Shown: positions 1 through 64,000 of the stretch, in pieces | Position numbering within the stretch: position 1 is the first letter of the stretch | Layout: every line of letters starts with the position of its first letter | DNA from: Salinigranum halophilum | GTDB taxonomy: Archaea > Halobacteriota > Halobacteria > Halobacteriales > Haloferacaceae | DNA length: 64,000 nt | Direction of reading: 5' to 3' | Assembly (NCBI RefSeq): GCF_007004735.1 | Contig: NZ_SSNL01000005.1 | Coordinates: 186,001 to 250,000 of the forward strand | Program-made: the position numbers and the translations under genes | The notes under the pieces: generated by a model | The model's database searches: none | What the model saw: the letters and a program-made list of their open reading frames with translations, nothing else | What the model was told of the DNA's origin: nothing

Positions 1-427
1 CGAACCCCGAGACGTACGACACCGCCGGTCGGCCCCCGACGAGGACGTCCTGCGGCCGTGAGAACCGAGGCACGGAGACGTGGGCGAGGTCGCGGGTGTA
101 CCGGCGGGCGACCCGCCGCAGACGGAGTTCGGCGTAACTCACCGGTCCGACGAGGGCGAGTTCGTACCACAGCGGCATCCACTCGAGATACGGCGCGGAG
201 AAGGTCGCGTCGGCGAGGAGGTCGGCGGCGATCGAACGTGCGATTTCGGGAGGGACCTCGGTTCGGCCCGCGCGGAGGGCCGCCGTCGCCTCCTCCGCAC
301 GGAGCGGGAAGTCACCGACTCCGAACCCCATCCCCTCGGAGACGGTGAGGACGTACTCGGCACCGATGCGGTACCAGTCGGCGAAGTGTTCGGGGCGAAA
401 GAGTCCGAACAGGCGCAGCAGTGACAC
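1..427 (-). CDS. Uncharacterised protein, C-terminal part outside the window
   Basis: Reading the minus strand from a GTG at 427 gives 142 codons with no stop up to the first base, so only the N-terminal part is present. The start reads MSLLRLFGLFRPEHFADWY. The rest is a normal globular mix with several Trp-Tyr-rich patches (for example LEWMPLWYEL) and no clear signal peptide, membrane segment or metal motif. Third codon positions are strongly G/C, as expected for a real haloarchaeal gene. It runs in the same direction as the next two genes but is separated from them by about 70 bases. I do not recognise the family. Confidence 0.6.
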   Translation of the reverse strand, partial: MSLLRLFGLFRPEHFADWYRIGAEYVLTVSEGMGFGVGDFPLRAEEATAALRAGRTEVPPEIARSIAADLLADATFSAPYLEWMPLWYELALVGPVSYAELRLRRVARRYTRDLAHVSVPRFSRPQDVLVGGRPAVSYVSGF

Positions 428-495
428 GGTTTCCCGTCGGGGGGTGGCGGCTAAAGCCCAGCGGTCCGGCCGTTGGCGTCGGCGGAACCGACGGG

Positions 496-1140
496 TCAGG
501 CGGTGTGCGGTGCGTCCGACTCGTCGGCGTCCGTCGACCCGTTCGACTCACTCGACCCGTTCGACTCACTCGACTCACTCGACTCACTCGACTCGTCGGC
601 GAGCGCGTCCGTGAGCCCCCACTCCGCGGCTCGGTGCTGTGCCTCCTCACGCGCCTGGGTGCGGATGGCGTCGATCTTCGCCTCGTCGGCGAGGAACGCC
701 TCGACGGCACTCGCGGTGCCCCCGGTCGAAGAGTCGTCGAGCCGGTCGTCGGGGGCGGCCTCACGCGTCCGGGCAGCGAGGTCGGGGTCGCCGGCGAGAC
801 GCTCGGCGGGCATGTCGGGTGGCACCCGGAGCGTCCGCTGTTCGTGGAGGGATGAGAGGTCCGCGACCGGGAGCTCGTAGAGTTCGACGTGCGAGGGACC
901 GGGTGAGGCGAGGGTCGCGAGCGCGTCGGGACCGCCGCGGTCCGTCGTCGCGTCGTAGACGAGGACGGGCACGCCGGCCTCGAACGTCACGACACAGCGC
1001 GCGCCGTCGTCGAACAGGAGGGCGTCCTGGGGTTCGAAGACGGCGTACCCGGTCAGGGCGTCGTCGAGCGCCGCGCCGAGGACGGTTCCGGGTTCGTCGA
1101 CCACACGGGAACGAACGAGCCGTCCGCGTGGGACGTTCAT
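496..1140 (-). CDS. Uncharacterised acidic protein with Ser-Glu tail, partner of the MinD-like ATPase
   Basis: The 214-residue protein has a folded N-terminal part (about residues 1-110) rich in short beta-type stretches, then a charged linker with a helical segment (about 140-175), then a low-complexity tail of Ser-Glu-Ser and Asn-Gly-Ser triplets (about 180-205). It has no membrane segment and no recognised catalytic motif. Its ATG overlaps the stop of the upstream MinD-like gene by four bases, so the two are almost certainly co-transcribed and translationally coupled. A shared function with that ATPase is an inference. I do not recognise the family. Confidence 0.8.
   Translation of the reverse strand: MNVPRGRLVRSRVVDEPGTVLGAALDDALTGYAVFEPQDALLFDDGARCVVTFEAGVPVLVYDATTDRGGPDALATLASPGPSHVELYELPVADLSSLHEQRTLRVPPDMPAERLAGDPDLAARTREAAPDDRLDDSSTGGTASAVEAFLADEAKIDAIRTQAREEAQHRAAEWGLTDALADESSESSESSESNGSSESNGSTDADESDAPHTA
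536..598. repeat. Seven 9-base tandem units inside a coding tail
   Basis: Units of nine bases run head to tail: GACCCGTTC, GACTCACTC, GACCCGTTC, then GACTCACTC three times and a final GACTCGTCG. Each unit encodes three residues of the minus-strand gene, giving alternating SES and NGS triplets. A nine-base period keeps the frame, so copy number can change without a frameshift. Confidence 0.9.
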
Positions 1141-1910
1141 GGGCGCTCGGGGATGACGGCGCTCCGGAATCGGTCGGCGACGGCCTCACTGTCACCCGGT
1201 CGGACGTCGAGTCGGCGGGCGGCCTCCCGGTACGCTGTCGCCGCCGCGGAGTCGGGCGCGTGCGCCAAGAGCGGTTCGCCGGCGCGACGGGCCGCCCGCA
1301 CGAGGTCGCTCTCGGGCACCATCGCGAGCGTCTCGCCGCCGAAGTACCGCTCGGCCTGCCGGGCGATGGCCTCGGTCTCCTCGTCGTCGCGCACGCGATT
1401 GAAGACCGTCCCCGCCGTCTCCGTCCCGTACGACCGGGCGTACTCCTGGGCCTTGAGTCCGTCCGAGAGCGCCGGAATCGTGGGCTGGAGGACGACGACG
1501 ATCCGGTCGGCGAGCACGATGGGGAGGATGGCCGACTTCGAGTCGAGCGCCGCCGGCGAATCGAGGAGCAGGACGTCCGCGTCGGCGGCGAGGTCGGCGA
1601 CGACCTCCCGGAGACGAGTGGGGTCCGCCCGCTCGAACGCCCCGAGGCTCGTCCCACAGGGGACGACGCGCATCCCGAACCGGTCGTAAGTCGCCTCCGC
1701 GACGTCGGTCCCGGTTTCGTCGAGGAGAAGGTCGTGTAAGGTGACCTCGACGTCGTCGAGGCCCGCGTGAAACAGCAGGTTCGCCATCCCCGTGTCCGCA
1801 TCGACCACGGTGACGTCGTAGCTCTCCGCGAGTGCCATCCCGAGTGCGAGGGTGCTCGTCGTCTTCCCGGTTCCCCCCTTCCCGCTGGCGACGGCGAAGG
1901 CCTCTACCAT
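1137..1910 (-). CDS. MinD/ParA-family ATPase
   Basis: A 257-residue P-loop ATPase of the deviant Walker A class. The protein begins MVEAFAVASGKGGTGKTT, with the signature Lys before the GTGKTT loop, followed by DADTG (switch I region) and VLLLDSPA (Walker B). This family positions proteins or chromosomes by ATP-dependent dimerisation, usually at the inner face of the membrane. The C-terminus is acidic and lacks an obvious amphipathic targeting helix, so membrane binding is uncertain. The downstream Ser-Glu-tailed protein overlaps by four bases and may be its partner. A TATA-like box 26 bases upstream implies a leaderless message. Confidence 0.88.
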   Translation of the reverse strand: MVEAFAVASGKGGTGKTTSTLALGMALAESYDVTVVDADTGMANLLFHAGLDDVEVTLHDLLLDETGTDVAEATYDRFGMRVVPCGTSLGAFERADPTRLREVVADLAADADVLLLDSPAALDSKSAILPIVLADRIVVVLQPTIPALSDGLKAQEYARSYGTETAGTVFNRVRDDEETEAIARQAERYFGGETLAMVPESDLVRAARRAGEPLLAHAPDSAAATAYREAARRLDVRPGDSEAVADRFRSAVIPERP

Positions 1911-1930
1911 GGCGCTTCTGTGCCGGTGGG

Positions 1931-1941
1931 ACGAATAAGCG
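1931..1941 (-). promoter_or_regulatory. Box A for the MinD-like gene
   Basis: The minus strand reads CGCTTATTCGT, centred about 26 bases before the ATG at 1910. This is the usual haloarchaeal spacing for transcription that starts at the start codon. Confidence 0.6.
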
Positions 1942-2025
1942 TTTGGGGACGGTTCTCGACAGCGAGATTCAGCGTCGCGGGAGGGGGCAGTCGGTGACGG
2001 GGCATCCTGGGCGGCGGGGCCGGGA

Positions 2026-2154
2026 CTACGAGACTAGCTGGAGCGCCTGTCGGAGGTGGAACCGAACCTCGGGTTCGGTCGACTCAGCCAGTGCGACCTC
2101 CAGGTGCCGCCGGACCGTGCTGTGGTTCGGGGAGGGAACAGAGGAACTGTTCAT
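2026..2154 (-). CDS. Short uncharacterised protein of 42 residues
   Basis: An ATG at 2154 opens 42 codons ending in TAG. The protein starts MNSSSVPSPNHSTVRRHLEV and ends in a helical stretch, VRFHLRQALQLVS. The charge pattern (Ser/Pro-rich start, then one or two amphipathic helices with alternating acidic and basic residues) looks like a folded helical hairpin and not a shadow frame. The strongest support is a near-perfect box A (TTTTATATA) centred 27 bases upstream, placing the transcript start on the ATG. No Shine-Dalgarno is needed in this arrangement. Function is unknown. Confidence 0.7.
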   Translation of the reverse strand: MNSSSVPSPNHSTVRRHLEVALAESTEPEVRFHLRQALQLVS

Positions 2155-2176
2155 ACACGGAACGTGGCGTACGATG

Positions 2177-2185
2177 TATATAAAA
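2177..2185 (-). promoter_or_regulatory. Strong box A for the 42-residue gene
   Basis: The minus strand reads TTTTATATA, centred 27 bases before the ATG at 2154. The same bases read TATATAAAA on the plus strand, so the element could also fire towards the transducer gene in antisense. Confidence 0.7.
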
Positions 2186-2359
2186 CTCCGTTTCAAAATA
2201 CAAATTCCGATATTTTGACTGCGTTTCTCCCTACATTTTCCAAGATTTTCAAATAATCAGGACAATCAGACGGGAGAGAACGATTCGCTCGCCGGCATGG
2301 TCCGCCGTCGGGGGCGATGGGGGACGCTACAGAGACGGGGACGAGAACGGACCCGACCG

Positions 2360-3664
2360 TCAGGCCGACAGGTCGTCGATGTCGTCGGCCAGGTCGTCGA
2401 GCGCGGCGGAGTCGTCGCTGTCGACGCGGAACGCGTCGACGAGTTCGTGGAGGCTCTCACCGCGAGAGCTGAGTCGGAGCGCCGTGTTCGATATCTGTTC
2501 CATCGCCGTCGACTGCTCGTCGACGCTGGCGGACACCTGCTGAATCGAGGCGCTCATCTCCTCGGCGAGCGCCGACGATTCCTCGACGACGCTCGACACC
2601 CGCTCGGTGTTGTGCGCCTGCGTCTCGACGGCGTCGGATATCTCCTCGACGCCCCGGTCGGTCTGTTCGACTCGCTCGCGGATCTGGGTCAGCGTCGAGA
2701 CGACGTCCTCGACCGCGTCCGCACCCTCTTCTACCTCCGTGTTGGCGCTCCGGATGCTCTCGACGACCTCCTCGGACTGGCTCTGCAGTTCGGTGATGAT
2801 GTCGGCGATGTCGTCGGCGGAGTCCTGTGACTCTCTGGCGAGTGACTTCACCTCGTCGGCGACGACGGCGAAGCCTTCACCCGCGTCGCCCGCACGCGCG
2901 GCCTCGATGTTCGCGTTGAGCGCCAGGAGGTTCGTCTGGTCCGCGATGGAGACGATGAGGTCGACGATGTTGTTCACCTCCGACATCCGCTCTTCCAGGG
3001 CGTCCATCTCCTGGGCCACCTCGCGCGAGGCCTGGGTCGCCGAGCGGATTCGGTCGAGTGCGCGGCGTGTGTCGTCAGCGCCCCCTTCGACGAGCGCCGT
3101 CGCCTCCTCCGAGCGCGCGCGAATCTCCTGTGACGAGGCGGTTATCTGTTCGATGGACGCCGAGAGGTCGTCGACGTTCTGACTCGCCGTCTGCGTCTGC
3201 GTGGCGAGTCGCTCCGACCCGTCGGCGACCTCTGCCGTCGACGACTCGATCGATTCGACGGCGGAGGTCACCTCCTCCGTGGAGGCGCTGACGTCCTGGC
3301 TGGTGTCGGAGAGGTCGTCGGAGACGTTCGTCGCCTCGTCGACGACCACACGGATGTTCGTCGTCGCCCGGGTGAGGTTCGCCGAGAGTTGGCCGAACTC
3401 CTCGTACGCCGTGTGGAGTTCCGGGTAGTCGGCGTGCGGTTCGGGGACGTCCGCCGTGACCGTGAGGTCACCGTCGGCGAGGCGAGCGACCTTGTCCTGG
3501 AGGTCGTCGAGCACCGTGCGCTGGTACGCCTCGAGTGCCGCCGTGCGCTCGGCCGCTGCAGCCTCTTCGTCGGCCAATCCCGCCCGTGGCCCGTCGTCCG
3601 TGCTGTCGTGTGCGTTCTCGTGTCCCGTCGTCGAGAGCACCGAGAGGTGTGGGGTGAGTCTCAT
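2360..3664 (-). CDS. Soluble methyl-accepting transducer protein
   Basis: A chemotaxis/phototaxis transducer of about 434 residues without membrane segments, so a cytoplasmic sensor. Residues about 50-100 resemble a HAMP-like or linker region ([12 protein letters not shown]). The rest is a long coiled coil of heptads rich in Ser, Glu and Ala, with the highly conserved hairpin tip around [15 protein letters not shown] and FAVVADEVK, which binds CheA and CheW. Methylation-type Glu/Gln pairs flank the tip. No ligand-binding domain is visible, so it may sense through its N-terminus or a partner. An upstream GTG at 3676 is an alternative start; the ATG at 3664 was chosen. Confidence 0.88.
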
Positions 3665-3830
3665 GGGTCGCTGCACCTGTCGAGTCGTGCTACGTCTCTA
3701 CACGATAGCGTCCAGCATCACTGCCGTCACACAGCTATCGGGCCCCGATTACCACGCATGAGAGACGAGAGCCGGTGGCATGCCCCCGCAGCGTCGTGGC
3801 GTCACGGGGCGGCGTCCTCTCCGCCGCTGG

Positions 3831-4412
3831 TCAGTCCTCGGGGCGGCCGAGTCGCCACAGCGCCCGATACAGCGTGGGCAGGGCGCAGTCGAACGCGTCG
3901 GCGAGTCGTCGGCAGGTCTCGAGGTAGGAGTGGTAGTCAGCGGGCGACGGGGGGTCGGGGTACGGGTCGGCGAGTTCTCCGGCCTCGTGGAGCACCGACC
4001 ACTCGCGCGCTCCGACGACGATGTACGCGTCGGGGGCGGAGAACTGGAGGAAGGCGGTTGCGACGGGGACGTCGACACCGTCGAGCGCCGTGAGTCGGTC
4101 GAGCGCGTCCGCGGCGTCGAGTGACCGGAGGTCCACGAGGACGTCCCGAACCGTCCCGAAGTCGTTCGTCCGAAACGCCTCCTCTCGGCGGCGGCGCTCG
4201 GCGTCGGGGTACGCACCGAGGAACCGACGGAAGTACCACCTGACGACCCACTCCGCGTCGCGGCGGCCGAACTCGCCATCGGCGAACATCCCCGGGAGGA
4301 TGTCGAGGTGCTGGTCCTCGACGGTGACGAGCGGTTCGGACTCGCGGTACGCCTCGGCCTCGTCCGTGATCACCGACCGAGAGAGTTCCATCACACGCGA
4401 TTCCGCCGCCAT
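3831..4412 (-). CDS. Uncharacterised protein, possibly helix-hairpin-helix glycosylase-like
   Basis: The 193-residue protein has a conserved-looking core with an aromatic-rich segment (WVVRWYFRRFLGAYP), a helical region (VRDVLVDLRSL, ALDRLTALDGV) and the segment VATAFLQFSAPDAYIVVG. This order vaguely recalls HhH-GPD DNA glycosylases, where a helix-hairpin-helix is followed by a catalytic Asp; I cannot show the motif clearly, so this is only a suggestion. The reading frame is open up to an ATG at 4514, but that extension is Cys/Trp-containing and non-acidic, so the ATG at 4412 (or 4391) is preferred. It diverges from the formate dehydrogenase gene. Confidence 0.65.
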   Translation of the reverse strand: MAAESRVMELSRSVITDEAEAYRESEPLVTVEDQHLDILPGMFADGEFGRRDAEWVVRWYFRRFLGAYPDAERRRREEAFRTNDFGTVRDVLVDLRSLDAADALDRLTALDGVDVPVATAFLQFSAPDAYIVVGAREWSVLHEAGELADPYPDPPSPADYHSYLETCRRLADAFDCALPTLYRALWRLGRPED

Positions 4413-4560
4413 CTCCCTGAACGTTTCCCCCCGGTGAGACCCGACAGGCCGACAGGCCGTATCCGAGACGTCGTCCCCGGAAAAGACACTCCAGCAAACG
4501 TGAGAAACTTTCATGAAACTGGAGGAGAACGTTTCACACGATTACTATGACTCACAGGAC

Positions 4561-4565
4561 GGAGG
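4561..4565 (+). promoter_or_regulatory. Shine-Dalgarno sequence of fdhA
   Basis: GGAGG lies nine bases before the ATG at 4575. Most genes here appear leaderless, so this supports a leadered message and fixes the fdhA start. A weak box A (ATTACTATG, near 4538-4546) lies upstream and is shared with the divergent gene. Confidence 0.5.
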
Positions 4566-4574
4566 ACCCTGAGA

Positions 4575-6692
4575 ATGTCGACTGACGAGAGCGAGCCCGT
4601 CAAGACCATCTGTCCGTACTGTGGCGTCGGCTGTGGGATCCAGATCGCACAGGACGACGAGGGCGAGGTGAGCTTTCGGCCGTGGGGTGATGCCCCCGTC
4701 AACGAGGGGAGCATCTGTATCAAGGGCGGTGCCGCCACGCAGTCGGTCAACCACGAGGACCGGCTGACAGACCCGCTGATCCGCGGCGACGACGGCGAAC
4801 TCCACGAGGCCACGTGGGAGGAGGCGTACGACCTCGTCGTCTCGGAGATGGAGCGAATCCGGGACGACTACAGCCCCCAGGCGATGGGGTTTTACGGCTG
4901 TTCGAAGGCGATGAACGAGGAGAACTACCTCATCCAGAAGCTCGCCCGTCACTACGGCACCAACAGCGTCGACACCTGCACCCGGATGTGTCACGCCTCG
5001 ACGGTGTACGCGCTCAAGAACAGCCTCGGCGAGGGTGCGATGACCAACAGCATGGAGGACCTGGAGGCGGCCGCGGACGTGTTCTGGATCCAGGGCGCCA
5101 ACCCCGGCGAGCAGCACCCCATCGCCAACAGCCAGTACTTCCGGCAGGCGGTGCTGGAGGGTGCGACGGTCATCCAGGTCGACCCACACGCCAACAAGAC
5201 GACCCGGTCGTTCGATATAAGCGAGACCGACCGGCACATGCATCTCCAGCTCGAGCCGGGGACGGACATCCCGCTTTTGAACGTCGTCATCAAGACCATC
5301 CTGGAGAACGACTGGGTCGACGAGGAGTTCGTCGCCGAGCGGACGGAGGGGTTCGACCATCTGAAGGAGACGCTGGCGGACTTCGACAAGGAGGAGGCCG
5401 CCGAGCAGTGCGGCGTCCCGCTGGAGGACATCGAACTGGCCGCAGAGAAGTACGCGATGGCGAACAACGCCGCCATCTTCACCGGGATGGGGATGAGCCA
5501 GCACACCTGTGGGGTCGACAACGTCCAAAACGAGATCAACCTCGCGCTGATCACGGGCAACCTCGGCCGACCCGGGACGGGCGTCAACCCGCTCCGCGGA
5601 CAGAACAACGTCCAGGGCGCCTCCGACGTCGGTGCGATGCCGAACGTCCTGCCCGGGTACCGTGACGTCTCCGACCCCGAGGTTCGCGCGGACGTCGAGG
5701 CGGTGTGGGGCTTCGAGATCCCCGCCGAGCCCGGCCTGACGAACGTCGAACTCTCCCACGAGATCGGCGAATCGATCCACGGCCTCTACGTCATGGGGGA
5801 GAACCCGGCCATGAGCGAGCCCGATACCAACCGCGTCGAGGAGCGCCTCGAGGAGATCGAGTTCCTGGTGGTCCAGGACATCTTCCCGACCGAGACGACC
5901 GAGTACGCCGACGTCGTCCTCCCGGCTACCTCGTGGGCCGAACGCGACGGGACGGTCGTCAACACCGACCGCCGCACACAGCGGATGCGCGGCGTCGACA
6001 AGGTGTACCCCAACACGAAAGACGACCTCGAGATCCTCTGTGACGTCGGTACCCGTCTGTTCGGCGACGAGAGCTTCGACTTCGACGGCCCAGAGGTGGT
6101 GTTCGAGGAACTCCGCCAGGTCGCCCCCATCTTCCACGGCATGACCTACGACCGGCTGGGTGAGGAAGGCATCCACTGGCCCTGTTACGAGCCCGGCGAC
6201 GAGGGTGACTCCTTCCTCTACGCGGACGGCTTCACGACCGAGAGCGGCCGCGGGCAGATCGAAGGCGTGCGCCATCAGCCGCCGAAGGAAGTCCCCGACG
6301 AGGAGTACCCACTCATCCTCACCACGGGCCGCATCATCGAACACTACAACACGGGGACGATGAGCCGCCGGTCCGACACGCTCACCCGCGTCGAGCCGGA
6401 GAACTTCGTCGACGTCCATCCGAACGACGCCGCGACGTACGGCATCGAGGACGGCGACTACGTGACGCTCAAATCCCGGCGCGGCGAGATCGAGGTGGAG
6501 GCGCGCGTCACCGAGGACATCAAGGAGGGGACGGTGTGGACGACCCCGCACTTCGCCGATGCCGCGGGCAACCGTCTCACGAACGACGTGCTGGACGAGC
6601 GGGCGAAGATTCCCGAGTACAAGGCTGCGGCCGCCGAGATAGAGGTCAGTATCGACACCGACGCCGACGCCGACGCGCCCGCCGACGACTGA
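4575..6692 (+). CDS. fdhA: Formate dehydrogenase alpha subunit, molybdopterin oxidoreductase
   Basis: A 705-residue cytoplasmic enzyme of the bis-MGD molybdopterin family. Cys13, Cys16, Cys20 and Cys48 form the N-terminal [4Fe-4S] site. The segment CTRMCHAS carries Cys139-His140, which match the metal-ligating Cys/Sec and the catalytic His of formate dehydrogenases, so this is a cysteine and not a selenocysteine form. Cofactor-binding segments (GANPGEQHP, GTGVNPLRGQNNVQG) and the C-terminal MoCo cap follow. It oxidises formate to CO2, but no electron-accepting subunit is adjacent, so its partner is unknown. The C-terminus ends in an Asp-Ala repeat. MobA and a YqeC-like protein nearby fit a cofactor theme. 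Confidence 0.9.
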   Translation: MSTDESEPVKTICPYCGVGCGIQIAQDDEGEVSFRPWGDAPVNEGSICIKGGAATQSVNHEDRLTDPLIRGDDGELHEATWEEAYDLVVSEMERIRDDYSPQAMGFYGCSKAMNEENYLIQKLARHYGTNSVDTCTRMCHASTVYALKNSLGEGAMTNSMEDLEAAADVFWIQGANPGEQHPIANSQYFRQAVLEGATVIQVDPHANKTTRSFDISETDRHMHLQLEPGTDIPLLNVVIKTILENDWVDEEFVAERTEGFDHLKETLADFDKEEAAEQCGVPLEDIELAAEKYAMANNAAIFTGMGMSQHTCGVDNVQNEINLALITGNLGRPGTGVNPLRGQNNVQGASDVGAMPNVLPGYRDVSDPEVRADVEAVWGFEIPAEPGLTNVELSHEIGESIHGLYVMGENPAMSEPDTNRVEERLEEIEFLVVQDIFPTETTEYADVVLPATSWAERDGTVVNTDRRTQRMRGVDKVYPNTKDDLEILCDVGTRLFGDESFDFDGPEVVFEELRQVAPIFHGMTYDRLGEEGIHWPCYEPGDEGDSFLYADGFTTESGRGQIEGVRHQPPKEVPDEEYPLILTTGRIIEHYNTGTMSRRSDTLTRVEPENFVDVHPNDAATYGIEDGDYVTLKSRRGEIEVEARVTEDIKEGTVWTTPHFADAAGNRLTNDVLDERAKIPEYKAAAAEIEVSIDTDADADAPADD

Positions 6693-6781
6693 GACGTCGG
6701 GTCGCGGCTCCGCCCCGTGCGGTCTCTCTCGTTCGGTCCGGACGTGTCCGACTCGTCCCGCCGGCGTCTCTCGACCGTGAC

Positions 6782-8668
6782 CTACGCGTCACGTCCCGGT
6801 TCGTCGTCCGTCGTCCCGGTCCCGTCGTCCCTGTCGGCGTCGGCCGCCGTCTCGGTCGGGACGGGCGTCGCGTCGTCGACGAGGGCTGCGAGGTCGAGCC
6901 GCTCGAGGAGTGCCCGGGTCGGTCGACCCTCGGTGTCCCACTCGCGGACCCGGTAGTACGTCGACAGCAGGTCGTCGAACGTGGCGGGGTCGACCCCCTC
7001 ACGGACGTCGTCCGCGGAGGGCTGTCGCACGGGCGTGGGGAGGCGGTCCTCGTCGCGGGTGAACCCTTCACGGACGTTGAACAGGCGCGTGAGCGTCCAG
7101 ACGCGCTCGCCGAGGTCGAGCAACTCGTTCGGCTCGTACTCCAGTCCCACTGCCGCCAGCAGGTCGGCCCCGTAGTCCGAGAGCGTCTCGCCGACGAAGT
7201 CGTCGGCGACGAGACACCAGAGCGCAGAGCGCAGCGTCTGCTCGGCGGTGACCGCCTCCGCACGCTCGGCGTGAGACCACGTCTCCGTCGCGAACACTTC
7301 CGCGATGACCGGCCGGGCGCGGCGGTGACAGGCCCCCCGGTCGCTCGTGGCGTACGCGAGCGCCATCGCCAGCGAACCACGGGGGTCGTACGCGGGGAGG
7401 GCGACCGACTTCACCGTGGGGACGAGGTCGTCGCCGCCGAATCGGGCGGCCGCAGCGTCGACGCCATCGGCGAGCGCGTCGGCGAGTTCGCCGTCGCGAG
7501 TGGCGAGACGGGTGAGGAGCGCCTCGGCCGCCCCGGGGTCACCGAACGCGAGCGGCGGCGTCTCTACGTCGTCGAGGTGCCCGGCGTCCGACGCGCGGAC
7601 CGCCCAGGCGACCGCGTTAGCGGCGCTGATGACGTCCATCCCGAGCCGGTCACAGCGGTCACCGAGTGCGACGACGGCCTCGAAGTCGTCGATACCGAGG
7701 CCGGCCCCGAGCACCATCGGTGTCGCCCCACGCGGGACAGTGGAGTGCCCGTCGTCGCTGACGGCGTCCTCGTGGTCGTCAGTGACGGCGGAGTCGGAGC
7801 GGGACGTCGAGACGCGGAAGTCGCCGTCACGCTCGCGGGCGGTCGCCGCGGCACGAACTGCGTCGATGCCGATGCGTTCGCTCCCCTCGAACCGGTCCGC
7901 CTGCCAGCCGCGGGTCGGGAGCACTCCGACCTCGTTGGCGAAGTCGAGCGTCTCCATCGTCCCGCTCGCGTCGAGCCAGCGCCCGGTGTCGCTCTCGTGG
8001 AACGCCCGGTCGTAGGTCTCGGCGACCGACACAGCCTCGGCCCCGACACTCGCCGGAGTGCGTGGGTCGCCGTCGGCGACGACCGCCTTGAGCCGCTTCG
8101 ACCCCGCGACGGCACCGACGCCGCCCCGTCCGGCCTGGTGGTCGCCGCCGTCGGTGCCCAGCGTCGCGTAGCGGACGCGGTGTTCACCGGCGGGGCCGAT
8201 ACAGGCGGTCGACCCGTCGAGCGCGCGGTTCGTCTCGGAGATGGACCGACCCCACTGGTCGGTGGAGTGGAGCGTCGCCGCTCCATCGGAGAGTCGAACG
8301 ACCGTCGGCTCCGTCGCCCGTCCTTCGACGACGACGGCGACGTGGTCTCCGAGCGCGTTCGGGAGGCGTGCGGCGAACGAACCGCCGACGTACGAGTCGG
8401 TGAAGGTCCCCGACAGCGGCGACTTCGTGACGGCGACACAGCGGGGTTCGCCCGGCAGGAGTCCGGTGAGCGGGCCGACGGCGAGAACGAGCACGTTGGC
8501 GGGCGAGAGCGGGTCGGTTCCTGGCGCCAGTTCACGATAGAGGGTGTAGGCTCCGATACCCTTCCCTCCGAGGAACCGACGACGGACCGACGGCGGGAGC
8601 GAGTCGCTCGTCACGGTGCCGGTGGAGAGGTCGACGCGAAGCACTCGCGTCGGTGGGCCCGAAGACAT
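6782..8668 (-). CDS. AOR-family oxidoreductase lacking iron-sulfur cysteines
   Basis: A 628-residue protein aligned along the whole aldehyde:ferredoxin oxidoreductase fold. The N-terminal tungstopterin domain is clear (RRFLGGKGIGAYTLY, GRGGVGAVAGSKRLKAV). Family members carry a C-x2-C-x3-C cluster site after the segment seen here as TRGWQADRFEGSE, plus a fourth Cys far downstream. Here the expected region (about residues 280-315) has no Cys and is a Ser/Asp-rich linker; only the distal Cys (ALWCLVADDF) remains. It could bind tungstopterin without the [4Fe-4S] cluster, or be a non-catalytic relative. It converges with fdhA and is followed by mobA on the other strand. Confidence 0.82.
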   Translation of the reverse strand: MSSGPPTRVLRVDLSTGTVTSDSLPPSVRRRFLGGKGIGAYTLYRELAPGTDPLSPANVLVLAVGPLTGLLPGEPRCVAVTKSPLSGTFTDSYVGGSFAARLPNALGDHVAVVVEGRATEPTVVRLSDGAATLHSTDQWGRSISETNRALDGSTACIGPAGEHRVRYATLGTDGGDHQAGRGGVGAVAGSKRLKAVVADGDPRTPASVGAEAVSVAETYDRAFHESDTGRWLDASGTMETLDFANEVGVLPTRGWQADRFEGSERIGIDAVRAAATARERDGDFRVSTSRSDSAVTDDHEDAVSDDGHSTVPRGATPMVLGAGLGIDDFEAVVALGDRCDRLGMDVISAANAVAWAVRASDAGHLDDVETPPLAFGDPGAAEALLTRLATRDGELADALADGVDAAAARFGGDDLVPTVKSVALPAYDPRGSLAMALAYATSDRGACHRRARPVIAEVFATETWSHAERAEAVTAEQTLRSALWCLVADDFVGETLSDYGADLLAAVGLEYEPNELLDLGERVWTLTRLFNVREGFTRDEDRLPTPVRQPSADDVREGVDPATFDDLLSTYYRVREWDTEGRPTRALLERLDLAALVDDATPVPTETAADADRDDGTGTTDDEPGRDA

Positions 8669-8754
8669 CGGCGGACGTTGGAGACGGGGAGAGATTAAAG
8701 CCGCGCTCGAACGAGGACCCGTAGCCTCTTGAGGTGGACGCCGCTACACCGACC

Positions 8755-9375
8755 ATGCGCAGTGCCGTCATCGTCGCCGGGGGCCGCTCGACTCGCTTCG
8801 GCGACCGCGACAAGGCCGTCGCCGACCTCGGCGGCGTCCCGATGATTCGCCGGGTCGCCGAGCGACTCGCCGAGACGTGTGACCGCTTCGTCGTCAACTG
8901 TCGGGCGGACCAGCGCGACGCCATCGAAACCGCGATGGCGGGGCTGGACCCGACGGTCGCGCTCGACACCGACCCCGACAGGGGGCCCGTCGCCGGAATC
9001 GCGAGGGGGCTCCGCGCCGTCGACGCCGAGTACGCCGCCGTCGTCGCCTGCGACATGCCGTTCGTCGACCCCGCTTTCGTCGCGTACCTGTTCGACCGCG
9101 CGGCCGGCCACGACGCCGCCGTCCCGCGACCGGGGGAGTGGTACGAGCCGATGCAGGCCGTCTACCGGACGGGGGCGATGGCCGACGCCTGCGACGCCGC
9201 GCTCGCCGCAGCCGACGGGCAGGAGCCACGCATCCTCACACCCATCGAGGCCCTCGACTGCGTCGTCGTCGGGGGCGACGAGGTGGCCGCACACGCCACG
9301 AGCGACACCTTCGACAACCTCAACACCGCGGCGGAGTTCCACGCGGCGAACGAGCGATTCACGCCGGGCGAGTGA
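8755..9375 (+). CDS. mobA: Molybdenum cofactor guanylyltransferase
   Basis: A 206-residue nucleotidyltransferase that attaches GMP to molybdopterin to make the guanine dinucleotide cofactor needed by bis-MGD enzymes such as the nearby formate dehydrogenase. The protein begins MRSAVIVAGG and has the family signature GGRSTRFGDRDKA for GTP binding, then DRGPVAGIARGL and the metal-binding VVACDMPFVD. The length is usual for MobA. An ATG 21 bases upstream is in frame, but the family motif starts immediately after the ATG at 8755, so that start is chosen. Confidence 0.92.
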   Translation: MRSAVIVAGGRSTRFGDRDKAVADLGGVPMIRRVAERLAETCDRFVVNCRADQRDAIETAMAGLDPTVALDTDPDRGPVAGIARGLRAVDAEYAAVVACDMPFVDPAFVAYLFDRAAGHDAAVPRPGEWYEPMQAVYRTGAMADACDAALAAADGQEPRILTPIEALDCVVVGGDEVAAHATSDTFDNLNTAAEFHAANERFTPGE

Positions 9376-9392
9376 AGACGACGCGGGGCGAC

Positions 9393-10136
9393 TCAGGCGA
9401 ACACCTCGACGACGGGGTCGGGGGAGAGCAGTTGGGTGAGGACGACCCGGTCGAGCCTGTCCGAGTGTGCGAGCGCCTCGGCGGCGATTCGCTCGCCGGT
9501 CGCGCGGAGCGCGTCGTCGTCGACCATGTTCACGACGGCGACGACGCGGGCGTCGTCGGGGACGTCTTTCAGTCCCCCCTCGGGGTTGACGAGGACGCGG
9601 GCGACCGCTGTGGCGTCGAGGTCGTCACCGACGGCGACGCCGGTGAGCGCGGAGACGCGTTCGGGGCGGTGGACGCACGCTGTGGACAGCGGTTCGCCGA
9701 CGACGCGCGCGCTGGCGATAGGGAGCACCGTGTCGGCCCGTGAGGGGAGCTGTGGCTCGCGGTCGTCGGGAGCCTTCAACAGCCGGTTCCGCGCCCCGTC
9801 GGCCTTCACGAGCACCGGCCCGTCGTGTGTGGTCGCGAGGTCGTCGACGACGGCAGGGTCGTAGCCGCGGTAGCGGTCGTCGCGCTCGCGTTCGGGGACG
9901 AGCCCGAGCGGCCACGCGTCGTCACCGTCCCCGTGTGCGGCGAGTGCCGCGACGGGGTCGTCCGTGACGACGACGTCGGACACCTGCTCGTCGAAGATGG
10001 GGATTCGTACGGTCGACGTCACGACGGCGCGGTCGAGCGCCGAACCGAGCCGGTAGAGCGTCGTCTTCTTGCCGCCAGCACCGACGACCGCGACGCACTG
10101 TCTCCGGTCCGCGGCGAGCGCCGAGGGGAGGTCCAT
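9393..10136 (-). CDS. yqeC: YqeC-like putative selenium/molybdenum cofactor accessory protein
   Basis: A 247-residue protein with a P-loop-like motif (GAGGKKTTLYRLG) near the start, followed by VVTSTVRIPIFDEQ, VKADGARNRLLKAP and the late segment VVNMVDDDALR. This order matches the YqeC family, found beside molybdenum hydroxylase maturation genes in bacteria and linked there to a selenium-dependent cofactor. Its reaction is unknown. Neither a selenophosphate synthase nor a hydroxylase is in the window; the local partners are mobA, fdhA and the AOR-like gene. The start at 10136 (MDLPSALAADRR) is preferred over an ATG 24 bases further up. Confidence 0.8.
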   Translation of the reverse strand: MDLPSALAADRRQCVAVVGAGGKKTTLYRLGSALDRAVVTSTVRIPIFDEQVSDVVVTDDPVAALAAHGDGDDAWPLGLVPERERDDRYRGYDPAVVDDLATTHDGPVLVKADGARNRLLKAPDDREPQLPSRADTVLPIASARVVGEPLSTACVHRPERVSALTGVAVGDDLDATAVARVLVNPEGGLKDVPDDARVVAVVNMVDDDALRATGERIAAEALAHSDRLDRVVLTQLLSPDPVVEVFA

Positions 10137-10175
10137 CGTCGGAGTATGCGTCGTCGGCACAAAGAAGGTACGGGC

Positions 10176-11708
10176 TCAGTCGGCGTCCACACCGACCGCG
10201 TCGAGCAGTGCGTCGACGTCCATCCGAGCGACCAGCGCGGCCGCGCGGTCGTACGGCGTCTCCACCTCGTCGCTCGCGTCCACCCACGTCTCGCCGTTCG
10301 ATTCGAAGAGCGACCCGACGAACGACTCACGGACCGCTCGGTTCTCGAACAGGCCGTGGAGGTACGTGCCCACGACGCGCCCCCGGGCAGCGCCGAGTGC
10401 CGCCGTGGGGTCGCCGTCGACGGGCGCGAAGGGGGTCTCGACCGGCTCGGTCGCCCGTGTTCGGCCCTGGTGGATCTCGTAGCCGTCGACGGTGTCCCGG
10501 ACGCGACCCAGCGGCCCGTCCGCGGCGTCGATTCGCAGTCGCGTCGCGACGACGCGCTTCTCCTCGTCGAACCGCGTCTCGACGGGGAGCAGCCCGAGTC
10601 CCTCGACCACGTCGTCGTCGCCGGTCCCTTCGAGCGCCGCGTTCGTGAGCCGCTCGCCGAGGAGCTGGTAGCCGCCGCAGAGTCCGACGACGGGGCCCGA
10701 GAAGTCGCGCAGCCGGCCGCCGAAGTCGTGTGCGTGCAGCGCGAGCAGGTCGTCGACGGAGTTCTTCGTCCCCGGGATGACGACCGCGTCGGCGTCGTCG
10801 AGCGACGCGTCGAGCGCGCGGTAGGCGACCCGGACACCGGGCAACGACTCGAGCGGACCGAGGTCGGTGTAGTTGGCGATGTGGGGGAGACGCGGGACGA
10901 CCACGAGCACGCCCGTCTCGTCGGCGCGGCCGTCGTCGTCACCGCGGACCGTCCCCGACCGGGGAAGCGAGACGCTGTCCTCCTCTGGGAGCCCGGGGTC
11001 GTCGTAGGGGAGGACGCCGAGGACGGGGACCCCGGTGCGCGACTCGAGGGCGTCGAGTCCGGAGTCGAGCAGCGACGGGTCACCGCGGAACTTCGTGATG
11101 ACGACGCCACAGACCAGTTCCTGGAGGTCGTCGGGGACGAGTTCGAGTGTGCCGACGACGGCGGCGAACACCCCACCGCGCTCGATGTCGGCGACGATGA
11201 CGATACCGACGGCGTCCGACTCGCGCGCGAAGCGCGGCGTCTCGACGTTCGAGAGGTCGCGGTGGTGGAGGTTGATCTCGGCGATGGAGCCGGCACCCTC
11301 GGCGACGACGAGGTCGTGGTCGGCGGCGAGTCGTGCGTGCGCCGCGGCCGCGACGTCGCGTGCGCGGTGCCAGTGGTCGTCGTAGTACCTCCCGGCGGCG
11401 ACGTCCGCGACGGCGCGGCCGTCGAGGAGTAGTTGGGACTCGCCGCCGCCCTGTGGCTTGAGGAGGACGGGGTTGTGGTCGGTCGTCGGGGCGACCCGGG
11501 CGGCCCGCGCCTGGACGTACTGCGAGACGCCGACCTCGCCGAAGCCGTCGCCCGTCGCGCGGGGGACGGCGCGGGCGTTCGTGCTCATGTTCTGCGCCTT
11601 GAACGGGGCAACGTCAACCCCGCGGTCGGCGAGGAGTCGACAGAGGCCGGCGGCGACCGTGGACTTCCCCGCGTGGCTCGCGGTCCCGGCGACGAGGAGC
11701 GTCGGCAT
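10176..11708 (-). CDS. cbiP: Cobyric acid synthase (adenosylcobyrinate amidotransferase)
   Basis: A 510-residue glutamine-dependent amidotransferase that converts adenosylcobyrinic acid a,c-diamide to adenosylcobyric acid by four amidations. The N-terminal half is a dethiobiotin synthetase-like ATPase ([34 protein letters not shown]). The C-terminal half is a triad-type glutaminase with the nucleophile segment [13 protein letters not shown] and the late His in [10 protein letters not shown]. The length is typical. The ATG at 11708 directly precedes the P-loop; upstream in-frame codons are Arg-rich and were discarded. It sits apart from the main cobalamin operon but on the same strand. Confidence 0.93.
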
Positions 11709-11769
11709 ACCAGACGAGGCGCGCCCGGGGTACAAAGCCGTAGTGCCGGCGTGGCGGGCGCGCGGTCGC

Positions 11770-12090
11770 CTACCGCGTCGCGCGGGGGGTCGGCTCGGTC
11801 GTTCGGCGGACGCTCTCGGTCGCGTCGCGTCCGGGGTCGCCACGGCCCGTCGGCCCGACGCTCGTCACCCGCCAGCAGTTCCCGCGTGCGTGGAGCCGTT
11901 CCATCCCGACCGGAAGCGTCGTCCCCTCGGGCAGGTCCGCGAACACCGCGCGGAGGTCCGCGGCGAACGCGACCACCTGTCGACACTCGTTCGAGCCGTG
12001 CACTTCGACGGTCATCGTCCCGTGCTCGTTTACGCTCCGCTGGACGGTGACGACGTCGCGGGCGCGCTCGGCGGCAGTGGTAGCAGTCAC
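11770..12090 (-). CDS. Small uncharacterised protein between cbiP and cobA
   Basis: A 106-residue protein with a compact folded part (about residues 14-80) and a Thr/Arg-rich tail. The core includes [23 protein letters not shown] and [13 protein letters not shown], with one Cys in each of two strands. No catalytic motif or membrane segment is seen. Its place between two cobalamin genes on the same strand suggests co-expression but does not prove a role in that pathway. I do not recognise its function. Confidence 0.72.
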
Positions 12091-12182
12091 GTGTGCACGA
12101 GACGGCGCGAGCCGTAGGGCACTGGTGCTTGTCCACTCAGGCCATTCAAGTGCGGGGGCGGGTCCAACGCTGACGACCCGCC

Positions 12183-12974
12183 TCAGTACTCGGTGCCGCG
12201 GCGCGCGCGCTGGCCGACGTCCATCGGATGCTTCGATTTTCGAACCTCAGTGACGAGGTCGGCGTGCTCCAGCAGGTAGGTCGGTTCCTCGTGGCCCCCC
12301 GTCAGGACGAGTTCGAGGTCGTCGGGGGCGTCCTCGACCAGCGCGACGAGGTCGTCGGGGTCGAGAAGGCCCATCGAGACGGCGTACAGTACCTCGTCGA
12401 GGACGAGCAGGTGGACGCCCTCCTCTGGCGGGGCGTCGAAGTCGAAGGGCGTCGAGAGGTCCGCCTCGACCGCGCAGTCGACGAGTTCACGGGTTCGCTC
12501 GAAGCCCGCTTCGACCTGCGCAGCGTGGTCGGCGTCGTCGCTCCCATCGGCCATGCCGGCCCACCCGTAGTGCCCGAGGTTCTCGTAGGTGAGCCCGGGG
12601 AGGGCGGCGATGGCGTTGTACTCCCCGCGGACCGCCTCGACGGAGTCCGCCCCGCCCTTCAGGAACTGAAGGAGGTGGACACGGAAGCCGTGTCCCGCCG
12701 CGCGGGCCGCCATGCCGAGTGCGGCCGTCGTCTTCCCCTTACCGTCGCCCCACCACACCTGGACGAGACCGAACTCCTCCGGCGCGTCTGGCGTGATGGG
12801 TCGTGCGTCGGGGCTGACTCCCCGTCCGGGGGTGTTGCGACGGACCGTCTCGGGCGTGACCGAGCTGTCAGAATCGGTATCAGAGGTCGTGCTCTCTCGT
12901 TCAGTATCGTGCTCGATACTCTCGTCCGCCTGTGCTGTGTCGGTCGGGTCCTCGCTCGCGTGACCGTCGTTCAT
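12183..12974 (-). CDS. cobA: Cob(I)yrinic acid a,c-diamide adenosyltransferase
   Basis: A 263-residue CobA/CobO-type corrinoid adenosyltransferase, which puts the adenosyl group on the reduced cobalt. After a long disordered acidic N-terminus (about 75 residues rich in Ser, Asp and Thr, unlike bacterial members), the catalytic domain begins VQVWWGDGKGKTTAALGMA, the unusual P-loop of the family. HLLQFLKGG, VLDEVLYA and VLTGGHEEP follow in the usual order. The start is taken at the ATG at 12974; an ATG 27 bases upstream is also in frame. Confidence 0.92.
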   Translation of the reverse strand: MNDGHASEDPTDTAQADESIEHDTERESTTSDTDSDSSVTPETVRRNTPGRGVSPDARPITPDAPEEFGLVQVWWGDGKGKTTAALGMAARAAGHGFRVHLLQFLKGGADSVEAVRGEYNAIAALPGLTYENLGHYGWAGMADGSDDADHAAQVEAGFERTRELVDCAVEADLSTPFDFDAPPEEGVHLLVLDEVLYAVSMGLLDPDDLVALVEDAPDDLELVLTGGHEEPTYLLEHADLVTEVRKSKHPMDVGQRARRGTEY

Positions 12975-13012
12975 CGGTTGGCATCGGCACCGAGAGAGCA
13001 AAAAGCCGGTCC

Positions 13013-13642
13013 TCAGCGGGAACTCAGTGAGAGTCCATCGTCATCGACGCGGACCTGAGTGTCGAAGATGGACGCGAAGGTGGAGACCGTCTGGCTGTCG
13101 TGTGCCATCGGGTCGAGGTGGAAGTGCGCGCGGACGCCGGCGTCGCTGAGGCGGGTCGTGAGGACGTGGAGGAACCGGGCGAGTCCCTCCCGACTGACGT
13201 ACTGCGAGAGCGTCGTCAGCGAATCGAACCGCAGACAGAGGTCGACGTCCTCGTCGGTCTCGAGCGTCGCGAGCGCGTTCAACACGCGGACGCCGAGCGT
13301 CGTGAGGTCGGCCGGGTCGTCGACGGTGTGGGCGCCGACGGCCGGGTCGTCGACGGTGTCGGTGACCGAGAGGCCGCCGCCGACGATGACGACGCGGAGT
13401 CTGTCGGGGCGGACCGAACAGTAGCTATCCCAGATGTCGACGACCTCCCGCGGCGTGTTGAGAAGCGTGACCCACAGGACGCGCGTCCGCTCGGGTGGAG
13501 AGGCAGTGAGAAGCGAGAAGCCGGTGTCGAGCGTGCGGGAGTCCATCGGTGAGCCCATCAGAAGCACGTTTGAGGGGCCGTCGAGCACGTCGCTCGGCAG
13601 TGCTCGACCGTTCCCCAGACGGCTGTCCCTCTCGTCTCCCAC
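13013..13642 (-). CDS. Degenerate RecA/KaiC-fold protein, first of a tandem pair
   Basis: A 209-residue protein of a haloarchaeal family that looks like a KaiC/RecA-fold ATPase without its Walker A loop. SNVLLMGSPMDSRTLDTG stands where the phosphate-binding loop would be but has no GKT/S. RLRVVIVGGG and LCLRFDSLTTLSQYVSRE resemble the central strands and Walker B region, and the end (HFHLDPMAHDSQTV) matches the KaiC-like C-terminal sheet. It probably does not hydrolyse ATP and may act as a signalling or docking module. The adjacent gene is a paralogue with the same order of elements. I cannot assign a function. Confidence 0.78.
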   Translation of the reverse strand: MGDERDSRLGNGRALPSDVLDGPSNVLLMGSPMDSRTLDTGFSLLTASPPERTRVLWVTLLNTPREVVDIWDSYCSVRPDRLRVVIVGGGLSVTDTVDDPAVGAHTVDDPADLTTLGVRVLNALATLETDEDVDLCLRFDSLTTLSQYVSREGLARFLHVLTTRLSDAGVRAHFHLDPMAHDSQTVSTFASIFDTQVRVDDDGLSLSSR

Positions 13643-13696
13643 GGTGGAGTTATCGTCTGTGATACTTATTATTAAACGTATCGGATTGATAATATT

Positions 13697-14353
13697 TCAG
13701 GAGCGTTCGGGGGCGGAGAGCGAGTCGAGCGCCGGCCGCCGACGGGTCAGGAGTTCGTCGCCGTCGATAGCGAGCCACACGTCACAGCTCGCGAGGAACG
13801 TGTGGACGGTCCGGACCTCGTGGACGGTCGGGTCGAGATGGTAACAGACCGCCGCGTCCGTGCCCGCGAGTCGACGGTGGAGCGCGTGGACGAACTGGAA
13901 CGCGTCGGCGAGCGGAACGTACTGCAGCAGCGTCGAGAGCGACTCGAGCCACAGTCGGCGCGTCTCCCCCGTCGCCGGCGGCGCCCGACCCTCGGTGAGC
14001 CTGATGCCGAGCGTCGTCAGGTCTGACGGCGACGCGACGTGGGCCCGTGAGTGTGGAGGTCCGTCGACGGGGGCGGACCCCGACCCGCGTCTGGTCTCGC
14101 CGACCTCGACGAGCGTCAGTGACGCGGGTGCGTCGCCGACGTGGGTCGACCACGCCCGGAGCATCGCGTCGGGAGGGCGGAGCATCGTCGCCCAGTGGGC
14201 GTGCGTCGCCGCCGGGACCGGTGACGAGAGGAACGAGAGCCCCGTCTCGGTCACCCGGTCGTCGCCACTAGGCCCGGTGAGGAGCACGCTGGTGGCGTCG
14301 CCGAGCGACTCACGGGACGTCGACGGGACTACCGGAGATTCGAAGCAGACCAC
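13697..14353 (-). CDS. Degenerate RecA/KaiC-fold protein, second of a tandem pair
   Basis: A 218-residue paralogue of the following gene: ATSVLLTGPSGDDRVTETG, LTLVEVGE, LWLESLSTLLQYVP and CYHLDPTVHEVRTVHTF align with its counterparts in order and spacing, including the absence of a Walker A lysine. It starts at a GTG (14353) with a possible box A (TCGATAACC) about 24 bases upstream. The pair probably arose by tandem duplication and then diverged strongly. It separates cobA from the downstream glycoside hydrolase. Confidence 0.75.
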   Translation of the reverse strand: MVCFESPVVPSTSRESLGDATSVLLTGPSGDDRVTETGLSFLSSPVPAATHAHWATMLRPPDAMLRAWSTHVGDAPASLTLVEVGETRRGSGSAPVDGPPHSRAHVASPSDLTTLGIRLTEGRAPPATGETRRLWLESLSTLLQYVPLADAFQFVHALHRRLAGTDAAVCYHLDPTVHEVRTVHTFLASCDVWLAIDGDELLTRRRPALDSLSAPERS

Positions 14354-14540
14354 AGAGACACCTGGTTCCGAGGTTATCGAGCTCGAAAATCAACGTGTCG
14401 GTATCGGACGCTTCGAATCGAGGTGGCCGCAGCCTCTACCAAGAATCGACAGCTCTAGCCGTATCTTTCGTCTTCGAATACCCGGTCGAAGACGGGGCGT
14501 CGACGGACGAGCCAGAGACGTTCAGACTCAGTCTCGAGAC

Positions 14541-15827
14541 TCAGGCGGTCGTCCACTCGAGGTACAGCGCCGCGCTCCAGGCGAAGTCGTCGCTCCCGCG
14601 GCCCTCGCCCGAACGAGGGTTGAAGTACTCGCGGAAGCCCTCGCGGTCGAGGAGCGCGAGGCTGTCGGCGCGGACCCTGTCGGCCGCGTCGGTCGCGTCG
14701 TACCGGCGGAGCCCCCGTTCGAGGAGCCAGTTGGTGTTCATCCAGACCGGCCCCCGCCAGTACCGGTCGGGGTCGAAGTCGTCACCCACGTAGGTCGGCA
14801 CCGCGTACGCGAGGTCGAAGAACTCGGCCGTGAGCGTCTCGGAGAGCCGTTCGAACTGCGCGGTGGTGGGAACCCCGCCGAGAACGGGGACGAGCCCGGC
14901 GACCGTCCGCTCGAGAAGCGGTTCGTCGGCGACGCGGTCGTAGGAGACGAACAGGCCCAACTCGTCCGACCAGAGCCGGTCGCGCATCACCGCCCGCGTC
15001 GCTGCGGCTTGGTCGCGCCACGTCGTGGCCGCGGCGTCGTCGCCGGCGCTCGCGTAGAGTGCGGCGAGGTCCTCGCACGCGCGCACGTAGACGCTATTGG
15101 TGAGGACGTCCTCGACGCGGAAGGGACAGCAGTCTCGCAGCGCCGACTCGTCCCAGCCGACCGCACGGCCCTGCTGGAGGAGCGCGACGTAGCGGTCGTA
15201 GTCCCAGTCGGTCGGCCGCTGGTCGGCGAGTTCCGCGGACTTCCTGTCGGCGCGCTCGTACTCGACCGGCCCGGGGTCGAAGCGTTCGAGCGGGCCGCGC
15301 CACGCGGGCGAGTCGTCCATCCCCGTCTCCCAGGGGTGGCGGGTGTAGACGACGCCGTCGGTCGAGCGCTCGCGCCGCCACCACGACAGGTGGTCGTCGA
15401 GCGGGTCGAGGACCCGGTCGCGGAAGTCGTCGTCGCCGGTCACCTCGTACACGTGGCGCGCGGCAGTCGCGACGACGGGCGGCTGTGAGATACCGCTGGT
15501 CTCCACGTCGTCGAAGCCCGCGTCCCACTCGGCCGGGCCGGGGAAGTAGCCCTCGGCGTCGGCCCAGAAGACGATCTGCGGGAGCATCCCGTTGGGCCAC
15601 GTCGCCGAGAGGAGCGTCTCGACCTCCGCCTTCGCCGCGTCGGGGTCGACGCCGGCGAGGCCGATAGCGATGAACGCCGAGTCCCAGCTCCACTGGAACG
15701 GATAGAGCGTCGACGATGGAATCGTGTAACCGTCGCGGCGGTTCGCGTCGAGCACGTCGATGGCTTCGGCGCGTCGCTCGGCGCGCGACGGCACGTCGGC
15801 GTCTTCGGTGTCGCCGTGGTCGGTCAT
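14541..15827 (-). CDS. Glycoside hydrolase with (alpha/alpha)6 barrel, GH63/MGH-like
   Basis: A 428-residue soluble enzyme of the six-hairpin glycosidase superfamily, resembling mannosylglycerate hydrolase and GH63 members. Key segments are FQWSWDSAFIAIG near the start, then HPWETGMDDSPAW (substrate and putative general-acid Asp region), and late WRGPVWMNTNWLL and EYFNPRSGEG, which holds the probable catalytic Glu. There is no signal peptide, so it is cytoplasmic. The substrate could be a compatible-solute glycoside or an oligosaccharide; the sequence does not decide. It sits between cobalamin genes but nothing links it to that pathway. Confidence 0.82.
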   Translation of the reverse strand: MTDHGDTEDADVPSRAERRAEAIDVLDANRRDGYTIPSSTLYPFQWSWDSAFIAIGLAGVDPDAAKAEVETLLSATWPNGMLPQIVFWADAEGYFPGPAEWDAGFDDVETSGISQPPVVATAARHVYEVTGDDDFRDRVLDPLDDHLSWWRRERSTDGVVYTRHPWETGMDDSPAWRGPLERFDPGPVEYERADRKSAELADQRPTDWDYDRYVALLQQGRAVGWDESALRDCCPFRVEDVLTNSVYVRACEDLAALYASAGDDAAATTWRDQAAATRAVMRDRLWSDELGLFVSYDRVADEPLLERTVAGLVPVLGGVPTTAQFERLSETLTAEFFDLAYAVPTYVGDDFDPDRYWRGPVWMNTNWLLERGLRRYDATDAADRVRADSLALLDREGFREYFNPRSGEGRGSDDFAWSAALYLEWTTA

Positions 15828-15879
15828 GAGACGAAGCGACGCGGACGGAGCGAAAGGGGTTTCGGTTCGCCGGGAGCGC

Positions 15880-16629
15880 TCACAGCCGCGTCACCGTCGC
15901 TCGGACGTCCGTGACGACGCCGTACGGCGCGCTCTCGACCGTCGGAAGTGCCTCGCCCGCGTACCGCGAGCGGAGGCTGGCGAGGACGGCGTCGCGGACG
16001 CACGCGCGCGTCGCTCGACCGACCGGCGTCGCGCTCCCCGAGAAGGGGGCCCGAGCGCCATCGGGGTCGCACGCGGCGACGACGGCGTCGGTGGTCGTCC
16101 CGGGCACGCCGACGACAGCGAGCAGGGTCGCGGCCTTCGCCTCGGCGGCGACGGTGAGCAGGTTCGGCAGCGCGCCCGGGGCCAGCGCCCGCGTGGTGCC
16201 CACGAGGACGTTGACCGTGCCGAGGTGACCCTCCTCGTCGGCGAGGGCGGGGTCGTCGTCGACGGCCTCGTCACCGACGGCCCGCTCGACCGGCAACGAC
16301 GCCGGGTTGGAGACGCCCGCGGTCGCGACCGCCGCCACACCGTCGAGCCGTGCGCGGCGAGCGTGTGCCTGGTCGACACCCGTCAGCAGTGTCGGTCCCG
16401 GGCGGTCGAAGCCGGCCTCGTCCCGCCGCGCGGCGACGTACGTCTCGAGGTCGGTCTCGGGCCAGCCCTCTGGGACGGTGATGTTGTACGCGACGTCGCC
16501 GACGGAGTCGCCGCCGTCCCAGCCGGTCGAGAGCCACCGGGTCTCGGGGCGGAACAGTCGGCAGACGCCCGCACGGACCGTCGTCTCGAACACGCCGTCG
16601 GGGCCCTGCGGGTCGTCCGGGTCAGACAC
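15880..16629 (-). CDS. cbiZ: Adenosylcobinamide amidohydrolase
   Basis: A 249-residue CbiZ enzyme, which removes the aminopropanol arm from adenosylcobinamide to give cobyric acid so that imported cobinamide can enter de novo synthesis. Family segments include TRWLSTGWDGGDSVGD, YNITVPEGW, AVATAGVSNPASLP and GTVNVLVGTTRALAPGAL, in the usual order. It starts at a GTG that overlaps the end of cobD by eight bases, so it is the last gene of the tight cobalamin operon. CbiZ is characteristic of archaeal salvage. Confidence 0.92.
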   Translation of the reverse strand: MSDPDDPQGPDGVFETTVRAGVCRLFRPETRWLSTGWDGGDSVGDVAYNITVPEGWPETDLETYVAARRDEAGFDRPGPTLLTGVDQAHARRARLDGVAAVATAGVSNPASLPVERAVGDEAVDDDPALADEEGHLGTVNVLVGTTRALAPGALPNLLTVAAEAKAATLLAVVGVPGTTTDAVVAACDPDGARAPFSGSATPVGRATRACVRDAVLASLRSRYAGEALPTVESAPYGVVTDVRATVTRL

Positions 16630-17626
16630 GGGCGAGCGCCTCCAGCAGCCTGTCGTTCTCCGCGCTGCGCTTGACGGCGACGCGGACGTGGTTCGCCAGC
16701 CCGAAGCTCCGACAGTCGCGGACGGCGATGTCCTCCGCGGCGAGGTGTTCGACCACCGAGTCGACGGACCGCGCGCCGACGTCGAGGAGGCAGAACGGCG
16801 CGTCGGAGTCGAACACCTCGTACCCCGCCTCGACGAGCGCCTCGCACATCCGCTCGCGCTCGCGGGCGACCCGCTCGCGCGTGCGCTCGACGAACGCGTC
16901 CTGTCGGAGGCAGTGCGCGCCGACGGCGGCGGCGGGCGTCGAGAGGTTCCACGCGGGGCGGGCCGTCTCGAGTCGCTCGTACGGGTCACCCGTCGCACAC
17001 GCGAACCCCATCCGAAGGCCGGGGAGGCCGAACAGCTTGGTCAGCGAGCGGCAGACGACGGTACCCGGAGTGCCTGCGAGCGACTCGGTCGTCGTGAAGT
17101 CGAGGAACGCCTCGTCGACGACCAGGAGCGTCCCTGCCCGACGACAGCGGGCGGCGAAGTCGGCGAGTGCCTCGGGGTCGACCAGTTCGCCCGTGGGGTT
17201 GTTCGGCGTGCAGACGACGGCGGCAGTGTGGTGCTCCGGGGTGGAGTCGAGCACCTCGTCGTGCGGGACGAACGCGGGAGTGGCCCCCTGGAGTCGGACC
17301 TCGCGGGCGTACTCGCCGAAGCTCGGGGTCGGGACGAGGACGGAGTCGCCCGGCGAGACGTGCGTCGCGAGCGCCAGTCGGATGGCCTCGGTACCGCCCG
17401 ACGTCGGCACCACCTCCTCGGCCGCACAGTCGACGTAGTCGGCGGCCGCCGCCCGGTAGTCGGCGTAGGCCTCGTCGGGGTATCGTGTCGAGGCGTCGAA
17501 CGCCGCCTCGTACACCTGTCTGACCCCCGGCGGACGCTCGGGGTTGGTGTTGGCACTGAAGTCGAGCCGAAGCGACGACCCGCCGTGGACCGCCCGCCCG
17601 GCGTCGGGAAGTGAATCAGGGTCCAC
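16622..17626 (-). CDS. cobD: Threonine-phosphate decarboxylase-type PLP enzyme
   Basis: A 334-residue class II aminotransferase-fold PLP enzyme. The conserved landmarks are FSANTNPERPP at the start, TSGGTEAIRLAL, CTPNNPTGELV, VVDEAFLDF and SLTKLFGLPGLRMGF, in which the Lys of SLTK binds PLP. In this setting it most likely decarboxylates L-threonine phosphate to aminopropanol phosphate for CbiB. Histidinol-phosphate aminotransferase is the close alternative, but the operon favours CobD. The GTG at 17626 is chosen because residues further upstream are Arg-rich and non-haloarchaeal; it overlaps cobT by 11 bases. Confidence 0.87.
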   Translation of the reverse strand: MDPDSLPDAGRAVHGGSSLRLDFSANTNPERPPGVRQVYEAAFDASTRYPDEAYADYRAAAADYVDCAAEEVVPTSGGTEAIRLALATHVSPGDSVLVPTPSFGEYAREVRLQGATPAFVPHDEVLDSTPEHHTAAVVCTPNNPTGELVDPEALADFAARCRRAGTLLVVDEAFLDFTTTESLAGTPGTVVCRSLTKLFGLPGLRMGFACATGDPYERLETARPAWNLSTPAAAVGAHCLRQDAFVERTRERVARERERMCEALVEAGYEVFDSDAPFCLLDVGARSVDSVVEHLAAEDIAVRDCRSFGLANHVRVAVKRSAENDRLLEALARV

Positions 17627-18629
17627 GGCCGTCCTCCCCGCCCGTCTCCTCCGTGCCGTGTTCGGGTGCGGAGAGCCCCTCGAGCAGCGCGAGCGTTCGG
17701 TCCTCGACGGCGTCGAGTTCGCCCGCGCGGTCGGCGAGCGCGAGCGCCCCACCCATCGCCGCCCCCTCCCTGCCGACGGTAGCGTACTGGGCGAGTCGGG
17801 CGTCCTCGAATCCGGGGTCGGTGACCGTGAGGTCGAGGTCGAGCCCCGCCACCGCCGGTTCGAGGTCGACGCTCTCGGCCAGATACGACGTCGTCGCGAG
17901 TTCGAGCGTGTCGAGACAGCCCGCGTGGCGGACGAGCGCGGCCGCCGCGACCAGTTGCGTCCCGCCGGCGAGCGTCACCCGAGTGCCTGACGCCCGCGCG
18001 CCGACACAGAGGCCGGCCACGACGGCGAGGACCGGGTCGCCGGCGAAGCGGACGGCGAGTTCCGGCCGGTGGGCCGCCTGTCCGGGTGCGATGTCCGACG
18101 CCTCGAACGCCGCCTCGACGACCGTCTCCTTCCGTGCGAGCGGGTTGTCGGGGAGCGACGACGACACCGGGTAGGGCTCGCCGAGCGCGCGCAGGACACC
18201 GAGCGCCGTCGTCGTTCCACCAGGGATGGTCTCGCCGACGACGAGGTGGTCGTCGGCCACTCGCTCACCGAAGGCCTTCGCGGCGGCGAACACGCCCGGG
18301 GCGGTTCGAACGGGGTCGGGTTCGCGGATGTCGTGTCCGGGTTTCGCGCCGAAGTCGACCGTCGGCGCACCCGTGGGCTTCGCCATCCCGCCGTCACAGA
18401 CGAGGGTGTCGAGGCCGAGCAGGTCGACGACGGCACGCGTCACCAGCGCGGGTGTCGGACAACCCGTCGGACTGACGGGAAGCACGGGCGCGCGGACGAG
18501 CCGACCGTATCGGACGAGTTCGGCGTCGGCGCTCGGGGTGTGCAAGCGGAGGGCGGCGCTGGCCCCCGCGGCGCTGAGGCCGTCGATGGCCGCCGTGCGG
18601 GTCGAGCCCGCGACGAGCATCAGTCGCAT
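17616..18629 (-). CDS. cobT: CobT-family nucleotide:base phosphoribosyltransferase
   Basis: A 337-residue archaeal CobT-like protein that activates the lower-ligand base by exchange with nicotinate mononucleotide, giving the alpha-ribazole phosphate used by CobS. Visible landmarks are DFGAKPGHDIREP, GETIPGGTTTALGVL, ELAVRFAGDPVLAVVAGL and TLAGGTQLVAAAAL, with the Gly-rich phosphate-binding loops of the family. The C-terminus is an acidic Glu-Gly tail. It overlaps cobY by 10 bases and cobD by 11. Which base is used cannot be told from the sequence. Confidence 0.9.
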   Translation of the reverse strand: MRLMLVAGSTRTAAIDGLSAAGASAALRLHTPSADAELVRYGRLVRAPVLPVSPTGCPTPALVTRAVVDLLGLDTLVCDGGMAKPTGAPTVDFGAKPGHDIREPDPVRTAPGVFAAAKAFGERVADDHLVVGETIPGGTTTALGVLRALGEPYPVSSSLPDNPLARKETVVEAAFEASDIAPGQAAHRPELAVRFAGDPVLAVVAGLCVGARASGTRVTLAGGTQLVAAAALVRHAGCLDTLELATTSYLAESVDLEPAVAGLDLDLTVTDPGFEDARLAQYATVGREGAAMGGALALADRAGELDAVEDRTLALLEGLSAPEHGTEETGGEDGRGP

Positions 18630-19216
18630 CGTTCCTCGGCCACCTCTCTGTCACGCGGGTGATTGACGTTCACGGCGAGGCGTTCGTCGTCGACTACCGA
18701 CACCGTTTCGGTCCCCCCGGCGACGACGTTCAGTCCCGTCGGCGCGAGCTCCCGTCCCTCGTGGTCGAAGGCAGTGTCGACACTCACACCCAGCCGGTGC
18801 TTCAGGTCGACGGGGACACAGACCGTGAGCGACGTCGGCGTCCCGCCGGCGCACGCGTCCGCGAGCGCGCGGTCGACGTGCTCGGGAGCGAGGTGCGGGA
18901 GGTCGGCGACGACGGTGAGTACGGGCTCTGCCACGTGGTCGAGCGCGTATCGGAGGTCCTCGACGTACCCCTCGCCAGGCGCGTCGATGGTGTCGACGCC
19001 GAGGACGTCCGCCGCGCGGGCGCGCGTCTCGGGGGTGTGCGGAGAGGTGACGGCGTGGGTGGTCGAGACGCGGCTGCCCTCGAGCGCGCGGACCACCCGG
19101 TCGACCATCGGCTCGTCGCACACCGTGACGAGGGGTTTCTCGGTCGAGCCCCCGAGTCGGGTCCCCCGCCCGCCACAGAGGACGAGCGCGGGGACGGGAG
19201 TCAGAGGAGCGTCCAC
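18620..19216 (-). CDS. cobY: GTP:adenosylcobinamide-phosphate guanylyltransferase
   Basis: A 198-residue nucleotidyltransferase starting VDAPLTPVPALVLCGGRGTRLGG. The GGRGTRL loop binds GTP, and VLTVVADLPHLAPEHV carries the metal-binding Asp. CobY is the archaeal replacement for bacterial CobU: it has the guanylyltransferase but not the kinase activity, making adenosylcobinamide-GDP. The GTG at 19216 is the only start codon before the GTP loop and overlaps cobS by 16 bases. The tail is rich in Val and charged residues (VNHPRDREVAEERCD). Confidence 0.9.
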   Translation of the reverse strand: MDAPLTPVPALVLCGGRGTRLGGSTEKPLVTVCDEPMVDRVVRALEGSRVSTTHAVTSPHTPETRARAADVLGVDTIDAPGEGYVEDLRYALDHVAEPVLTVVADLPHLAPEHVDRALADACAGGTPTSLTVCVPVDLKHRLGVSVDTAFDHEGRELAPTGLNVVAGGTETVSVVDDERLAVNVNHPRDREVAEERCD

Positions 19217-19962
19217 GCGACCACCCCGGCGTGGACGCCGACGACGCGCCCGAGTTCGTTCGTCGCGCCGAAGACGTCGCCGCTGACGCCGCCGAGCGTC
19301 GACCGAGCCCAGCGGAGGACGAGCAGCGCGACGCACGGCCCGCCGAGGAACGCCGCGACGACGGCCGGCGTGCCGAGCGGCGCGGCGAGCGCGACGACCG
19401 GGAGACCGGCGAGGAACACGGGGACGAGCGCCGTCGCGTCGGCGTGTTCGGTCAGCGCGGAGCCGAGCCCCTCGTGCGCCGCGTCGCCGAGACAGACGAG
19501 CGTCGCCATCCCCGCCTTCGAACCCACCTCCGCGGCGATGGCGAGAGAGAGGGCGACCCGCGGGCCCGCGCCCGCCATGCCGAGGGTGCCGAGCGCCAGC
19601 GTCGCGAGGACGAGCGCGACGGCGAGGGTGCCGCCGACGCCCGTCTCGGAGTCTTTCAACACGGACCGGCGGCGCTCGCGGTCGGTCGACTCGTCGTGGA
19701 CCACGCTCGCGTCGGCCGTGTCGGCGAGTCCATCGACGTGCGTGACGCCCGTGAGCAGGTAGAGCGTGCCCAGATAGAGCGCCGCAGTCGTCGGGAGAGG
19801 CAGGGGAAGCGCGAGCGGGAGTGCCGCGATGCCGCCGACGACGTACCCCGCGAGGACGAACGCGACGGGCGTCCGCCGGAACGCCTCCCACGAGCGTTCG
19901 GTCCCCTGCACCGGAAGGCGCGTCAGGAACCCGAGCGCGCCCCGCAGGGCGCTCAGAACCAC
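19201..19962 (-). CDS. cobS: Adenosylcobinamide-GDP ribazoletransferase (cobalamin synthase)
   Basis: A 253-residue integral membrane enzyme that joins adenosylcobinamide-GDP and alpha-ribazole phosphate. The start reads LSALRGALGFLTRLPV, and the diagnostic GVTHVDGLADTADA holds the metal-binding Asp residues; about seven hydrophobic segments follow. The GTG at 19962 lies inside the last codons of cbiB (10-base overlap), giving translational coupling. An upstream open frame is only the shadow of cbiB. Confidence 0.93.
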   Translation of the reverse strand: MVLSALRGALGFLTRLPVQGTERSWEAFRRTPVAFVLAGYVVGGIAALPLALPLPLPTTAALYLGTLYLLTGVTHVDGLADTADASVVHDESTDRERRRSVLKDSETGVGGTLAVALVLATLALGTLGMAGAGPRVALSLAIAAEVGSKAGMATLVCLGDAAHEGLGSALTEHADATALVPVFLAGLPVVALAAPLGTPAVVAAFLGGPCVALLVLRWARSTLGGVSGDVFGATNELGRVVGVHAGVVAWTLL

Positions 19963-20849
19963 ACGACCACCCCCGAGATGACGAGCGCGAGCCACCCGGT
20001 GCGGCCGACGAGCGTCCGTGCGCGCCGTGCGTCGCTCGCACTCGGCGGCGCGCCGAAGTCGAGGACGTAGACGCCGGGCTTCTCGAGTCGGAGGGAGAGG
20101 CCGGCCGCGAGCGTCGCCATCGGCCATCCGGAGTTGGGAGAGGGTGGATTCGACGTCTGTTCGCGCGCACGCGAGAGCGCGCGGAGGTCGCGGGCGCTCA
20201 GGGCGAGGAGAACGGCGGTGACTCTGGCGGGGAGCCACATCGTCAGGTCGTCGAGGCGGGCGCTCGCGGTCCCGTGTGGCTTGTGTGGATAGCCGAGCAT
20301 GGAGTCGAGCGTGTTGACCGCCTTGACCCACGTCGCGGCGGCCGCGCCGCCAGCGAGTGAGACGGGCGCGACGAGCGTGAACGCGAGGAGCGGGGCGACG
20401 AACCCGTCGGCGAGGTTCTCGGCGAGGCTCTCGACCGCGGCGCTTCGAACCTCGGGGGCAGAGAGCGACGCCGCGTCGCGGCCGGCGAGCGACAGGAGTC
20501 GCGTCCGAGCGGCGGGGAGGTCCTCGGTCGTGAGAGAGACGACGTCCCGGGCCTCGTCGAGGAGCATACGGAGACTGACCGTCGAGAAGAGCACGAGTCC
20601 GGCGGCGAGCGCGGCGAGCGGCGGGACGGGCGCGAGCGCCGAGACGACGCCGAAGACGACGCCACTCGCGAGGAGCGGGAGACCGAGCGCGACGCCGACA
20701 CCGACGAGCGATGGATGCGCCCAGGTCCTGTCGAGAGGTGCGACGACCCGGCCGAACAGCGCGACGGGGTGGATTCGCCCGGGCGGTTCGGCGACGAGGC
20801 GGTCCAGGAGCGCCGCGAACCCGACGGCGGCGGTCGCGGTGGCGGGCAT
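19953..20849 (-). CDS. cbiB: Adenosylcobinamide-phosphate synthase
   Basis: A 298-residue membrane protein that joins aminopropanol phosphate to adenosylcobyric acid. Landmarks are the N-terminal RLVAEPPGRIHPVALFG, the central ESLAENLADGFVAPLLAF and VNTLDSMLGYPHKPHG, all characteristic of CbiB/CobD(Pseudomonas). Four or five hydrophobic segments are visible. It begins one base after the HAD gene stop, in a run of overlapping genes down to cbiZ, so it is second in the operon. Confidence 0.93.
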   Translation of the reverse strand: MPATATAAVGFAALLDRLVAEPPGRIHPVALFGRVVAPLDRTWAHPSLVGVGVALGLPLLASGVVFGVVSALAPVPPLAALAAGLVLFSTVSLRMLLDEARDVVSLTTEDLPAARTRLLSLAGRDAASLSAPEVRSAAVESLAENLADGFVAPLLAFTLVAPVSLAGGAAAATWVKAVNTLDSMLGYPHKPHGTASARLDDLTMWLPARVTAVLLALSARDLRALSRAREQTSNPPSPNSGWPMATLAAGLSLRLEKPGVYVLDFGAPPSASDARRARTLVGRTGWLALVISGVVVWF

Positions 20850-21485
20850 CTAGCGCTCCCCGTTCGCGTGGTCGACGAGCCACGTCGGAAACTCGGCGAG
20901 CGAGACGTCGGTCACGTCGACGAACGTCCCCCCGAGCGCCTCGATTCCTCCGTCAGTCGCGGGTGAGTCGCCGACGTGGACGAGCGCCTCCACCGCGACG
21001 CCGAGGCCGTCGGCGACGACCTCGAACGCCTGTGGGGCGGGCTTGCGCCAGCCGCACCCGACGCTGGTGACGACGCTGTCGAACTCGCGGTAGTCGAACG
21101 CCGAGCGGACGAAGGTCCGACCGACGAGTTCGGGGACGCTACAGTTCGAGAGGACGCCGACGGGTCCGCGGTCGCGGGCGGCCTCGACGGCCTCGACCGC
21201 CCCCTCGCGGGTGCGGACGGTGGGGTCGAAAGCGGCGATGACCGCTCGACGGGCGGCGTTCTGGGTGACCGAGACGCCCCGGGACTGAAGGGCGGCACTG
21301 ACGTGTGCCGGCAGGGGGACTTCGGCACCCTCGGGCGCGTCGATGTGCGGTTCGCGGTAGGCGGCGGCGAAGTCGTCGGGGACGGAGACGTCACGGGCGC
21401 GGAGTTCGTCGGCGACGACCGCCGCGGGGTCAGACGGGATGTCGACGTCGACGAGCGTACCGAAGAGATCGAACGAGACTGCCAC
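20850..21485 (-). CDS. HAD-family hydrolase at the head of the cobalamin operon
   Basis: A 211-residue haloacid dehalogenase-fold protein. The nucleophile motif is FDLFGTLVD (Asp6), followed by VGVLSNCSV (motif II Ser/Asn region), GWRKPAPQAF (motif III Lys) and VHVGDSPATDGG (motif IV). The residue two places after the nucleophile is Phe and not Asp, as in some HAD members of the dehalogenase branch, so phosphatase activity is likely but not certain. It directly abuts cbiB, and the pathway still lacks a phosphatase for the final step. GTG start at 21485, with a TTTCAAG box about 28 bases upstream. Confidence 0.85.
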   Translation of the reverse strand: MAVSFDLFGTLVDVDIPSDPAAVVADELRARDVSVPDDFAAAYREPHIDAPEGAEVPLPAHVSAALQSRGVSVTQNAARRAVIAAFDPTVRTREGAVEAVEAARDRGPVGVLSNCSVPELVGRTFVRSAFDYREFDSVVTSVGCGWRKPAPQAFEVVADGLGVAVEALVHVGDSPATDGGIEALGGTFVDVTDVSLAEFPTWLVDHANGER

Positions 21486-21522
21486 GACCGAACTGCGGCG
21501 AACGTGGACTTGAAACTTTACC

Positions 21523-22503
21523 TTACCAGCGGTGGTGAACGTGGTCGCGCACGTACTCGTCGTAGACGTCGGCGACGATGCCGTGCTGTTCGTTCGAGAG
21601 GGGGTCGGCTTCGCTGGCGGCGACGTTCTCGTGGATGTGGTCGGGGCTCGTCGAGCCGGGGATGACCGCGCTCACGGCGTCGTGGTCGAGGATCCACCGG
21701 AGGGTGAACTGCGCGAGCGTCAACTCGTCGGGGACGGCGCGTTCGAGCGCGTCGACCGCGTCGAGGCCCGTCTCAAACGGAACGCCCGAGAAAGTCTCCC
21801 CGACGTCGAACGCGTCGCCCTCGCGGTTGTAGTTGCGGTGGTCGTCTTCGGGGAACGTCGAGTCTCGTGACAGGGCCCCGGTGAGGAGACCAGAAGCGAG
21901 CGGCACCCGGACGATGACGCCGACATCTCTCCGACGTGCCTCGCGGAAGAACAGTTCTGCGGGGCGCTGGCGGAACGGGTTGAAGATGATCTGGACCGTC
22001 TCGACGCCGGGGTACTCGATGGCCTTCAGCGCCTCCTCGCAACGTTCGACGCTGACGCCGTAGGTGTCGACGCGTCCCTCCGCTTTCAGACGTGCGAGCG
22101 CGTCGAACGTCTCGGGCTGGTAGTACGCGTCGGTGGGCGGACAGTGCAACTGGACGAGGTCGAGACTGTCCACCGCGAGGTTCTCGCGGGAACGGTCGAC
22201 GAACGACGAGAGGTGGTCGTAGTCGTAATCCGCCGCGACGTGGGGGTCGAGCCGTCGGCCCGCCTTGGTCGCGACGACGACGTCGGACGCGTCGCGTTCG
22301 TCCAGCACGTGCGCGATGTGTTTCTCACTCCGCCCGTCGCCGTAGACGTCGGCCGTGTCGATGAAGGAGATGCCGGCGTCGAGGGCGGCTCTGACGGCCG
22401 CGCGACCCTCCTCGTCGGACACCTCGCCCCAGTCCGACCCGATGTTCCACGTGCCGAGTCCGACCTCGCTCACCTCGTACGGACCGAGTTGACGTGTCTG
22501 CAT
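21523..22503 (-). CDS. Aldo/keto reductase
   Basis: A 326-residue TIM-barrel oxidoreductase using NAD(P)H to reduce aldehydes or ketones. The catalytic tetrad is visible: Asp49 and Tyr54 in FIDTADVYGDGRSE, Lys80 in VATKAGR and His120 in LVQLHCPP. The late VSAVIPGSTSPDHI is the cofactor-binding segment. It lies 37 bases upstream of the HAD gene on the same strand and may read into the cobalamin operon, but it is not a known part of that pathway. The physiological substrate is unknown. Confidence 0.9.
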   Translation of the reverse strand: MQTRQLGPYEVSEVGLGTWNIGSDWGEVSDEEGRAAVRAALDAGISFIDTADVYGDGRSEKHIAHVLDERDASDVVVATKAGRRLDPHVAADYDYDHLSSFVDRSRENLAVDSLDLVQLHCPPTDAYYQPETFDALARLKAEGRVDTYGVSVERCEEALKAIEYPGVETVQIIFNPFRQRPAELFFREARRRDVGVIVRVPLASGLLTGALSRDSTFPEDDHRNYNREGDAFDVGETFSGVPFETGLDAVDALERAVPDELTLAQFTLRWILDHDAVSAVIPGSTSPDHIHENVAASEADPLSNEQHGIVADVYDEYVRDHVHHRW

Positions 22504-22633
22504 GCGCGTGCGTAGACGGCGGCTCCCCGTAAGTGCGGCCCCGGAGGCAGGCTGTGCCGGTTGACACGAGCGACAGACGTCTGTCTGACACGCGGGTAAC
22601 GTTCAAGTGCCCTCAGCGCGCACCGAAGAGTCG

Positions 22634-23197
22634 ATGAGCAAGATCACGTTCCGTGCCGACGACGACCTCGTCCGACGCCTCGAGGAGTTCGACTCCTCGA
22701 AGAGCGAGGTCATGCGCGAGGCGCTCCGTGCGTACCTCGACGGCACAGGGCGTGAGACGGAGACGACGGCGTCGGCGTCGGTGGGAGACAGCATCGACGA
22801 CGCGCTCACAGCGCGGGTCGACGCGCTGATCGACGAACGCCTCGACGAGCGTTTACGCGCGAGAGAGCCCGCGAGCGGCGCGCAAGACGTCAACGTCAAC
22901 ATCACCGTCGAGGGCGCAGCGGGGACGCGTGAGACGGCGGTGTCCGACGACGACCGCGAGGCGGACCGTCGTAAGACACCGGACGCATACACCGGGGACG
23001 ACGTGCAAACGGCGGTCGAGTCGTGTGACCAGTGTGGCGAAAACATCTCTCCGGACCACGTTTACTGCCCGAACTGCGGCGAATTAGCGACCCAGCCGAC
23101 GTGTGGCGAGTGCGGCGACGAGCTCCGGTCTGACTGGGCGTTCTGCCCCGGTTGCGGCCGACGAACACCCGCAGCGGACGTTCTCGACCAGCCGTAA
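22634..23197 (+). CDS. cdrL: CdrL, ribbon-helix-helix regulator with double zinc ribbon
   Basis: A 187-residue DNA-binding protein. Residues 1-38 (MSKITFRADDDLVRRLEEFD onward) form a ribbon-helix-helix domain. A charged linker with a probable coiled coil follows (about 55-80). Two zinc ribbons close the protein, with Cys131/134/145/148 and Cys157/160/171/174. In haloarchaea this protein sits upstream of cdrS-ftsZ2 and belongs to the cell-division regulatory circuit. The ATG at 22634 opens directly on the RHH strand; the in-frame codons before it are discarded. It is followed by a 226-base operator region. Confidence 0.88.
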   Translation: MSKITFRADDDLVRRLEEFDSSKSEVMREALRAYLDGTGRETETTASASVGDSIDDALTARVDALIDERLDERLRAREPASGAQDVNVNITVEGAAGTRETAVSDDDREADRRKTPDAYTGDDVQTAVESCDQCGENISPDHVYCPNCGELATQPTCGECGDELRSDWAFCPGCGRRTPAADVLDQP

Positions 23198-23246
23198 ACG
23201 CCGTATTCGACCGTCTGACGGCTTCGGAAGCCGCATCGGACATATT

Positions 23247-23406
23247 GTCTTACGGCCGCCGGTAGATTTATAATGTAGTGGTCAGTCCTTACGTTCGCGT
23301 AAGACGGCCGTCTTACAGCCGAGAGGGAGGGTGGCACGGTGTGCCGCCGTCCGTCGGTTTTACGGTGTAAGACGGTGACACGGACCTCACGTCCGGTCCG
23401 TCTTAC
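23247..23406. promoter_or_regulatory. Array of GTAAGACGG-type sites upstream of cdrS
   Basis: The motif GTAAGACGG or its complement CCGTCTTAC, whole or nearly whole, recurs: partial at 23247 (GTCTTACGG), a perfect 18-base palindrome at 23299-23316 made of both halves, a forward copy at 23367-23375 and an inverted copy at 23398-23406. The spacing, symmetry and position between box A and the cdrS ATG suggest sites for a ribbon-helix-helix dimer, most likely CdrL or CdrS itself. Confidence 0.7.
23267..23274 (+). promoter_or_regulatory. Box A of the cdrS-ftsZ2 operon
   Basis: TTTATAAT at this position is a canonical haloarchaeal TATA box. The predicted start of transcription is near 23296, at the edge of the 18-base palindrome, giving an unusually long leader of about 125 bases before cdrS. 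Confidence 0.7.
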
Positions 23407-23423
23407 CGGGGGAATGCAAAACC

Positions 23424-23603
23424 ATGGAGCGTGTGACACTACGGATTCCGAAGGAGCAGATCGAAAAGGTCGAGCGAATGGTCGAGACGGGAGAGTTCCC
23501 GAACCGGAGCGAAGCGATCCGGGCTGCCGTTCGCGAGATGATTAACGAACAAGGCGAGACCCGCGAGTCGGCGTCGGGTAAGCGCACCTGGGCGAGAGTG
23601 TAA
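23424..23603 (+). CDS. cdrS: CdrS, short ribbon-helix-helix cell-division regulator
   Basis: A 59-residue protein, [20 protein letters not shown] then a turn ([13 protein letters not shown]) and a second helix ([10 protein letters not shown]). This is a complete ribbon-helix-helix fold whose N-terminal strand contacts DNA as a dimer. CdrS is known in haloarchaea as a global regulator of cell division co-transcribed with ftsZ2. Here ftsZ2 starts two bases after its stop. It is preceded by the operator array and a long leader, consistent with autoregulation. Confidence 0.93.
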
Positions 23604-23605
23604 CG

Positions 23606-24793
23606 ATGCAGGACATCGTTCAGGAAGCGATGCAGCGCGACGAGGCCGAGCGCAAAGCGCAGGCCGAATCGAACGGCGACGACACGTTCGGTGACCCGCG
23701 AATCGTCATCGTCGGCTGTGGTGGTGCCGGGAACAACACCATCAACCGGCTGTACAACATCGGCGTCGACGGGGCCGAGACGGTCGCCATCAACACCGAC
23801 AAACAGCATCTGAAGATGATCGAAGCCGACACCAAGATCCTCGTGGGCAAGTCGCTCACGCAGGGGCTCGGTGCCGGCGGCGACCCCTCGATGGGCGAGC
23901 GCGCCACGGAGATGGCGCAGGGCACCGTCAAGGAAGTCCTCGGCAACGCGGACCTCGTGTTCGTGACGGCCGGGATGGGTGGCGGCACCGGGACCGGTGC
24001 GGCCCCCGTCGTCTCGAAGATCGCCAAAGAGCAGGGTGCGATCGTCGTCGGCATGGTGTCGACGCCGTTCAACGTCGAGCGCGCCCGCACGGTGAAAGCC
24101 GAGGAGGGACTGGAGAAACTCCGCAACGAGGCGGACTCCATCATCGTCCTCGACAACAACCGCTTGCTCGATTACGTCCCGAACCTGCCCATCGGCAAGG
24201 CGTTCTCGGTGATGGACCAGATCATCGCCGAGACCGTCAAGGGCATCTCCGAGACCATCACCCAGCCCTCGCTCATCAACCTGGACTACGCGGACATGTC
24301 CACCATCATGAACCAGGGCGGCGTCGCGGTGATGCTCGTCGGCGAGACACAGGACAAGAACAAGACCCAGGAAGTGGTGAACGACGCGATGAACCACCCG
24401 CTCTTGGACGTCGACTACCGCGGCGCGTCCGGTGGTCTCGTCCACATCACGGGCGGCCCCGACCTCACACTCAAAGAGGCCGAGGGCATCGCGAACAACA
24501 TCACCGAGCGACTCGAAGCGAGTGCGAACGTCATCTGGGGCGCGCGCATCCAGGACGAGTACAAGGGCAAGGTCCGCGTCATGGCCATCATGACCGGCGT
24601 CCAGTCCGCGCAGGTGCTCGGCCCGACGACACAGAAGCAGGCCGACCGCTCGCGACAGAGCATCGAGGCGCAGTCCGCGGGCCAGTCGAACGACCAGCAG
24701 TTCGACGCCCGCCAGAACGCCCAGGCCGGCTGGCAGTCCGACGGCGGCCGCGACGAACTCGAGAAGAACAACGGCCTCGACGTCATCCGCTGA
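23606..24793 (+). CDS. ftsZ2: Cell division GTPase FtsZ2
   Basis: A 395-residue tubulin homologue. GTP-binding loops are [14 protein letters not shown] (about 37-49) and the tubulin signature [10 protein letters not shown] (125-134). The catalytic T7 loop region includes LINLDYADM. The N-terminal extension [19 protein letters not shown] is typical of the haloarchaeal FtsZ2 group, which acts in ring constriction. The C-terminal tail (from about 350) is Gln/Ser-rich and probably binds division partners. The two-base gap from cdrS shows an operon. Confidence 0.95.
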
Positions 24794-25143
24794 GCGGGAC
24801 GCGAGATTCGTCGACGCCGGCTGTTTTCGCGGTCGTTTCGAAAGCTCTTATTAGAAACTTCCGCACAAACTATATACAATATAGAGTAAATAGCGTATGA
24901 CGCCGTTCGGGCGTATATAGAATATATAGAAACCCGGCTCGTGAGCGTTCTGCGAGCGATACTCAGAATTCCGTCGCGTTGGGCCGTCTCGATACTGTTT
25001 GCGTCGGCGGACGAAGCACCCCACACGCTGTCTCACACCGCGTCACCTCCCGGAGCCGGCGCGAACGGCGGCCGCCGAGGAGGTCACCCGACAGCGAGAC
25101 CAGACGAAGGCGGCCCCGAGCCCGAACCGAAATCCGAACGCCG
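24794..25143. other. Gene-free gap between convergent ftsZ2 and ncsA with several TATA-like boxes
   Basis: Both flanking genes end here, so no promoter is required, yet three AT-rich TATA-like clusters occur (around 24845-24853, 24868-24893 and 24911-24932) with a small hairpin at 24900-24914 (ACGCC/GGCGT). A GTG at 24941, 25 bases after one box, opens 77 codons, but the product uses rare codons and turns Gly/Pro/Arg-rich. A 7-codon leaderless frame starts at 24897. I see no convincing gene; a small RNA is possible. Confidence 0.5.
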
Positions 25144-26115
25144 TCAGGCCTCGGTGACCGCCTCGACGAGATAGCACTTCCGACAGATGTCGCGTGCCGT
25201 CGGCGCACCACAGCGGTCACACTCGCCGAACTCGCTGTCGTCGTCCCCGTTCTCGCGGTGCCGCAGCGCCGCGAGTTCGGCGAGTTCCTCGTACCCCGAG
25301 AGGATGGAGTGGCGCGTTCCGGGGTGGGACTCTTCCATCTCCAAGAGGAGCTGTTGAATCTCGCCGCGGTAGGCCTCGCTTGCGTGGGGACACTCGGTGA
25401 TGTGTGCGGGGAGGTCCATGAGGTGTGCGTAGAGGGCGACTTCTTTCTCGGGGACGTCGCGGAGCGGTTTCGCGCGCGGAACGAACCGGTCTGTCTCCGC
25501 GCGGTCGGGGAACGGGCCGAGGGAGGCATCGAAGTGCTTGGCCATCTGCTTTACGTCCCCGGAGAAGAAGTTCATCAGTGCGGTCTGGGCCTCGTCGTCG
25601 AGGTTGTGGCCGGTGAGCAGTTTGTCCGCTCCGAGGTCGGCGGCGTACCGTTCGAGGATATCCCGTCGGAAGACGCCGCAGTACGCACACGGGGCCATCC
25701 CCTCGGGGTCGTCCTCGGCGACCTGGTCCATGCGGAGGCCGAACTCCTCGGCGTAGGTGACGACCTCGTGGCGGATGTCTAACTCCCTGGTGAGTTCCTC
25801 GCTCGCGTCGAGGGAGGCGTCGCGGTAGCCTTCGATCCCCTCGTGAATCGAGAGGGCGACGAGGTCGATGCGAGGGTCCTTGCCGAACGTCTCGGCGAGG
25901 ATGTGAGTGAGGACCACCGAGTCCTTTCCGCCCGAGAGACCGACGACCCACGTCTCGGGGTCGTCGGGCGTCGCCGCCGCCGAGAGCAGGCCGTCCTCGC
26001 GAATCCGCCGGCGGACGCGCTTTTCGACCGAGACACAGAGGTGGGTCTTACAGAGGTGTAACCCGGAGTAGGCCGCGTGCATGACCGCCTCGCGACCGCA
26101 CTTGTCGCACTCCAT
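25144..26115 (-). CDS. ncsA: tRNA 2-thiolation protein NcsA
   Basis: A 323-residue adenylating enzyme of the TtuA/Ncs6 group that thiolates U34 of tRNAs, using a ubiquitin-like SAMP as sulfur donor. It begins MECDKCGREAVMHAAYSGLHLC, an N-terminal zinc site; the PP-loop is VGLSGGKDSVV; the catalytic-site Cys lies in APCAYCGVFRR and TGHNLDDEAQT; a second zinc finger (CDRCGAPTARDICRKC) closes the protein. The matching E1-like activator UbaA is encoded at 40816. The codon at 26115 is chosen over the adjacent ATG one codon upstream. Confidence 0.93.
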   Translation of the reverse strand: MECDKCGREAVMHAAYSGLHLCKTHLCVSVEKRVRRRIREDGLLSAAATPDDPETWVVGLSGGKDSVVLTHILAETFGKDPRIDLVALSIHEGIEGYRDASLDASEELTRELDIRHEVVTYAEEFGLRMDQVAEDDPEGMAPCAYCGVFRRDILERYAADLGADKLLTGHNLDDEAQTALMNFFSGDVKQMAKHFDASLGPFPDRAETDRFVPRAKPLRDVPEKEVALYAHLMDLPAHITECPHASEAYRGEIQQLLLEMEESHPGTRHSILSGYEELAELAALRHRENGDDDSEFGECDRCGAPTARDICRKCYLVEAVTEA

Positions 26116-26242
26116 CACTCCCGCCTTGCCCGGCGGCGCTGATGACGGTTTCGTCTACGCGCTCGGTCGGCGTCGACGGGAGCAAGATGACACGCGCCGG
26201 GCGTGCGAAAACCGTTTCCGGGGCCCCCACCGAGTGAGGGTA

Positions 26243-26890
26243 ATGGACCGAGACGTCGCTCTCGACTACGTGGAGCAGATACTCGAGACGGTCGAGACCG
26301 AGGAGATGGCGGTACCCGTCCGCGAGGTGTGGGTGTACGGCGACGTCGCCCTCGGTCTCGATCCGATCGACCGACTCGACGTCTACGTGACGAAGGACAT
26401 GCTCATGCGCGGTGACCGCTCTCGGGCCGACGAGTTCGAGTCCGACTACGGCGTCAAGGGCGTCGGCTCCTCGGTCAGGACGACGTGGGCCGACGCCTTC
26501 CCCGAGTACCTCCGGACGAGTGACAACGGCTACGCCGCCCCCGAGAAGTGTCTCGCCGCGCACCTCCTGGACGGATTGGACGGCGAGATCCACCTGGAGG
26601 TGTGTAACGCGAGCTTCGACCAGAACGTCACCCAGCGGCTGAAGGGCGCGGTGGCCCGCGAGGCGTACGAGGAGATACTCGACCCCCGCGGCGTCCAGTT
26701 ATGGGTCGACGGCCGACGCGACGAAGAGGCGCTCTCGAAGGTGCGAGCAGGGAGCCTCGCGTTCCCGACGCTCCCAGCCGCACTGGAGATGCTCGGCCTC
26801 GACGAGGACCAGGCGAGAGAAGCGAGCGACGCGCTCTGCGAGCACCGCACCGCGCAGTCGGGGACGACCGTCCGGGGCGACGTGGTCTGA
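26243..26890 (+). CDS. Uncharacterised protein, nucleotidyltransferase-like N-terminus
   Basis: A 215-residue soluble protein starting MDRDVALDYVEQILETVETE. The segment VREVWVYGDVALGLDPIDRLDVYV recalls a minimal nucleotidyltransferase strand-loop (G-D-V-A in place of GS), but the usual paired Asp residues are not in the standard position, so catalysis is doubtful. The middle (YLRTSDNGYAAPEKCLAAHLL) and an acidic helical C-terminus look conserved in style. The start is chosen at the ATG at 26243, because the upstream frame is Arg-rich and covers the ncsA promoter. Function unknown. Confidence 0.72.
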   Translation: MDRDVALDYVEQILETVETEEMAVPVREVWVYGDVALGLDPIDRLDVYVTKDMLMRGDRSRADEFESDYGVKGVGSSVRTTWADAFPEYLRTSDNGYAAPEKCLAAHLLDGLDGEIHLEVCNASFDQNVTQRLKGAVAREAYEEILDPRGVQLWVDGRRDEEALSKVRAGSLAFPTLPAALEMLGLDEDQAREASDALCEHRTAQSGTTVRGDVV

Positions 26891-26901
26891 CGACGCGCGA
26901 C

Positions 26902-27135
26902 TCACCCGCGCTCGTCGCGCCTGCTGTCCTCGCGTCCGCGCCCCTGCTCGTCTCCCTCCCCGTACCGGTCGCTCGCGCGGTCGCGTGCGTACGCCTCCGC
27001 GTCGGTCCGGTGCATCTCCTGCCTGTCGCGAGTCTCGTCACGGATGAACAGGTACAGTACCAGCGGCGCGGCGAGGCCGACCAGGAGGACCACGACGAGG
27101 GCGACTTCGGCCATGTCTTTCGGTTCCAGCGCCAC
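26902..27135 (-). CDS. Small single-pass membrane protein
   Basis: A 77-residue protein with one membrane helix (AEVALVVVLLVGLAAPLVLYLF, about residues 9-30) and a highly charged cytoplasmic tail rich in Arg, Asp and Glu. No catalytic motif is seen. It starts at a GTG (27135) or at an ATG seven codons in (27114). It diverges from the zinc-ribbon gene. Single-pass proteins with such tails often act as anchors or regulators, but no role can be assigned. Confidence 0.7.
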   Translation of the reverse strand: MALEPKDMAEVALVVVLLVGLAAPLVLYLFIRDETRDRQEMHRTDAEAYARDRASDRYGEGDEQGRGREDSRRDERG

Positions 27136-27206
27136 GAGTGTCAGTCTTCACGTGTCGGTCCGCCTCGCCGACGGGTTTTTCACCCATCCGACACGACCTC
27201 GGGGCG

Positions 27207-27428
27207 ATGAGCCCTCCAGCACATCGCGCAGACGACGACTCGGGCTGTCCGAAGTGCGGTCACACGGAGACCGAACTCGACGACATCGCCACCTCCGGAA
27301 CCGGCCTGTCGAAGATGTTCGACATCCAGAACCGGACGTTCACCGTCGTCACGTGTACGAACTGCGGCTACTCCGAGCTGTACCGTGGCGAGTCGAGCGG
27401 GAACCTCGTCGACCTGTTCTTGGGGTGA
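27207..27428 (+). CDS. Small zinc-ribbon protein
   Basis: A 73-residue protein with one zinc ribbon: CPKCGHTE near the start and CTNCGYSELY near the end, separated by a beta-rich segment (FDIQNRTFTVVTC). It matches the archaeal and bacterial family of nucleic-acid-binding zinc ribbons. The C-terminus (GNLVDLFLG) is hydrophobic. A TTTTTCAC box 28 bases upstream of the ATG supports a leaderless start at 27207. Its role is unknown. Confidence 0.8.
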   Translation: MSPPAHRADDDSGCPKCGHTETELDDIATSGTGLSKMFDIQNRTFTVVTCTNCGYSELYRGESSGNLVDLFLG

Positions 27429-27470
27429 GTTCCCGGCGGACTCGGTCGGGAGCGCCGGCTTCGACGGGGT

Positions 27471-28277
27471 CTATCGCTCCGCCACCCGACCGACGACGAC
27501 GTCGAACGGGACCACCTCGGCACGGCGGTACTCCTCGGCGTGCATCTGCTCGGCGACGGTTCGTCCCATCGACCGCCACTCCCGGCGGAGCGCATCGTAC
27601 GCGTCCGCAGAGAGCACCCGGCGGAGTTCGGTCTCGTGGGCGTCGAGCCCTTCGCCCGTCGCCTTGCGTTTCGCGTCCTCGACGTCGCCCGCGTCGTAGG
27701 GCGGTTCGACGCGTTTGTCGTGGTGGTACCGACTGGTCCGAACGTCGCGGAGGCCACACCGCTCGAACAGCGCGGGGAGCGTGTCGCCGAGGGCGACGTC
27801 GGTCGCGACCCCGTCCAGATACGCCGACCGCACGCGCCGTTCGAGTTCGACCTCGCGTTCGACGGTGGAGTCGACGCCGACGGCGGCGTTGTCGGGTTCG
27901 ACGGCGGCGACGGAGTCCGAGGAGACACGGGCGAACTCACAGAGCGCGTCGGCGGGCGTCGGGAGGTTCACCAGCAGTGCCTGACAGACGACGAGGTCGA
28001 ACGCGTCGGTCTCGAAGGGGAGTCGCGTGGCGTCGCCCGCGACGACCGGGAGACCGGTTTCGTCGCGGGCGACACCGAGCAGGCGAGGGTCGGCGTCGAG
28101 GCAGACGACCTCGGCGTCGGACTCCGCCGCGAGGACCCGAGAGAGCTCTCCCGTCCCCGCACCGACGTCGAGGATGCGCGTCCGGGTCGGGAGCGCCAGC
28201 GCTGAGAGGGCCGCGCGCGACCCGTCCCACATCCCCTCACGCGTCCGTCGGAGGTACTCGGCAGTGAACCTGCGCAC
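27471..28277 (-). CDS. SAM-dependent methyltransferase, class I
   Basis: A 268-residue Rossmann-fold methyltransferase. Motif I is ILDVGAGTGELSRVL (SAM-binding), an acidic end of strand 2 follows in VCLDADPRLL, then AGDATRLPF and FDLVVCQALLVNLP. The substrate-binding C-terminal half is charged and helical with no zinc or RNA-binding motif. The closest style is the small-molecule/UbiE-like group, but the target cannot be named. It lies between a zinc-ribbon gene and endonuclease IV. Confidence 0.85.
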   Translation of the reverse strand: MRRFTAEYLRRTREGMWDGSRAALSALALPTRTRILDVGAGTGELSRVLAAESDAEVVCLDADPRLLGVARDETGLPVVAGDATRLPFETDAFDLVVCQALLVNLPTPADALCEFARVSSDSVAAVEPDNAAVGVDSTVEREVELERRVRSAYLDGVATDVALGDTLPALFERCGLRDVRTSRYHHDKRVEPPYDAGDVEDAKRKATGEGLDAHETELRRVLSADAYDALRREWRSMGRTVAEQMHAEEYRRAEVVPFDVVVGRVAER

Positions 28278-28337
28278 AGGCCTGGTTGTCGAGAGGAGGT
28301 CAAAAACCGCGTGGATTCGTCGGGCGAGCCGCCCCCT

Positions 28338-29219
28338 TCAGACCTCGGCGGCCTCGGCCGCGAGTTCGCGCACGCGCTCGATGTTCCACGCGAAGCCGCG
28401 GCCGTCTTCGGTCGGCGTCTCGAGGACGAGCGGGACGTCCACCAGGTCGGGGTGGCTGACGATGCGACGCATCCCTTCGACGCCGATGTGCCCCTCGCCG
28501 ATGTGGGCGTGTTCGTCCTTGTTCGTCCCGCAGGCGTGCTTGGAGTCGTTGAGGTGGATGCACGCGAGATGCTCGAGACCGACCACGTCGTCGAACTCCG
28601 CGACGGCGTCGTCGACGGCATCGGCGCTCGAGAGGTCGTAACCCGCGGCGAACGCGTGGGCGGTGTCGACGCAGACGTCGAGGTCCTGTTCCGACTCCCG
28701 GAGGACGTACGCGAGGTGCTCGAAGTCGCCGCCGAGTTTCGTGCCCGACCCCGCGTCGCTCTCGAGGAGGACGGTGACCTCGTCGGGAATCGAGAGGTCG
28801 TCGAGGACGCTCACGGCGTTGTCGAGTCCCCCTTCGACCCCCGCGCCCGTGTGGGCACCGAGGTGGACGTTCACGTACTCGATGCCGAGTTGCGAGGCAG
28901 CGTCGACCTCCTTCTGCATCGAGTCGAGAGACTTCTGCCGGAGGCCGTCTTTCGGCGTGCAGAGGTTCACGAGGTACGACGAGTGGATGACCCACGGCCC
29001 ATCGAGCTGGTCCGCCGTGGCGGTCCGGAACTTCTCGGCCTCGTCGGCGTCGATGTCAGGGTCCTGCCAGACCTGTGGTGAGTGGGTGAATATCTGTCCG
29101 CAGTTGCCGCCGAACGTGACCTGCCGGTGGACGGCGTTGCGGAGGTCGCCGTACGGGGGTTTCTCGTCGTCGTTCGGCCGGGGGCTCTTGGAGATAGAGA
29201 CGTGGGCGCCTACTCGCAT
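28338..29219 (-). CDS. nfo: Endonuclease IV (AP endonuclease)
   Basis: A 293-residue TIM-barrel zinc enzyme that cuts DNA 5' of abasic sites in base excision repair. It starts [12 protein letters not shown], with metal-binding residues in [68 protein letters not shown] and [10 protein letters not shown], in the family order. The ATG at 29219 is chosen over one four codons upstream because the family begins at the MRVGAH strand. Confidence 0.95.
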
Positions 29220-29348
29220 GTGCAAGGGCAAGTGGTTGGGGGAGAAAGGCGCTTCGGAGCGACCCGACCCTCGCTTTCGGTGTCGGTGTCTCGGGTGGGT
29301 CGACTCGGAGAAGCGCGGCTTCTGAGCAGTCGCGACCCCCGTTCGAAC

Positions 29349-30173
29349 TCAGGAGCGCGCGCGCGACTGCCGGCGCACCCACTCGTCTGCGGCGTACTTG
29401 TCTTCCACTCGCTCGCGTGCGAGCGCGAGTTCGTCGTCGGTCCACGACCCCTCGCTCGCGTCACACCACGCCGCCAGTTCGTCCTCGAACGCCGTGACCA
29501 CCTCCGCCCGAGCGGCGTCGGTGTGTTCGTCGAGTCCCGTCACGCGCTCTGTGAACGCCGCCGTCGTCACGCCGCTGTCGACGAACGACGCGAGGTGGCT
29601 GTCGGGACGCGTCGAGAAGGTGACCGAGCCGTGCTGGACCACGGCGTCGCGCTGGCGGTACTGGGCGTTCCCGCTCACCTTCCGCCCCGTCCCCGAGACG
29701 ACGAGGTCGTGAGCGGGGTTCAACGCCCGGAGGTAACACGCCGGGTCGTACAGTGCGGGGACCTCCTGGTCGACGAAGTCGACGGGGACGCCCACCGCCG
29801 CGAAGGCGTCCAGGACGGGGTCGAGCAGATAGTGGTAACAGTCCATGAGGTTTCCGGGGAGTTCCGCGCGGGGAGCCGTGATGGAGTAGGAGATGTCGCC
29901 GAACGAGTCGTGGTAGATGCCGCCGCCACCGGTCGGCCGGCGGGTGACGTCCACTCCCTCGCGGGCGCACCACTCCCAGTCGACGGTCGTCGGGTCCTGG
30001 TGGTACCCGAGCGAGAGACACGACGGCTCCCAGCGGTAGAGCCGAACGGTTCGGGGGCCGCCGTCGGCGGCCGTCTCCGCGGCGACCTCGTCGAGCGCCA
30101 TCTGCATCGGTCCGGGCCGCGACTCCTCGCGGATGAGCCGCCACTCGCGGTCGGCGGGCGGGGATGTGTCCAT
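29349..30173 (-). CDS. Lipoate-protein ligase/transferase family protein
   Basis: A 274-residue member of the biotin/lipoate ligase fold. It starts MDTSPPADREWRLIREES, then QMALDEVA, CLSLGYHQDP and the family signature RRPTGGGGIYHD, which lies at the lipoyl-AMP binding loop; VSGTGRKVSGNAQ holds the conserved Lys. It transfers lipoate or octanoate to E2 or GcvH proteins. No lipoylated protein is in the window apart from a lipoamide-dehydrogenase-like enzyme at 55240. LplA-type and LipM-type activity cannot be separated here. Confidence 0.87.
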   Translation of the reverse strand: MDTSPPADREWRLIREESRPGPMQMALDEVAAETAADGGPRTVRLYRWEPSCLSLGYHQDPTTVDWEWCAREGVDVTRRPTGGGGIYHDSFGDISYSITAPRAELPGNLMDCYHYLLDPVLDAFAAVGVPVDFVDQEVPALYDPACYLRALNPAHDLVVSGTGRKVSGNAQYRQRDAVVQHGSVTFSTRPDSHLASFVDSGVTTAAFTERVTGLDEHTDAARAEVVTAFEDELAAWCDASEGSWTDDELALARERVEDKYAADEWVRRQSRARS

Positions 30174-30286
30174 GGGGGAGACTGGACCGACGCGGGGAAA
30201 TCGATTGTGCCTCTCGCCCGGCAACGGTGTGCGTCGAACCCGCGGCCGTACGAGTTCGACTCGTGAGAGACCGTCACGGACACAAG

Positions 30287-30295
30287 GTTATATCG
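30287..30295 (+). promoter_or_regulatory. Box A of the AIM24-family gene
   Basis: GTTATATCG here predicts a transcript start near 30317 and a leader of about 28 bases before the ATG at 30345. Confidence 0.5.
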
Positions 30296-30344
30296 CTCGG
30301 CGTATACGTTCACCCGAGCCACACGAGTGGCCAGGAAGACAATC

Positions 30345-31007
30345 ATGGATCTCGATCAGTTCATCAGCGAGAACGCACCGCAAGAGGGAGGCGAAGGCTT
30401 CCAACTCGAAAATTCGAAGCTGCTCGACGTCTCGCTGGACGGAACCGTCATGGCGAAGGCCGGCTCGATGGTCGCGTACACGGGCGACATCTCGTTCGAG
30501 CGGAAGACCGAAGGCGGCATCTCGGGGATGCTGAAGAAGAAGGTAACCGGTGAAGGGAGTGTGATGATGCAAGCTTCGGGGACCGGTCACGTGTACCTCG
30601 CCGACCAGGGCAAGGAAGTGCAGGTACTCGAACTCGACGCCGGCGAGGAACTCAGTGTCAACGGGAACGACATCCTCGCCTTCGAGAGCGACGTGGAGTG
30701 GGACATCAAGATGATGGACAGCGTCGCCGGCGCGTCGACGGGTGGCCTGTTCAACGTCTACCTCAAGGGCCCGGGCCACGTCGCCATCACGACGCACGGC
30801 AAGCCCATCGTCGTGCCGACCCCGGTTCGAACGGACCCGCAGGCGACCGTCGCGTGGAGCGGTAACGTCTCGCCGGGGACGAAGCGCGACCTCAACCTCA
30901 AGAGCTTCATCGGGAAGTCCTCGGGCGAGACGTATCAGCTCGACTTCTCACAGGAGGGCGGATTCGTCATCATCCAGCCGTTCGAGGAGCGGAACCCCGC
31001 CCAGTGA
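30345..31007 (+). CDS. AIM24/TIGR00266-family protein
   Basis: A 220-residue beta-rich protein, starting MDLDQFISENAPQEGGEGF. The repeating short strands (KLLDVSLDGTVMAKAGSMVAY; GNDILAFESDVEWDIKMM; TGGLFNVYLKGPGHVAITTHG) are typical of this trimeric beta-prism family, found in all domains of life. There is no signal peptide or membrane segment. The biochemical function of the family is not established; in eukaryotes a relative supports mitochondrial membrane organisation. Confidence 0.85.
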   Translation: MDLDQFISENAPQEGGEGFQLENSKLLDVSLDGTVMAKAGSMVAYTGDISFERKTEGGISGMLKKKVTGEGSVMMQASGTGHVYLADQGKEVQVLELDAGEELSVNGNDILAFESDVEWDIKMMDSVAGASTGGLFNVYLKGPGHVAITTHGKPIVVPTPVRTDPQATVAWSGNVSPGTKRDLNLKSFIGKSSGETYQLDFSQEGGFVIIQPFEERNPAQ

Positions 31008-31261
31008 ACGGCTGACCCCTGCGTGCGGGTCGGCCCCGACAGCCCGAACCACCTGCGAATCGGCCCGGAGACCGCTGACGCGGATTCGTTGTCGGATTCC
31101 TCCGTTATCACTCACCCGTGAGCGCGCCGTCTCGTGCGTATCGGCCCGGATTCTGTATCGCGATATAAGATTTATCGGCTCGCATCCGACGGATAGACGT
31201 CCCATCTGTGGGCCGCACGCGACACGGGGGGCTTTTACCGCGTCGTCGCTCACTCTCGCGT

Positions 31262-32164
31262 ATGGTGCGGAACGTGGCCGGGTTGATGACCGAGCTCGAA
31301 CCCGAGGACTTCTACCTGCTCTCGGGCGTCGAGCAGGGGATGCGCTTCTCCGAGTGGGTGAACCGGGAGAAGCTCCCCACGCTCGCCAACCTCACGGCCG
31401 AGAACGTCGACTACCGGCTCGACAGATGTATGAGCCGCGACCTCGTCAAGCGGAAGACCATCCAGTACGAGGGGTATCAGCTCACCTTCGAGGGGTACGA
31501 CGTCCTGGCGCTGCGGACGTTCGCCCAGCGCGACACCGTCGAGGGGGTGGGCGCACCCCTGGGGGTCGGCAAGGAGAGCGACGTCGTCGAGGTGCAGTCG
31601 TACAAGCCCCTCGCCCTGAAGTTCCACCGCGAGGGGTACACCAACTTCCGGGAGGTGAACAAAGAACGGGAGTACACGGCCGACCACCACCACGTCTCGT
31701 GGCTCTACACCGCGCGCAAGGCGGCCGAGCGCGAGTACGAGACGCTCACCGACCTCTACCCCGACGTCAGCGTGCCGAGGCCGGTCGACCACAACCGCCA
31801 CGCCATCGTGATGGAGAAGTTCGCCGGCGTCGAACTCGGGCGGGCGAAACTCGACCCGGCCCAGGCGGTGGGCGTCCTCGACCTCGTCCTCCGCGAGGTG
31901 CAGGAAGCGTACGAGGCCGGCTACGTCCACGCCGACATGTCCGAGTACAACGTCGCCGTGAGCGAGGAGGGGATCACGGTCTTCGACTGGCCCCAGGCCG
32001 TCTCGACCGACCACGACAACGCCCGCGAACTCCTCGAGCGCGACGTGCAGAACGTGACCGGCTTCTTCCGCCGGAAGTATCCCCGTCCGATGCCCGAGGT
32101 CGACGTCGGGCAGGTGGCCGACCACATCTCGGACGGGACGTTCGAGAGCGTCCGCGACGACTGA
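31262..32164 (+). CDS. rio2: Rio2 protein kinase/ATPase
   Basis: A 300-residue atypical kinase for small ribosomal subunit maturation. Residues 1-90 form the Rio2-specific winged helix (MVRNVAGLMTELEPEDF). The kinase part has the flexible nucleotide loop VGKESDVVEV, the ATP-binding Lys in ALKFHREG, the catalytic YVHADMSEYNV and the metal-binding Asp in VFDWPQAV. A box A (CTTTTACC, centred near 31235) is placed 27 bases before the ATG, and another AT-rich cluster (GATATAAGATTTATCGG) lies 85 bases upstream. Confidence 0.95.
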   Translation: MVRNVAGLMTELEPEDFYLLSGVEQGMRFSEWVNREKLPTLANLTAENVDYRLDRCMSRDLVKRKTIQYEGYQLTFEGYDVLALRTFAQRDTVEGVGAPLGVGKESDVVEVQSYKPLALKFHREGYTNFREVNKEREYTADHHHVSWLYTARKAAEREYETLTDLYPDVSVPRPVDHNRHAIVMEKFAGVELGRAKLDPAQAVGVLDLVLREVQEAYEAGYVHADMSEYNVAVSEEGITVFDWPQAVSTDHDNARELLERDVQNVTGFFRRKYPRPMPEVDVGQVADHISDGTFESVRDD

Positions 32165-32406
32165 TCACGACTGCGGCGTCGACAGACTGTTTTGCGGGCG
32201 TTTGTGAGCGTCTTGACCGCGAGGGTGGTCCGTCTCCGACGCAGCATAAATGGTATGTTGCGATACAGAATTGGCTCAGCCGGCCGCCGGGCGAGCGCCC
32301 ACAGCAGTGAGACGGTCGCCACAGACCGGTTGAAACACGTGAGAGACAGAGCCACGCTGGCCAGCACGACGACTCGATTTATGATGCGAGGTGTGGTCAG
32401 AGCATC

Positions 32407-33372
32407 ATGGAGGAGTCGCGACGAACCTCGAAGACCGGCCTGAACGGGATGTCGCCCGAAGAGGCGTTCGCCGTTCTGGGTGACCAGACCCGGTTGAACA
32501 TCGTCCGGGTGCTCTGGACGGCCGGCGTCGTGCACGAGTACGACGACCTCGACGACAGCGCATCGACCATGTCGTTCTCCGAACTCCGTCGTCGCGTGGA
32601 TGTGCGCGACAACGGTCGATTCAACTACCACCTCTCGAAGCTCGTCCCGCACTTCGTGTGGAAGACAGAGGAGGGGTACCGATTGAGCGGCGCGGGGAAG
32701 AAGCTCGCTCGGACGGTCGTCGCGGTCGCGGGAGGACACGACGTCGACCTCTCCGGCGAGATGGACACGGAGTGTCCGGTGTGTGGGGCCGAAATAAGCG
32801 CCACCTACGAGGACCAGTGGCTCCGATTCACCTGCACCGAGTGTGGGGGGCTGTTCGGGGACGCGGCCCCCAGCGGAGCGCTTTTGAACGCACCGTTTCC
32901 GGCACCGGGGCTGGTCGGTCGGACACCGGACGGTGCGCTCAGGACGGAGCTCTACCGGTGCATGTTGGACATGACATCGATGATGCAGGGAGTGTGTCCC
33001 GAGTGCGCCAGCGTCGTCGAGGGCACTTTGTCGGCGTGTGACGACCACGACACGCACGGCGGGCACTGCCGAGCCTGCGGGACGCCGTTCGTCGCCTGGG
33101 GGGAGCTTCGGTGCGACAGCTGTCGGTACGCCAAACGGCTTCCAGTCGAGTTGTGCGTGATGGGTCTCGCACCCGTGATTGGCTTCCTGTACGCCCGGGA
33201 CGTCAACGTGCTCACGCCCTCGCTCGACGAACTCGTCGAACTGATTCAGACGCAGATGAGGACCACTGTTACGGAGAACCCCCTCAGAGTGGTCACGGTC
33301 ATCGGTGCGACTGACCGCCTGTCGCTGACTCTCGACGAGCATCTGACCGTCGTCGACTGCTCGGAGTCGTAA
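32407..33372 (+). CDS. ArsR-like winged-helix regulator with zinc-binding segments
   Basis: A 321-residue transcription regulator. Residues 16-110 are an ArsR-type winged helix (EAFAVLGDQTRLNIVRVLW ... FNYHLSKLV). Three Cys-rich segments follow: CPVCGAEI with CTECGG, CPECAS, and CRACGTPF with CRYAKR, so several zinc ions are likely. The C-terminal third has a probable ligand-sensing region. The ATG at 32407 is preceded at 27 bases by a GATTTATG box, so the message is leaderless. The regulated genes are not identified. Confidence 0.85.
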   Translation: MEESRRTSKTGLNGMSPEEAFAVLGDQTRLNIVRVLWTAGVVHEYDDLDDSASTMSFSELRRRVDVRDNGRFNYHLSKLVPHFVWKTEEGYRLSGAGKKLARTVVAVAGGHDVDLSGEMDTECPVCGAEISATYEDQWLRFTCTECGGLFGDAAPSGALLNAPFPAPGLVGRTPDGALRTELYRCMLDMTSMMQGVCPECASVVEGTLSACDDHDTHGGHCRACGTPFVAWGELRCDSCRYAKRLPVELCVMGLAPVIGFLYARDVNVLTPSLDELVELIQTQMRTTVTENPLRVVTVIGATDRLSLTLDEHLTVVDCSES

Positions 33373-33438
33373 GCATCAACAGGGACGAGCAGACCGTCGT
33401 GCGGTCGACGAACTGGTGCCTCGTGGCTGATACTACCG

Positions 33439-33475
33439 GTTCTCCGAGAGAAGTGTTGTTCTCCGAATATTTAAT
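33439..33475 (+). promoter_or_regulatory. Direct repeats and box A of the cupin gene
   Basis: GTTCTCCGA occurs twice, at 33439 and 33458, 19 bases apart, just before the AT-rich box ATATTTAAT (33468-33475). Repeats on one face of the helix upstream of box A suggest an activator site. Confidence 0.4.
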
Positions 33476-33503
33476 CGAAAACGCGACGTAGAGCCGTCCG
33501 AAC

Positions 33504-33986
33504 ATGTCGCTTGTAACAGACCACTACGACGTGACCCTCGGCAAGCTCGGTGCACGACTCGACGTTGCCCCGACGGAGAACGAGGCGAACGTCGCCGTGG
33601 TCGAACACACGCTCCCGCCACACACGCTGGCGGCACCGCTACACCGCCACAGCCGCGAGGACGAGATATCGTACGTGCTGGACGGGGAGATGACGGTGCT
33701 CGCGGACGACACGCTCTCGACCGTCTCGGCGGGCGAACCGGTCGTCAAGGGTCGGAACGTCTGGCACACGTTCTGGAACGCGGGCGACGACCCGCTCCGG
33801 TTCCTCGAAATCATCGCGCCAGGCGAGTTCTCGGAGTTCTTCGAGGAGGTCGCTCCGCTCACCCCGCTCGACCCCTCGGACCGAGAAGCAGTCGCGGAGT
33901 TCCTGCGGATCGGTGAGCGTTACGGCTTCGAAGCCGACCTCGAGAGCGTCCCGAGACTCTGTGAGGAACACGACCTCCAGATGTAG
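33504..33986 (+). CDS. Cupin-domain protein
   Basis: A 160-residue small beta-barrel protein. Metal-binding cupin motif 1 is the segment PLHRHSREDEISYVLDGEM (two His and a Glu), and motif 2 is GRNVWHTFWNAG with the third His. Many members are stand-alone metal enzymes or binding proteins for small carboxylates or quinones. The substrate cannot be named from the sequence. The C-terminal helix (EFLRIGERYGFEADLE) is unlike minimal cupins. Confidence 0.85.
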   Translation: MSLVTDHYDVTLGKLGARLDVAPTENEANVAVVEHTLPPHTLAAPLHRHSREDEISYVLDGEMTVLADDTLSTVSAGEPVVKGRNVWHTFWNAGDDPLRFLEIIAPGEFSEFFEEVAPLTPLDPSDREAVAEFLRIGERYGFEADLESVPRLCEEHDLQM

Positions 33987-34106
33987 TCGGAACCCGCGTT
34001 CGTCAGCCGGACCGACACCCCCTGGAACTCATCGACCACCGGCGTCGCCTCCCACGGGATGAGACGCGGCCCAAACTATATCTTCACCCGGTCGCGAGTA
34101 AAATTC

Positions 34107-35069
34107 ATGGAGCGCCGGAGAACGCGCGGGAAGGTCGCCGTCGTCGGCGTCGGTAGCGTCGGTGCCGCCACGGCCTTCTCGCTGATGAGCAGCGGGGTCA
34201 CGAGCGAACTCGTGCTCGTGGACATCGACGAGGAGAAAGCAGAGGGCGAGCGGATGGACCTCAGTCACGGGGCGTACTTCACCCCGCCCGTCGACATCTC
34301 GACGGGCGGGTACGAGGACTGCTGGGACGCCGACGTCGTGGTCGTGACGGCGGGGACGAACCAGCGTCCCGGCGAGTCACGCCTCGACCTCCTCGAGCGC
34401 AACGCGGGAATCTTCGAGGAGATGATTCCCCAGATCACCGAGGGACTCGCCGACGACAGCATCCTGCTCGTGGTCACCAACCCGGTCGACGTGCTCTCGT
34501 ACGTCTCGTGGGCGGTGTCGGACCTCCCCGCAGCGCGGGTCATCGGGTCGGGGACCGTCCTCGACACCTCGCGGTTCAGGCACGTCCTGAGCCGGGAGTG
34601 CGACGTCGACCCGAAGAACGTCCACGGCTACGTCGTGGGGGAGCACGGCGACAGCGAGGTGCTGTTGTGGAGTTCGACGAACGTCGCGGGCGTGCCGTAC
34701 GAGACGTACGCCGAGTCGCACTGCGGCGGACTCTCGGCGACGGACAGGGAGGCGATCGGAGAGGAGGTGAGAGAGGCGGCCTACGAGATTATCGAGCGCA
34801 AAGGGGCGACGAACTACGCCATCGCGCTGGCGACCACCGAAATCGTCGAGACCATCCTCCGCGACGAGAACTCCATCCTCACCGTGTCGACGCACTTAGA
34901 AGGCGAGTACGGCATCGAAGACGTCTACGCGAGCGTCCCGTGTGTCGTCAATCGTGACGGCATCAGGAACGTCGTCGAGCACGACCTCCCCGAGGCGGAG
35001 CAGGAGGCGCTCGAAGCCTCCGCGAACGTGCTCGCGGAGAACCTGGCCGACCTCGACTACCGGGAGTGA
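34107..35069 (+). CDS. L-lactate/malate dehydrogenase family, lactate-type specificity
   Basis: A 320-residue NAD-dependent dehydrogenase. The Rossmann start is KVAVVGVGSVGAATAF, and the acidic end of strand 2 (LVDIDEEK, Asp39) favours NAD over NADP. Substrate specificity is set by the loop TAGTNQRPGESR: residue 86 is Gln, as in lactate dehydrogenases, where malate enzymes have Arg. Asp153, Arg156 and His180 (VLDTSRFRHV, VGEHGDS) form the catalytic set. The ATG at 34107 has a CTATATC box about 27 bases upstream. No partner genes suggest the direction of the reaction. Confidence 0.87.
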   Translation: MERRRTRGKVAVVGVGSVGAATAFSLMSSGVTSELVLVDIDEEKAEGERMDLSHGAYFTPPVDISTGGYEDCWDADVVVVTAGTNQRPGESRLDLLERNAGIFEEMIPQITEGLADDSILLVVTNPVDVLSYVSWAVSDLPAARVIGSGTVLDTSRFRHVLSRECDVDPKNVHGYVVGEHGDSEVLLWSSTNVAGVPYETYAESHCGGLSATDREAIGEEVREAAYEIIERKGATNYAIALATTEIVETILRDENSILTVSTHLEGEYGIEDVYASVPCVVNRDGIRNVVEHDLPEAEQEALEASANVLAENLADLDYRE

Positions 35070-35094
35070 CGACCCACGACCGTCACAGCAGCGC

Positions 35095-36018
35095 TCACGA
35101 CTCCACGCGGAGGACGAGGACGTGCTGGTGGACCATCGACGGGACGAACGCGAAGGGGTAGCCGTAGACGTGCAGCGATTTCGTCGGGTCGTACCAGATG
35201 AGGTCGGCCTTCAACACGAGGCCGGTCGATTCGAGGCTCGACGCGAGGTCGGCCGAGAGGAAGTGAAACGACGAATCCCGGTACATGTCTCCGATGAACA
35301 CGAGGACGTACGCCCCCGGCTTGAGCACACGAGTGAAAAGTTCGAATTTCGAAGTCATGTCGGAGAGCCACGCGTCTTTCGACTCGAAGCCGTCGCCGCG
35401 ACCAGCCGCGTCGAACCGGCCGAGTTTACTCGCCCGCGTCCGGCGTGGGTTCCGCGTCTGTGAGACGGCGTCCATCGACCAGTACGGGACGTCGGTGAGG
35501 AGGAGGTCGACGCTGTCGGTCTCGAGGTCGCGGACGAGTCGCGCACAGTCGCCGTGGCGCATGTCCTGTGTCGACAACGGCGCTCGTCCGCGCGCCGTGC
35601 GCTCGCGGTTCTCCCTGTCGAGGACGGTGTGATAGAGGTCGACCCACCGTCTCGTTCGTTCGAAGCCGACGGCGTGCCTGAGACCGGTGCCCTCGTGCTC
35701 GGCGAGGCTCGCTCCGAGCAGCGTCCCGCCGACGCCGGCGAAGGGGTCGAGGACGCAGTCGCCGGCCTTGCTGAACCGTTCGACGAGGTCCAGACAGAGC
35801 CGCGGCGGTTTCTGGCCGCCGTGTTCGCTCCGCAGGTCGTGCTGGAGGTCGGGCGGGTACGGTTCGGTGATGACCGACTTGGTGGCGAACTTCCACTCGC
35901 GGCCGGTGAGGTCGTTGACGCGGTTTCGTTCGTCGTAGATTCCGCGGCCGTCGACGAGTCGCTGGTGCGGTTTGAGCCCCTCGTGTCGTCCGGAAGCGTC
36001 TTCCGGCTCGTCAGTCAT
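35095..36018 (-). CDS. Orphan DNA methyltransferase
   Basis: A 307-residue amino-methyltransferase (N4-cytosine or N6-adenine type). The SAM-binding motif DPFAGVGGT is at residues 91-99 and the catalytic motif is DVPYW (176-180), an atypical form of the DPPY/SPPW box with Val in the second place. The order, SAM motif before catalytic motif, separates it from the beta-class arrangement. No restriction endonuclease is near, so it looks like an orphan methylase with an epigenetic or protective role. It could be the conserved haloarchaeal CTAG methylase Zim; I cannot verify that. CTTATTCAC about 27 bases upstream supports a leaderless start at 36018. Confidence 0.85.
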   Translation of the reverse strand: MTDEPEDASGRHEGLKPHQRLVDGRGIYDERNRVNDLTGREWKFATKSVITEPYPPDLQHDLRSEHGGQKPPRLCLDLVERFSKAGDCVLDPFAGVGGTLLGASLAEHEGTGLRHAVGFERTRRWVDLYHTVLDRENRERTARGRAPLSTQDMRHGDCARLVRDLETDSVDLLLTDVPYWSMDAVSQTRNPRRTRASKLGRFDAAGRGDGFESKDAWLSDMTSKFELFTRVLKPGAYVLVFIGDMYRDSSFHFLSADLASSLESTGLVLKADLIWYDPTKSLHVYGYPFAFVPSMVHQHVLVLRVES

Positions 36019-36061
36019 TCTCTCACGTACACTTCGGAAGTGAATAAGCGCCGCGGTGAGT

Positions 36062-36102
36062 AGTGTTCCGTTGAGGGAACACTTACGTGGGTAGTCACCC
36101 AC
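36062..36102. promoter_or_regulatory. Two perfect inverted repeats around box A of the Bat-type regulator gene
   Basis: AGTGTTCC (36062) and GGAACACT (36076) are 8-base arms around a 6-base spacer. GTGGGT (36087) and ACCCAC (36097) are 6-base arms around a 4-base spacer. The box A sequence CACTTACG lies between them, 27 bases before the ATG at 36111. Both lie in the 92-base divergent space shared with the methyltransferase gene, so a dimeric regulator could act on either gene. Confidence 0.65.
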
Positions 36103-36110
36103 CGGGTCGT

Positions 36111-38630
36111 ATGGACCGCGACGTTGGTGAGGCGGTGTATCGACACCTCCGGACGCGGCCGGGAGAGCCGATGACGGCGAGCGAGGTCGCCGAGGCCGTC
36201 GGCTGTGTCCGACGGACCGCCCACAAACACCTCTCGCGACTGGCCGAGGGAAGCAGCGTCGAGACGAAGAAGGTCGGCGCGCGGGCGCGTGTCTGGTGGC
36301 TCTCCGAGGACGTGTTCGACCGCATCACCGACGCGGTGTTCGGTCTCGACAGCGCCTGGGAGCTCACGTACCTCAACGAGCAGGCCGAACGACTGCTCGG
36401 CCGGACCGAAGCGGAACTGGTGGGCCGGAACATCTGGGAGGCGTTTCCCGAGGCCGTCGGGTCGGTGTTCCACGACGAGTACCACCGGGCGATGGCACAC
36501 CAGGAGCCGGTGTCGTTCGAGGAGTACTATCCGCCGCTCGATGCCGTCTTCGCGGTGAAGGCGTACCCCTCACAGACGGGGCTGTCCGTCTACTTCCACG
36601 ACGTGACCGAACGGGTACACCGAGAGCGAGAGCTCCGCGACCGGATTCGCCAGCAGCAGGTCATCTCGGACCTCGGACAGCAAGCGCTGGCGACCGGCGA
36701 CGTGGACCGGTTCATCGACCACGTGTGCGAGACGGTGCGGGACACGCTCGACGCGACGTGCTGTAAGGTGCTCGAACTCGACCCCGAAGGCGAGCGGCTC
36801 GACCTCCGCGCGGGCGTCGGCTGGGACCAGGGCGTCGTCGGGAGCGCCACCGTTCCCGCGAACACGAACTCGCAGGCGGGGTACACCCTCCAGCGGCGCG
36901 AACCCGTCCGCGTCGAGCAACTGTCGGCGGAGACGCGCTTCTCCGGGCCGGACCTGCTCACGGACCACGGCGTCGAGAGCGGAGTCAGCGTCATCATCGG
37001 CTCCGTCGACGACCCGTGGGGGATCATCGGGGTGCACGACACGGCCGTCCGGGAGTTCACCGAGCAGGACGCGGACTTCGTTCGCAGTGTCGCGACGCTG
37101 GTCGCGAGTGCCGTCGACCGTCGCGAGCGCGAGCGCGAACTGGAGCGGTACGAGACCATCTTCGAGACGCTCAGCGACGGGGTGTACGCCGTGGACCCCG
37201 CGGGGGAGTTCACGCTCGTGAACGAAGCGTACGTCGAGATGACGGGAGTACCCCGTTCGGAACTCCTCGGGTCACACGTCTCCCGGCTCGTCGACGAGCG
37301 CGTCCAGGCGGCGGCGAAGGAACTCGAGACGGCACTCGTGAGCGGGGCGCGCGAACAGGCCACCCTGGAGGCGGAACTCGCCGACGGCGACGGCGAGACG
37401 TTCCCGGCGGAAGCGACGTTCTCGGTCCTGGAGACGGCCGACGGCTACGAGCGGATCGGCGTCGTCCGCGACATCACCGAGCGCAAGCAGTACGAGGCGG
37501 CGCTACAGGACCAGCGCGACCGGCTCGAACGGCTCAATCGTCTCGCACTCGGCGTCTTCGACGCCCTCCGCGGAATCATCCGTGCGGAGACGCGCGAGGG
37601 CATCGAACAGGCGGTGTGCGAACGGCTCGTCGCGGGCGAACTGTACGACGAGGCCGCGGTCGGTCCGCGAGACTGGTCCTCCGAGGCGGTAACGACGGGG
37701 ACCGACCGAGCGTGGTCGACGGACGGCTGGCGGGAGGGCGTGCCGCCGCTCGTCGAACGTGTGACCGACGGCACGGACGAGGTGGCGACAGACGAGGGGA
37801 CGGTCGCGGTGGCGCTGACGTACGACGACCGGGCGTTCGGTGCGCTCGTGCTCCGGGCCGACCGCCCGAACGGGGTCACCGAGTACGAACACGCCCTGCT
37901 GACGGAGCTCGGCTCGGCGGTCGGCCTCGCAATCAGCGCCGTCGAGCGCAAGGACGTCCTCGTGAACGACAGTGTCGCCAGGCTCGACTTCGACTCGACG
38001 GTCCTCGCCGAGCCGTTCACCGCTGTCGCAGGGGCGGACGCCTCGTTCGAGTACATCGTCGACAGAATCGTCCCCGTCGGTGACGGCAGCTACGTCGTCC
38101 ACTGCAGCGTCGACGGCATCGCGTCGTCGGAGTTCGTCGCGGCTGCGGAGGCGTTCGAGACCGTCGACGACGCCGAAGTGGTCGACCGCGGCGAGGCCGG
38201 GTGCCGGGTCAAACTCCTCACCACCGACGAGTCGGTTGTGACGCAGTTCCGACGGTTCGACGGCCGGGTGCGGTCGTTCAGCGTCGACGACGGCGTGTTG
38301 TCGCTGGCAGTCGACGTGCCGCTGGCGAACGTCCGCGACGCCGTCGAGACCGTCACCGAGACGTACCCCGACCTCGACCTGCGGGCACAACGGACGACCC
38401 ACCGCGACGAGCGAACCACGGCCGAGTTCCGGTCGCTCGTCGACGACAGCCTCACCGAACGGCAGCGCGCCGCGCTCGAACTCGCGTACTTCGGCGGCTA
38501 CTTCGAGTGGCCGCGGACGACAGACGGCGGGGCACTGTCGGAGACGATGGACATCTCCCCGCCCACGTTCCACAAACACCTCCGCGTCGCGGAGCGACGA
38601 GTCCTCGACGCGTTGTACCGCGGCCAGTAA
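36111..38630 (+). CDS. Bat-type multidomain sensor-regulator (HTH, PAS, GAF, PAS, HTH)
   Basis: An 839-residue soluble regulator of the bacterio-opsin activator kind. A short N-terminal helix-turn-helix (MTASEVAEAVGCVRRTAHKHL, about 20-60) is followed by a PAS domain (VFGLDSAWELTYLNEQAE), a GAF domain (about 180-340), a second PAS domain (SDGVYAVDPAGEFTLVNEAY) with a PAC segment (GVVRDITERKQ), a GAF-like region and the Bat domain ending in the C-terminal HTH (LTERQRAALELAYFGGYFEWPR ... PTFHKHL). There is no histidine kinase core, so it is a one-component sensor. It diverges from the DNA methyltransferase. Confidence 0.9.
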   Translation: MDRDVGEAVYRHLRTRPGEPMTASEVAEAVGCVRRTAHKHLSRLAEGSSVETKKVGARARVWWLSEDVFDRITDAVFGLDSAWELTYLNEQAERLLGRTEAELVGRNIWEAFPEAVGSVFHDEYHRAMAHQEPVSFEEYYPPLDAVFAVKAYPSQTGLSVYFHDVTERVHRERELRDRIRQQQVISDLGQQALATGDVDRFIDHVCETVRDTLDATCCKVLELDPEGERLDLRAGVGWDQGVVGSATVPANTNSQAGYTLQRREPVRVEQLSAETRFSGPDLLTDHGVESGVSVIIGSVDDPWGIIGVHDTAVREFTEQDADFVRSVATLVASAVDRRERERELERYETIFETLSDGVYAVDPAGEFTLVNEAYVEMTGVPRSELLGSHVSRLVDERVQAAAKELETALVSGAREQATLEAELADGDGETFPAEATFSVLETADGYERIGVVRDITERKQYEAALQDQRDRLERLNRLALGVFDALRGIIRAETREGIEQAVCERLVAGELYDEAAVGPRDWSSEAVTTGTDRAWSTDGWREGVPPLVERVTDGTDEVATDEGTVAVALTYDDRAFGALVLRADRPNGVTEYEHALLTELGSAVGLAISAVERKDVLVNDSVARLDFDSTVLAEPFTAVAGADASFEYIVDRIVPVGDGSYVVHCSVDGIASSEFVAAAEAFETVDDAEVVDRGEAGCRVKLLTTDESVVTQFRRFDGRVRSFSVDDGVLSLAVDVPLANVRDAVETVTETYPDLDLRAQRTTHRDERTTAEFRSLVDDSLTERQRAALELAYFGGYFEWPRTTDGGALSETMDISPPTFHKHLRVAERRVLDALYRGQ

Positions 38631-38697
38631 GGCTAATCAGTTTGCCCATCGACTCATTCACGTCCGCGGGCAAGGAACGGACAGGTGACAACGCATC

Positions 38698-39030
38698 ATG
38701 TCCTCCACGTCCGGTTCGAACCGGACACAGCTCCCGACGGCCGAGGTCGACCTCACCGCTGATGAACTGTTCAGTGTTCTCTCCGACAGGCGTCGTCGTT
38801 GCGTCCTCAGCGCACTCTATCGGGAGGACGACCGGCTGACACGGGAGTCGCTGACGGCGGAGCTCGCTCACGGCACGCAGGACGACCCACGCGAGGCTGC
38901 GGTGCACCTCCACCACCTGGTGTTGCCGAAGCTCGAAGGGACGACGCTCGTCTCCTGTCCGAACGACGAACTAGTCGCACTCACAAGCGATGGGTCCTCT
39001 GTCGCTACGTGGCTCGACGCAGTCACCTGA
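38698..39030 (+). CDS. Small winged-helix-type regulator
   Basis: A 110-residue protein with a haloarchaeal winged-helix domain: LTADELFSVLSDRRRRCVLSAL is the first helix pair, LTRESLTAELAHG the recognition region, and AAVHLHHLVLPKLEGTTL the wing. It begins MSSTSGSNRTQL. Such short proteins are abundant in haloarchaea and usually act as DNA-binding regulators of unknown targets. It follows the Bat-type regulator by 67 bases in the same direction. Confidence 0.78.
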   Translation: MSSTSGSNRTQLPTAEVDLTADELFSVLSDRRRRCVLSALYREDDRLTRESLTAELAHGTQDDPREAAVHLHHLVLPKLEGTTLVSCPNDELVALTSDGSSVATWLDAVT

Positions 39031-39142
39031 GACGCCACCCGCTCGACTCGCGCCGAGCAGACCCGCTGAGACGTCGGCCCTCCACCGGTTCGTCGGACCC
39101 ACGCGTCCGCCTCGCTCCCATGCAGGAGAGCGGTCGTTTCGA

Positions 39143-39285
39143 AGTTCTTAACACCGTCACTGGGAAAGTACGGGTAACTCGCTGGCCTGCGGGCACGCCA
39201 GTGGGCACCCGTGAACCCGACGAGGGGTACGGGACGAAATGTGACGCGGGAGACGTGACGTCTCCGGGAGGCGGCCTCGCCGCCG
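39143..39285 (+). other. Promoter-like box and three hairpins upstream of rpl15e
   Basis: A TTCTTAAC box lies near 39145, predicting a transcript start near 39172. Downstream come a two-step stem (CGGGT/ACCCG at 39171 and 39207, with CTGGC/GCCAG inside), a perfect 7-base hairpin with a TGA loop at 39249-39265 (GGAGACG/CGTCTCC), and a 5-base hairpin at 39270-39284 (GGCGG/CCGCC). The rpl15e message seems to start later, from a GTTGAATCG box near 39292. The stretch may be a long leader or a small structured RNA. Confidence 0.4.
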
Positions 39286-39317
39286 ACGTTGAATCGCAAG
39301 CGCCCGCGGTGAAACAT

Positions 39318-39908
39318 ATGGCACGAAGCTTCTACTCACACATCAAGGAGGCCTGGCGGAACCCCAAGGAGGGGAAACTCGCCGAACTCCAGTGGCAGCG
39401 AAAGCAAGAATGGCGCGACCAGGGTGCGATCGTCCGTATCGACCGACCCACCCGACTCGACAAGGCACGCGAACTCGGCTACAAGGCCAAGCAGGGCATC
39501 ACCGTCGTCCGCGTCGCCGTCCGCAAGGGGAACGCCCGCAAGCAGCGGCACAAGGCCGGTCGCCGCTCGAAGCGCCAGGGTGTCAACCGCATCGGTCGTC
39601 GCAAGAACATCCAGCGCATCTCCGAGGAGCGCGCCGCACGCAAGCACCCCAACATGCGCGTGCTCAACTCCTACTGGGTCGGCGAAGACGGCTCGCAGAA
39701 GTGGCACGAGATCATCCTCGTGGACCCCGAGCACCCCGCCATCCAGAACGACTCCGAGCTCAACTGGATCTGTGACGACAACCACACCGGTCGCGCGTTC
39801 CGCGGACTGACCAACGCCGGCAAGTCGAACCGCGGGCTCAACAACCGTGGCAAGGGGACCGAACACGTCCGTCCGAGCCAAGGTGCGAGCCGCCGCCGCG
39901 GCAAGTAA
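39318..39908 (+). CDS. rpl15e: 50S ribosomal protein L15e
   Basis: A 196-residue ribosomal protein starting MARSFYSHIKEAWRNPKEG. It is strongly basic (long stretches such as KGNARKQRHKAGRRSKRQG), with the archaeal/eukaryotic core VLNSYWVGEDGSQKWHEII and the C-terminal GRAFRGLTNAGKSNRGL; Lys and Arg are frequent, unlike the acidic proteins around it. The reading frame is open well upstream, but the ATG at 39318 gives the family start. Confidence 0.96.
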   Translation: MARSFYSHIKEAWRNPKEGKLAELQWQRKQEWRDQGAIVRIDRPTRLDKARELGYKAKQGITVVRVAVRKGNARKQRHKAGRRSKRQGVNRIGRRKNIQRISEERAARKHPNMRVLNSYWVGEDGSQKWHEIILVDPEHPAIQNDSELNWICDDNHTGRAFRGLTNAGKSNRGLNNRGKGTEHVRPSQGASRRRGK

Positions 39909-40023
39909 TCCGCGCCGTCTTCTCCCCCGTTTCTCGTCCGCGTAGTCACGGCTCCGCCCCGCCGAGCGAGCGTGACGGCTGCGAGTATGTGCCTTCTTTA
40001 CCGGCCACGACCTGGACACGCAC

Positions 40024-40770
40024 ATGCCACCGGAGACACGGCTCGTCAGCCCCCAGCGGGTCGGTCCGCCGTTCGCCATCGGGGTGTTGGCCGTGCTCGG
40101 GACGATTCCGTTCGTCACAGCGCTGGAACCGCTGGCCGACATCCCACGGTGGCTCGCCGTCGCCGTCATCATCGCCCTCGGCGTCGGCAGCGTCGGACTC
40201 GCGACGGTGGCTGGTGCCGCGCTCGCTCGCGACATCGGGTTGCGGACGCTCGCGCCAGAGCGCCTCCCCGGCGACGGCGTCCGCGCGTATCGACTCCCCG
40301 TGGTGGTCGGCGTCGGCGTCGCCCTCGTCACACTCGGACTCCACGCGAGTGGCGTCGCACTCGGCGGTGACCCGGCCCTCCTCGACCGGTGGGTCGACGG
40401 CGGCTCGCTCGCACTCCTCGCGAGCGTCGCCAGCGCCGTCGTCACCGAACTCGTGCTTCGGTTCGGCGTGGTGACGGTCGTCGTCTGGGTCGCGTGGACG
40501 TCGCGGCCGGCGACGGACGGCGGGGTGACGCGACCGAGCGTGTGGGCGGGCGTCCTGGTCGCGGCGACCCTCAGCTCCGCTGTCGCGGTCGCCGTCGCCG
40601 TCGCAGCCGGTGGCATCCAGTCTCCCACGGTCGCCGCCGCGGCCGTCGGCCCGTTCGTGGGTGGCGTCGTGTTCGGCATCCTGTACTGGCGGTACGACCT
40701 CGCGGCCGCCGTCGTGGCCCACGCTGTCGCGAGCCTGCTGCGGGCGCTCGTCGCCACGGCGCTGTTCTGA
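40024..40770 (+). CDS. CPBP-like intramembrane protein
   Basis: A 248-residue integral membrane protein with about six to seven hydrophobic helices. The segment ASAVVTELVLRFGVV resembles the first motif of CPBP (Abi/CaaX-type) intramembrane proteases, which normally has EExxxR; here only one Glu and the Arg remain. FVGGVVFGILYWRY and the following AVVAHAVASLLRAL supply the later metal-binding His. Loss of one Glu makes activity uncertain. It precedes ubaA by 45 bases. Confidence 0.75.
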   Translation: MPPETRLVSPQRVGPPFAIGVLAVLGTIPFVTALEPLADIPRWLAVAVIIALGVGSVGLATVAGAALARDIGLRTLAPERLPGDGVRAYRLPVVVGVGVALVTLGLHASGVALGGDPALLDRWVDGGSLALLASVASAVVTELVLRFGVVTVVVWVAWTSRPATDGGVTRPSVWAGVLVAATLSSAVAVAVAVAAGGIQSPTVAAAAVGPFVGGVVFGILYWRYDLAAAVVAHAVASLLRALVATALF

Positions 40771-40784
40771 GGGGAGTGACGGAG

Positions 40785-40793
40785 ACTTATACG
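40785..40793 (+). promoter_or_regulatory. Box A of ubaA
   Basis: ACTTATACG, centred about 27 bases before the ATG at 40816, indicates a leaderless transcript independent of the CPBP-like gene. Confidence 0.6.
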
Positions 40794-40815
40794 CGCGCAC
40801 CGCGAATCCAGAGGT

Positions 40816-41622
40816 ATGAGCCTCTCTCTCGATGCGACGCAGCTCGACCGGTACTCGCGGCATATCATCATGGACGAGGTCGGCCCGGAGGGGCAGAAGC
40901 GACTCCTCGACGGGAGCGTCCTCGTCGTCGGTGCCGGCGGGCTCGGTGCCCCGGTCATCCAGTACCTCGCCGCGGCGGGCGTCGGCCGCATCGGCGTCGT
41001 CGACGACGACGTGGTCGAGCGGTCGAACCTCCAGCGACAGGTCATCCACGCCGACGCCGACGTGGGCGTCCCGAAGGTCGAGAGCGCGCGGGCGTTCGTT
41101 GGGCGGCTCAACCCCGACGTCGACGTGGACGCGTACGAGACGCGTCTCGACAGTCGGACGGTGGACGTCGTCGACGACTACGACATCGTCGTCGACGCCT
41201 CGGACAACTTCCCGACGCGGTATCTCCTGAACGACTACTGTCAGCTCACGGAGACGCCCCTCGCCCACGGTGCCATCTACAAGTTCGAGGGACAGGCGAC
41301 GACCATCCATCCGGGCGGTCCCTGCTACCGGTGTCTGTTCCCCGAGGCACCTGAGCCGGGGACGGTGCCCGACTGTGCGACGACGGGTGTGCTGGGCGTG
41401 CTCCCGGGGACGGTCGGCTGTATCCAGGCCACCGAGGCGGTGAAGCTCGCCCTCGACGCGGGCGAGACCCTCGACGGGCGGCTCCTCTTCTACGACGCGA
41501 TGGACATGACGTTCGAGACGGTCCCCTACCAACAGAACCCCGACTGCCCCGTCTGTGGCGACGACCCCATCGAGAGCATCGCGGAGGTCGAGTACACCGG
41601 CGGCTGTACCGTGAGTCACTGA
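40816..41622 (+). CDS. ubaA: Ubiquitin-like modifier-activating E1 enzyme UbaA
   Basis: A 268-residue E1/MoeB/ThiF-type enzyme. The nucleotide-binding loop is VVGAGGLGAPVIQYL, followed by the arginine segment ERSNLQRQVIH; zinc Cys residues are CYRC (170, 173) and CPVC near the end; the catalytic Cys is Cys187 in PDCATTGVLG. It adenylates the C-terminus of SAMP proteins for protein modification and for sulfur transfer to tRNA (with NcsA, encoded at 25144) and to molybdopterin, which links it to the cofactor block at 4.6-10 kb. Confidence 0.93.
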   Translation: MSLSLDATQLDRYSRHIIMDEVGPEGQKRLLDGSVLVVGAGGLGAPVIQYLAAAGVGRIGVVDDDVVERSNLQRQVIHADADVGVPKVESARAFVGRLNPDVDVDAYETRLDSRTVDVVDDYDIVVDASDNFPTRYLLNDYCQLTETPLAHGAIYKFEGQATTIHPGGPCYRCLFPEAPEPGTVPDCATTGVLGVLPGTVGCIQATEAVKLALDAGETLDGRLLFYDAMDMTFETVPYQQNPDCPVCGDDPIESIAEVEYTGGCTVSH

Positions 41623-41670
41623 GCGGGAACGCCGAGAGAAGGGCGGAGCGGTCGATGCGGGGTGAAGCGC

Positions 41671-43302
41671 TCAGCGGTCGAAGTCGAACCCCGACCGGGA
41701 CGCGCGGCGACGACCGCCGTCCGAGCGGGCCATCTGGGTGCCGTCGCCGTCGCCGACGTCGGCCGCCGAGTCGGCCCGCCCACAGAGCTGGTCGACCTTC
41801 TCCTGGAGGTCGTCGATGGCGACGGACTGGTGGCCCGTCGCGTCCGTGATGTCGCTGCTCGCGGCCTCGGTCTCCTGTGCGCGTTCGCGGACGGTCTGGA
41901 TGGTCGTGGTCACCTCTTCGATGTTCGTCGCCTGGCCGTCGGTCGCGCGGGCGACCTCCTGGACGCCGTTCGCCGCGGCGTCAGCCGCCTCGACGATGTC
42001 CTCCAGGGAGTCGAGGACGTCCTCGATCTCGCCGGAGGCGACCTCGACCTGTTCGTGTGAGGCCTCGCTCGCGTCGACGGTCTCGTCGGCCTGCGCCTGC
42101 AGTTCTTCGATGCTCGTCGCGATCTCCTCGGTGTGCTCGTGGGTCTGGTTCGCCAGCTGTTTGACCTCGTCGGCAACGACCGAGAAGCCGTCACCGGCCT
42201 TGCCCGCGCGGGCAGCCTCGATGTTGGCGTTCAGCGCGAGCAGGTTGGTCCGGTCTGCGACCTCGGCGATGACCTCGACGACCTCCTCGATGGCCCCCAT
42301 CCGGTTTTGCAGTTCGGTGACGCTCGTGAGGAGGTCGTCGGAGATGCCGATGACGTTGTCGGTAGCCACGCGGACGCCCTCACCGGCTTGCTGGCCGTCC
42401 TCGGCTGCGGTCCGCACCTGTTCGGCCGCCGAGGCGACCTCGTCGGAGGTGGCGGCGATCTCTTCCATCGACGCCGAGAGGTCCTGCATCTCCTCGGCAC
42501 CCCGCCCGAGGAGGTCGTTCTGGTCGTGGACCTGCGACTCGATCTCGCCCGCGGCGTCGGCCGCGCGGTGGATGGCGTCCCCCAGCGTGTGCGCCGTCTC
42601 GTCGACCTCGGCAGTGAGGGTCTCGAACCGGGCGGCCATCTCGTTGAACTCCTCGAGGACCACCAGCAGGTCGTCCGAGAGGACGCCGCGCTCGTCGACG
42701 AACGACGCGCGGTCGGCGAGGTTTCCGTCGCCGACGGAGCGAATCGTCCGCCCGAGTTCGTCGACGAGCGCCTGTGTCTGTCGGCTCGTTTCGACCTCGT
42801 CGGTGCGGTCGTGGACCACCTCGACCACGCCGGCCAGTTCGTCCCCGTCGTACAGCGGCATCGCGTTGAAGCTGATGTGCCGGTCGACGCCGTGGCGGTC
42901 GGTCATGACGCTGGAGTCGGTGTAGAGGCGGGTGTCCGACGCCATCCGGTCGAGGCCGAACTCGCGGTCGGCGTCCTCGGGGTGGTCGAGGACCTTGTCC
43001 GCGAGCGTCTTCGCCCGGCGGCCGTCGGGGTAGAACGCCTCGCTGACGTGCTCGATTCCGATGGCCTGCTCGGCAGAGACGCCGGTCAGCGCTTCGACCG
43101 ACGAGTTCCAGACGACGACGCGTCCGTCCGCGTCGAGGGCGAACAGCGGCGCGCCGACGCCATCGAGCAGCTGTGCGAGGTCGAACCCCCGTGCGCTCGC
43201 GGCGAGCGTCCCCTGCTCGTCCATCTGTATCCCGCCGTCGGGTTCGGCTTCGGGAGCGCCCCCCCACAGAGACACGGCCCACTCCCGCAGTACATCGAAC
43301 AT
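41671..43302 (-). CDS. PAS-domain methyl-accepting transducer protein
   Basis: A soluble transducer of about 543 residues. A PAS domain (about residues 35-170: [22 protein letters not shown] ... [10 protein letters not shown]) is followed by the coiled-coil signalling domain, with the hairpin tip [18 protein letters not shown] and [22 protein letters not shown]. It has no membrane segment, so it senses an internal signal such as redox or a bound cofactor. The start at 43302 (MFDVLREW) is supported by a GGACTTATGC box 27 bases upstream; ATGs at 43314 and 43329 are alternatives. It converges with ubaA. Confidence 0.87.
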
Positions 43303-43491
43303 ACAGTGGCTCATCGCGAAGAGGCGCATAAGTCCTCGCCGCTGGTTTTCAAAATTGAAATCTGATGGGCCGGGTTCGGTGGCCTCGTGAGCGCCGACAC
43401 GGACCGCTCTGCCGGGTGGCAGCAGTGCGGAGGTCCGACGTGGTTCCAATAGATATATACTTCCGAGTCTCCTGGTCTGTCGAGGTCACAA

Positions 43492-44655
43492 ATGGAAGTC
43501 AGAGAGGGACTCTCGTACGGCGACGTGCTCGTCGTCCCGAAGCGGTCACCGGTCGACAGCCGAAGCGACGTCGACCTGACGACGAACCTCACTCCGAACA
43601 TCGAACTCGACGCGCCGGTGCTCTCGGCACCGATGGACACCGTCACCGAGACGGCGACGGCGGTCGCCCTCGACGCCGTCGGCGGACTCGGTGTCGTCCA
43701 CCGCTTCCTCGACATCGACGAGCAGGCCGACGCAGTGCGTCGGGCCAGCGAGGCGGGCGCACAGGTCGGCGCGGCAGTCGGTATCGACGAGGATTATCAC
43801 GCACGCACGACGGCGGTGGTCGACGCCGGTGCCGACTGTGTCGTCGTCGACGTCGCCCACGGACATATGGAGCGCTGTCTCGACGCCGTCGCGGAACTCG
43901 ACGGGACGTTCGACGTCGACATCGTCGCCGGCAACGTCGTCACGGCCGCGGGCGTCACGGACCTCGCCGCCGCGGGCGCGGACGCGGTGAAAGTCGGTGT
44001 CGGCCCGGGGTCACACTGCACCACGCGGAAAGTGACGGGGGCCGGGATGCCCCAGTTGACGGCGGTCGACGACTGTGCCGAGGCCGCCGCGGACCTCGAC
44101 GTCTGCATCGTCGCCGACGGCGGTATCCGCACCTCGGGCGACGCGGTGAAGGCGCTCATGGCCGGAGCCGACACCGTCATGCTAGGGAGTTTCTTCGCTG
44201 GCACCGACGAGGCGCCCGGTGCGGTCGTCACGGTCGACGGCCAGCGGTTCAAGCGGACGCGCGGCATGTCGACGACGGCCGCGAACGAGGCTCGCAGCGA
44301 CAAGGCGGACAACAGCCCCGGCGCCGACGAGGGCGTCGAGGGCCTGACCCCCTACACGGGCCCGCTCGAGCCGAAGACGACCGAGTTCCTCTGGGGCGTC
44401 CGTTCCGGGGTGTCGTACTGTGGCGGGCACACGCTCGCGGAGGCGCGCGCGAACGCCGAGTTCGTCCGTGTCTCGCCCAGCGCCGCCGAGCGCGAGGGCG
44501 CTCACGGCGTCCGTCTCGAGCCCAGCCGCGGCCGCGAACACGATGGCGTGACCGGCCCCGACGAGAACGCCGACGAGGAGCGCACGAACGGCGAACGCGG
44601 CGGCGACGGCGAGAGTGGTGACGACGGCGACGAACCGCTGGCACCGCGTCACTGA
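43492..44655 (+). CDS. IMP dehydrogenase/GMP reductase family protein, GMP reductase-like
   Basis: A 387-residue TIM-barrel enzyme. It begins [21 protein letters not shown]; the IMPDH/GMPR signature is [21 protein letters not shown] with catalytic Cys176. The CBS pair that IMP dehydrogenases insert after the HR(F/N) region is absent, and the barrel (about 340 residues) has GMP reductase size, so deamination of GMP to IMP is the likelier reaction. A polar tail of about 45 residues, rich in Glu, Gly and Asp, follows. It precedes a HAD phosphatase and RuBisCO, consistent with nucleotide salvage. Box ATATATAC and a GAGGT leader precede the ATG. Confidence 0.82.
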
Positions 44656-44775
44656 ACGCGGATTCTCCCGCGCACGCTTCGCCCCCGCACGGCCGAGTGT
44701 GTGTCGGGCGGGGCGGTCCCCGCGGTCGGCGGCGGAGCCCCCACACGTAATGGTCCCGGACCCATACCCCGCGGC

Positions 44776-45576
44776 ATGGAGTCGAGATTCGCGGGTGCGC
44801 TCGTCGACATGGACGGGACGCTGTATCGCGGTGACACACCCATCGACGGGGCGGCGGAAGCGATCGACACCCTCCGCGAGGCCGGTGTCGAGGTCCAGTT
44901 CCTCACCAACAACCCGACGCGGTCGCCCGAGAACTACGTCGAGAAGCTGGCGGGGATGGGTATCGAGGCCGCCCCGGAGAACATCGTCACCGCGGGCGTC
45001 GTCACTGCCGACTACCTCGTCCGCGAATACGGGGACGAGCGCGTCTTCGTCGTCGGCGAACCGGACCTCGACGACGTGCTCACCGACGCGGGCCTCGCCG
45101 TCACCGACGACCCCGACGAGACGGAGGTGGTCGTCCTCTCGCTCGACACGGGCCTCGACCACGACCTCTTCGTTCGGACTCTGCGAGCCATCACACCCGA
45201 GACGCCAATCGTCGCGACGAACCCCGACCGCACCAAGCCCGGCACGGACGGCATCCTCCCCAGCGCGGGACTCGTCATCGGGGCCGTCGAGGGCATGACC
45301 GGCCGCGAACCCGACGTCGTCGCGGGCAAGCCCTCCGAGGTCGCCGCCCGGTTCGCGCTCGACCGCCTCGGTGTCCCCGCCGAGCGGTGTCTCCTCGTCG
45401 GCGACCGCCTCGACACCGACATCGAGATGGGTGCGCGGACCGGGATGACGACCGTCCTCGTCCGCACGGGCGTCACCGACGACGCGACGCTCGCGGCGTC
45501 AGCGGTCGAACCCGACGACGTCCTCGACTCCATCGCGGACATCGAGCGCGTGCTGGGGCGCGAACCGACGGAGTGA
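44776..45576 (+). CDS. HAD-IIA (NagD-like) sugar phosphatase
   Basis: A 266-residue HAD phosphatase with a C2-type cap. The catalytic motif is ALVDMDGTLYRG (Asp11 and Asp13), motif II is FLTNNPT, motif III lies in VAGKPSEVAA, and motif IV is VGDRLDTDIEMG. Family members remove phosphate from small molecules such as phosphoglycolate, UMP or glycerol phosphate. Its position 69 bases before RuBisCO makes 2-phosphoglycolate, the by-product of the oxygenase reaction, an attractive substrate; that is inference. Confidence 0.88.
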   Translation: MESRFAGALVDMDGTLYRGDTPIDGAAEAIDTLREAGVEVQFLTNNPTRSPENYVEKLAGMGIEAAPENIVTAGVVTADYLVREYGDERVFVVGEPDLDDVLTDAGLAVTDDPDETEVVVLSLDTGLDHDLFVRTLRAITPETPIVATNPDRTKPGTDGILPSAGLVIGAVEGMTGREPDVVAGKPSEVAARFALDRLGVPAERCLLVGDRLDTDIEMGARTGMTTVLVRTGVTDDATLAASAVEPDDVLDSIADIERVLGREPTE

Positions 45577-45603
45577 GCGCCCACCGTAGTCGAGGGAAAC
45601 AAC

Positions 45604-45623
45604 CCCACCGGTGGGTATTTACT
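45604..45623 (+). promoter_or_regulatory. Palindrome fused to box A of rbcL
   Basis: A perfect 12-base palindrome, CCCACCGGTGGG at 45604-45615, runs straight into the TATA box TATTTACT (45616-45623), which is centred about 26 bases before the ATG at 45646. A repressor bound here would cover the TFB contact site. Confidence 0.65.
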
Positions 45624-45645
45624 TCGGCGTGCTGGACGAGAACAC

Positions 45646-46890
45646 ATGACAGGAATCACGTACGAGGACTTCCTCGACCTCGGGTACGAGCCGTCCGACA
45701 GCGACCTCGTCTGTGAGTTCCACGTCGAACCCGCGGCCGACATGGACATGGAGGCCGCCGCGTCCAGGGTGGCCTCCGAGAGTTCGAACGGGACGTGGGC
45801 CGAACTCAACGTCGAGGAGTTCGTCGACCTGAGCGCCACCGCCTGTGCCATCGACGGCTCCCGAGTGACGGTCGCGTACCCCACGGAACTGTTCGACCCG
45901 GGAAACATGCCGCAGGTGCTCTCCTGTATCGCGGGGAACATCATGGGGATGAAGGCCGTCGACCGGATCAGGCTCCTCGACTGCACGTGGCCCGCCGGAC
46001 TCGCCAGGTCGTTCCCCGGCCCGCAGTTCGGGTCCGCGGTCCGACAGGAGGTCTTCGACGCGGGCGACCGGCCCATCCTCGCGACGGTGCCGAAGCCGAA
46101 GGTCGGCCTCCCCACGGACGAACACGTCCGCGTCGGCCGGGAGGCGTGGCTGGGCGGCATCGACCTCCTGAAGGACGACGAGAACCTCACCGACCAGTCG
46201 TTCAACCCCTTCGACGACCGTCTGACGGAGTCGCTGGCGGCGCGCGACGAGGCGGAGGAGGAGACGGGTGAGACGAAGTCGTACCTCGTCAACATCACGG
46301 ACGAGACGTCGGCGATGCTCGAACGGGTGGACAGGGCGGCCGAGGAGGGCTGTGAGTACGTGATGGTCGACGTGGTGACGACCGGGTGGGGGGCCGTCCA
46401 GACCGTCCGCGACGCCTGTGAGAACCACGGCATCGCCATCCACGCCCACCGCGCGATGCACGCCGCGTTCGACCGCATCGAGGACCACGGCGTGTCGATG
46501 CGCGTCGTGGCCCAGGTCGCCCGGCTGTGCGGCGTCGACCAGATTCACACCGGAACCGCCGACCTGGGGAAACTCGCGAACGAGGACACCGTCGGCATCA
46601 ACGAGTGGCTCTCTTCGGACCTGCACGGGCTGAACGACGTGCTTCCGGTGGCCTCCGGTGGGTTACATCCGGGGCTCGTCCCCGAACTCGTCTCGCGGGT
46701 GGGGACGAACGTCTGTATCCAGGCGGGCGGCGGCATCCACGGCCACCCCGGCGGCACCCACGACGGGGCGAAGGCGCTTCGACAGGCGACGGACGCGACG
46801 GTCGCCGGGGTTCCGCTCGACGAGTACGCGTCGGACCACCCCGAACTCGCCGTCGCGATGGAGAAGTGGGGGACGGAGACGCCGCGCTGA
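45646..46890 (+). CDS. rbcL: Ribulose-bisphosphate carboxylase, form III
   Basis: A 414-residue archaeal RuBisCO large subunit. All catalytic residues are present: Asn98, Lys150 and Lys152 (TVPKPKVGL), the carbamylated Lys176 with Asp178 and Glu179 (GIDLLKDDEN), His268 and Arg269, His301, loop-6 Lys309 (TADLGKLAN), Ser337 (PVASGGLHPG) and the phosphate-binding GGGIHGHPGG. Form III acts in the AMP pathway, turning ribulose bisphosphate from nucleotide ribose into 3-phosphoglycerate, and not in a Calvin cycle. The partner AMP phosphorylase and isomerase are not in the window. Leaderless start at 45646. Confidence 0.95.
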   Translation: MTGITYEDFLDLGYEPSDSDLVCEFHVEPAADMDMEAAASRVASESSNGTWAELNVEEFVDLSATACAIDGSRVTVAYPTELFDPGNMPQVLSCIAGNIMGMKAVDRIRLLDCTWPAGLARSFPGPQFGSAVRQEVFDAGDRPILATVPKPKVGLPTDEHVRVGREAWLGGIDLLKDDENLTDQSFNPFDDRLTESLAARDEAEEETGETKSYLVNITDETSAMLERVDRAAEEGCEYVMVDVVTTGWGAVQTVRDACENHGIAIHAHRAMHAAFDRIEDHGVSMRVVAQVARLCGVDQIHTGTADLGKLANEDTVGINEWLSSDLHGLNDVLPVASGGLHPGLVPELVSRVGTNVCIQAGGGIHGHPGGTHDGAKALRQATDATVAGVPLDEYASDHPELAVAMEKWGTETPR

Positions 46891-46897
46891 GGCGGGC

Positions 46898-47539
46898 TCA
46901 GACCCCGTCGACCAGTCGTTCGAGGTGTTCGGGGGGGACCGCACCGCGGGCGGCGTAGCCGTCGTACGCGAACGTCGGCACCCCGGTGACGCCCCGCTGC
47001 TGGGCGTCGGTGAACTGCTCGCGGACCGCGGCGTCGAGTTGCTCGTCCGAGAGCGCCGAGCGGACCTCCTCGCCGTCGACGCCGACCTCCTCGGCGAGTT
47101 CGACGAGCACCTCGGTGTCGCCGATGTCTCTCCCCTCGGTCCAGAGCGCCTCGAAGACCGCGACGTCGAAGTCGAGCCACGTCTCGTAGGGGTACTGCTC
47201 TTTGAGGTAGTACGAGACAGTCTGGGCGGGCAGGGAGTCGATGTCCGTGGCGAGTTCGAGCGTCATCTCCACGTCGTACTGCTCTTGGAGTCGTCGGACG
47301 TTCTCTTTCGCTTGCTCGAAGTAGTCGTCGTCCTTGCCGTCGTCGACCGAGTGGTCGATGCTCCCGTCGGAGGTGCGCTTCTGCGAGCGGAGGTCGAACG
47401 GTCGCCAGTCGATTTCCAGCGGTTCGTCGCGGGTCTCCTGGTACCGCCGGAGCGACTCCCTCCCCAAGTAACAGAACGGACAGACGTAGTCGGAGTAGAC
47501 GGTGATGGTCGCTGCCGCGGTGTCCGCGTCGGAGCTCAT
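46898..47539 (-). CDS. DsbA/FrnE-family thiol oxidoreductase
   Basis: A 213-residue thioredoxin-fold protein with the active-site DYVCPFCYLG (Cys20 and Cys23) and the late cis-Pro loop GVTGVPTFAYDG. A helical insertion (about 55-160) fits the FrnE/2-hydroxychromene-2-carboxylate isomerase-like branch. The N-terminus has no signal peptide, so it works in the cytoplasm. The CPFC pair indicates oxidoreductase or isomerase activity. The start at 47539 (MSSDADTA) is chosen because an in-frame ATG nine codons upstream is preceded by a Pro-rich non-haloarchaeal stretch. Confidence 0.88.
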   Translation of the reverse strand: MSSDADTAAATITVYSDYVCPFCYLGRESLRRYQETRDEPLEIDWRPFDLRSQKRTSDGSIDHSVDDGKDDDYFEQAKENVRRLQEQYDVEMTLELATDIDSLPAQTVSYYLKEQYPYETWLDFDVAVFEALWTEGRDIGDTEVLVELAEEVGVDGEEVRSALSDEQLDAAVREQFTDAQQRGVTGVPTFAYDGYAARGAVPPEHLERLVDGV

Positions 47540-47695
47540 ACACGGCGGTGGGGGACGCACCCGCAAGAGCGTTGTCCGTTCGGGTGACGCTCACGCGGCG
47601 ACGCCGCGTCTGGGACCTCTCGCCGGGGCCGTCGAGCGTCCGGGTCGAGAGCGACCCACAGCGTTTTAGCGGCCGAGCGCCGGACGTGTCTGTAT

Positions 47696-50359
47696 ATGCC
47701 GCAAGGGATCGTCGGAGAGTTTCTCTCGCTGAAGGAGGAGACGGACGCGGACCTGTTGGCGATGCAGTGCGGCGACTTCTACGAGTTCTTCGCCGACGAC
47801 GCGGAGACGGTGGGACGGGAACTCGACCTGAAGGTCTCACAGAAGTCCTCACACGGCTCGTCGTACCCGATGGCGGGCGTCCCGCTCGACGACCTCACGC
47901 CCTACCTGAAGGCGCTCGTCGAGCGCGGCTACCGGGTCGCCGTCGCGGAGCAGTACGAGACCGCGGACGGCCACGCGCGTGAGGTGACGCGCGTGGTCAC
48001 GCCCGGGACCCTGCTGGAGCCCTCCCGCGAGGACGCTCAGTACCTCGCGAGCGTCGTCCGCGACGACGAGACGTACGGCCTGGCCTTCGCGGACGTCACG
48101 ACCGGCCAGTTCCTCGTGACGAGCGTCGAGGGTGCCGACGCGGCGCACTCGGAGGTGTACCGCTTCGACCCGGTCGAACTCCTCCCGGGTCCCGGCGTGC
48201 GGAGCGAGGACGCGTTCCTCCGGCGCGTCCGCGAGAGCGACGTGAACCTCACCACGTTCGAGACGGAGGCGTTCGCGCCCGGGCGGGCCCGCCACGCCCT
48301 CCGCGAGCAGTTCGGCGACGTCACAGCGAGCGTCGGCCTCGACGACGAGGTCGCGGTGCGGGCGGCCGGGGCCGTACTCGCGTACGTCACGGAGACGAAC
48401 ACCGCCGTGACGGCGTCGATGACGCGGCTGCGGACGTACGAACCGGCGGACCACCTGACGCTCGACGCGACGACACAGCGGAACCTCGAACTCACGGAGA
48501 CGATGCACGGTGACCGGGCGGGGTCGCTCGTCGACACCATCGACCACACGGTGACGAGCGCCGGCGGCCGACTCCTGCGCGAGTGGGTGACGCGGCCGCG
48601 ACGGGACCGAGACGAGCTCCGCCGGCGGCTGGACTGTGTCGAGGCCCTCGCCGCGCACGCCCTGGCCCGCGAACGCCTCCGGGACGCACTCGACGGTGCC
48701 TACGACCTCGAACGACTGGCCTCCGGGGCGGCAGGGGGGCGAGCCGACGCGTCGGACCTGCTCGCGATTCGAGACACGCTCGCGCTCGTGCCCTCGCTCG
48801 CAGCGGCCATCGAGGAGTCGCCGCTCGTCGACTCGCCGCTCGCCGCGGTGGTCGAGCGACCCGACCGCGAGGCCGCACGGGACCTCCACGCGGAGTTGAC
48901 GGCCGCGCTCGCGGACGACCCGCCGAAGACGGTGCGGCAAGGAGAGCTGTTCCAGAGGGGATACGACGACGAACTGGACGACCTCATCGAACGCCACACC
49001 GAGATACGCGAGTGGCTCGACTCGCTCGCCGCCCGGGAGAAACGCGAACACGGCCTCAGTCACGTCACCGTCGACCGGAACCGGACGGACGGCTACTACA
49101 TCCAGGTCGGGAAGTCGGTGGCCGACGCGGTGCCCGAACACTACCGGGAGATCAAGACGCTGAAGAACTCCAAGCGGTTCGTCACCGACGAACTCGAGGA
49201 GAAAGAGCGGACGGTGCTCAGGGTCGAGGAGGCCCGCGCCGACCTGGAGTACGACCTGTTCTGTGAGCTTCGGAGCCGGGTCGGGGACGCCGCCGAGTTG
49301 CTGCAGGACGTCGGGCGGGTGCTGGCAGAACTGGACGTACTGGCCTCGCTGGCGACGCACGCCGCCGGGCAGGACTGGACGCGTCCGACCCTCACGGAGC
49401 CGGGCCCACTCAGCATCGAGGCCGGGCGGCACCCGGTCGTCGAAGCGACGACGGAGTTCGTCCCGAACGACCTGTTCATCGACGAGGAGCGGAGCTTCCT
49501 CATCGTCACCGGCCCGAACATGTCGGGCAAGTCGACGTACATGCGACAGGCGGCGCTCATCACGCTCCTCGCACAGGTCGGGAGCTTCGTCCCCGCGCGA
49601 AGCGCCGAAGTCGGCGTCGTCGACGGCATCTTCACCCGGGTCGGCGCGCTCGACGAACTCGCCCAGGGCCGGTCGACGTTCATGGTGGAGATGCAGGAGC
49701 TATCGAACATCCTCCACTCGGCGACCGACGAGTCGCTCGTCATCCTCGACGAGGTGGGACGGGGAACGGCGACGTACGACGGAATCTCCATCGCGTGGGC
49801 CGCCACGGAGTATCTGCACAACGAGATTCGGGCGAAAACGCTGTTCGCGACCCACTACCACGAACTCACGTCGCTGGCCGAGCACCTCCCCCGGGTGGCG
49901 AACGTCCACGTCGCCGCCGAGGAGCGCGACGGCGACGTGACCTTCCTCCGAACCGTCGAAGAGGGTGCGACCGACCGCTCGTACGGCATTCACGTCGCCG
50001 ACCTCGCGGGCGTGCCCGCCCCCGTCGTTTCGCGAGCGTCGGAGGTGCTCGACCGACTCCGCGACGAGAAGGCCATCGAGGCCAAGGGCGGGTCCGCCGA
50101 GCCCGTGCAGGCCGTCTTCGACCTGGGCAGCGGGAGCTTCACGGCCACCGCCGAGTCGAAGACGACCGAGCCGGCGGCGAACGGCGGCGCGGAGACGACG
50201 CCCGTGGCGGGTGCCGAGGTCGCCACGGAGCCGGGGACGGACCCCGCGACGGCGGACGTCCTGCGGGCGCTCCGCGAGACGAACGTGAACGAGACCTCCC
50301 CGGTCGAACTCATGGCGCGCGTCCAGGAGTGGCAAGAGCGGCTCGACGACGAGGGGTGA
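47696..50359 (+). CDS. mutS: DNA mismatch repair protein MutS
   Basis: An 887-residue MutS1-type protein. The mismatch-binding motif GDFYEFFADD is near residue 26. The clamp, lever and connector domains follow, then the ATPase: GPNMSGKST (about 604-612), the signature loop, DEVGRGTATYDG (Walker B) and ATHYHEL. The length is slightly above the bacterial norm because of an acidic linker (about 815-860) before a C-terminal helix that resembles a dimerisation tail. Box GCGTTTTAGCGG lies 32 bases before the ATG. It starts the mutS-Nudix-mutL block. Confidence 0.95.
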   Translation: MPQGIVGEFLSLKEETDADLLAMQCGDFYEFFADDAETVGRELDLKVSQKSSHGSSYPMAGVPLDDLTPYLKALVERGYRVAVAEQYETADGHAREVTRVVTPGTLLEPSREDAQYLASVVRDDETYGLAFADVTTGQFLVTSVEGADAAHSEVYRFDPVELLPGPGVRSEDAFLRRVRESDVNLTTFETEAFAPGRARHALREQFGDVTASVGLDDEVAVRAAGAVLAYVTETNTAVTASMTRLRTYEPADHLTLDATTQRNLELTETMHGDRAGSLVDTIDHTVTSAGGRLLREWVTRPRRDRDELRRRLDCVEALAAHALARERLRDALDGAYDLERLASGAAGGRADASDLLAIRDTLALVPSLAAAIEESPLVDSPLAAVVERPDREAARDLHAELTAALADDPPKTVRQGELFQRGYDDELDDLIERHTEIREWLDSLAAREKREHGLSHVTVDRNRTDGYYIQVGKSVADAVPEHYREIKTLKNSKRFVTDELEEKERTVLRVEEARADLEYDLFCELRSRVGDAAELLQDVGRVLAELDVLASLATHAAGQDWTRPTLTEPGPLSIEAGRHPVVEATTEFVPNDLFIDEERSFLIVTGPNMSGKSTYMRQAALITLLAQVGSFVPARSAEVGVVDGIFTRVGALDELAQGRSTFMVEMQELSNILHSATDESLVILDEVGRGTATYDGISIAWAATEYLHNEIRAKTLFATHYHELTSLAEHLPRVANVHVAAEERDGDVTFLRTVEEGATDRSYGIHVADLAGVPAPVVSRASEVLDRLRDEKAIEAKGGSAEPVQAVFDLGSGSFTATAESKTTEPAANGGAETTPVAGAEVATEPGTDPATADVLRALRETNVNETSPVELMARVQEWQERLDDEG

Positions 50360-50387
50360 CCGCCGCGAGACTCCGAGAGGCACTGGA

Positions 50388-50397
50388 TTGATAAATG
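50388..50397 (+). promoter_or_regulatory. Box A between mutS and the Nudix gene
   Basis: TTGATAAATG at this position is centred 26-27 bases before the ATG at 50419, the start of a 16-codon frame that runs into the Nudix gene. Confidence 0.6.
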
Positions 50398-50418
50398 CCA
50401 CTCCCGTCCGTTCACGCA

Positions 50419-50469
50419 ATGAGCCAGACGCGACGGACGGCGCGGCGCAGGCGACGAGGGCCCCGATAA
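50419..50469 (+). CDS. Candidate leaderless 16-residue leader peptide before the Nudix gene
   Basis: An ATG at 50419 opens 16 codons, MSQTRRTARRRRRGPR, ending in TAA at 50467-50469. The last base of the stop is the first base of the Nudix ATG (TAATG), so translation could be coupled. A box A sits at exactly 26-27 bases upstream, which makes the ATG a natural leaderless start. The peptide is nearly all Arg, which in CG-rich DNA can arise by chance, so it may be no more than a short in-frame stretch. No peptide of this length is known to me here. Confidence 0.4.
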   Translation: MSQTRRTARRRRRGPR

Positions 50470-50984
50470 TGGGCAAGAACATGTGGGCGAAGGTCGTCCA
50501 GCGCGGCATCCTCCTCCGCGAAGCGGACCAGCGCGAGGCGCTCGTCCTCCGGAACCCCGACGGGACGTGGGAGCTCCCCGGCGGGAAGGTCGAGTACGGC
50601 GAGACGGCGTTCGACAGCCTCGAGCGCGAAGTGCGCGAGGAGACGGGGCTGTCGGTGACGGCCGCAGAGCCCATCGAGACCACGGTCCGAAAGCTCAAGC
50701 GGAAGAAGAAACGCGGCAAGTTCGCCGTCGTCTACCGGTGTGCGTTCGAGGGCGAGACGGTCGAACTCAGCGACGAGCACGTCGGCTTCGCGTGGCGGGA
50801 CGTGAGGGGACTCGCCGAGACGAACCTCAAGCAGGTCGACGAGTACCGGAGCCTACGGCGGGTGTTGACGGAGCCGAGCACCGAGCCGCGGTGGGAGCGG
50901 CCGGCAATCCACGCGGCCGGGTTCGGTCGACGCGGCGAGGTGACGAACGGCGAGGAGACGATGCGGGAGGCCGACGAGACGTGA
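50469..50984 (+). CDS. Nudix hydrolase in the mismatch-repair operon
   Basis: A 171-residue Nudix protein. The Nudix box is GGKVEYGETAFDSLEREVREETG (key residues G, E, R, E, E of the GX5EX7REUXEEXGU pattern) after WELPGGK. A basic loop (KLKRKKKRGKF) is unusual for a haloarchaeon. Its C-terminal helix is polar. The stop overlaps the mutL GTG (GTGA), so the two are translated together. MutT-type cleaning of oxidised nucleotides would fit the repair setting; that is inference. Confidence 0.87.
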   Translation: MGKNMWAKVVQRGILLREADQREALVLRNPDGTWELPGGKVEYGETAFDSLEREVREETGLSVTAAEPIETTVRKLKRKKKRGKFAVVYRCAFEGETVELSDEHVGFAWRDVRGLAETNLKQVDEYRSLRRVLTEPSTEPRWERPAIHAAGFGRRGEVTNGEETMREADET

Positions 50985-53290
50985 GCGACGCGGACGACGG
51001 CGTGAGCGACGAAGCGACACCCGACCACGACATCCGCGCACTCGACGCACAGACGGTCCAGCGAATCGCGGCCGGTGAGGTAGTCGAGCGGCCCGCTTCG
51101 GTGGTGAAAGAACTCGTCGAGAACAGCCTCGACGCCGACGCCTCGCGCGTCTCGGTCGCCGTCGAGGGCGACGGGACGCGCGAGATTCGAGTCAGGGACG
51201 ACGGCGTCGGGATGACGGAAGCGGCGCTCCGGACGGCCGTCGAGGAGCACACCACCTCCAAGATACGGGACATCGGCGACCTCGAAGCCGGGGTCGGCAC
51301 CCTCGGCTTCCGCGGCGAGGCGCTCCACACCATCGGGGCCGTCTCGCGGCTGACCATCCGCTCGAAGCCGCGCGGCGGGACCAGAGGGACGGAACTCGTC
51401 TACGAGGGCGGCGCGGTCGACTCGGTGCGACCGGCCGGCTGTCCCGAGGGGACCGTCATCGAAGTGTGTGACCTCTTCTTCAACACCCCGGCGCGGCGCA
51501 AGTTCCTGAAGACCGAGGCGACGGAGTTCGACCACATCAACACCGTCGTCACGCAGTACGCGCTCGCCAACCCCGACGTGGCGGTGTCGCTCGAACACGA
51601 CGACCGCGAGGTGTTCGCGACCGAAGGGCGCGGGAGCAGGGAGTCGGCCGTACTGTCGGTGTACGGACGGGCGGTCGCCGAGTCGATGACCGCGGTCGAC
51701 AACGCGACGACCGGGGCGGGCGACTCGACGGCCCGGGTAGACGTCGAGGGCCTCGTCTCTGACCCCGAGACCACCCGGAGCACGCGGGAGTACCTCTCGA
51801 CGTTCGTCAACGGGCGGTACGTGACGAGTTCGGTCCTGCGAGAGGCGGTCCTCGACGCCTACGGCGGGCAGTTGGCACCGGACCGCTACCCCTTCGCGGT
51901 GCTGTTCGTCGACGTTCCCCCCGAGACCGTCGACGTGAACGTCCACCCACGGAAGATGGAGGTGCGCTTCGACGACGAGGCGCAGGTCCGAGCGGCGGTC
52001 CGAGACAGCGTCGAGGCGGCGCTCATCGACTCGGGACTCGTCCGCTCGTCGGCCCCCCGCGGCCGGTCGAAGGCGGAGGAGACGGAGGTCCGGCCGGAAT
52101 CACCCGACTCGGCAGCGGTCAGCGAGCCCGAACGGCGCGGGGGGCGGACCGACGGCCGCCGTTCGGATGCACGGGAGGAGTCTGTGACCGAGTCGCCACG
52201 TGAGTCCAGCGAAGACGGGACAGAACGAACCGAGGATTCCGGACCGGATGCAGCGACGAGTGACCGAGACGGCGCGGCGGCGGAAGTGACCACCGCAGCA
52301 GCCGGCGACGCTGCCGACGACACGCCGGCCGACGCGAACGACGAGCAGTCGGGACCGTGGCACCGACGAGAGGCGGTGAGCGATGCCCACGCGACGGCCG
52401 AGGCCGACGAGTCGAACGCGGGGGCCGGAGCGGAGTCGACCGAGGCGGCGGAGCAGGCCGACCTGCGGTCGGTGTCGACATCGTCGACGTCGAGTCAGTC
52501 CGAGCCGGAGCGCGTCGAGACCGGAGGCGACGACACCGGGGAGGGCGAGACCGACACCGGGCCCGGAGAGTCGACACGAGCCGCGTCGCCGGTGGCGGGA
52601 GGGGTGGTCGGCCCCGCGACGCAGCGGACGCTCTCCGGAGACGACGTCGACCTGGACAGGCAGTTCGACCGACTGCCGCGCCTGCAGGTCCTCGGGCAGT
52701 TACACGAGACGTACATCGTCGCCGCGAGCGAGGAGGGGCTCGTCCTCGTTGACCAGCACGCCGCGGACGAGCGGGTGCACTACGAGCGGTTGCGGGCCGA
52801 GTTGGAAGGTGACACGCCGACGCAGGCGCTGGCCACTCCGGTGGAACTCGAACTCACCGCGCGGGAGGCGGCGCTGTTCGACAGCTACCAGGAGGCGCTC
52901 GCGCAGGTCGGCTTCCACGCCGGCCGGGTCGACGAACGCGTCGTGGCGGTCCGGACCGTGCCGGCCGTCTTCGATGCGACGCTCGACCCCGACCGGCTCC
53001 GAGACGCGCTCACGGGGTTCGTGACCGACGAGGACGGCGGGGGTCGAGAGACCGTCGACGCGGCCGCCGAGGAACTCGTCGCCGACCTCGCGTGTTACCC
53101 GTCGGTCACCGGGAACACCTCGCTCACGGAGGGGAGCGTCGTCGACCTCCTGGAGGCGCTCGACGCCTGCGACAACCCCTACGCGTGTCCGCACGGCCGA
53201 CCGACGGTCATCCGCATCGACCGCGAGGAGATCGAAGACCGGTTCGAGCGGGATTACCCGGGCCACGCAGGGCGGCGGCGCGAGGAGTGA
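50981..53290 (+). CDS. mutL: DNA mismatch repair endonuclease MutL
   Basis: A 769-residue GHKL ATPase. The N-terminal domain has the ATP-lid motifs VVKELVENSLDA, RDDGVGM, GTLGFRGEAL and GTRGTELVYEGG. A very long acidic, Ser/Glu-rich linker (about residues 350-545) follows. The C-terminal domain carries the endonuclease motif DQHAADERVHYE (DQHAx2Ex4E, starting at about 591) and the zinc-site segments ACYPSV and CPHGRP, so it is the nicking type. It starts at a GTG overlapping the Nudix stop. Confidence 0.93.
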   Translation: MSDADDGVSDEATPDHDIRALDAQTVQRIAAGEVVERPASVVKELVENSLDADASRVSVAVEGDGTREIRVRDDGVGMTEAALRTAVEEHTTSKIRDIGDLEAGVGTLGFRGEALHTIGAVSRLTIRSKPRGGTRGTELVYEGGAVDSVRPAGCPEGTVIEVCDLFFNTPARRKFLKTEATEFDHINTVVTQYALANPDVAVSLEHDDREVFATEGRGSRESAVLSVYGRAVAESMTAVDNATTGAGDSTARVDVEGLVSDPETTRSTREYLSTFVNGRYVTSSVLREAVLDAYGGQLAPDRYPFAVLFVDVPPETVDVNVHPRKMEVRFDDEAQVRAAVRDSVEAALIDSGLVRSSAPRGRSKAEETEVRPESPDSAAVSEPERRGGRTDGRRSDAREESVTESPRESSEDGTERTEDSGPDAATSDRDGAAAEVTTAAAGDAADDTPADANDEQSGPWHRREAVSDAHATAEADESNAGAGAESTEAAEQADLRSVSTSSTSSQSEPERVETGGDDTGEGETDTGPGESTRAASPVAGGVVGPATQRTLSGDDVDLDRQFDRLPRLQVLGQLHETYIVAASEEGLVLVDQHAADERVHYERLRAELEGDTPTQALATPVELELTAREAALFDSYQEALAQVGFHAGRVDERVVAVRTVPAVFDATLDPDRLRDALTGFVTDEDGGGRETVDAAAEELVADLACYPSVTGNTSLTEGSVVDLLEALDACDNPYACPHGRPTVIRIDREEIEDRFERDYPGHAGRRREE

Positions 53291-53349
53291 GTCGGTGGCC
53301 GCGCGGGGAGTCGCCCCGGGGCGCGAGCGGCAGCGAACCGGCTGAAAAC

Positions 53350-53358
53350 AGTTAATAT
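53350..53358 (+). promoter_or_regulatory. Box A of the J-domain/ferredoxin gene
   Basis: GTTAATATC is centred about 26 bases before the GTG at 53380 and supports that unusual start as a leaderless GTG. Confidence 0.6.
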
Positions 53359-53379
53359 CACGAGTTCGCTAGTGCCATC

Positions 53380-54135
53380 GTGGACAGCCCCTTCGACGTG
53401 CTCTCGATCGAACCAGACGCGAGCGAAGCGGAAATCGACCGGGCGTACCGCAAGCGCGTTCTGGAGACCCATCCCGACCAGGGCGGCTCGGCCGTGGAGT
53501 TCCAGCGCGTCAGGGCGGCGTACGAACAGGTCAAGTCCGGCGAACTGGTCGACCCCGAGGCCGAGTGGGAGGACCCCGCACCCCCGGCCTCGAACGGACA
53601 CGACGACGGCTCCGAGGCCGAGGCGGCCGAATCGGCGGACGCGGCCGAATCGGAGGGGGCGGACGAGGCAGCCGGCGTCGACGGGGACGCGGACGCGGAC
53701 GCGGACGTGGACGGGCGACGGGTCGAGTTCCTCAACTACGACGTCCTCTCGGACCACGGGTGGAGCCTCGACGACGACGACCTCTTCGAGAAGGCGTCGG
53801 CGGCGGACCTCGCGCCCGACGACTACGGGCGCGTCCTCGTCAGGCCACGGGAGTCACTCCTGGAGGCCGCCGAGGAGCGCGGCTTCACGTGGCCGTACTC
53901 GTGTCGCGGCGGGGCGTGTGCGAACTGTGCCGTCGCGGTCGTCGAGGGGGAGATGGAGATGCCGGCGGGACAGATTCTCACGCCGGAGTTCATCGACCAG
54001 GGCATCCGACTGTCGTGTATCAGCGCGCCGACCACCGACGAGGCGAAGGTCGTCTTCAACGTCAAACACCTGCCCGGGCTCGACGAACTCCGCCTCCCAC
54101 CACGGCAGTTCGACCAGGCGCAGGCCAACGACTGA
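53380..54135 (+). CDS. J-domain/[2Fe-2S] ferredoxin fusion protein
   Basis: A 251-residue protein joining two domains. Residues 1-60 are a DnaJ-type J domain with HPD at 31-33. A low-complexity acidic linker (about 65-112, Ala, Glu and Asp repeats) follows. From about 113 comes a plant-type [2Fe-2S] ferredoxin with Cys175, Cys180, Cys183 and Cys213 in the C-x4-C-x2-C ... C spacing. Haloarchaeal ferredoxins carry an acidic helical insertion, which may be seen in the [14 protein letters not shown] region. The HPD loop would recruit a DnaK-type chaperone to the ferredoxin, perhaps for cluster assembly; this is inference. Confidence 0.87.
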
Positions 54136-54187
54136 CCCACGGGCGCAATCGCCCGGACTTTTGTACGGGAGCGTCGAAGCCGGGGGT

Positions 54188-55147
54188 ATGACAGACCTCG
54201 TGACCTTCGGCGAGACGATGCTTCGACTCTCGCCGCCGCGCGGTGAGCGGCTCGAACGGACCCGTTCGTTCGACGTCCAGGCGGGCGGGGCCGAGAGCAA
54301 CGTCGCCGTGGCGGCCTCGCTGCTCGGACTCGACTCGGTGTGGCTCTCGAAACTCCCCGACTCACCGCTCGGTCGGCGGGTCGTGCGCGAACTCCGCGGT
54401 CACGGCGTCCGGACCGGCGTCGTGTGGGACAAACGCGACGAGAAGCGCCTCGGGACCTACTACCTCGAACACGGCGGCGCGCCGCGCGGGACGGAGGTCA
54501 TCTACGACCGGGCCGACGCCTCGGTGACGACGGCGACGCCCGAGGAGCTCGCGACGGGCGTCGTCGCGAACGCGGACACCTTCTACACCAGCGGCATCAC
54601 CCCCGCACTCTCGGAGACGCTCCGAGAGACGACGGCCGCGCTGTTCGAGGTCGCGACGCAGGGCGGGACGACGACGGCGTTCGACCTGAACTACCGGTCG
54701 AAGCTGTGGTCGCCCACAGCGGCGAAGGAGACGTACGAGGCGCTCTTGCCCCACGTGGACGTGCTGTTCGCGGCCGAGCGCGACGCCCGCGAGGTCCTCG
54801 ACCGCGACGGCGACGCGGTCCAGCTCGCACACGGCCTGGCGACGGAGTTCGGCTCCGACACGGTCGTCCTCACCCGCGGGGAGCAGGGCGCGCTGGGCAT
54901 CCGCGGCGGCGAGGTGTACGAGCAGCCGGTGTTCGAGGCCGACACGTTCGACGCCATCGGCACGGGCGACGCCTTCGTCGGCGGCTTTCTCACCGCTCGG
55001 GCCGCGGGAGCCGACGTCGAGCGGTGTCTCACCTACGGCGCGGCGACGGCCTCGCTCAAACGGACCATCGACGGCGACCTCGCGCTGGTCACGCCCGCGG
55101 AGGTCGAGGCGGTCATCGCCGAGGACGGCGACAGTATCTCGCGGTAG
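54188..55147 (+). CDS. kdgK: PfkB-family kinase, probable 2-keto-3-deoxygluconate kinase
   Basis: A 319-residue ribokinase-fold sugar kinase. It begins [20 protein letters not shown]; the signature for sugar binding is [18 protein letters not shown], and the ATP site with the catalytic Asp is [14 protein letters not shown]. Among archaeal relatives this combination is typical of KDG kinase, which phosphorylates 2-keto-3-deoxygluconate in the semi-phosphorylative Entner-Doudoroff pathway used by haloarchaea. Fructokinase or a related sugar kinase is the alternative. It is followed by the lipoamide-dehydrogenase-like gene. Confidence 0.83.
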
Positions 55148-55239
55148 ACGGGGCGCGGGCGTCGCCGCGACGGCGCGGGTCGGCGTCCGAGACGCACGAC
55201 CACCGCAACCACTTTCCTGCTCTCCGGCGGACTCGGGGT

Positions 55240-56649
55240 ATGCACGTCGCGCTCATCGGTGCGTACGGGAGTGCCGGAACCGCCGTCGCCGGCCGCCTCG
55301 TCGACCACCTCGGGGACGAACTCTCGCGGCTGACGCTCGTCGACGATGGCGACCCCGGCGGGGGGCTCTGTATCCTCCGGGGCTGTATGCCGTCGAAGGA
55401 GGTCATCTCGGCCGCGGGCCACCGCTACAGCGCCCGCCACGACGACCGGCTGCGCGGGACGACACCGGAGTTGGACCTCGAACGAGTGGTCGAGACGAAG
55501 GACGGCCACGTCGAGAACTTCGCGCGCCACCGCCGGGCGGCCGTCCACGACATGGCCGAACGGGAGGGCGTCGAGTTCCGTCACGAGCGGGCGACGTTCG
55601 TCGACGACCGGACGCTCAGACTCGCCCCGAGCGGCGACGAACTCACCCCCGACTACGTCGTCGTCGCCACCGGGTCGACCATCAACGTCCCGGACCTGCC
55701 CGGCATCGACACGGTCGACCCGCTCACGAGCGCGGACGTCCTCGACGCCACCTCGCTGCCCGAGTCGGGCGTCGTCATGGGGTTCGGGTACATCGGGCTG
55801 GAGCTGGTGCCCTACCTGGCCGAAGCCGGCGTCGACCTCACCGTCGTCGAACACGACGCGCGCCCGCTGGACGAGGCCGACCCCGACTTCGGCGACGAGC
55901 TGCTCGACATCTACCGCGAGGAGTTCGATATCGAGGTGCTCACCCACGCGTACGAACAGCGGGTCGAGGCGACAGACGAGGGTGTCCGGATGCATCTCGA
56001 ACACGACGGAGAGGCGGAGACGCGCGAGGCAGCGGCGCTCTTCGTCTTCACGGGGCGGCGGCCGGACGTGGACGGGCTCGGCCTAGAGAACACCGCCGTC
56101 GAGCCGGGACGAGGATGGGTCGACGACACGATGCAGGCGCGCGAGGACCCCCGGCTGTTCGTCGTCGGCGACGTGAACGGGAAAGAACCCATCCTCCACG
56201 TCGCCAAGGAACAGGGGTTCGTCGCGGCCGACAACATCCTTGCGCACGCGACGGGCACAGAGCTGGTCGAGTACCAGAACGTCCACCACCACGTCGTCTT
56301 CTCGGCGGCGGGCGTCTACCCCTACGTCCGCGTCGGCCACTCGGCGGCGTCTGCCACAGAAGCCGGAATCGACCACGTCACGGTCACGCGACGCGCCAGC
56401 GACGACGGCGTGTTCAAGACGAAGGCCGCCCCCCGGGGGCTGGCGACGCTCGTCGTCCGCGGCGACGGGACCGTGTTGGGGTATCAGGGGATGCACTATC
56501 ACGCGGACGTGATGGCGAAGACGATGCAGTTCGCCGTCGAGATGGGGCTCGACGTCCACGAGGTCCCCGACCGGGCGTACCACCCCACGACCCCGGAAAT
56601 CCTCGACGGACTGTTCCGCGAAGCGAAAGCCGAACTCGCAGAGCGGTAG
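55240..56649 (+). CDS. Dihydrolipoamide-dehydrogenase-like flavoprotein
   Basis: A 469-residue pyridine nucleotide-disulphide oxidoreductase. FAD-binding starts at HVALIGAYGSAGTAVAG, which lacks the third Gly of the standard GxGxxG; the redox pair is in CILRGCMPSK (two Cys four residues apart); the NAD site is GFGYIGLELVPYLAEAG; FAD contact is FVVGDVNGKEPI; the late YHPTTPE holds the catalytic His-Glu pair. It is not next to any lipoyl E2, so its substrate may be free lipoamide, mercuric ion, or another disulphide. Confidence 0.85.
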   Translation: MHVALIGAYGSAGTAVAGRLVDHLGDELSRLTLVDDGDPGGGLCILRGCMPSKEVISAAGHRYSARHDDRLRGTTPELDLERVVETKDGHVENFARHRRAAVHDMAEREGVEFRHERATFVDDRTLRLAPSGDELTPDYVVVATGSTINVPDLPGIDTVDPLTSADVLDATSLPESGVVMGFGYIGLELVPYLAEAGVDLTVVEHDARPLDEADPDFGDELLDIYREEFDIEVLTHAYEQRVEATDEGVRMHLEHDGEAETREAAALFVFTGRRPDVDGLGLENTAVEPGRGWVDDTMQAREDPRLFVVGDVNGKEPILHVAKEQGFVAADNILAHATGTELVEYQNVHHHVVFSAAGVYPYVRVGHSAASATEAGIDHVTVTRRASDDGVFKTKAAPRGLATLVVRGDGTVLGYQGMHYHADVMAKTMQFAVEMGLDVHEVPDRAYHPTTPEILDGLFREAKAELAER

Positions 56650-56652
56650 TCA

Positions 56653-57102
56653 CTAGAGCTCTGATTCGAGCGGTTCGATGTCGACCTGGCGGATGACGAA
56701 GAACGCGAGAATGAGCACAGCCAAGAGGAGCGTGAACGACCCCGCCGCGACGAAGGCGTCTTCGATGGAGGCGTACTCACCCGGACGGTAGCTGATGACC
56801 TTCCGGGCGATGGCGATGAGCGCCGCGTTGATGACGATGCGGATGACGGGCTCGTTCCGGCTGAAAGCGATTACGGTCTGGAACACCTCGACGATAATCA
56901 AGAGGAGGAGGACGGTGTCGATGAGGTCGATGACGGCGTTGGGGTCGGTGAATCGCCCCGAGACGAGCAGTTCGTACAGGGACAGTCCGAGGTCGAAGAC
57001 GCCGATGGCAAACAGCGCCACCAGGAAGTACGCGGCCCCCATCTCTAGCCACCGCATCACGCGCTCTGACTGGATAGCGAACGACTCGATATCGAGCGGC
57101 AC
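56653..57102 (-). CDS. PsiE-like four-helix membrane protein
   Basis: A 149-residue integral membrane protein with four hydrophobic helices, about 18-40, 58-82, 88-105 and 118-138. The segment ELLVSGRFTDPNAVIDLIDTVLLLLIIVEVFQT resembles the PsiE phosphate-starvation-inducible family. Length and topology agree with the family. No function is established for PsiE. It converges with the flavoprotein gene, leaving only three bases between stops. Confidence 0.8.
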   Translation of the reverse strand: MPLDIESFAIQSERVMRWLEMGAAYFLVALFAIGVFDLGLSLYELLVSGRFTDPNAVIDLIDTVLLLLIIVEVFQTVIAFSRNEPVIRIVINAALIAIARKVISYRPGEYASIEDAFVAAGSFTLLLAVLILAFFVIRQVDIEPLESEL

Positions 57103-57191
57103 GGTCCGAGCGAGGGACCGAACCGTCCAAAGGGTTGTGGCAGCGCGCGGGACGAGGGCGGCCCGCCACGGTCGCAGCGTTCGTCGGGAGG

Positions 57192-58625
57192 TCAGCGTTC
57201 GTCGGCGTCAGGTGACACGTTCGACTGCGCCCCCGGGTCCGACGCTCTCTCCTCGGTCGCGCTCTCGTCACCGTCAGTTGTGGCCGCCGCGTCGTCGACG
57301 ACCGGGCGGATGCGGACCCGGCGGATACGGTGACCGTCGACGCGCTCGACGTCAAGGGAGACGTCGTCGACGACGACGCTGTCGCCGACGTCGCCGATGC
57401 GGCCGAGTTCGGCGTTGATGAGCCCGGCGACGGTCTCGAACTCGCCCTCGGTGACGAGGTCGACGCCGAGGACGTCGTTCACCTCGCCCACGGTCACCTC
57501 GCCTTTGACCACGAGACCGTCCGTCGTGGGACGGATGAGCCGTTCCTCGCCCACCTCGAATATCTCCCCGACGATCTCCTCGAGGATGTCCTCGACGGTG
57601 AGAATCCCCTCGGTCTCGCCGAACTCGTCGCGGACGATGACCATCGTGACGCGTTCTTTCTGCATCTCGGCGAGGAGGTCGTCGATCTCGCGGCCCTCGG
57701 GGACCTGCAGGGTGGGGAGGAGGACGTCGTCGAGCGTGTCACCCTCGCGGCGGGCGCGCTCGGCGTCGCGGATGTCGGCAATCCCGACGACGTGGTCGAG
57801 CGTACCCTGGTAGACGGGGACCCGCGTGAGGCGGTTCGTCGCACACACTTCGATGACCTCGTCGAGGGGCGTCTCCACGTCGACGGCGACGAGGTTCACC
57901 CGTGGGACCATCACTTCCCGCGCGGTTGTCGAGCCGAGTTCGAAGACGCCCTCGACCATCTCGTGTTCGGTCTCCTCGATCGCGCCGACGCGCTCGCCCG
58001 TCTTCAGGAGTGCCTCGATCTCCTCGCGGGTGATGTAGGGGCGCTCGATGTCGCTGCCGCCGCCGGTGAACCGGTTGAGTCCGCGGGAGACGACGTCGAA
58101 GAGGGAGACGAGCGGGAAGAGCAGGCGCTCGATGGTCCGGAGCGGGCCCGCGACGCGGAGCGCGAGGCGTTCGGCGTTGGCGACACCGTACGACTTGGGC
58201 GTAATCTCGCCGAAGACGAGGACGAGCGCGCTCATACCGAGCGTCGTCGCGACGACGGCGAGTTCGGGCGAGAGCGTCGCCGCCAGGAGGACCGAGGCGA
58301 TACTCGCCATCGCGATGTTGACCATGTTGTTTCCGACGAGGATGGTGACGAGGAGTCGGTGCGGGTCCTCGCGAAGTCGCTGGAGCACCACGGCGCGCGG
58401 GTCGACCTCCTCGTCGGTTTCGAGGAGAGCCGAGAGGCGGTGCCGTTCCATCGAGAAGATGGCGATCTCGCTCCCGGAGAAGAACGCGGAGACGCCGAGG
58501 AGCACGACGATGGCGGCTGCGCCGAGGACGGCCGTGGTCGGGGTGAGGACCGTATCGGTCGCCGTCTGTGCGAGCGCACCGGCCGTCGACGCGCGCTCGA
58601 CGACGAACGGCAAGGCGGCAGTCAT
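57192..58625 (-). CDS. CNNM/CorC-family membrane protein with CBS pair
   Basis: A 477-residue protein with an N-terminal CNNM (DUF21) membrane domain of three or four helices (about 38-190; FFSGSEIAIFSMERHRL, GNNMVNIAMASI, FGEITPKSYG), a CBS pair (about 225-345; VPVYQGTLDHVVGI ... DEFGETEGILTVEDILEEIVG) and a CorC/HlyC domain (from about 360). The Asp/Glu-rich tail is haloarchaeal. The family moves or senses magnesium and cobalt. It diverges from no promoter-sharing partner; a long gap follows. Confidence 0.88.
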   Translation of the reverse strand: MTAALPFVVERASTAGALAQTATDTVLTPTTAVLGAAAIVVLLGVSAFFSGSEIAIFSMERHRLSALLETDEEVDPRAVVLQRLREDPHRLLVTILVGNNMVNIAMASIASVLLAATLSPELAVVATTLGMSALVLVFGEITPKSYGVANAERLALRVAGPLRTIERLLFPLVSLFDVVSRGLNRFTGGGSDIERPYITREEIEALLKTGERVGAIEETEHEMVEGVFELGSTTAREVMVPRVNLVAVDVETPLDEVIEVCATNRLTRVPVYQGTLDHVVGIADIRDAERARREGDTLDDVLLPTLQVPEGREIDDLLAEMQKERVTMVIVRDEFGETEGILTVEDILEEIVGEIFEVGEERLIRPTTDGLVVKGEVTVGEVNDVLGVDLVTEGEFETVAGLINAELGRIGDVGDSVVVDDVSLDVERVDGHRIRRVRIRPVVDDAAATTDGDESATEERASDPGAQSNVSPDADER

Positions 58626-58818
58626 GTGTGCTCCACCCGAGTGGGCTGTCGGCGCGGTTGTCGCCGGTGCCCCGTCCGGACGAGGCGAGAAAGACCCGGG
58701 GGGCAGTCACGTGTCCGACGGAGAGTCATAGCCGAGGATGGAGCGACGAGCGGTTAGTTCCTATGGGTGACGTGGGTTCGCGCGGGCGACGGCCGGCCGA
58801 GACGACGGAGCGGGCCGC

Positions 58819-59079
58819 TCACCGGTTCTCTTCGAGAGAGAGGTACGACCCTTCCTGTGCGGTCAGCCAGGCTGTCGTCCGCGGGAGGTCCTCCGAGGGG
58901 ACCCGCGGGAAGATGGTACACTCGTCGGGCGCGTCGTCGTACTCCTCGACGTGACCGCAGAAGTGTCTCACAGTGTCGGCGTCAGCGTCCGGTTCGGGCC
59001 CGAGGTCGAGACCGAACGGGGCTGCGTCCCGACTCGCCCCCCCGGTGGAGCCGGCGTCGCAGTCGTTCGTGTCAGACAT
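58819..59079 (-). CDS. Small uncharacterised protein with conserved C-terminal domain
   Basis: An 86-residue protein with a disordered acidic N-terminus (about 1-35) and a compact domain ending PDECTIFPRVPSEDLPRTT and then AWLTAQEGSYLSLEENR. It has one Cys in the domain and one just before it (VRHFCGH). The fold is probably a small beta sheet with a helix. This C-terminal pattern is widespread in haloarchaea but its function is unknown. A GATAAAATC box at about 59098-59106, 26 bases from the ATG, makes it leaderless. Confidence 0.78.
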   Translation of the reverse strand: MSDTNDCDAGSTGGASRDAAPFGLDLGPEPDADADTVRHFCGHVEEYDDAPDECTIFPRVPSEDLPRTTAWLTAQEGSYLSLEENR

Positions 59080-59277
59080 ATACAGTATCCTCGGTCCAGA
59101 TTTTATCCATGGTCGTTAATGTAGTTTTCCATCGACGGACCGGATTTCAGGGCGAAACCACGTGACAGAGTACCGAAAACCACGATCAGGACGACGCGAC
59201 GCCTCCGGCGTGGGCGGGACGGCGAGCGACGGACACCGGCGGAACGCGTTAAGTGTCGCCGCAGCGAACAGACGTCC

Positions 59278-60171
59278 ATGCCGCCAGCCGACGACGACCG
59301 TACGCGGGAGGAGCGACTCACCACGTTCGACGTCGCCGTCCGCGAGGTGATGCGGCGGGACGTCGAGACCGTCACGCCGGACGCCTCGGCGCGGACGCTG
59401 GTCCGACAGCTCCACGAGGCCGACGTCGGGTCCGTCCTCGTCGTCGACAGGACGGGCGCGCCGGTCGGTATCGTCACCGACTCGGACGTCCTCGCGCTCG
59501 TCGTCGCCGACAGCCCGCTCGACGAGACGACCGCTGCCGACTGTCTGTCCGCGCCGGTCGTGACGGTCGACGCCGAAGCCGGTATCGAGACGGCCGCCGA
59601 GGCCCTCCGCGAACACGGCATCGACCAGGTCCCCGTTCTCGACGACGGTGCGCTCGCCGGCGTCGTCTCGGTCCGGGAGCTCTCGTACTATCTGCCGGGA
59701 CTGTCGCTGTCGGACGTGACAACGCGAAGCGGCGGGGAGTACGCGTACGAGGACCGCGCCGCGCCTGGCATCGACGTCGGCGACGTCGCCCGGTTCTCGA
59801 AGCGGCTCGGCGACGGCGACGTCCGGGCGTTCGCCCGCGCGAGCGGCGACGAGAACCCGCTGCACCTCGACGCCGAGTACGCCGAGACGACCCGATTCGG
59901 ACACCGAATCGCCCACGGCGTCCTCACGCTCGGTGTCGTGAGCGCCGCGCTCGCCCGGTTGCCCGGGCTCGTCATCTACCTCTCACAGAGCGTCCGGTTC
60001 GTCGGCCCGGTCGCGGTCGGGGACCGCGTGACCGCCGTCTGTGAGGTGGTCGACGCCCTCGGCGGGGGCCGGTTCCGGCTCCACACGACCGTGTACGACG
60101 ACGACGGCGAGCAGGTCATCGAGGGCGAGGCCGTCGTCTTAGTCGAGCCCGACGAGGAAGCGCGCGCGTGA
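59278..60171 (+). CDS. CBS-pair and MaoC-like dehydratase fusion protein
   Basis: A 297-residue fusion. Residues about 15-140 are two CBS domains (VREVMRRDVETVTPDASART; ADCLSAPVVTVDAEAGIETA). Residues about 165-285 are a MaoC hot-dog fold with the catalytic Asp191 and His196 (ASGDENPLHLD) and the following GHRIAHGVL. MaoC-type enzymes hydrate enoyl-CoA. CBS domains bind adenosine nucleotides, so the activity may be energy-controlled. An SDR gene 170 bases downstream would be a natural partner in fatty-acid or polyhydroxyalkanoate metabolism. Confidence 0.87.
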   Translation: MPPADDDRTREERLTTFDVAVREVMRRDVETVTPDASARTLVRQLHEADVGSVLVVDRTGAPVGIVTDSDVLALVVADSPLDETTAADCLSAPVVTVDAEAGIETAAEALREHGIDQVPVLDDGALAGVVSVRELSYYLPGLSLSDVTTRSGGEYAYEDRAAPGIDVGDVARFSKRLGDGDVRAFARASGDENPLHLDAEYAETTRFGHRIAHGVLTLGVVSAALARLPGLVIYLSQSVRFVGPVAVGDRVTAVCEVVDALGGGRFRLHTTVYDDDGEQVIEGEAVVLVEPDEEARA

Positions 60172-60343
60172 GAGGCCACAACTGTCGTTCCGTGTCCCGT
60201 CACGCTCTCGGAACGTTGCGGCGGGACACCAGTACTGGCGTACGGCACTGCCGACGACAGCGTCGGCACGGACAGAGGACCCACACCGAGACGGAACCAC
60301 GCGCCGACGCATCTTTTATGTCGTCTCCGACCACGGATGAGGT

Positions 60344-61045
60344 ATGTCAGTCGAGTACGATTTCGAGGGGCAGGTAGTACTGGTGACCGGAGCGGGCGGA
60401 GCACTCGGCGGGGGCGTCGTCGAGGCGTTCACCGCCGGCGGGGCGACCGTCGCCGCCGCGGACCTGCTGGAGCCGGACGAGGTCGACCTCCCCGACGGGG
60501 CGACGTACTACCAGGGAGACTTCACCGACGAAGAGGCAGTCGCCGACACCGTCGAACGCGTGGTCGACGCACACGGCGGCATCGACGCGCTCGTCAACGT
60601 CGCCGGGACCTGGCGCGGCGGGAGTCCCGTCGACGAGACGGACGTCGAACTGTTCGACTTCCTCTTCGACGTCAACCTCAAGACCATGTTCCTCGCGTCG
60701 AAACACGCGCTGTCTCACCTGCGGGAGTCCGACGGAGGAGCGATCGTCTCCGTCTCCGCGCGGTCGTCGCTCGAAGGAGGAACGGGCGACAGCGTCTACC
60801 GCGCGACGAAGGCCGGCGTCCGACTCATCACCGAGAGCATCGCCGAAGAGAACCGTGGCGAGGTGCGCGCGAACGCCATCATGCCGAGCGTCATCGACAC
60901 CCCGGCGAACCGCGAGATGATGCCCGACGCCGACCACGACTCGTGGCCGACGCCCGCGGAGATCGCCGAGGTCATCTGCTTCCTCTGTAGCGACGCCTCT
61001 GGGGTGACGAGCGGGGCCGCCGTACCGGTGTACGGCGAGGCCTGA
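60344..61045 (+). CDS. Short-chain dehydrogenase/reductase
   Basis: A 233-residue Rossmann-fold enzyme. The cofactor loop is VLVTGAGGALGGGVVEAF, the NVAG strand is present (ALVNVAGTWRG), and the catalytic set is Ser (VSVSARSS), Tyr and Lys (YRATKAG). Acidic Asp after strand 2 (ADLLEPDEV) fits NAD. A single-domain SDR next to a MaoC protein suggests 3-oxoacyl- or acetoacetyl-CoA reduction, but the substrate is not proven. Confidence 0.87.
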   Translation: MSVEYDFEGQVVLVTGAGGALGGGVVEAFTAGGATVAAADLLEPDEVDLPDGATYYQGDFTDEEAVADTVERVVDAHGGIDALVNVAGTWRGGSPVDETDVELFDFLFDVNLKTMFLASKHALSHLRESDGGAIVSVSARSSLEGGTGDSVYRATKAGVRLITESIAEENRGEVRANAIMPSVIDTPANREMMPDADHDSWPTPAEIAEVICFLCSDASGVTSGAAVPVYGEA

Positions 61046-61162
61046 GTTCGCCCAGTCCCGGGGGCCGCCTCCGCAGTGTCACTCGGGAAGCGGACCGCTC
61101 GTTGTGCGCGATGAAGAGGCTGATAGCCGGCACTGATTCGGTCACACGGTGTGGTGCCGGAC

Positions 61163-61216
61163 AGCCGCGGCCACCGTGTGTCGACGGTCAGGTCACGGCA
61201 CAGGGTGGCCGCGGCT
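61163..61216 (+). other. Long inverted repeat after the SDR gene
   Basis: AGCCGCGGCCACC (61163-61175) is the exact complement of GGTGGCCGCGGCT (61204-61216), with further pairing inside (GTG/CAC), so the RNA could form a stem of about 18 pairs with a mismatch and a small loop. It lies 118 bases after the SDR stop, with no poly-T run behind it, so it is not a typical terminator. Confidence 0.7.
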
Positions 61217-61254
61217 CCGTATTTGAGCGTTCGCCCGAACCCACAATCGTTTTG

Positions 61255-61273
61255 TCACGTCTAGTTGACGTGA
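61255..61273 (+). promoter_or_regulatory. Inverted repeat just before the small winged-helix gene
   Basis: TCACGTC (61255) and GACGTGA (61267) are perfect 7-base arms around a 5-base spacer. They cover the space between a weak box A (ATCGTTTT, near 61247) and the ATG at 61278, so a repressor bound here would block initiation. Confidence 0.55.
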
Positions 61274-61277
61274 GTGT

Positions 61278-61649
61278 ATGAGCGAACTCACCGACGTCGA
61301 AGCGACGACACTCACGCATCGGGTGGTGCTGCTCGGAATCGCCGAGTTGGGCGGGAGCGACGCGGTCCCCGCACACGCGGGCGAGGTCGTGAGCGTCTGT
61401 ATCGACAACCTCGGCGACGTCGACGGCGACGTCGTCGGACGGCTCTCGGAAGCCGACGTCGCCCGCGCGCTCAACGAACTCGAAGACACCGGACTGGTCG
61501 ACCGCGCCGACGTCGGCGACACGTCCGCCGTCGGGAAGGGTCGCCCCGCGTACGTCCTCGCGATGGAGAGCGAGGCGCTGTGTGAGGCGCTCGAAGACGA
61601 CGACCGGCTGACGTCGCTCGTCGACCACGTCGAGGCGGTCTGTCACTGA
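61278..61649 (+). CDS. Small winged-helix regulator
   Basis: A 123-residue protein. The helical start (LTDVEATTLTHRVVLLGIAEL) is followed by a winged-helix pattern (LSEADVARALNELEDTGLVDRADVG) with the wing GRPAYVL. The length and charge match haloarchaeal single-domain regulators, whose targets are not known. An inverted repeat sits between its box A and ATG, suggesting autoregulation. Confidence 0.78.
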   Translation: MSELTDVEATTLTHRVVLLGIAELGGSDAVPAHAGEVVSVCIDNLGDVDGDVVGRLSEADVARALNELEDTGLVDRADVGDTSAVGKGRPAYVLAMESEALCEALEDDDRLTSLVDHVEAVCH

Positions 61650-61700
61650 GACCCGCACGTCAGCGACATCCCTTTGGGTGCGATGGCACAACTGTGAGCC

Positions 61701-62165
61701 ATGCGAGACGACGAGATCGACGACGTCGACCGGGCGATCCTCCACGCGCTGCAGGAGGACGCGCGGAACCTCTCTTCGGACGAGATCGCCGACCGAGCCG
61801 GTATCGCGGGGAGTACGGTTCGGAAGCGCATCAAACGCCTCGAGTCGAACGGCATCATCAAGGGGTACAGCGCCGACGTCGACTACGGGAAGTCGGGCTA
61901 CCCCCTCCGGATGCTCCTGTTCTGTACGGCCTCGATTCCCGAGCGCGGTGAACGCATCCCCGACATCCTGGCCGTCGACGGCGTCGTCTCGGTCCAGGAG
62001 CTGGTCACCGGCGAGCGAAACCTGCTCGTGACCGCCGTGGGAGAGTCCGACGACGACATCACGCCGATCGCACAGGAGCTGCTGGATATGGGACTGACGG
62101 TCGCCGACGAGGTCCTCGTCCGAAGCCACGAGTCGACACCGTTCGGCGAGTTCGCTCCCGAGTGA
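61701..62165 (+). CDS. Lrp/AsnC-family regulator
   Basis: A 154-residue feast/famine regulator. The N-terminal helix-turn-helix is DRAILHALQEDARNLSSDEIADRAGIAGSTVRKRIKRLE; the C-terminal RAM domain, of alternating strands and helices, binds amino acids and drives oligomers. It begins MRDDEIDDVD. The gene directly upstream of the membrane subunit at the window end may control it, but the intervening 350 bases also hold that gene's own promoter. Confidence 0.88.
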   Translation: MRDDEIDDVDRAILHALQEDARNLSSDEIADRAGIAGSTVRKRIKRLESNGIIKGYSADVDYGKSGYPLRMLLFCTASIPERGERIPDILAVDGVVSVQELVTGERNLLVTAVGESDDDITPIAQELLDMGLTVADEVLVRSHESTPFGEFAPE

Positions 62166-62515
62166 CGCGCGCCGCCGGCCAGGTGCGCCGTTCGACCCGC
62201 GAGAGGGGTCGCTCTTCGAGTACAACGCGACTCTAGCCTTCACCGTCCGACAGACGCGTCACAGCCGGTTCAGCTGGACTTCTCGTCCACACAGCCGCAT
62301 CTGTCCGGGGAGGCCGTCTATCCGGTTGGAGTGTCTCTCCGTCGAACGAGAACGTAGGACAGAATAGTCCTAAATGATTTTTCAAAGAACGATTTGTTCG
62401 ATTAGAGAGTTTTATTAGGCATTACGTTCCATAGAGAGGTAGCGTCGGCGAATCCGGACGCCCGGAGAACCGTGCGGAGGTCTCTCGGCGGCGTCGCCCG
62501 ACGGTAGCTCGAACG
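62166..62515. other. Non-coding stretch with promoter for the last gene
   Basis: Most of these 350 bases show no gene on either strand. Near 62370-62420 the DNA becomes AT-rich, with a run ATGATTTTTC followed by the small inverted repeat GAAC/GTTC (62387-62399). A box A, GTTTTATTAG (62409-62418), predicts a start near 62440 and a leader of about 75 bases. The T-run could also end the Lrp transcript. Confidence 0.55.
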
Positions 62516-64000
62516 ATGAAAGGACCGAACCATACGCGGCTGGTGGGACAGCTCCCGACCGAGACGACGGAATCGACGACTGTGGTGCCGGCGGTGTTCA
62601 CGCGACTCGTCTGGGTGCTCTGGCTACTGAGCACGGGTCTGCTCGCCGCTCGACTCACCGCCGGTGGCCCGTGGGACGTCGCCGGCGTGTTCGTCGTCGA
62701 CGGCCTGACCCTCCTGATGTGGGTGGTCGTCACGTTCTTCAGCGGCATCGTCCACAGCTACTCGCGCCGGTACATGGCCGGGAGCCGGGACCTCACCCGG
62801 TTCTTCACGCGTGTGTTCGCGTTCACGCTGGCAGTGATGGTGCTGGTCGCAGCCGACCACGTCGTCGTGTTCGCGGCCGCGTGGCTGGCGATGGGGCTGG
62901 TGATGGCCGACCTCATCGGATACGCCCGTGACTGGCCGCAGGCGCAGGCCGCAGCGACGGTCGCACGCCGGTACTTCCTGGCGAGCACTGGCCTGCTCGT
63001 CGTCGCCGTCGCGGTGCTGTGGAACACGACCGGTGCGGTGACCGTCTCCGGTCTCGCGACGGCAGTCGACGGGGGCGCGTCGACCACGGTGTTGGTCGCG
63101 GCCGTGGCGCTCGTCCTCGCGGCGATGGTCCAGTCCGCGCTGTTGCCGTTTCACACCTGGCTGCTCTCCTCGATGACGGCACCGACGCCGGCGTCGGCGC
63201 TGATGCACGCCGGCTTCGTCAACGCGGGCGGCATCCTGCTGGTGCGGTTCGGCCCCGTGGTGACCGTCGACCCGACCCTGCTGCTGCTCGTGGTCGTCGT
63301 TGGGGCGGCGAGCGCCCTGGGCGGAAAACTCGCGAAATCCGTTCAGTCAGACGTCAAGCGCCAACTCGGCTGCTCGACGGTCGGGCAGATGGGGTTCATG
63401 ATTATGCAGGTCGGCCTCGGCTTCTTCGGCGCCGCGATTACCCACCTCATCCTCCACGGGTTCTACAAGGCCTACCTGTTCCTCTCCTCGGGTGAGCAGG
63501 TGAGCCGGACCGCGCCGGCCGCGTCCAGGTCGGGGTCGGAGACTCCCGGCCTGGTCGGCACCGCAGTCGTCCTGTCGACGGCACTCGTCGGCGGGGCGCT
63601 GTTCGCGATTCTCACGGGCAAGGGCACGAGCCTCGACAGCGGCGTGTTACTGGCGCTGCTCGTCGTGTTGATGACCCTGCAGGCGGCCCGGACCGTCGTC
63701 GGGCGCACCGCGCTCCCGGCGACCGTCCGCTACGGCGCGGTGCCGCTCGTCTTCCTTCCCGCCATCGCGGTGTACGCGGCGGTGTACACCGCGGTCACGC
63801 GGCTGCTGGCCGACCTCGCCATCGTCACCGCACCGCTACCGCTGAGCGTTCCCGTCGGTGTCGTCGTCGCCGCGTTCGTCGTCACCTACGTGGTCACCGA
63901 GACCGGCCGTTACCAGCACAGCCAGCGGCTGTACGTCGCGCTCTTGAACGCGACGCAGCCACCGAAGCGTACCCTGCTGACGAAGACGGAGGAGTACAAT
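62516..64000 (+). CDS. NuoL/DabB-type proton-conducting membrane subunit, C-terminus outside the window
   Basis: At least 495 residues of a 12-plus helix membrane protein of the complex I antiporter-like family. After the ATG at 62516, helices follow throughout; landmarks are FVVDGLTLLMWVVV near the start, the segment LLPFHTWLLSSMTAPTPASALMHAG (proton channel helix), GGKLAKSVQSDVKRQLGCSTVGQMG and ILHGFYKAYLFLSS. These match single-subunit relatives that pair with DabA/DUF2309 in inorganic-carbon uptake more than true NuoL, but the partner lies beyond the edge. It is not part of a nuo operon here. Confidence 0.82.
   Translation, partial: MKGPNHTRLVGQLPTETTESTTVVPAVFTRLVWVLWLLSTGLLAARLTAGGPWDVAGVFVVDGLTLLMWVVVTFFSGIVHSYSRRYMAGSRDLTRFFTRVFAFTLAVMVLVAADHVVVFAAAWLAMGLVMADLIGYARDWPQAQAAATVARRYFLASTGLLVVAVAVLWNTTGAVTVSGLATAVDGGASTTVLVAAVALVLAAMVQSALLPFHTWLLSSMTAPTPASALMHAGFVNAGGILLVRFGPVVTVDPTLLLLVVVVGAASALGGKLAKSVQSDVKRQLGCSTVGQMGFMIMQVGLGFFGAAITHLILHGFYKAYLFLSSGEQVSRTAPAASRSGSETPGLVGTAVVLSTALVGGALFAILTGKGTSLDSGVLLALLVVLMTLQAARTVVGRTALPATVRYGAVPLVFLPAIAVYAAVYTAVTRLLADLAIVTAPLPLSVPVGVVVAAFVVTYVVTETGRYQHSQRLYVALLNATQPPKRTLLTKTEEYN

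Follow-up and report, generated by a model that had tools for sequence, protein, structure and literature searches.

Enzymes of the AOR/WOR family (aldehyde:ferredoxin oxidoreductases) have a pocket that naturally holds bis-molybdopterin (bis-MPT) without nucleotides, and bis-MPT is the intermediate turned by MobA into bis-MGD, the cofactor of formate dehydrogenase (FDH). The [4Fe-4S] cluster of AOR Pf (1aor) has four ligands, Cys288, Cys291, Cys295, and Cys494, and two motifs bind the pterin. Roles have been described for Thr243, Glu311, Tyr312, Glu313, Tyr427, His448, Asn93, and Ala183, Glu313 being the proposed catalytic residue (PMC12096430, PMC13328260). The bis-Mo-MPT of the AOR-family protein YdhV can become bis-MGD via MobA, functional in TorA (PMC9103625). 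A 2023 review raised the missing haloarchaeal fdhD as an open question, noting that halobacteria possess FDH but no fdhD and that it is not known which proteins take part instead (PMC10609526).

The window analyzed here, the whole stretch of 64,000 nucleotides of Salinigranum halophilum DNA, presents in this order FDH alpha, a cluster-less AOR gene, mobA, yqeC, and cbiP. The features are as follows:

4575..6692, + strand: FDH alpha subunit, type 1, convergent with the AOR-family gene and 89 bp away (Pfam Molybdop_Fe4S4, Molybdopterin, and Molydop_binding; Cys-His and Arg motifs present)
6782..8668, - strand: cluster-less AOR/WOR-fold protein, 628 aa (ATG at 8668, stop at 6782; Pfam AFOR_N and AFOR_C; fold model)
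8755..9375, + strand: MobA-like molybdenum cofactor guanylyltransferase (Pfam NTP_transf_3; orthologous neighbor annotated likewise)
9393..10160, - strand: YqeC-family protein (Pfam PF19842, E 6e-29)

A sequence-only reading of this DNA had the AOR-family gene, its coordinates, and its strand right, and its naming of the neighbors as FDH, mobA, and yqeC-like is supported by the Pfam matches in the window. Both AOR domains match over the whole length of the protein (AFOR_N, residues 8-200, E 1.6e-59; AFOR_C, residues 216-593, E 1.5e-88), which places it in the AOR/WOR family. Its profile matches are AFOR domains only, with no PF02634 (FdhD sulfurtransferase) domain. The top PDB sequence match is 1aor (E 5e-81); among proteins of solved structure, those nearest in sequence are WOR83 of Haloferax volcanii together with AOR and FOR from Pyrococcus and its relatives. 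An AlphaFold2 model built on a 15-sequence alignment (mean pLDDT 81) is confident except for residues 256-313, where pLDDT falls below 50, and the C-terminal tail. This predicted structure has the AOR fold (TM 0.82-0.85 against FOR and AOR Pf), all nine of its significant PDB matches belong to the AOR/WOR family (TM up to 0.85), and the earlier claim that the whole fold is retained thus holds for the model. The protein belongs to the family by domains and fold and lacks the features that define the enzyme. Four more AOR-family genes of the same genome each have CxxCxxxC; therefore, the missing site is not an organism-wide property.

The residues that set this protein apart, or that it shares with AOR Pf, map as follows:

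7736..7813, - strand: segment in place of the CxxCxxxC region, residues 286-311, from the alignment; predicted disordered (pLDDT <50)
7724..7732, - strand: Arg-Gly-Ala, residues 313-315, in place of AOR Pf Glu311-Tyr312-Glu313, from the alignment
7634..7651, - strand: DRLGMD, residues 340-345, retained first pterin-binding motif, from the alignment
7325..7327, - strand: His448, retained second-shell residue (77/77 orthologues)
7214..7216, - strand: Cys485, taken for the distal ligand in the sequence-only reading; four residues upstream of Asp489
7202..7204, - strand: Asp489, aligned with AOR Pf Cys494, the fourth ligand; Asp in 77/77 of the clade

We aligned 78 non-identical haloarchaeal orthologues, 77 of which cover Asp489 and His448. 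CxxCxxxC is absent from the query and from all 78, as had been claimed for the query; in the alignment with 1aor, Cys288, Cys291, and Cys295 stand opposite a gap or unrelated residues, whereas every distant relative compared has the motif. The same loss in 78 non-identical orthologues from many genera excludes a frame error or a sequencing or assembly artefact, and with it the frame correction that could have overturned the claim. The distal Cys, said to be kept, is lost as well. The position of Cys494 is Cys in 6/6 sequences of a sister clade and in 15/15 canonical AORs, and the correspondence between MVACDF of that sister clade and LVADDF of the cluster-less clade anchors Asp489 there. Cys485, which is Ser in 56/78 orthologues, had been misaligned; four of four ligands are therefore lost, not three, and none is kept across the 78 orthologues. 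No alternative cluster site, anticipated near residues 280-315, appears within residues 262-330, a stretch free of Cys in 77 of the 78 sequences and with a single Cys in the remaining one. The supposed Ser/Asp-rich linker of about 35 residues is indeed Cys-free, but it is not a typical feature: the replacement segment has 26 residues in the query, about nine in most orthologues, and more in some lineages, so that a conserved Ser/Asp linker is rejected and the long form is for the most part a local, lineage-specific extension. The invariant Cys of the clade are 156, 339, and 447, the last two also frequent in ordinary AORs, and the clade alignment shows no new conserved Cys site, including one for sulfur transfer.

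The change is not confined to the cluster. The position of Glu311-Tyr312-Glu313 reads Arg (78/78), Gly (78/78), and Ala or Gly (78/78) in the clade, as opposed to the E-Y-E found in the sister clade and in almost every canonical AOR; this escaped the sequence-only reading, as did the replacement of AOR Pf Asp489 by Trp484. The second-shell set Thr243/Glu313/Tyr427/His448 is thus incomplete, with Thr, Tyr, and His kept and Glu313 replaced in 78/78. The tungstopterin loops, reported as retained, are so only in part. The first motif stands, with D340 in 71/78 orthologues (Asn in the remainder) and D345 in 78/78. Counterparts of AOR Pf Thr243, Tyr427, His448, Arg186, Asp338, and Asp343 persist in the clade; R181, T237, D345, Y427, H448, and many more residues are retained in query and clade alike. 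The second motif has changed (Trp484 in the query, Phe already in the sister clade), and Asn93 and Arg182, Mg/phosphate-site residues of AOR Pf, are not kept. Since these changes are also present in the cluster-bearing sister clade, they would be older than the Cys loss.

The cluster-less proteins form one clade with SH-aLRT 100 in a tree of 40 sequences, which bears out the suggestion that the Cys loss might mark a whole clade and rejects several independent losses. Its sister is a small haloarchaeal group whose cluster site is intact (support 99), and both are nested among ordinary AORs. The sister group (L057-L062), about 40% identical, keeps the four Cys and Glu313, and some genomes hold both versions.

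The distribution of the gene was charted in 259 haloarchaeal genomes (148 Haloferacaceae and 111 of other families), with absence called from candidate places among the matches listed and FDH types assigned by bit score. Among these matches, 146 of the 152 gene-bearing genomes also carry either FDH type (p~1e-41, uncorrected for kinship), i.e., the gene is present almost only where FDH is present, as expected of an FDH-dedicated maturation factor. Among the matches listed, Haloferacaceae divide into 100 genomes with both, 4 with the gene only, 2 with FDH only, and 42 with neither (p 9e-30), and the other families into 46, 2, 18, and 45, respectively (p 6e-14). The association persists with genus controlled (P 1e-14; nine mixed genera, whose genomes are non-independent beyond this control). 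The link to FDH is thus well supported. The gene is almost never found without FDH, whereas some FDH carriers manage without it: 20 genomes among the matches listed, 2 in Haloferacaceae and 18 outside, the latter mostly of one family. MobA was rejected as the partner governing this distribution, because MobA homologues also occur in gene-free genomes (e.g., G027).

FdhD (PF02634) was found in 0/259 haloarchaeal genomes and in all eight control genomes, and most of the FdhD-free haloarchaeal genomes sampled hold FDH-type proteins. YqeC (PF19842) is known in bacteria as a selenium-hydroxylase marker. Among the matches listed in the 259 genomes, 164 have both YqeC and FDH, 22 YqeC only, 2 FDH only, and 71 neither. 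YqeC therefore follows FDH more widely than the cluster-less AOR does, and it may be the main FdhD substitute. This almost one-to-one distribution suggests a role of YqeC in FDH maturation in haloarchaea.

Inheritance almost only together with FDH makes the cluster-less AOR a candidate for the helper that equips haloarchaeal FDH with its metal cofactor. Specifically, we tentatively favor the reading that this is an AOR that has lost catalysis and persists as a carrier or chaperone of the bis-molybdopterin cofactor in FDH maturation; this reading falls somewhat short of probable. We infer that an ancestor of the haloarchaeal members would have lost, once, the whole [4Fe-4S] site together with the Glu311-Tyr312-Glu313 acid-base segment, and that the resulting pseudo-oxidoreductase would then have been kept as a dedicated accessory of cytoplasmic FDH. 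It could hold and protect W or Mo bis-MPT or bis-MGD and pass the cofactor on to MobA, YqeC, or FDH; without cluster and proton relay, no aldehyde would be turned over during holding. For a much-kept pocket encoded beside mobA, yqeC, and FDH, carrier or chaperone is the best reading. Against it stand the differences at N93, at R182, and in the second pterin motif (differences that the cluster-bearing sister already shows), the lack of a new conserved Cys for sulfur transfer, and the wider tracking of FDH by YqeC. A strict need for the carrier is further countered by the 18 non-Haloferacaceae genomes with FDH and neither gene nor FdhD among the matches listed; the gene is therefore not strictly required, and a strict rule of FdhD replacement is weakened. 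The bolder proposal, an AOR enzyme turned cofactor chaperone with YqeC doing FdhD's job, which would make it the first AOR-fold maturation factor and a missing part of FDH assembly across an archaeal class, is less likely to be right than wrong by a clear measure.

The surroundings of the gene across loci count for the carrier reading as well. Within 8 kb of it, 62 loci show YqeC 31 times, MobA 24 times, and an FDH-type protein 34 times, although a few of the latter, 5-7 kb away, could instead be different molybdopterin oxidoreductases. The gene adjoins either FDH type (type 1, ~705 aa; type 2, ~1100 aa, whose N-terminal part is NuoG-like and whose gene lies beside a NuoF-like one). Both convergent and co-directional arrangements occur, and in several the spacing is ~20-100 bp. 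Linkage to FDH is also seen on named replicons of Haladaptatus, Halobellus, Haloterrigena, and Halomicrococcus, with formate-producing or one-carbon genes in the same island; in Halorussus, no FDH lies within 9 kb of the gene on its replicon.

Several species carry gene and FDH on plasmids or secondary replicons (L102-L107), in islands that also hold betaine/dimethylglycine, formamidase, formate-THF ligase, and SHMT genes. The ~1100-aa FDH with its NuoG-like ferredoxin part and NuoF-like neighbor (L068, L069, L102) suggests an NAD(P)-linked haloarchaeal FDH. A DUF7124 protein lies directly downstream on the same strand in 17/62 loci (e.g., L085:7134-7931), often with DUF7405 and an FlpD/Fer4 protein next in line; this second type of neighborhood is absent from the window.

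Co-inheritance and adjacency, down to ~20-60 bp in co-directional order in two genomes, would also suit a subunit without catalysis of its own, structural or regulatory, in lasting complex with FDH, and haloarchaeal cytoplasmic FdhA has been described without other subunits (PMC5437934). Such a subunit would however have to serve two FDH types of only ~44% identity from a gene that is mostly convergent with FDH rather than in one operon with it, and its strongly conserved residues sit in the former cofactor pocket; we consider it rather unlikely. The sequence-only reading had left three functions open, and of these the cofactor-binding relative fits best, because Glu311-Tyr312-Glu313 and the cluster are gone and, across the class, the gene goes along with FDH and yqeC. 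Both working-enzyme options, on tungstopterin alone or by another electron route, are less likely: the proposed aldehyde chemistry would be gone with Glu313, and the clade shows no newly conserved Cys site. A working tungsto/molybdopterin enzyme of formate or one-carbon metabolism, non-redox or differently wired, in the way of acetylene hydratase among MGD proteins, would explain the retained counterparts of Thr243, Tyr427, and His448 and the loci with formamidase, formate-THF ligase, dimethylglycine-type oxidases, and serine hydroxymethyltransferase; BamB and YdhV, which have lost second-shell residues, do other chemistry (PMC12096430). The constant partners are nevertheless FDH and yqeC rather than a single substrate pathway, the family members described in the literature surveyed all keep the cluster, and Glu311-Tyr312-Glu313 is lost, which leaves this alternative improbable. 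A role as a sensor or regulator reporting on formate or the cofactor, or in storing W or Mo cofactor, would be in keeping with a fold kept without its catalytic residues among cofactor genes, but with no DNA-binding or signaling domain and no fixed regulatory neighbor it has little to recommend it. Decay of a functionless paralogue, to which the faster divergence of the query might point (72% identity between the same two congeneric species, versus 93% for the FDH neighbor and 84% for the WOR83 paralogue), is largely refuted by 78 intact orthologues, dN/dS to congeners of ~0.3 (simple method), 175 positions with 95% or higher conservation among 40 orthologues, and the tight FDH linkage, and is hardly credible.

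The protein is, with YqeC, a named and testable candidate for cofactor insertion and sulfuration of FDH in the FdhD-free haloarchaea (PMC10609526). Labeling the clade members as aldehyde ferredoxin oxidoreductase domain proteins, as current annotation does, is likely to mislead. Neither a cluster-less AOR nor the present clade among the 92 WOR clades came up in the literature surveyed. As the AOR/WOR proteins described in the literature surveyed all keep the Fe-S cluster, a cluster-less clade conserved class-wide and inherited with FDH means that the fold can be repurposed.

Compared with FdhD, the protein would share the proposed role of FDH-dedicated cofactor handling; FdhD is nonetheless unrelated in sequence and absent from haloarchaea, and no counterpart of its Cys-based sulfur transfer loop was found in the query. 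The YdhV/BamB branch has lost second-shell residues, as has the query, and the bis-Mo-MPT in YdhV can be converted by MobA to bis-MGD (PMC9103625), but YdhV and BamB each acquired a Cys that ligates the metal, and their families keep the cluster. WOR4 of Pyrococcus furiosus likewise combines a change of cluster ligands with an altered second shell, and no activity is known for it (PMC12096430); it differs in that only one Cys is lost, an Fe3S4 cluster remains, and W is present. With the AOR/WOR family at large (AOR Pf, 1aor; FOR Pf, 1b25; haloarchaeal WOR83, 9q1t), the query has in common both Pfam domains over the full length, the fold (TM 0.82-0.85), and some pterin-site and second-shell residues; it differs from all of them in having no [4Fe-4S] ligand and Arg-Gly-Ala/Gly in place of Glu311, Tyr312, and Glu313.

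Follow-up and report, generated by a model that had tools for sequence, protein, structure and literature searches.

GTAAGAC boxes upstream of haloarchaeal cdrS-ftsZ2: a probable DNA operator combined with a predicted structured mRNA leader

The closest described system is that of Halobacterium salinarum, in which CdrL binds upstream of cdrS-ftsZ2 (PMC7439475), the interval that holds the array described here; by ChIP-seq, this upstream region is the only reproducible CdrL site genome-wide (Darnell et al. 2020, PMC7439475). The main text of that study, as far as it is accessible, contains neither 'motif' nor 'palindrom', and it reports no box, array or leader RNA. For the partner regulator CdrS, the regulon in Haloferax volcanii comprises 18 listed ChIP-Seq sites and a symmetric motif; the accessible list includes ftsZ1, with the site at -50, but not the cdrS promoter, and cdrL is absent from it as well (PMC8406309). 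A third point of comparison is NikR, also a ribbon-helix-helix (RHH) regulator, with the operator GTATGA-N16-TCATAC (PMC7055735). At the level of RNA, structured leaders have been judged 'not typical in haloarchaea', and highly expressed Haloferax genes are usually leaderless (PMC4983044). ftsZ2 of the cdrS-ftsZ2 operon is reported as very highly expressed in Halobacterium (PMC7439475), and the operon as probably post-transcriptionally regulated (PMC8303175). In the open-access literature that we searched, with preprints, most subscription papers and supplementary files outside its scope, we found no prior description of the boxes or of the fold presented below.

In the window, by which we mean the whole 64-kb stretch of DNA analyzed, the array lies between cdrL (22634..23197, forward strand) and cdrS (23424..23603, forward strand), and cdrS is followed by ftsZ2 (23606..24793, forward strand), which encodes a tubulin-like division protein. 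CdrL carries RHH_1, CdrL_M and DZR, i.e. an RHH domain and a double zinc ribbon, while CdrS is a small RHH regulator; profile matches to RHH_1 (E=2.1e-5 for CdrL and E=1.6e-9 for CdrS) thus bear out the proposal that RHH regulators are encoded on both sides of the array. By sequence, the closest solved relative of CdrS is NikR 2bj1 (E=0.0022), and a domain search of CdrS found no metal-binding domain. The C-terminal double zinc ribbon of CdrL has a weak profile likeness to ribosomal or translation-linked RNA-binding zinc ribbons (best E 0.001). Directly past ftsZ2, at 24850-24935, the window is AT-rich with repeated TATATA-like runs.

The cdrL-cdrS interval (23198-23423) contains five exact copies of the 7-mer GTAAGAC, the core common to all five boxes. 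Box 1 (GTCTTAC, 23247..23253, reverse strand) lies before the start of the predicted transcript, 13 bp ahead of the TATA-like TTTATAAT (23267..23274, forward strand), which itself starts 32 bp before box 2. Box 2 (GTAAGAC, 23299..23305, forward strand) and box 3 (GTCTTAC, 23310..23316, reverse strand) together form the 18-bp perfect palindrome GTAAGACGGCCGTCTTAC at 23299-23316, as had been claimed. Box 4 (23367..23373, forward strand) is another exact GTAAGAC, and box 5 (GTCTTAC, 23400..23406, reverse strand) ends right before a ribosome-binding-like GGGGG run at 23408-23412. The preliminary description had counted four half-sites and one partial site upstream of box A; the repeats and the upstream site are there, but the count has to be revised to five full copies, since the site called partial is a complete GTCTTAC.

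The GTAAGACGG repeats of that description were recovered as four exact 9-mers at 23299-23307 (forward), 23308-23316 (reverse), 23367-23375 (forward) and 23398-23406 (reverse), the sole exact copies in the window. Genome-wide, 16 exact copies occur in 4.2 Mb, four of them in the cdrL-cdrS interval, and copies with one mismatch are not enriched in the window (17 versus 15.7 expected by chance). The exceptional property is the clustering of exact 9-mer copies. Three of the other exact GTAAGACGG copies have low contig coordinates (C3:2-10, C6:60-68 and C10:60-68 of G000) and perhaps belong to a repeat shared by contig ends. Because the bases that adjoin the 7-mer differ from box to box and from genome to genome, we reject the 9-mer as the repeat unit in favor of the 7-mer, single copies of which are found in both orientations. 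In 81 leaders of 200 nt, GTAAGAC occurs 364 times versus 1.7 expected from shuffles; with the clustering of exact copies and the genome-wide uniqueness of the palindrome, these counts led us to reject chance or an artefact of GC-rich DNA.

A scan of related genomes, as proposed in the preliminary description, found the array class-wide, and the lack of conservation in close relatives that would have spoken against it is clearly not seen. Three to six exact boxes are present within 400 bp in each of the leaders of a named set of 80 haloarchaeal cdrS loci, which represent 80 of 223 relatives from one search. The palindrome GTAAGAC-N3-6-GTCTTAC occurs in 188 of 194 Halobacteria genomes, at a single place in each, compared with 2/194 for the reversed pattern used as control; CdrS is present in all 194. 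The six genomes lacking the exact palindrome (G014, G018, G060, G124, G134 and G174) each keep three or four exact boxes, the palindrome being lost through a changed box in four of them and through a 2-bp spacer in the other two. Overall, the spacing between paired boxes ranges from 2 to 6 bp across genomes, a variation that the cooperative, dose-dependent control proposed in the preliminary description would have to accommodate. Where a palindrome place could be paired with a listed cdrS place, which was possible for 58 of the 75 palindrome places listed, it lies 99-135 nt upstream of cdrS (58/58).

Alignment of 81 leaders on box 2 places the TATA element at a fixed position of -32 to -27 and shows that CGTAAGACG at the start site is invariant (81/81), so that transcription is predicted to start no more than a few bases from box 2. 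Sixty of these leaders have an exact box 1, eight have one of GTATGAC type, and in 13 none was found; it occurs on either strand and, with three exceptions among the 68, lies either 51-53 bp or 62-65 bp before box 2. Two genomes stand apart in other respects. In the small divergent genome G021 (C81:15720-16620), cdrL is immediately preceded by a second RHH-like match, and boxes 4 and 5 seem absent from the cdrS leader. Haloferacaceae archaeon XH8 has two cdrS loci in one chromosome (L020 and L024), the second near a contig end with a disrupted cdrL zinc ribbon (L024) and with ftsZ2 in two pieces, which is either a duplication or an assembly artefact.

Altogether, five 7-bp boxes are arranged around the TATA element and the start site between two RHH genes, as in the operator of an RHH (MetJ/Arc/CopG) regulator, and an operator array is well supported by its class-wide conservation, by its uniqueness in the genome, by box 1, which precedes the TATA element and is not part of the predicted transcript, and by the published CdrL ChIP-seq. 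The array is most likely the operator of CdrL, because the published ChIP-seq places CdrL solely at this region (PMC7439475); we infer direct contact of CdrL with the boxes from data that are region-level. One palindrome place per genome, at cdrS wherever the place could be checked, is the pattern of a CdrL target, and cdrL is found directly upstream of cdrS in 78 of 80 loci. The array is not confined to genomes in which CdrL is encoded. Four genomes (G001, G007, G194 and G195) keep the array although a full CdrL was not found in them, one of the searches being a short-query search that had no positive control, and G194 may be an incomplete metagenome-assembled genome. In G001 and G007, boxes 1 and 4 each differ from GTAAGAC by one base, and the array of G195 (L088) is nearly intact. 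The RHH_1 matches examined in G001, G007 and G195, which cover a minority of loci only, proved to be CdrS or other RHH proteins, and none of them has a CdrL-like strand. The CdrL middle region PF24252 was dropped as a CdrL marker, being too weak (159/194) and missing genomes that do have CdrL. G001 and G007 (L125 and L126) belong to one genus; in both, the cdrS leader carries the box array and no cdrL is adjacent.

These four genomes fit an alternative in which CdrS, by itself or in a heterodimer with CdrL, reads the array and so regulates its own gene, instead of CdrL being the sole reader. The box itself can be viewed as half of a CdrS box (the GAC side) joined to half of something else (the GTA side). 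Moreover, the RHH base-contacting strand, which we take to be R3-T5-R7 in CdrS and K3-T5-R7 in CdrL, differs between the two proteins in its proposed contact residues only by R3 versus K3. The same alternative also draws on relatives outside Halobacteria, which are reported to lack CdrL (PMC7439475, accessible text): in 20 cdrS leaders chosen from a phylum search, we counted 41 GTCNGAC, six GTATGAC and one GTAAGAC. CdrS autoregulation thus looks ancestral, because relatives lacking CdrL have CdrS-type boxes at cdrS. By the same reasoning, the operator letters appear to have switched from CdrS type to GTAAGAC in the CdrL-bearing lineage. Against CdrS as the reader in Halobacteria, the ChIP-Seq peak at the cdrS region is that of CdrL (PMC7439475), the CdrS sites listed for H. 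volcanii include ftsZ1 and not the cdrS promoter (PMC8406309), and the palindrome is unique in each genome, whereas CdrS has many sites. We therefore regard reading by CdrS as unlikely, and continue with CdrL as the preferred reader of GTAAGAC.

A related box is the better candidate for CdrS. Upstream of ftsZ1, GTCNGAC boxes immediately precede the TATA element, usually paired at a distance of 11 bp (33 places in the 19 regions kept versus ~1.1 expected), and the pairs are exact in Haloferax genomes. The arrangement GTCNGAC-N4-GTCNGAC at ftsZ1 fits the place and symmetry of the published CdrS motif, with identity of the letters inferred by us (PMC8406309, accessible text). On the basis of this fit, GTCNGAC is most likely the box that CdrS reads, as pairs upstream of ftsZ1 and frequently of cdrL too. 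Of 78 loci, 29 have a CdrS-type pair with at most one mismatch ahead of cdrL, that of the window among them, compared with 4 of 1216 control windows; the pair is missing mainly in Natrialbaceae-type and Haladaptatus loci. In the window, the double box GACAGAC-GTCT-GTCTGAC (22572..22589), one mismatch away from GTCNGAC-N4-GTCNGAC, lies 44 bp upstream of the cdrL start codon. Accordingly, the suggestion that both flanking regulators act on the one array probably holds for CdrL, while CdrS more likely acts through the related GTCNGAC at ftsZ1 and cdrL.

Several further occurrences of this box were noted. A single CdrS-type 7-mer, GTCTGAC, lies at 23213..23219 of the window, at a position that is not conserved as such in the 81 leaders. 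In a number of Natrialbaceae-type leaders (L016, L018, L021-L023, L025-L028, L030, L031 and others), GTCTGAC has a fixed place in the third-hairpin region, 14 nt downstream of the start of box 4; here TCTGACAGGG is conserved and the flanking stem letters co-vary in some, so that a CdrS box may be built into these leaders. In three Haloferax genomes (L219, L222 and L223), an exact GTCNGAC pair lies between two conserved divergent genes and is likely a CdrS target. GTCNGAC pairs were abandoned as a route to the published CdrS gene list, with which only ftsZ1 matched by name.

Boxes 2 to 5 are inside the predicted cdrS-ftsZ2 mRNA leader (23297..23423, forward strand), the start of which is placed ~26 nt after the TATA center. 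Folding of the leader from the window gives -67.1 kcal/mol (z -5.07), and none of 200 shuffles is equally stable; over 81 leaders, the mean z is -4.23, with z at or below -2 in 73. In the predicted folds, box 2 pairs with box 5 in 81/81 leaders and box 3 is paired inside the leader in 78/81, its partner in the window being box 4. With two additional hairpin segments, between boxes 3 and 4 (23317..23366) and between boxes 4 and 5 (23374..23399), the leader is predicted to take the form of an RNA three-way junction. The alternative of two local hairpins, 2:3 and 4:5, was rejected for most leaders: its flanks are unpaired, and 2:5 with 3:4 is more stable in 72/72, by a mean of 6.7 kcal/mol. Exceptions are the leaders of G001 and G007, which fold as the two separate hairpins, and those of L127 and L130, which also depart from the common fold. 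The 3:4 helix is absent from the predicted fold in L010, L012 and L014, and has no extension in 18 of 72 leaders. An intrinsic terminator was likewise rejected, as the closing stem is not followed by a U-run.

Inverted boxes are automatically complementary, and the fold could thus be a by-product of a DNA operator in GC-rich DNA. In line with this, the 20 GTCNGAC leaders from outside the class show some folding (mean z -2.1, 11/20 at or below -2) without a common architecture, the three-way junction not being seen in any of them. However, when the segments between boxes are scored with the boxes excluded and against dinucleotide shuffles, they fold on their own: in 81 leaders, the 3-4 segment has a mean z of -2.20, compared with 0.04 for the untranscribed stretch before the start and -0.31 further upstream, and the 4-5 segment a mean z of -1.23; these differences hold at the level of genera (44 groups; Wilcoxon p 1e-8 for 3-4 and 6e-7 for 4-5). 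Moreover, the bases flanking box 3 are paired with those flanking box 4, and these pairs covary at k=1-5, where several types of base pair occur, whereas no such pairing or covariation is seen for the flanks of 4:5. The 3:4 pairing is register-specific (211/360 versus at most 155 when slid), and with one locus per genus (37 groups) it scores 114.5/185 versus 79.7 for permuted flanks, a value reached in 0/10000 permutations. The corresponding signal for 2:5 is weak at the genus level (449/10000 permutations reach it). A DNA operator with an incidental fold is therefore improbable in our estimation, and we keep to a leader in which the arrangement has been shaped for RNA folding, because letters outside the boxes covary.

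Conventional RNA searches were less informative. A search of 23150-23650 against Rfam gave no matches up to E=10. RNAalifold, run on a MAFFT alignment, detected hardly anything other than the invariant box pairs (covariation term -0.12, two pairs with double changes), a result that is uninformative because the inner stems misalign. Folding and covariation nonetheless exceed what sequence conservation accounts for, as in a conserved RNA, and by modeling boxes 2 to 5 form the stems of a conserved three-way junction in the leader. The start-codon region is predicted to be slightly more open with the native than with a shuffled leader (0.65 versus 0.56; 63/81). The array had originally been read as an operator; the operator stands, but a role in DNA alone does not explain that boxes 2 to 5 are also predicted stems of the leader RNA. 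The leader and cdrS together would give ~305 nt, longer than the ~250 nt reported for a monocistronic cdrS mRNA (PMC8406309).

The covarying flanks and extra hairpins would also suit a leader that functions as RNA only, with boxes 2 to 5 kept as stems, their common letters explained by an RNA-binding protein or by strand exchange, and CdrL acting at box 1 only. Departures from the consensus at box 4 agree with this, as GTAAAAC, GTGAGAC, GTAGGAC and GTAAAC all still pair with box 3. On the other hand, the letters of the boxes stay constant instead of changing in a compensatory way (box 2 in 81/81), box 1 has identical letters in 60/81 leaders despite lying outside the predicted transcript, and GTATGAC at box 4 in three leaders (L013, L014 and L076) preserves the DNA pattern and breaks the central RNA pair. 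Because their letters are invariant and recur before the TATA element, ahead of the predicted transcript, the boxes are best explained as sequence-specific DNA sites, and we give little credence to a purely RNA-level role.

We consider it probable that the cdrS-ftsZ2 leader is a DNA operator and a structured mRNA leader in one element. In our model, the five GTAAGAC boxes would serve as DNA docking sites for RHH dimers, most likely of CdrL, with box 1 ahead of the TATA element at the position that CdrS occupies on ftsZ1, boxes 2 and 3 on the start, and boxes 4 and 5 in the leader. Binding at the boxes would tune initiation at a very strong promoter. As to the sign of regulation, a position like that of box 1 is usual for activation in archaea and a position at the start site is usual for repression (PMC8406309, accessible text). 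Once transcribed, the boxes would pair 2:5 and 3:4 and, together with the two extra hairpins, would close a three-way junction whose end lies immediately ahead of the ribosome-binding region; this junction would probably affect mRNA stability or translation. The structured leader is a candidate cause of the probable post-transcriptional regulation reported for the operon.

Both halves of this model can be compared with known systems. The box variant GTATGAC/GTCATAC contains the NikR half-site, but spacers here are 2-6 bp and not 16 bp as in the NikR operator, and there are five boxes. Similarly to riboswitch and ribosomal-protein leaders, the conserved folded 5' leader precedes a ribosome-binding region in a highly expressed operon; unlike riboswitch-type leaders, it has neither an Rfam match nor a known ligand. 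It is tempting to speculate that CdrL reads the element twice, with its RHH domain on the DNA boxes and its zinc ribbon on the nascent leader, that GTCNGAC gave way to GTAAGAC with the arrival of CdrL at the locus, and that CdrS boxes at cdrL close the circuit, although as a whole this is a long shot. If true, a single loop would link promoter firing to mRNA output and FtsZ2 dose, and the switch to GTAAGAC would separate the operator of CdrL from that of CdrS.

The element bears on the means by which archaea control the amount of the division tubulin FtsZ2. It provides an exact, class-wide candidate operator for cdrS-ftsZ2 together with a distinct box proposed for the partner regulator, and thereby suggests a testable two-gene circuit, with CdrL boxes at cdrS-ftsZ2 and CdrS boxes at ftsZ1 and cdrL. 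It also places a structured leader RNA, here predicted from folding and covariation, in a group for which such leaders have been thought untypical. Finally, it may offer a natural case in which lineages that have a second, related regulator differ in their operator letters from lineages that lack it.
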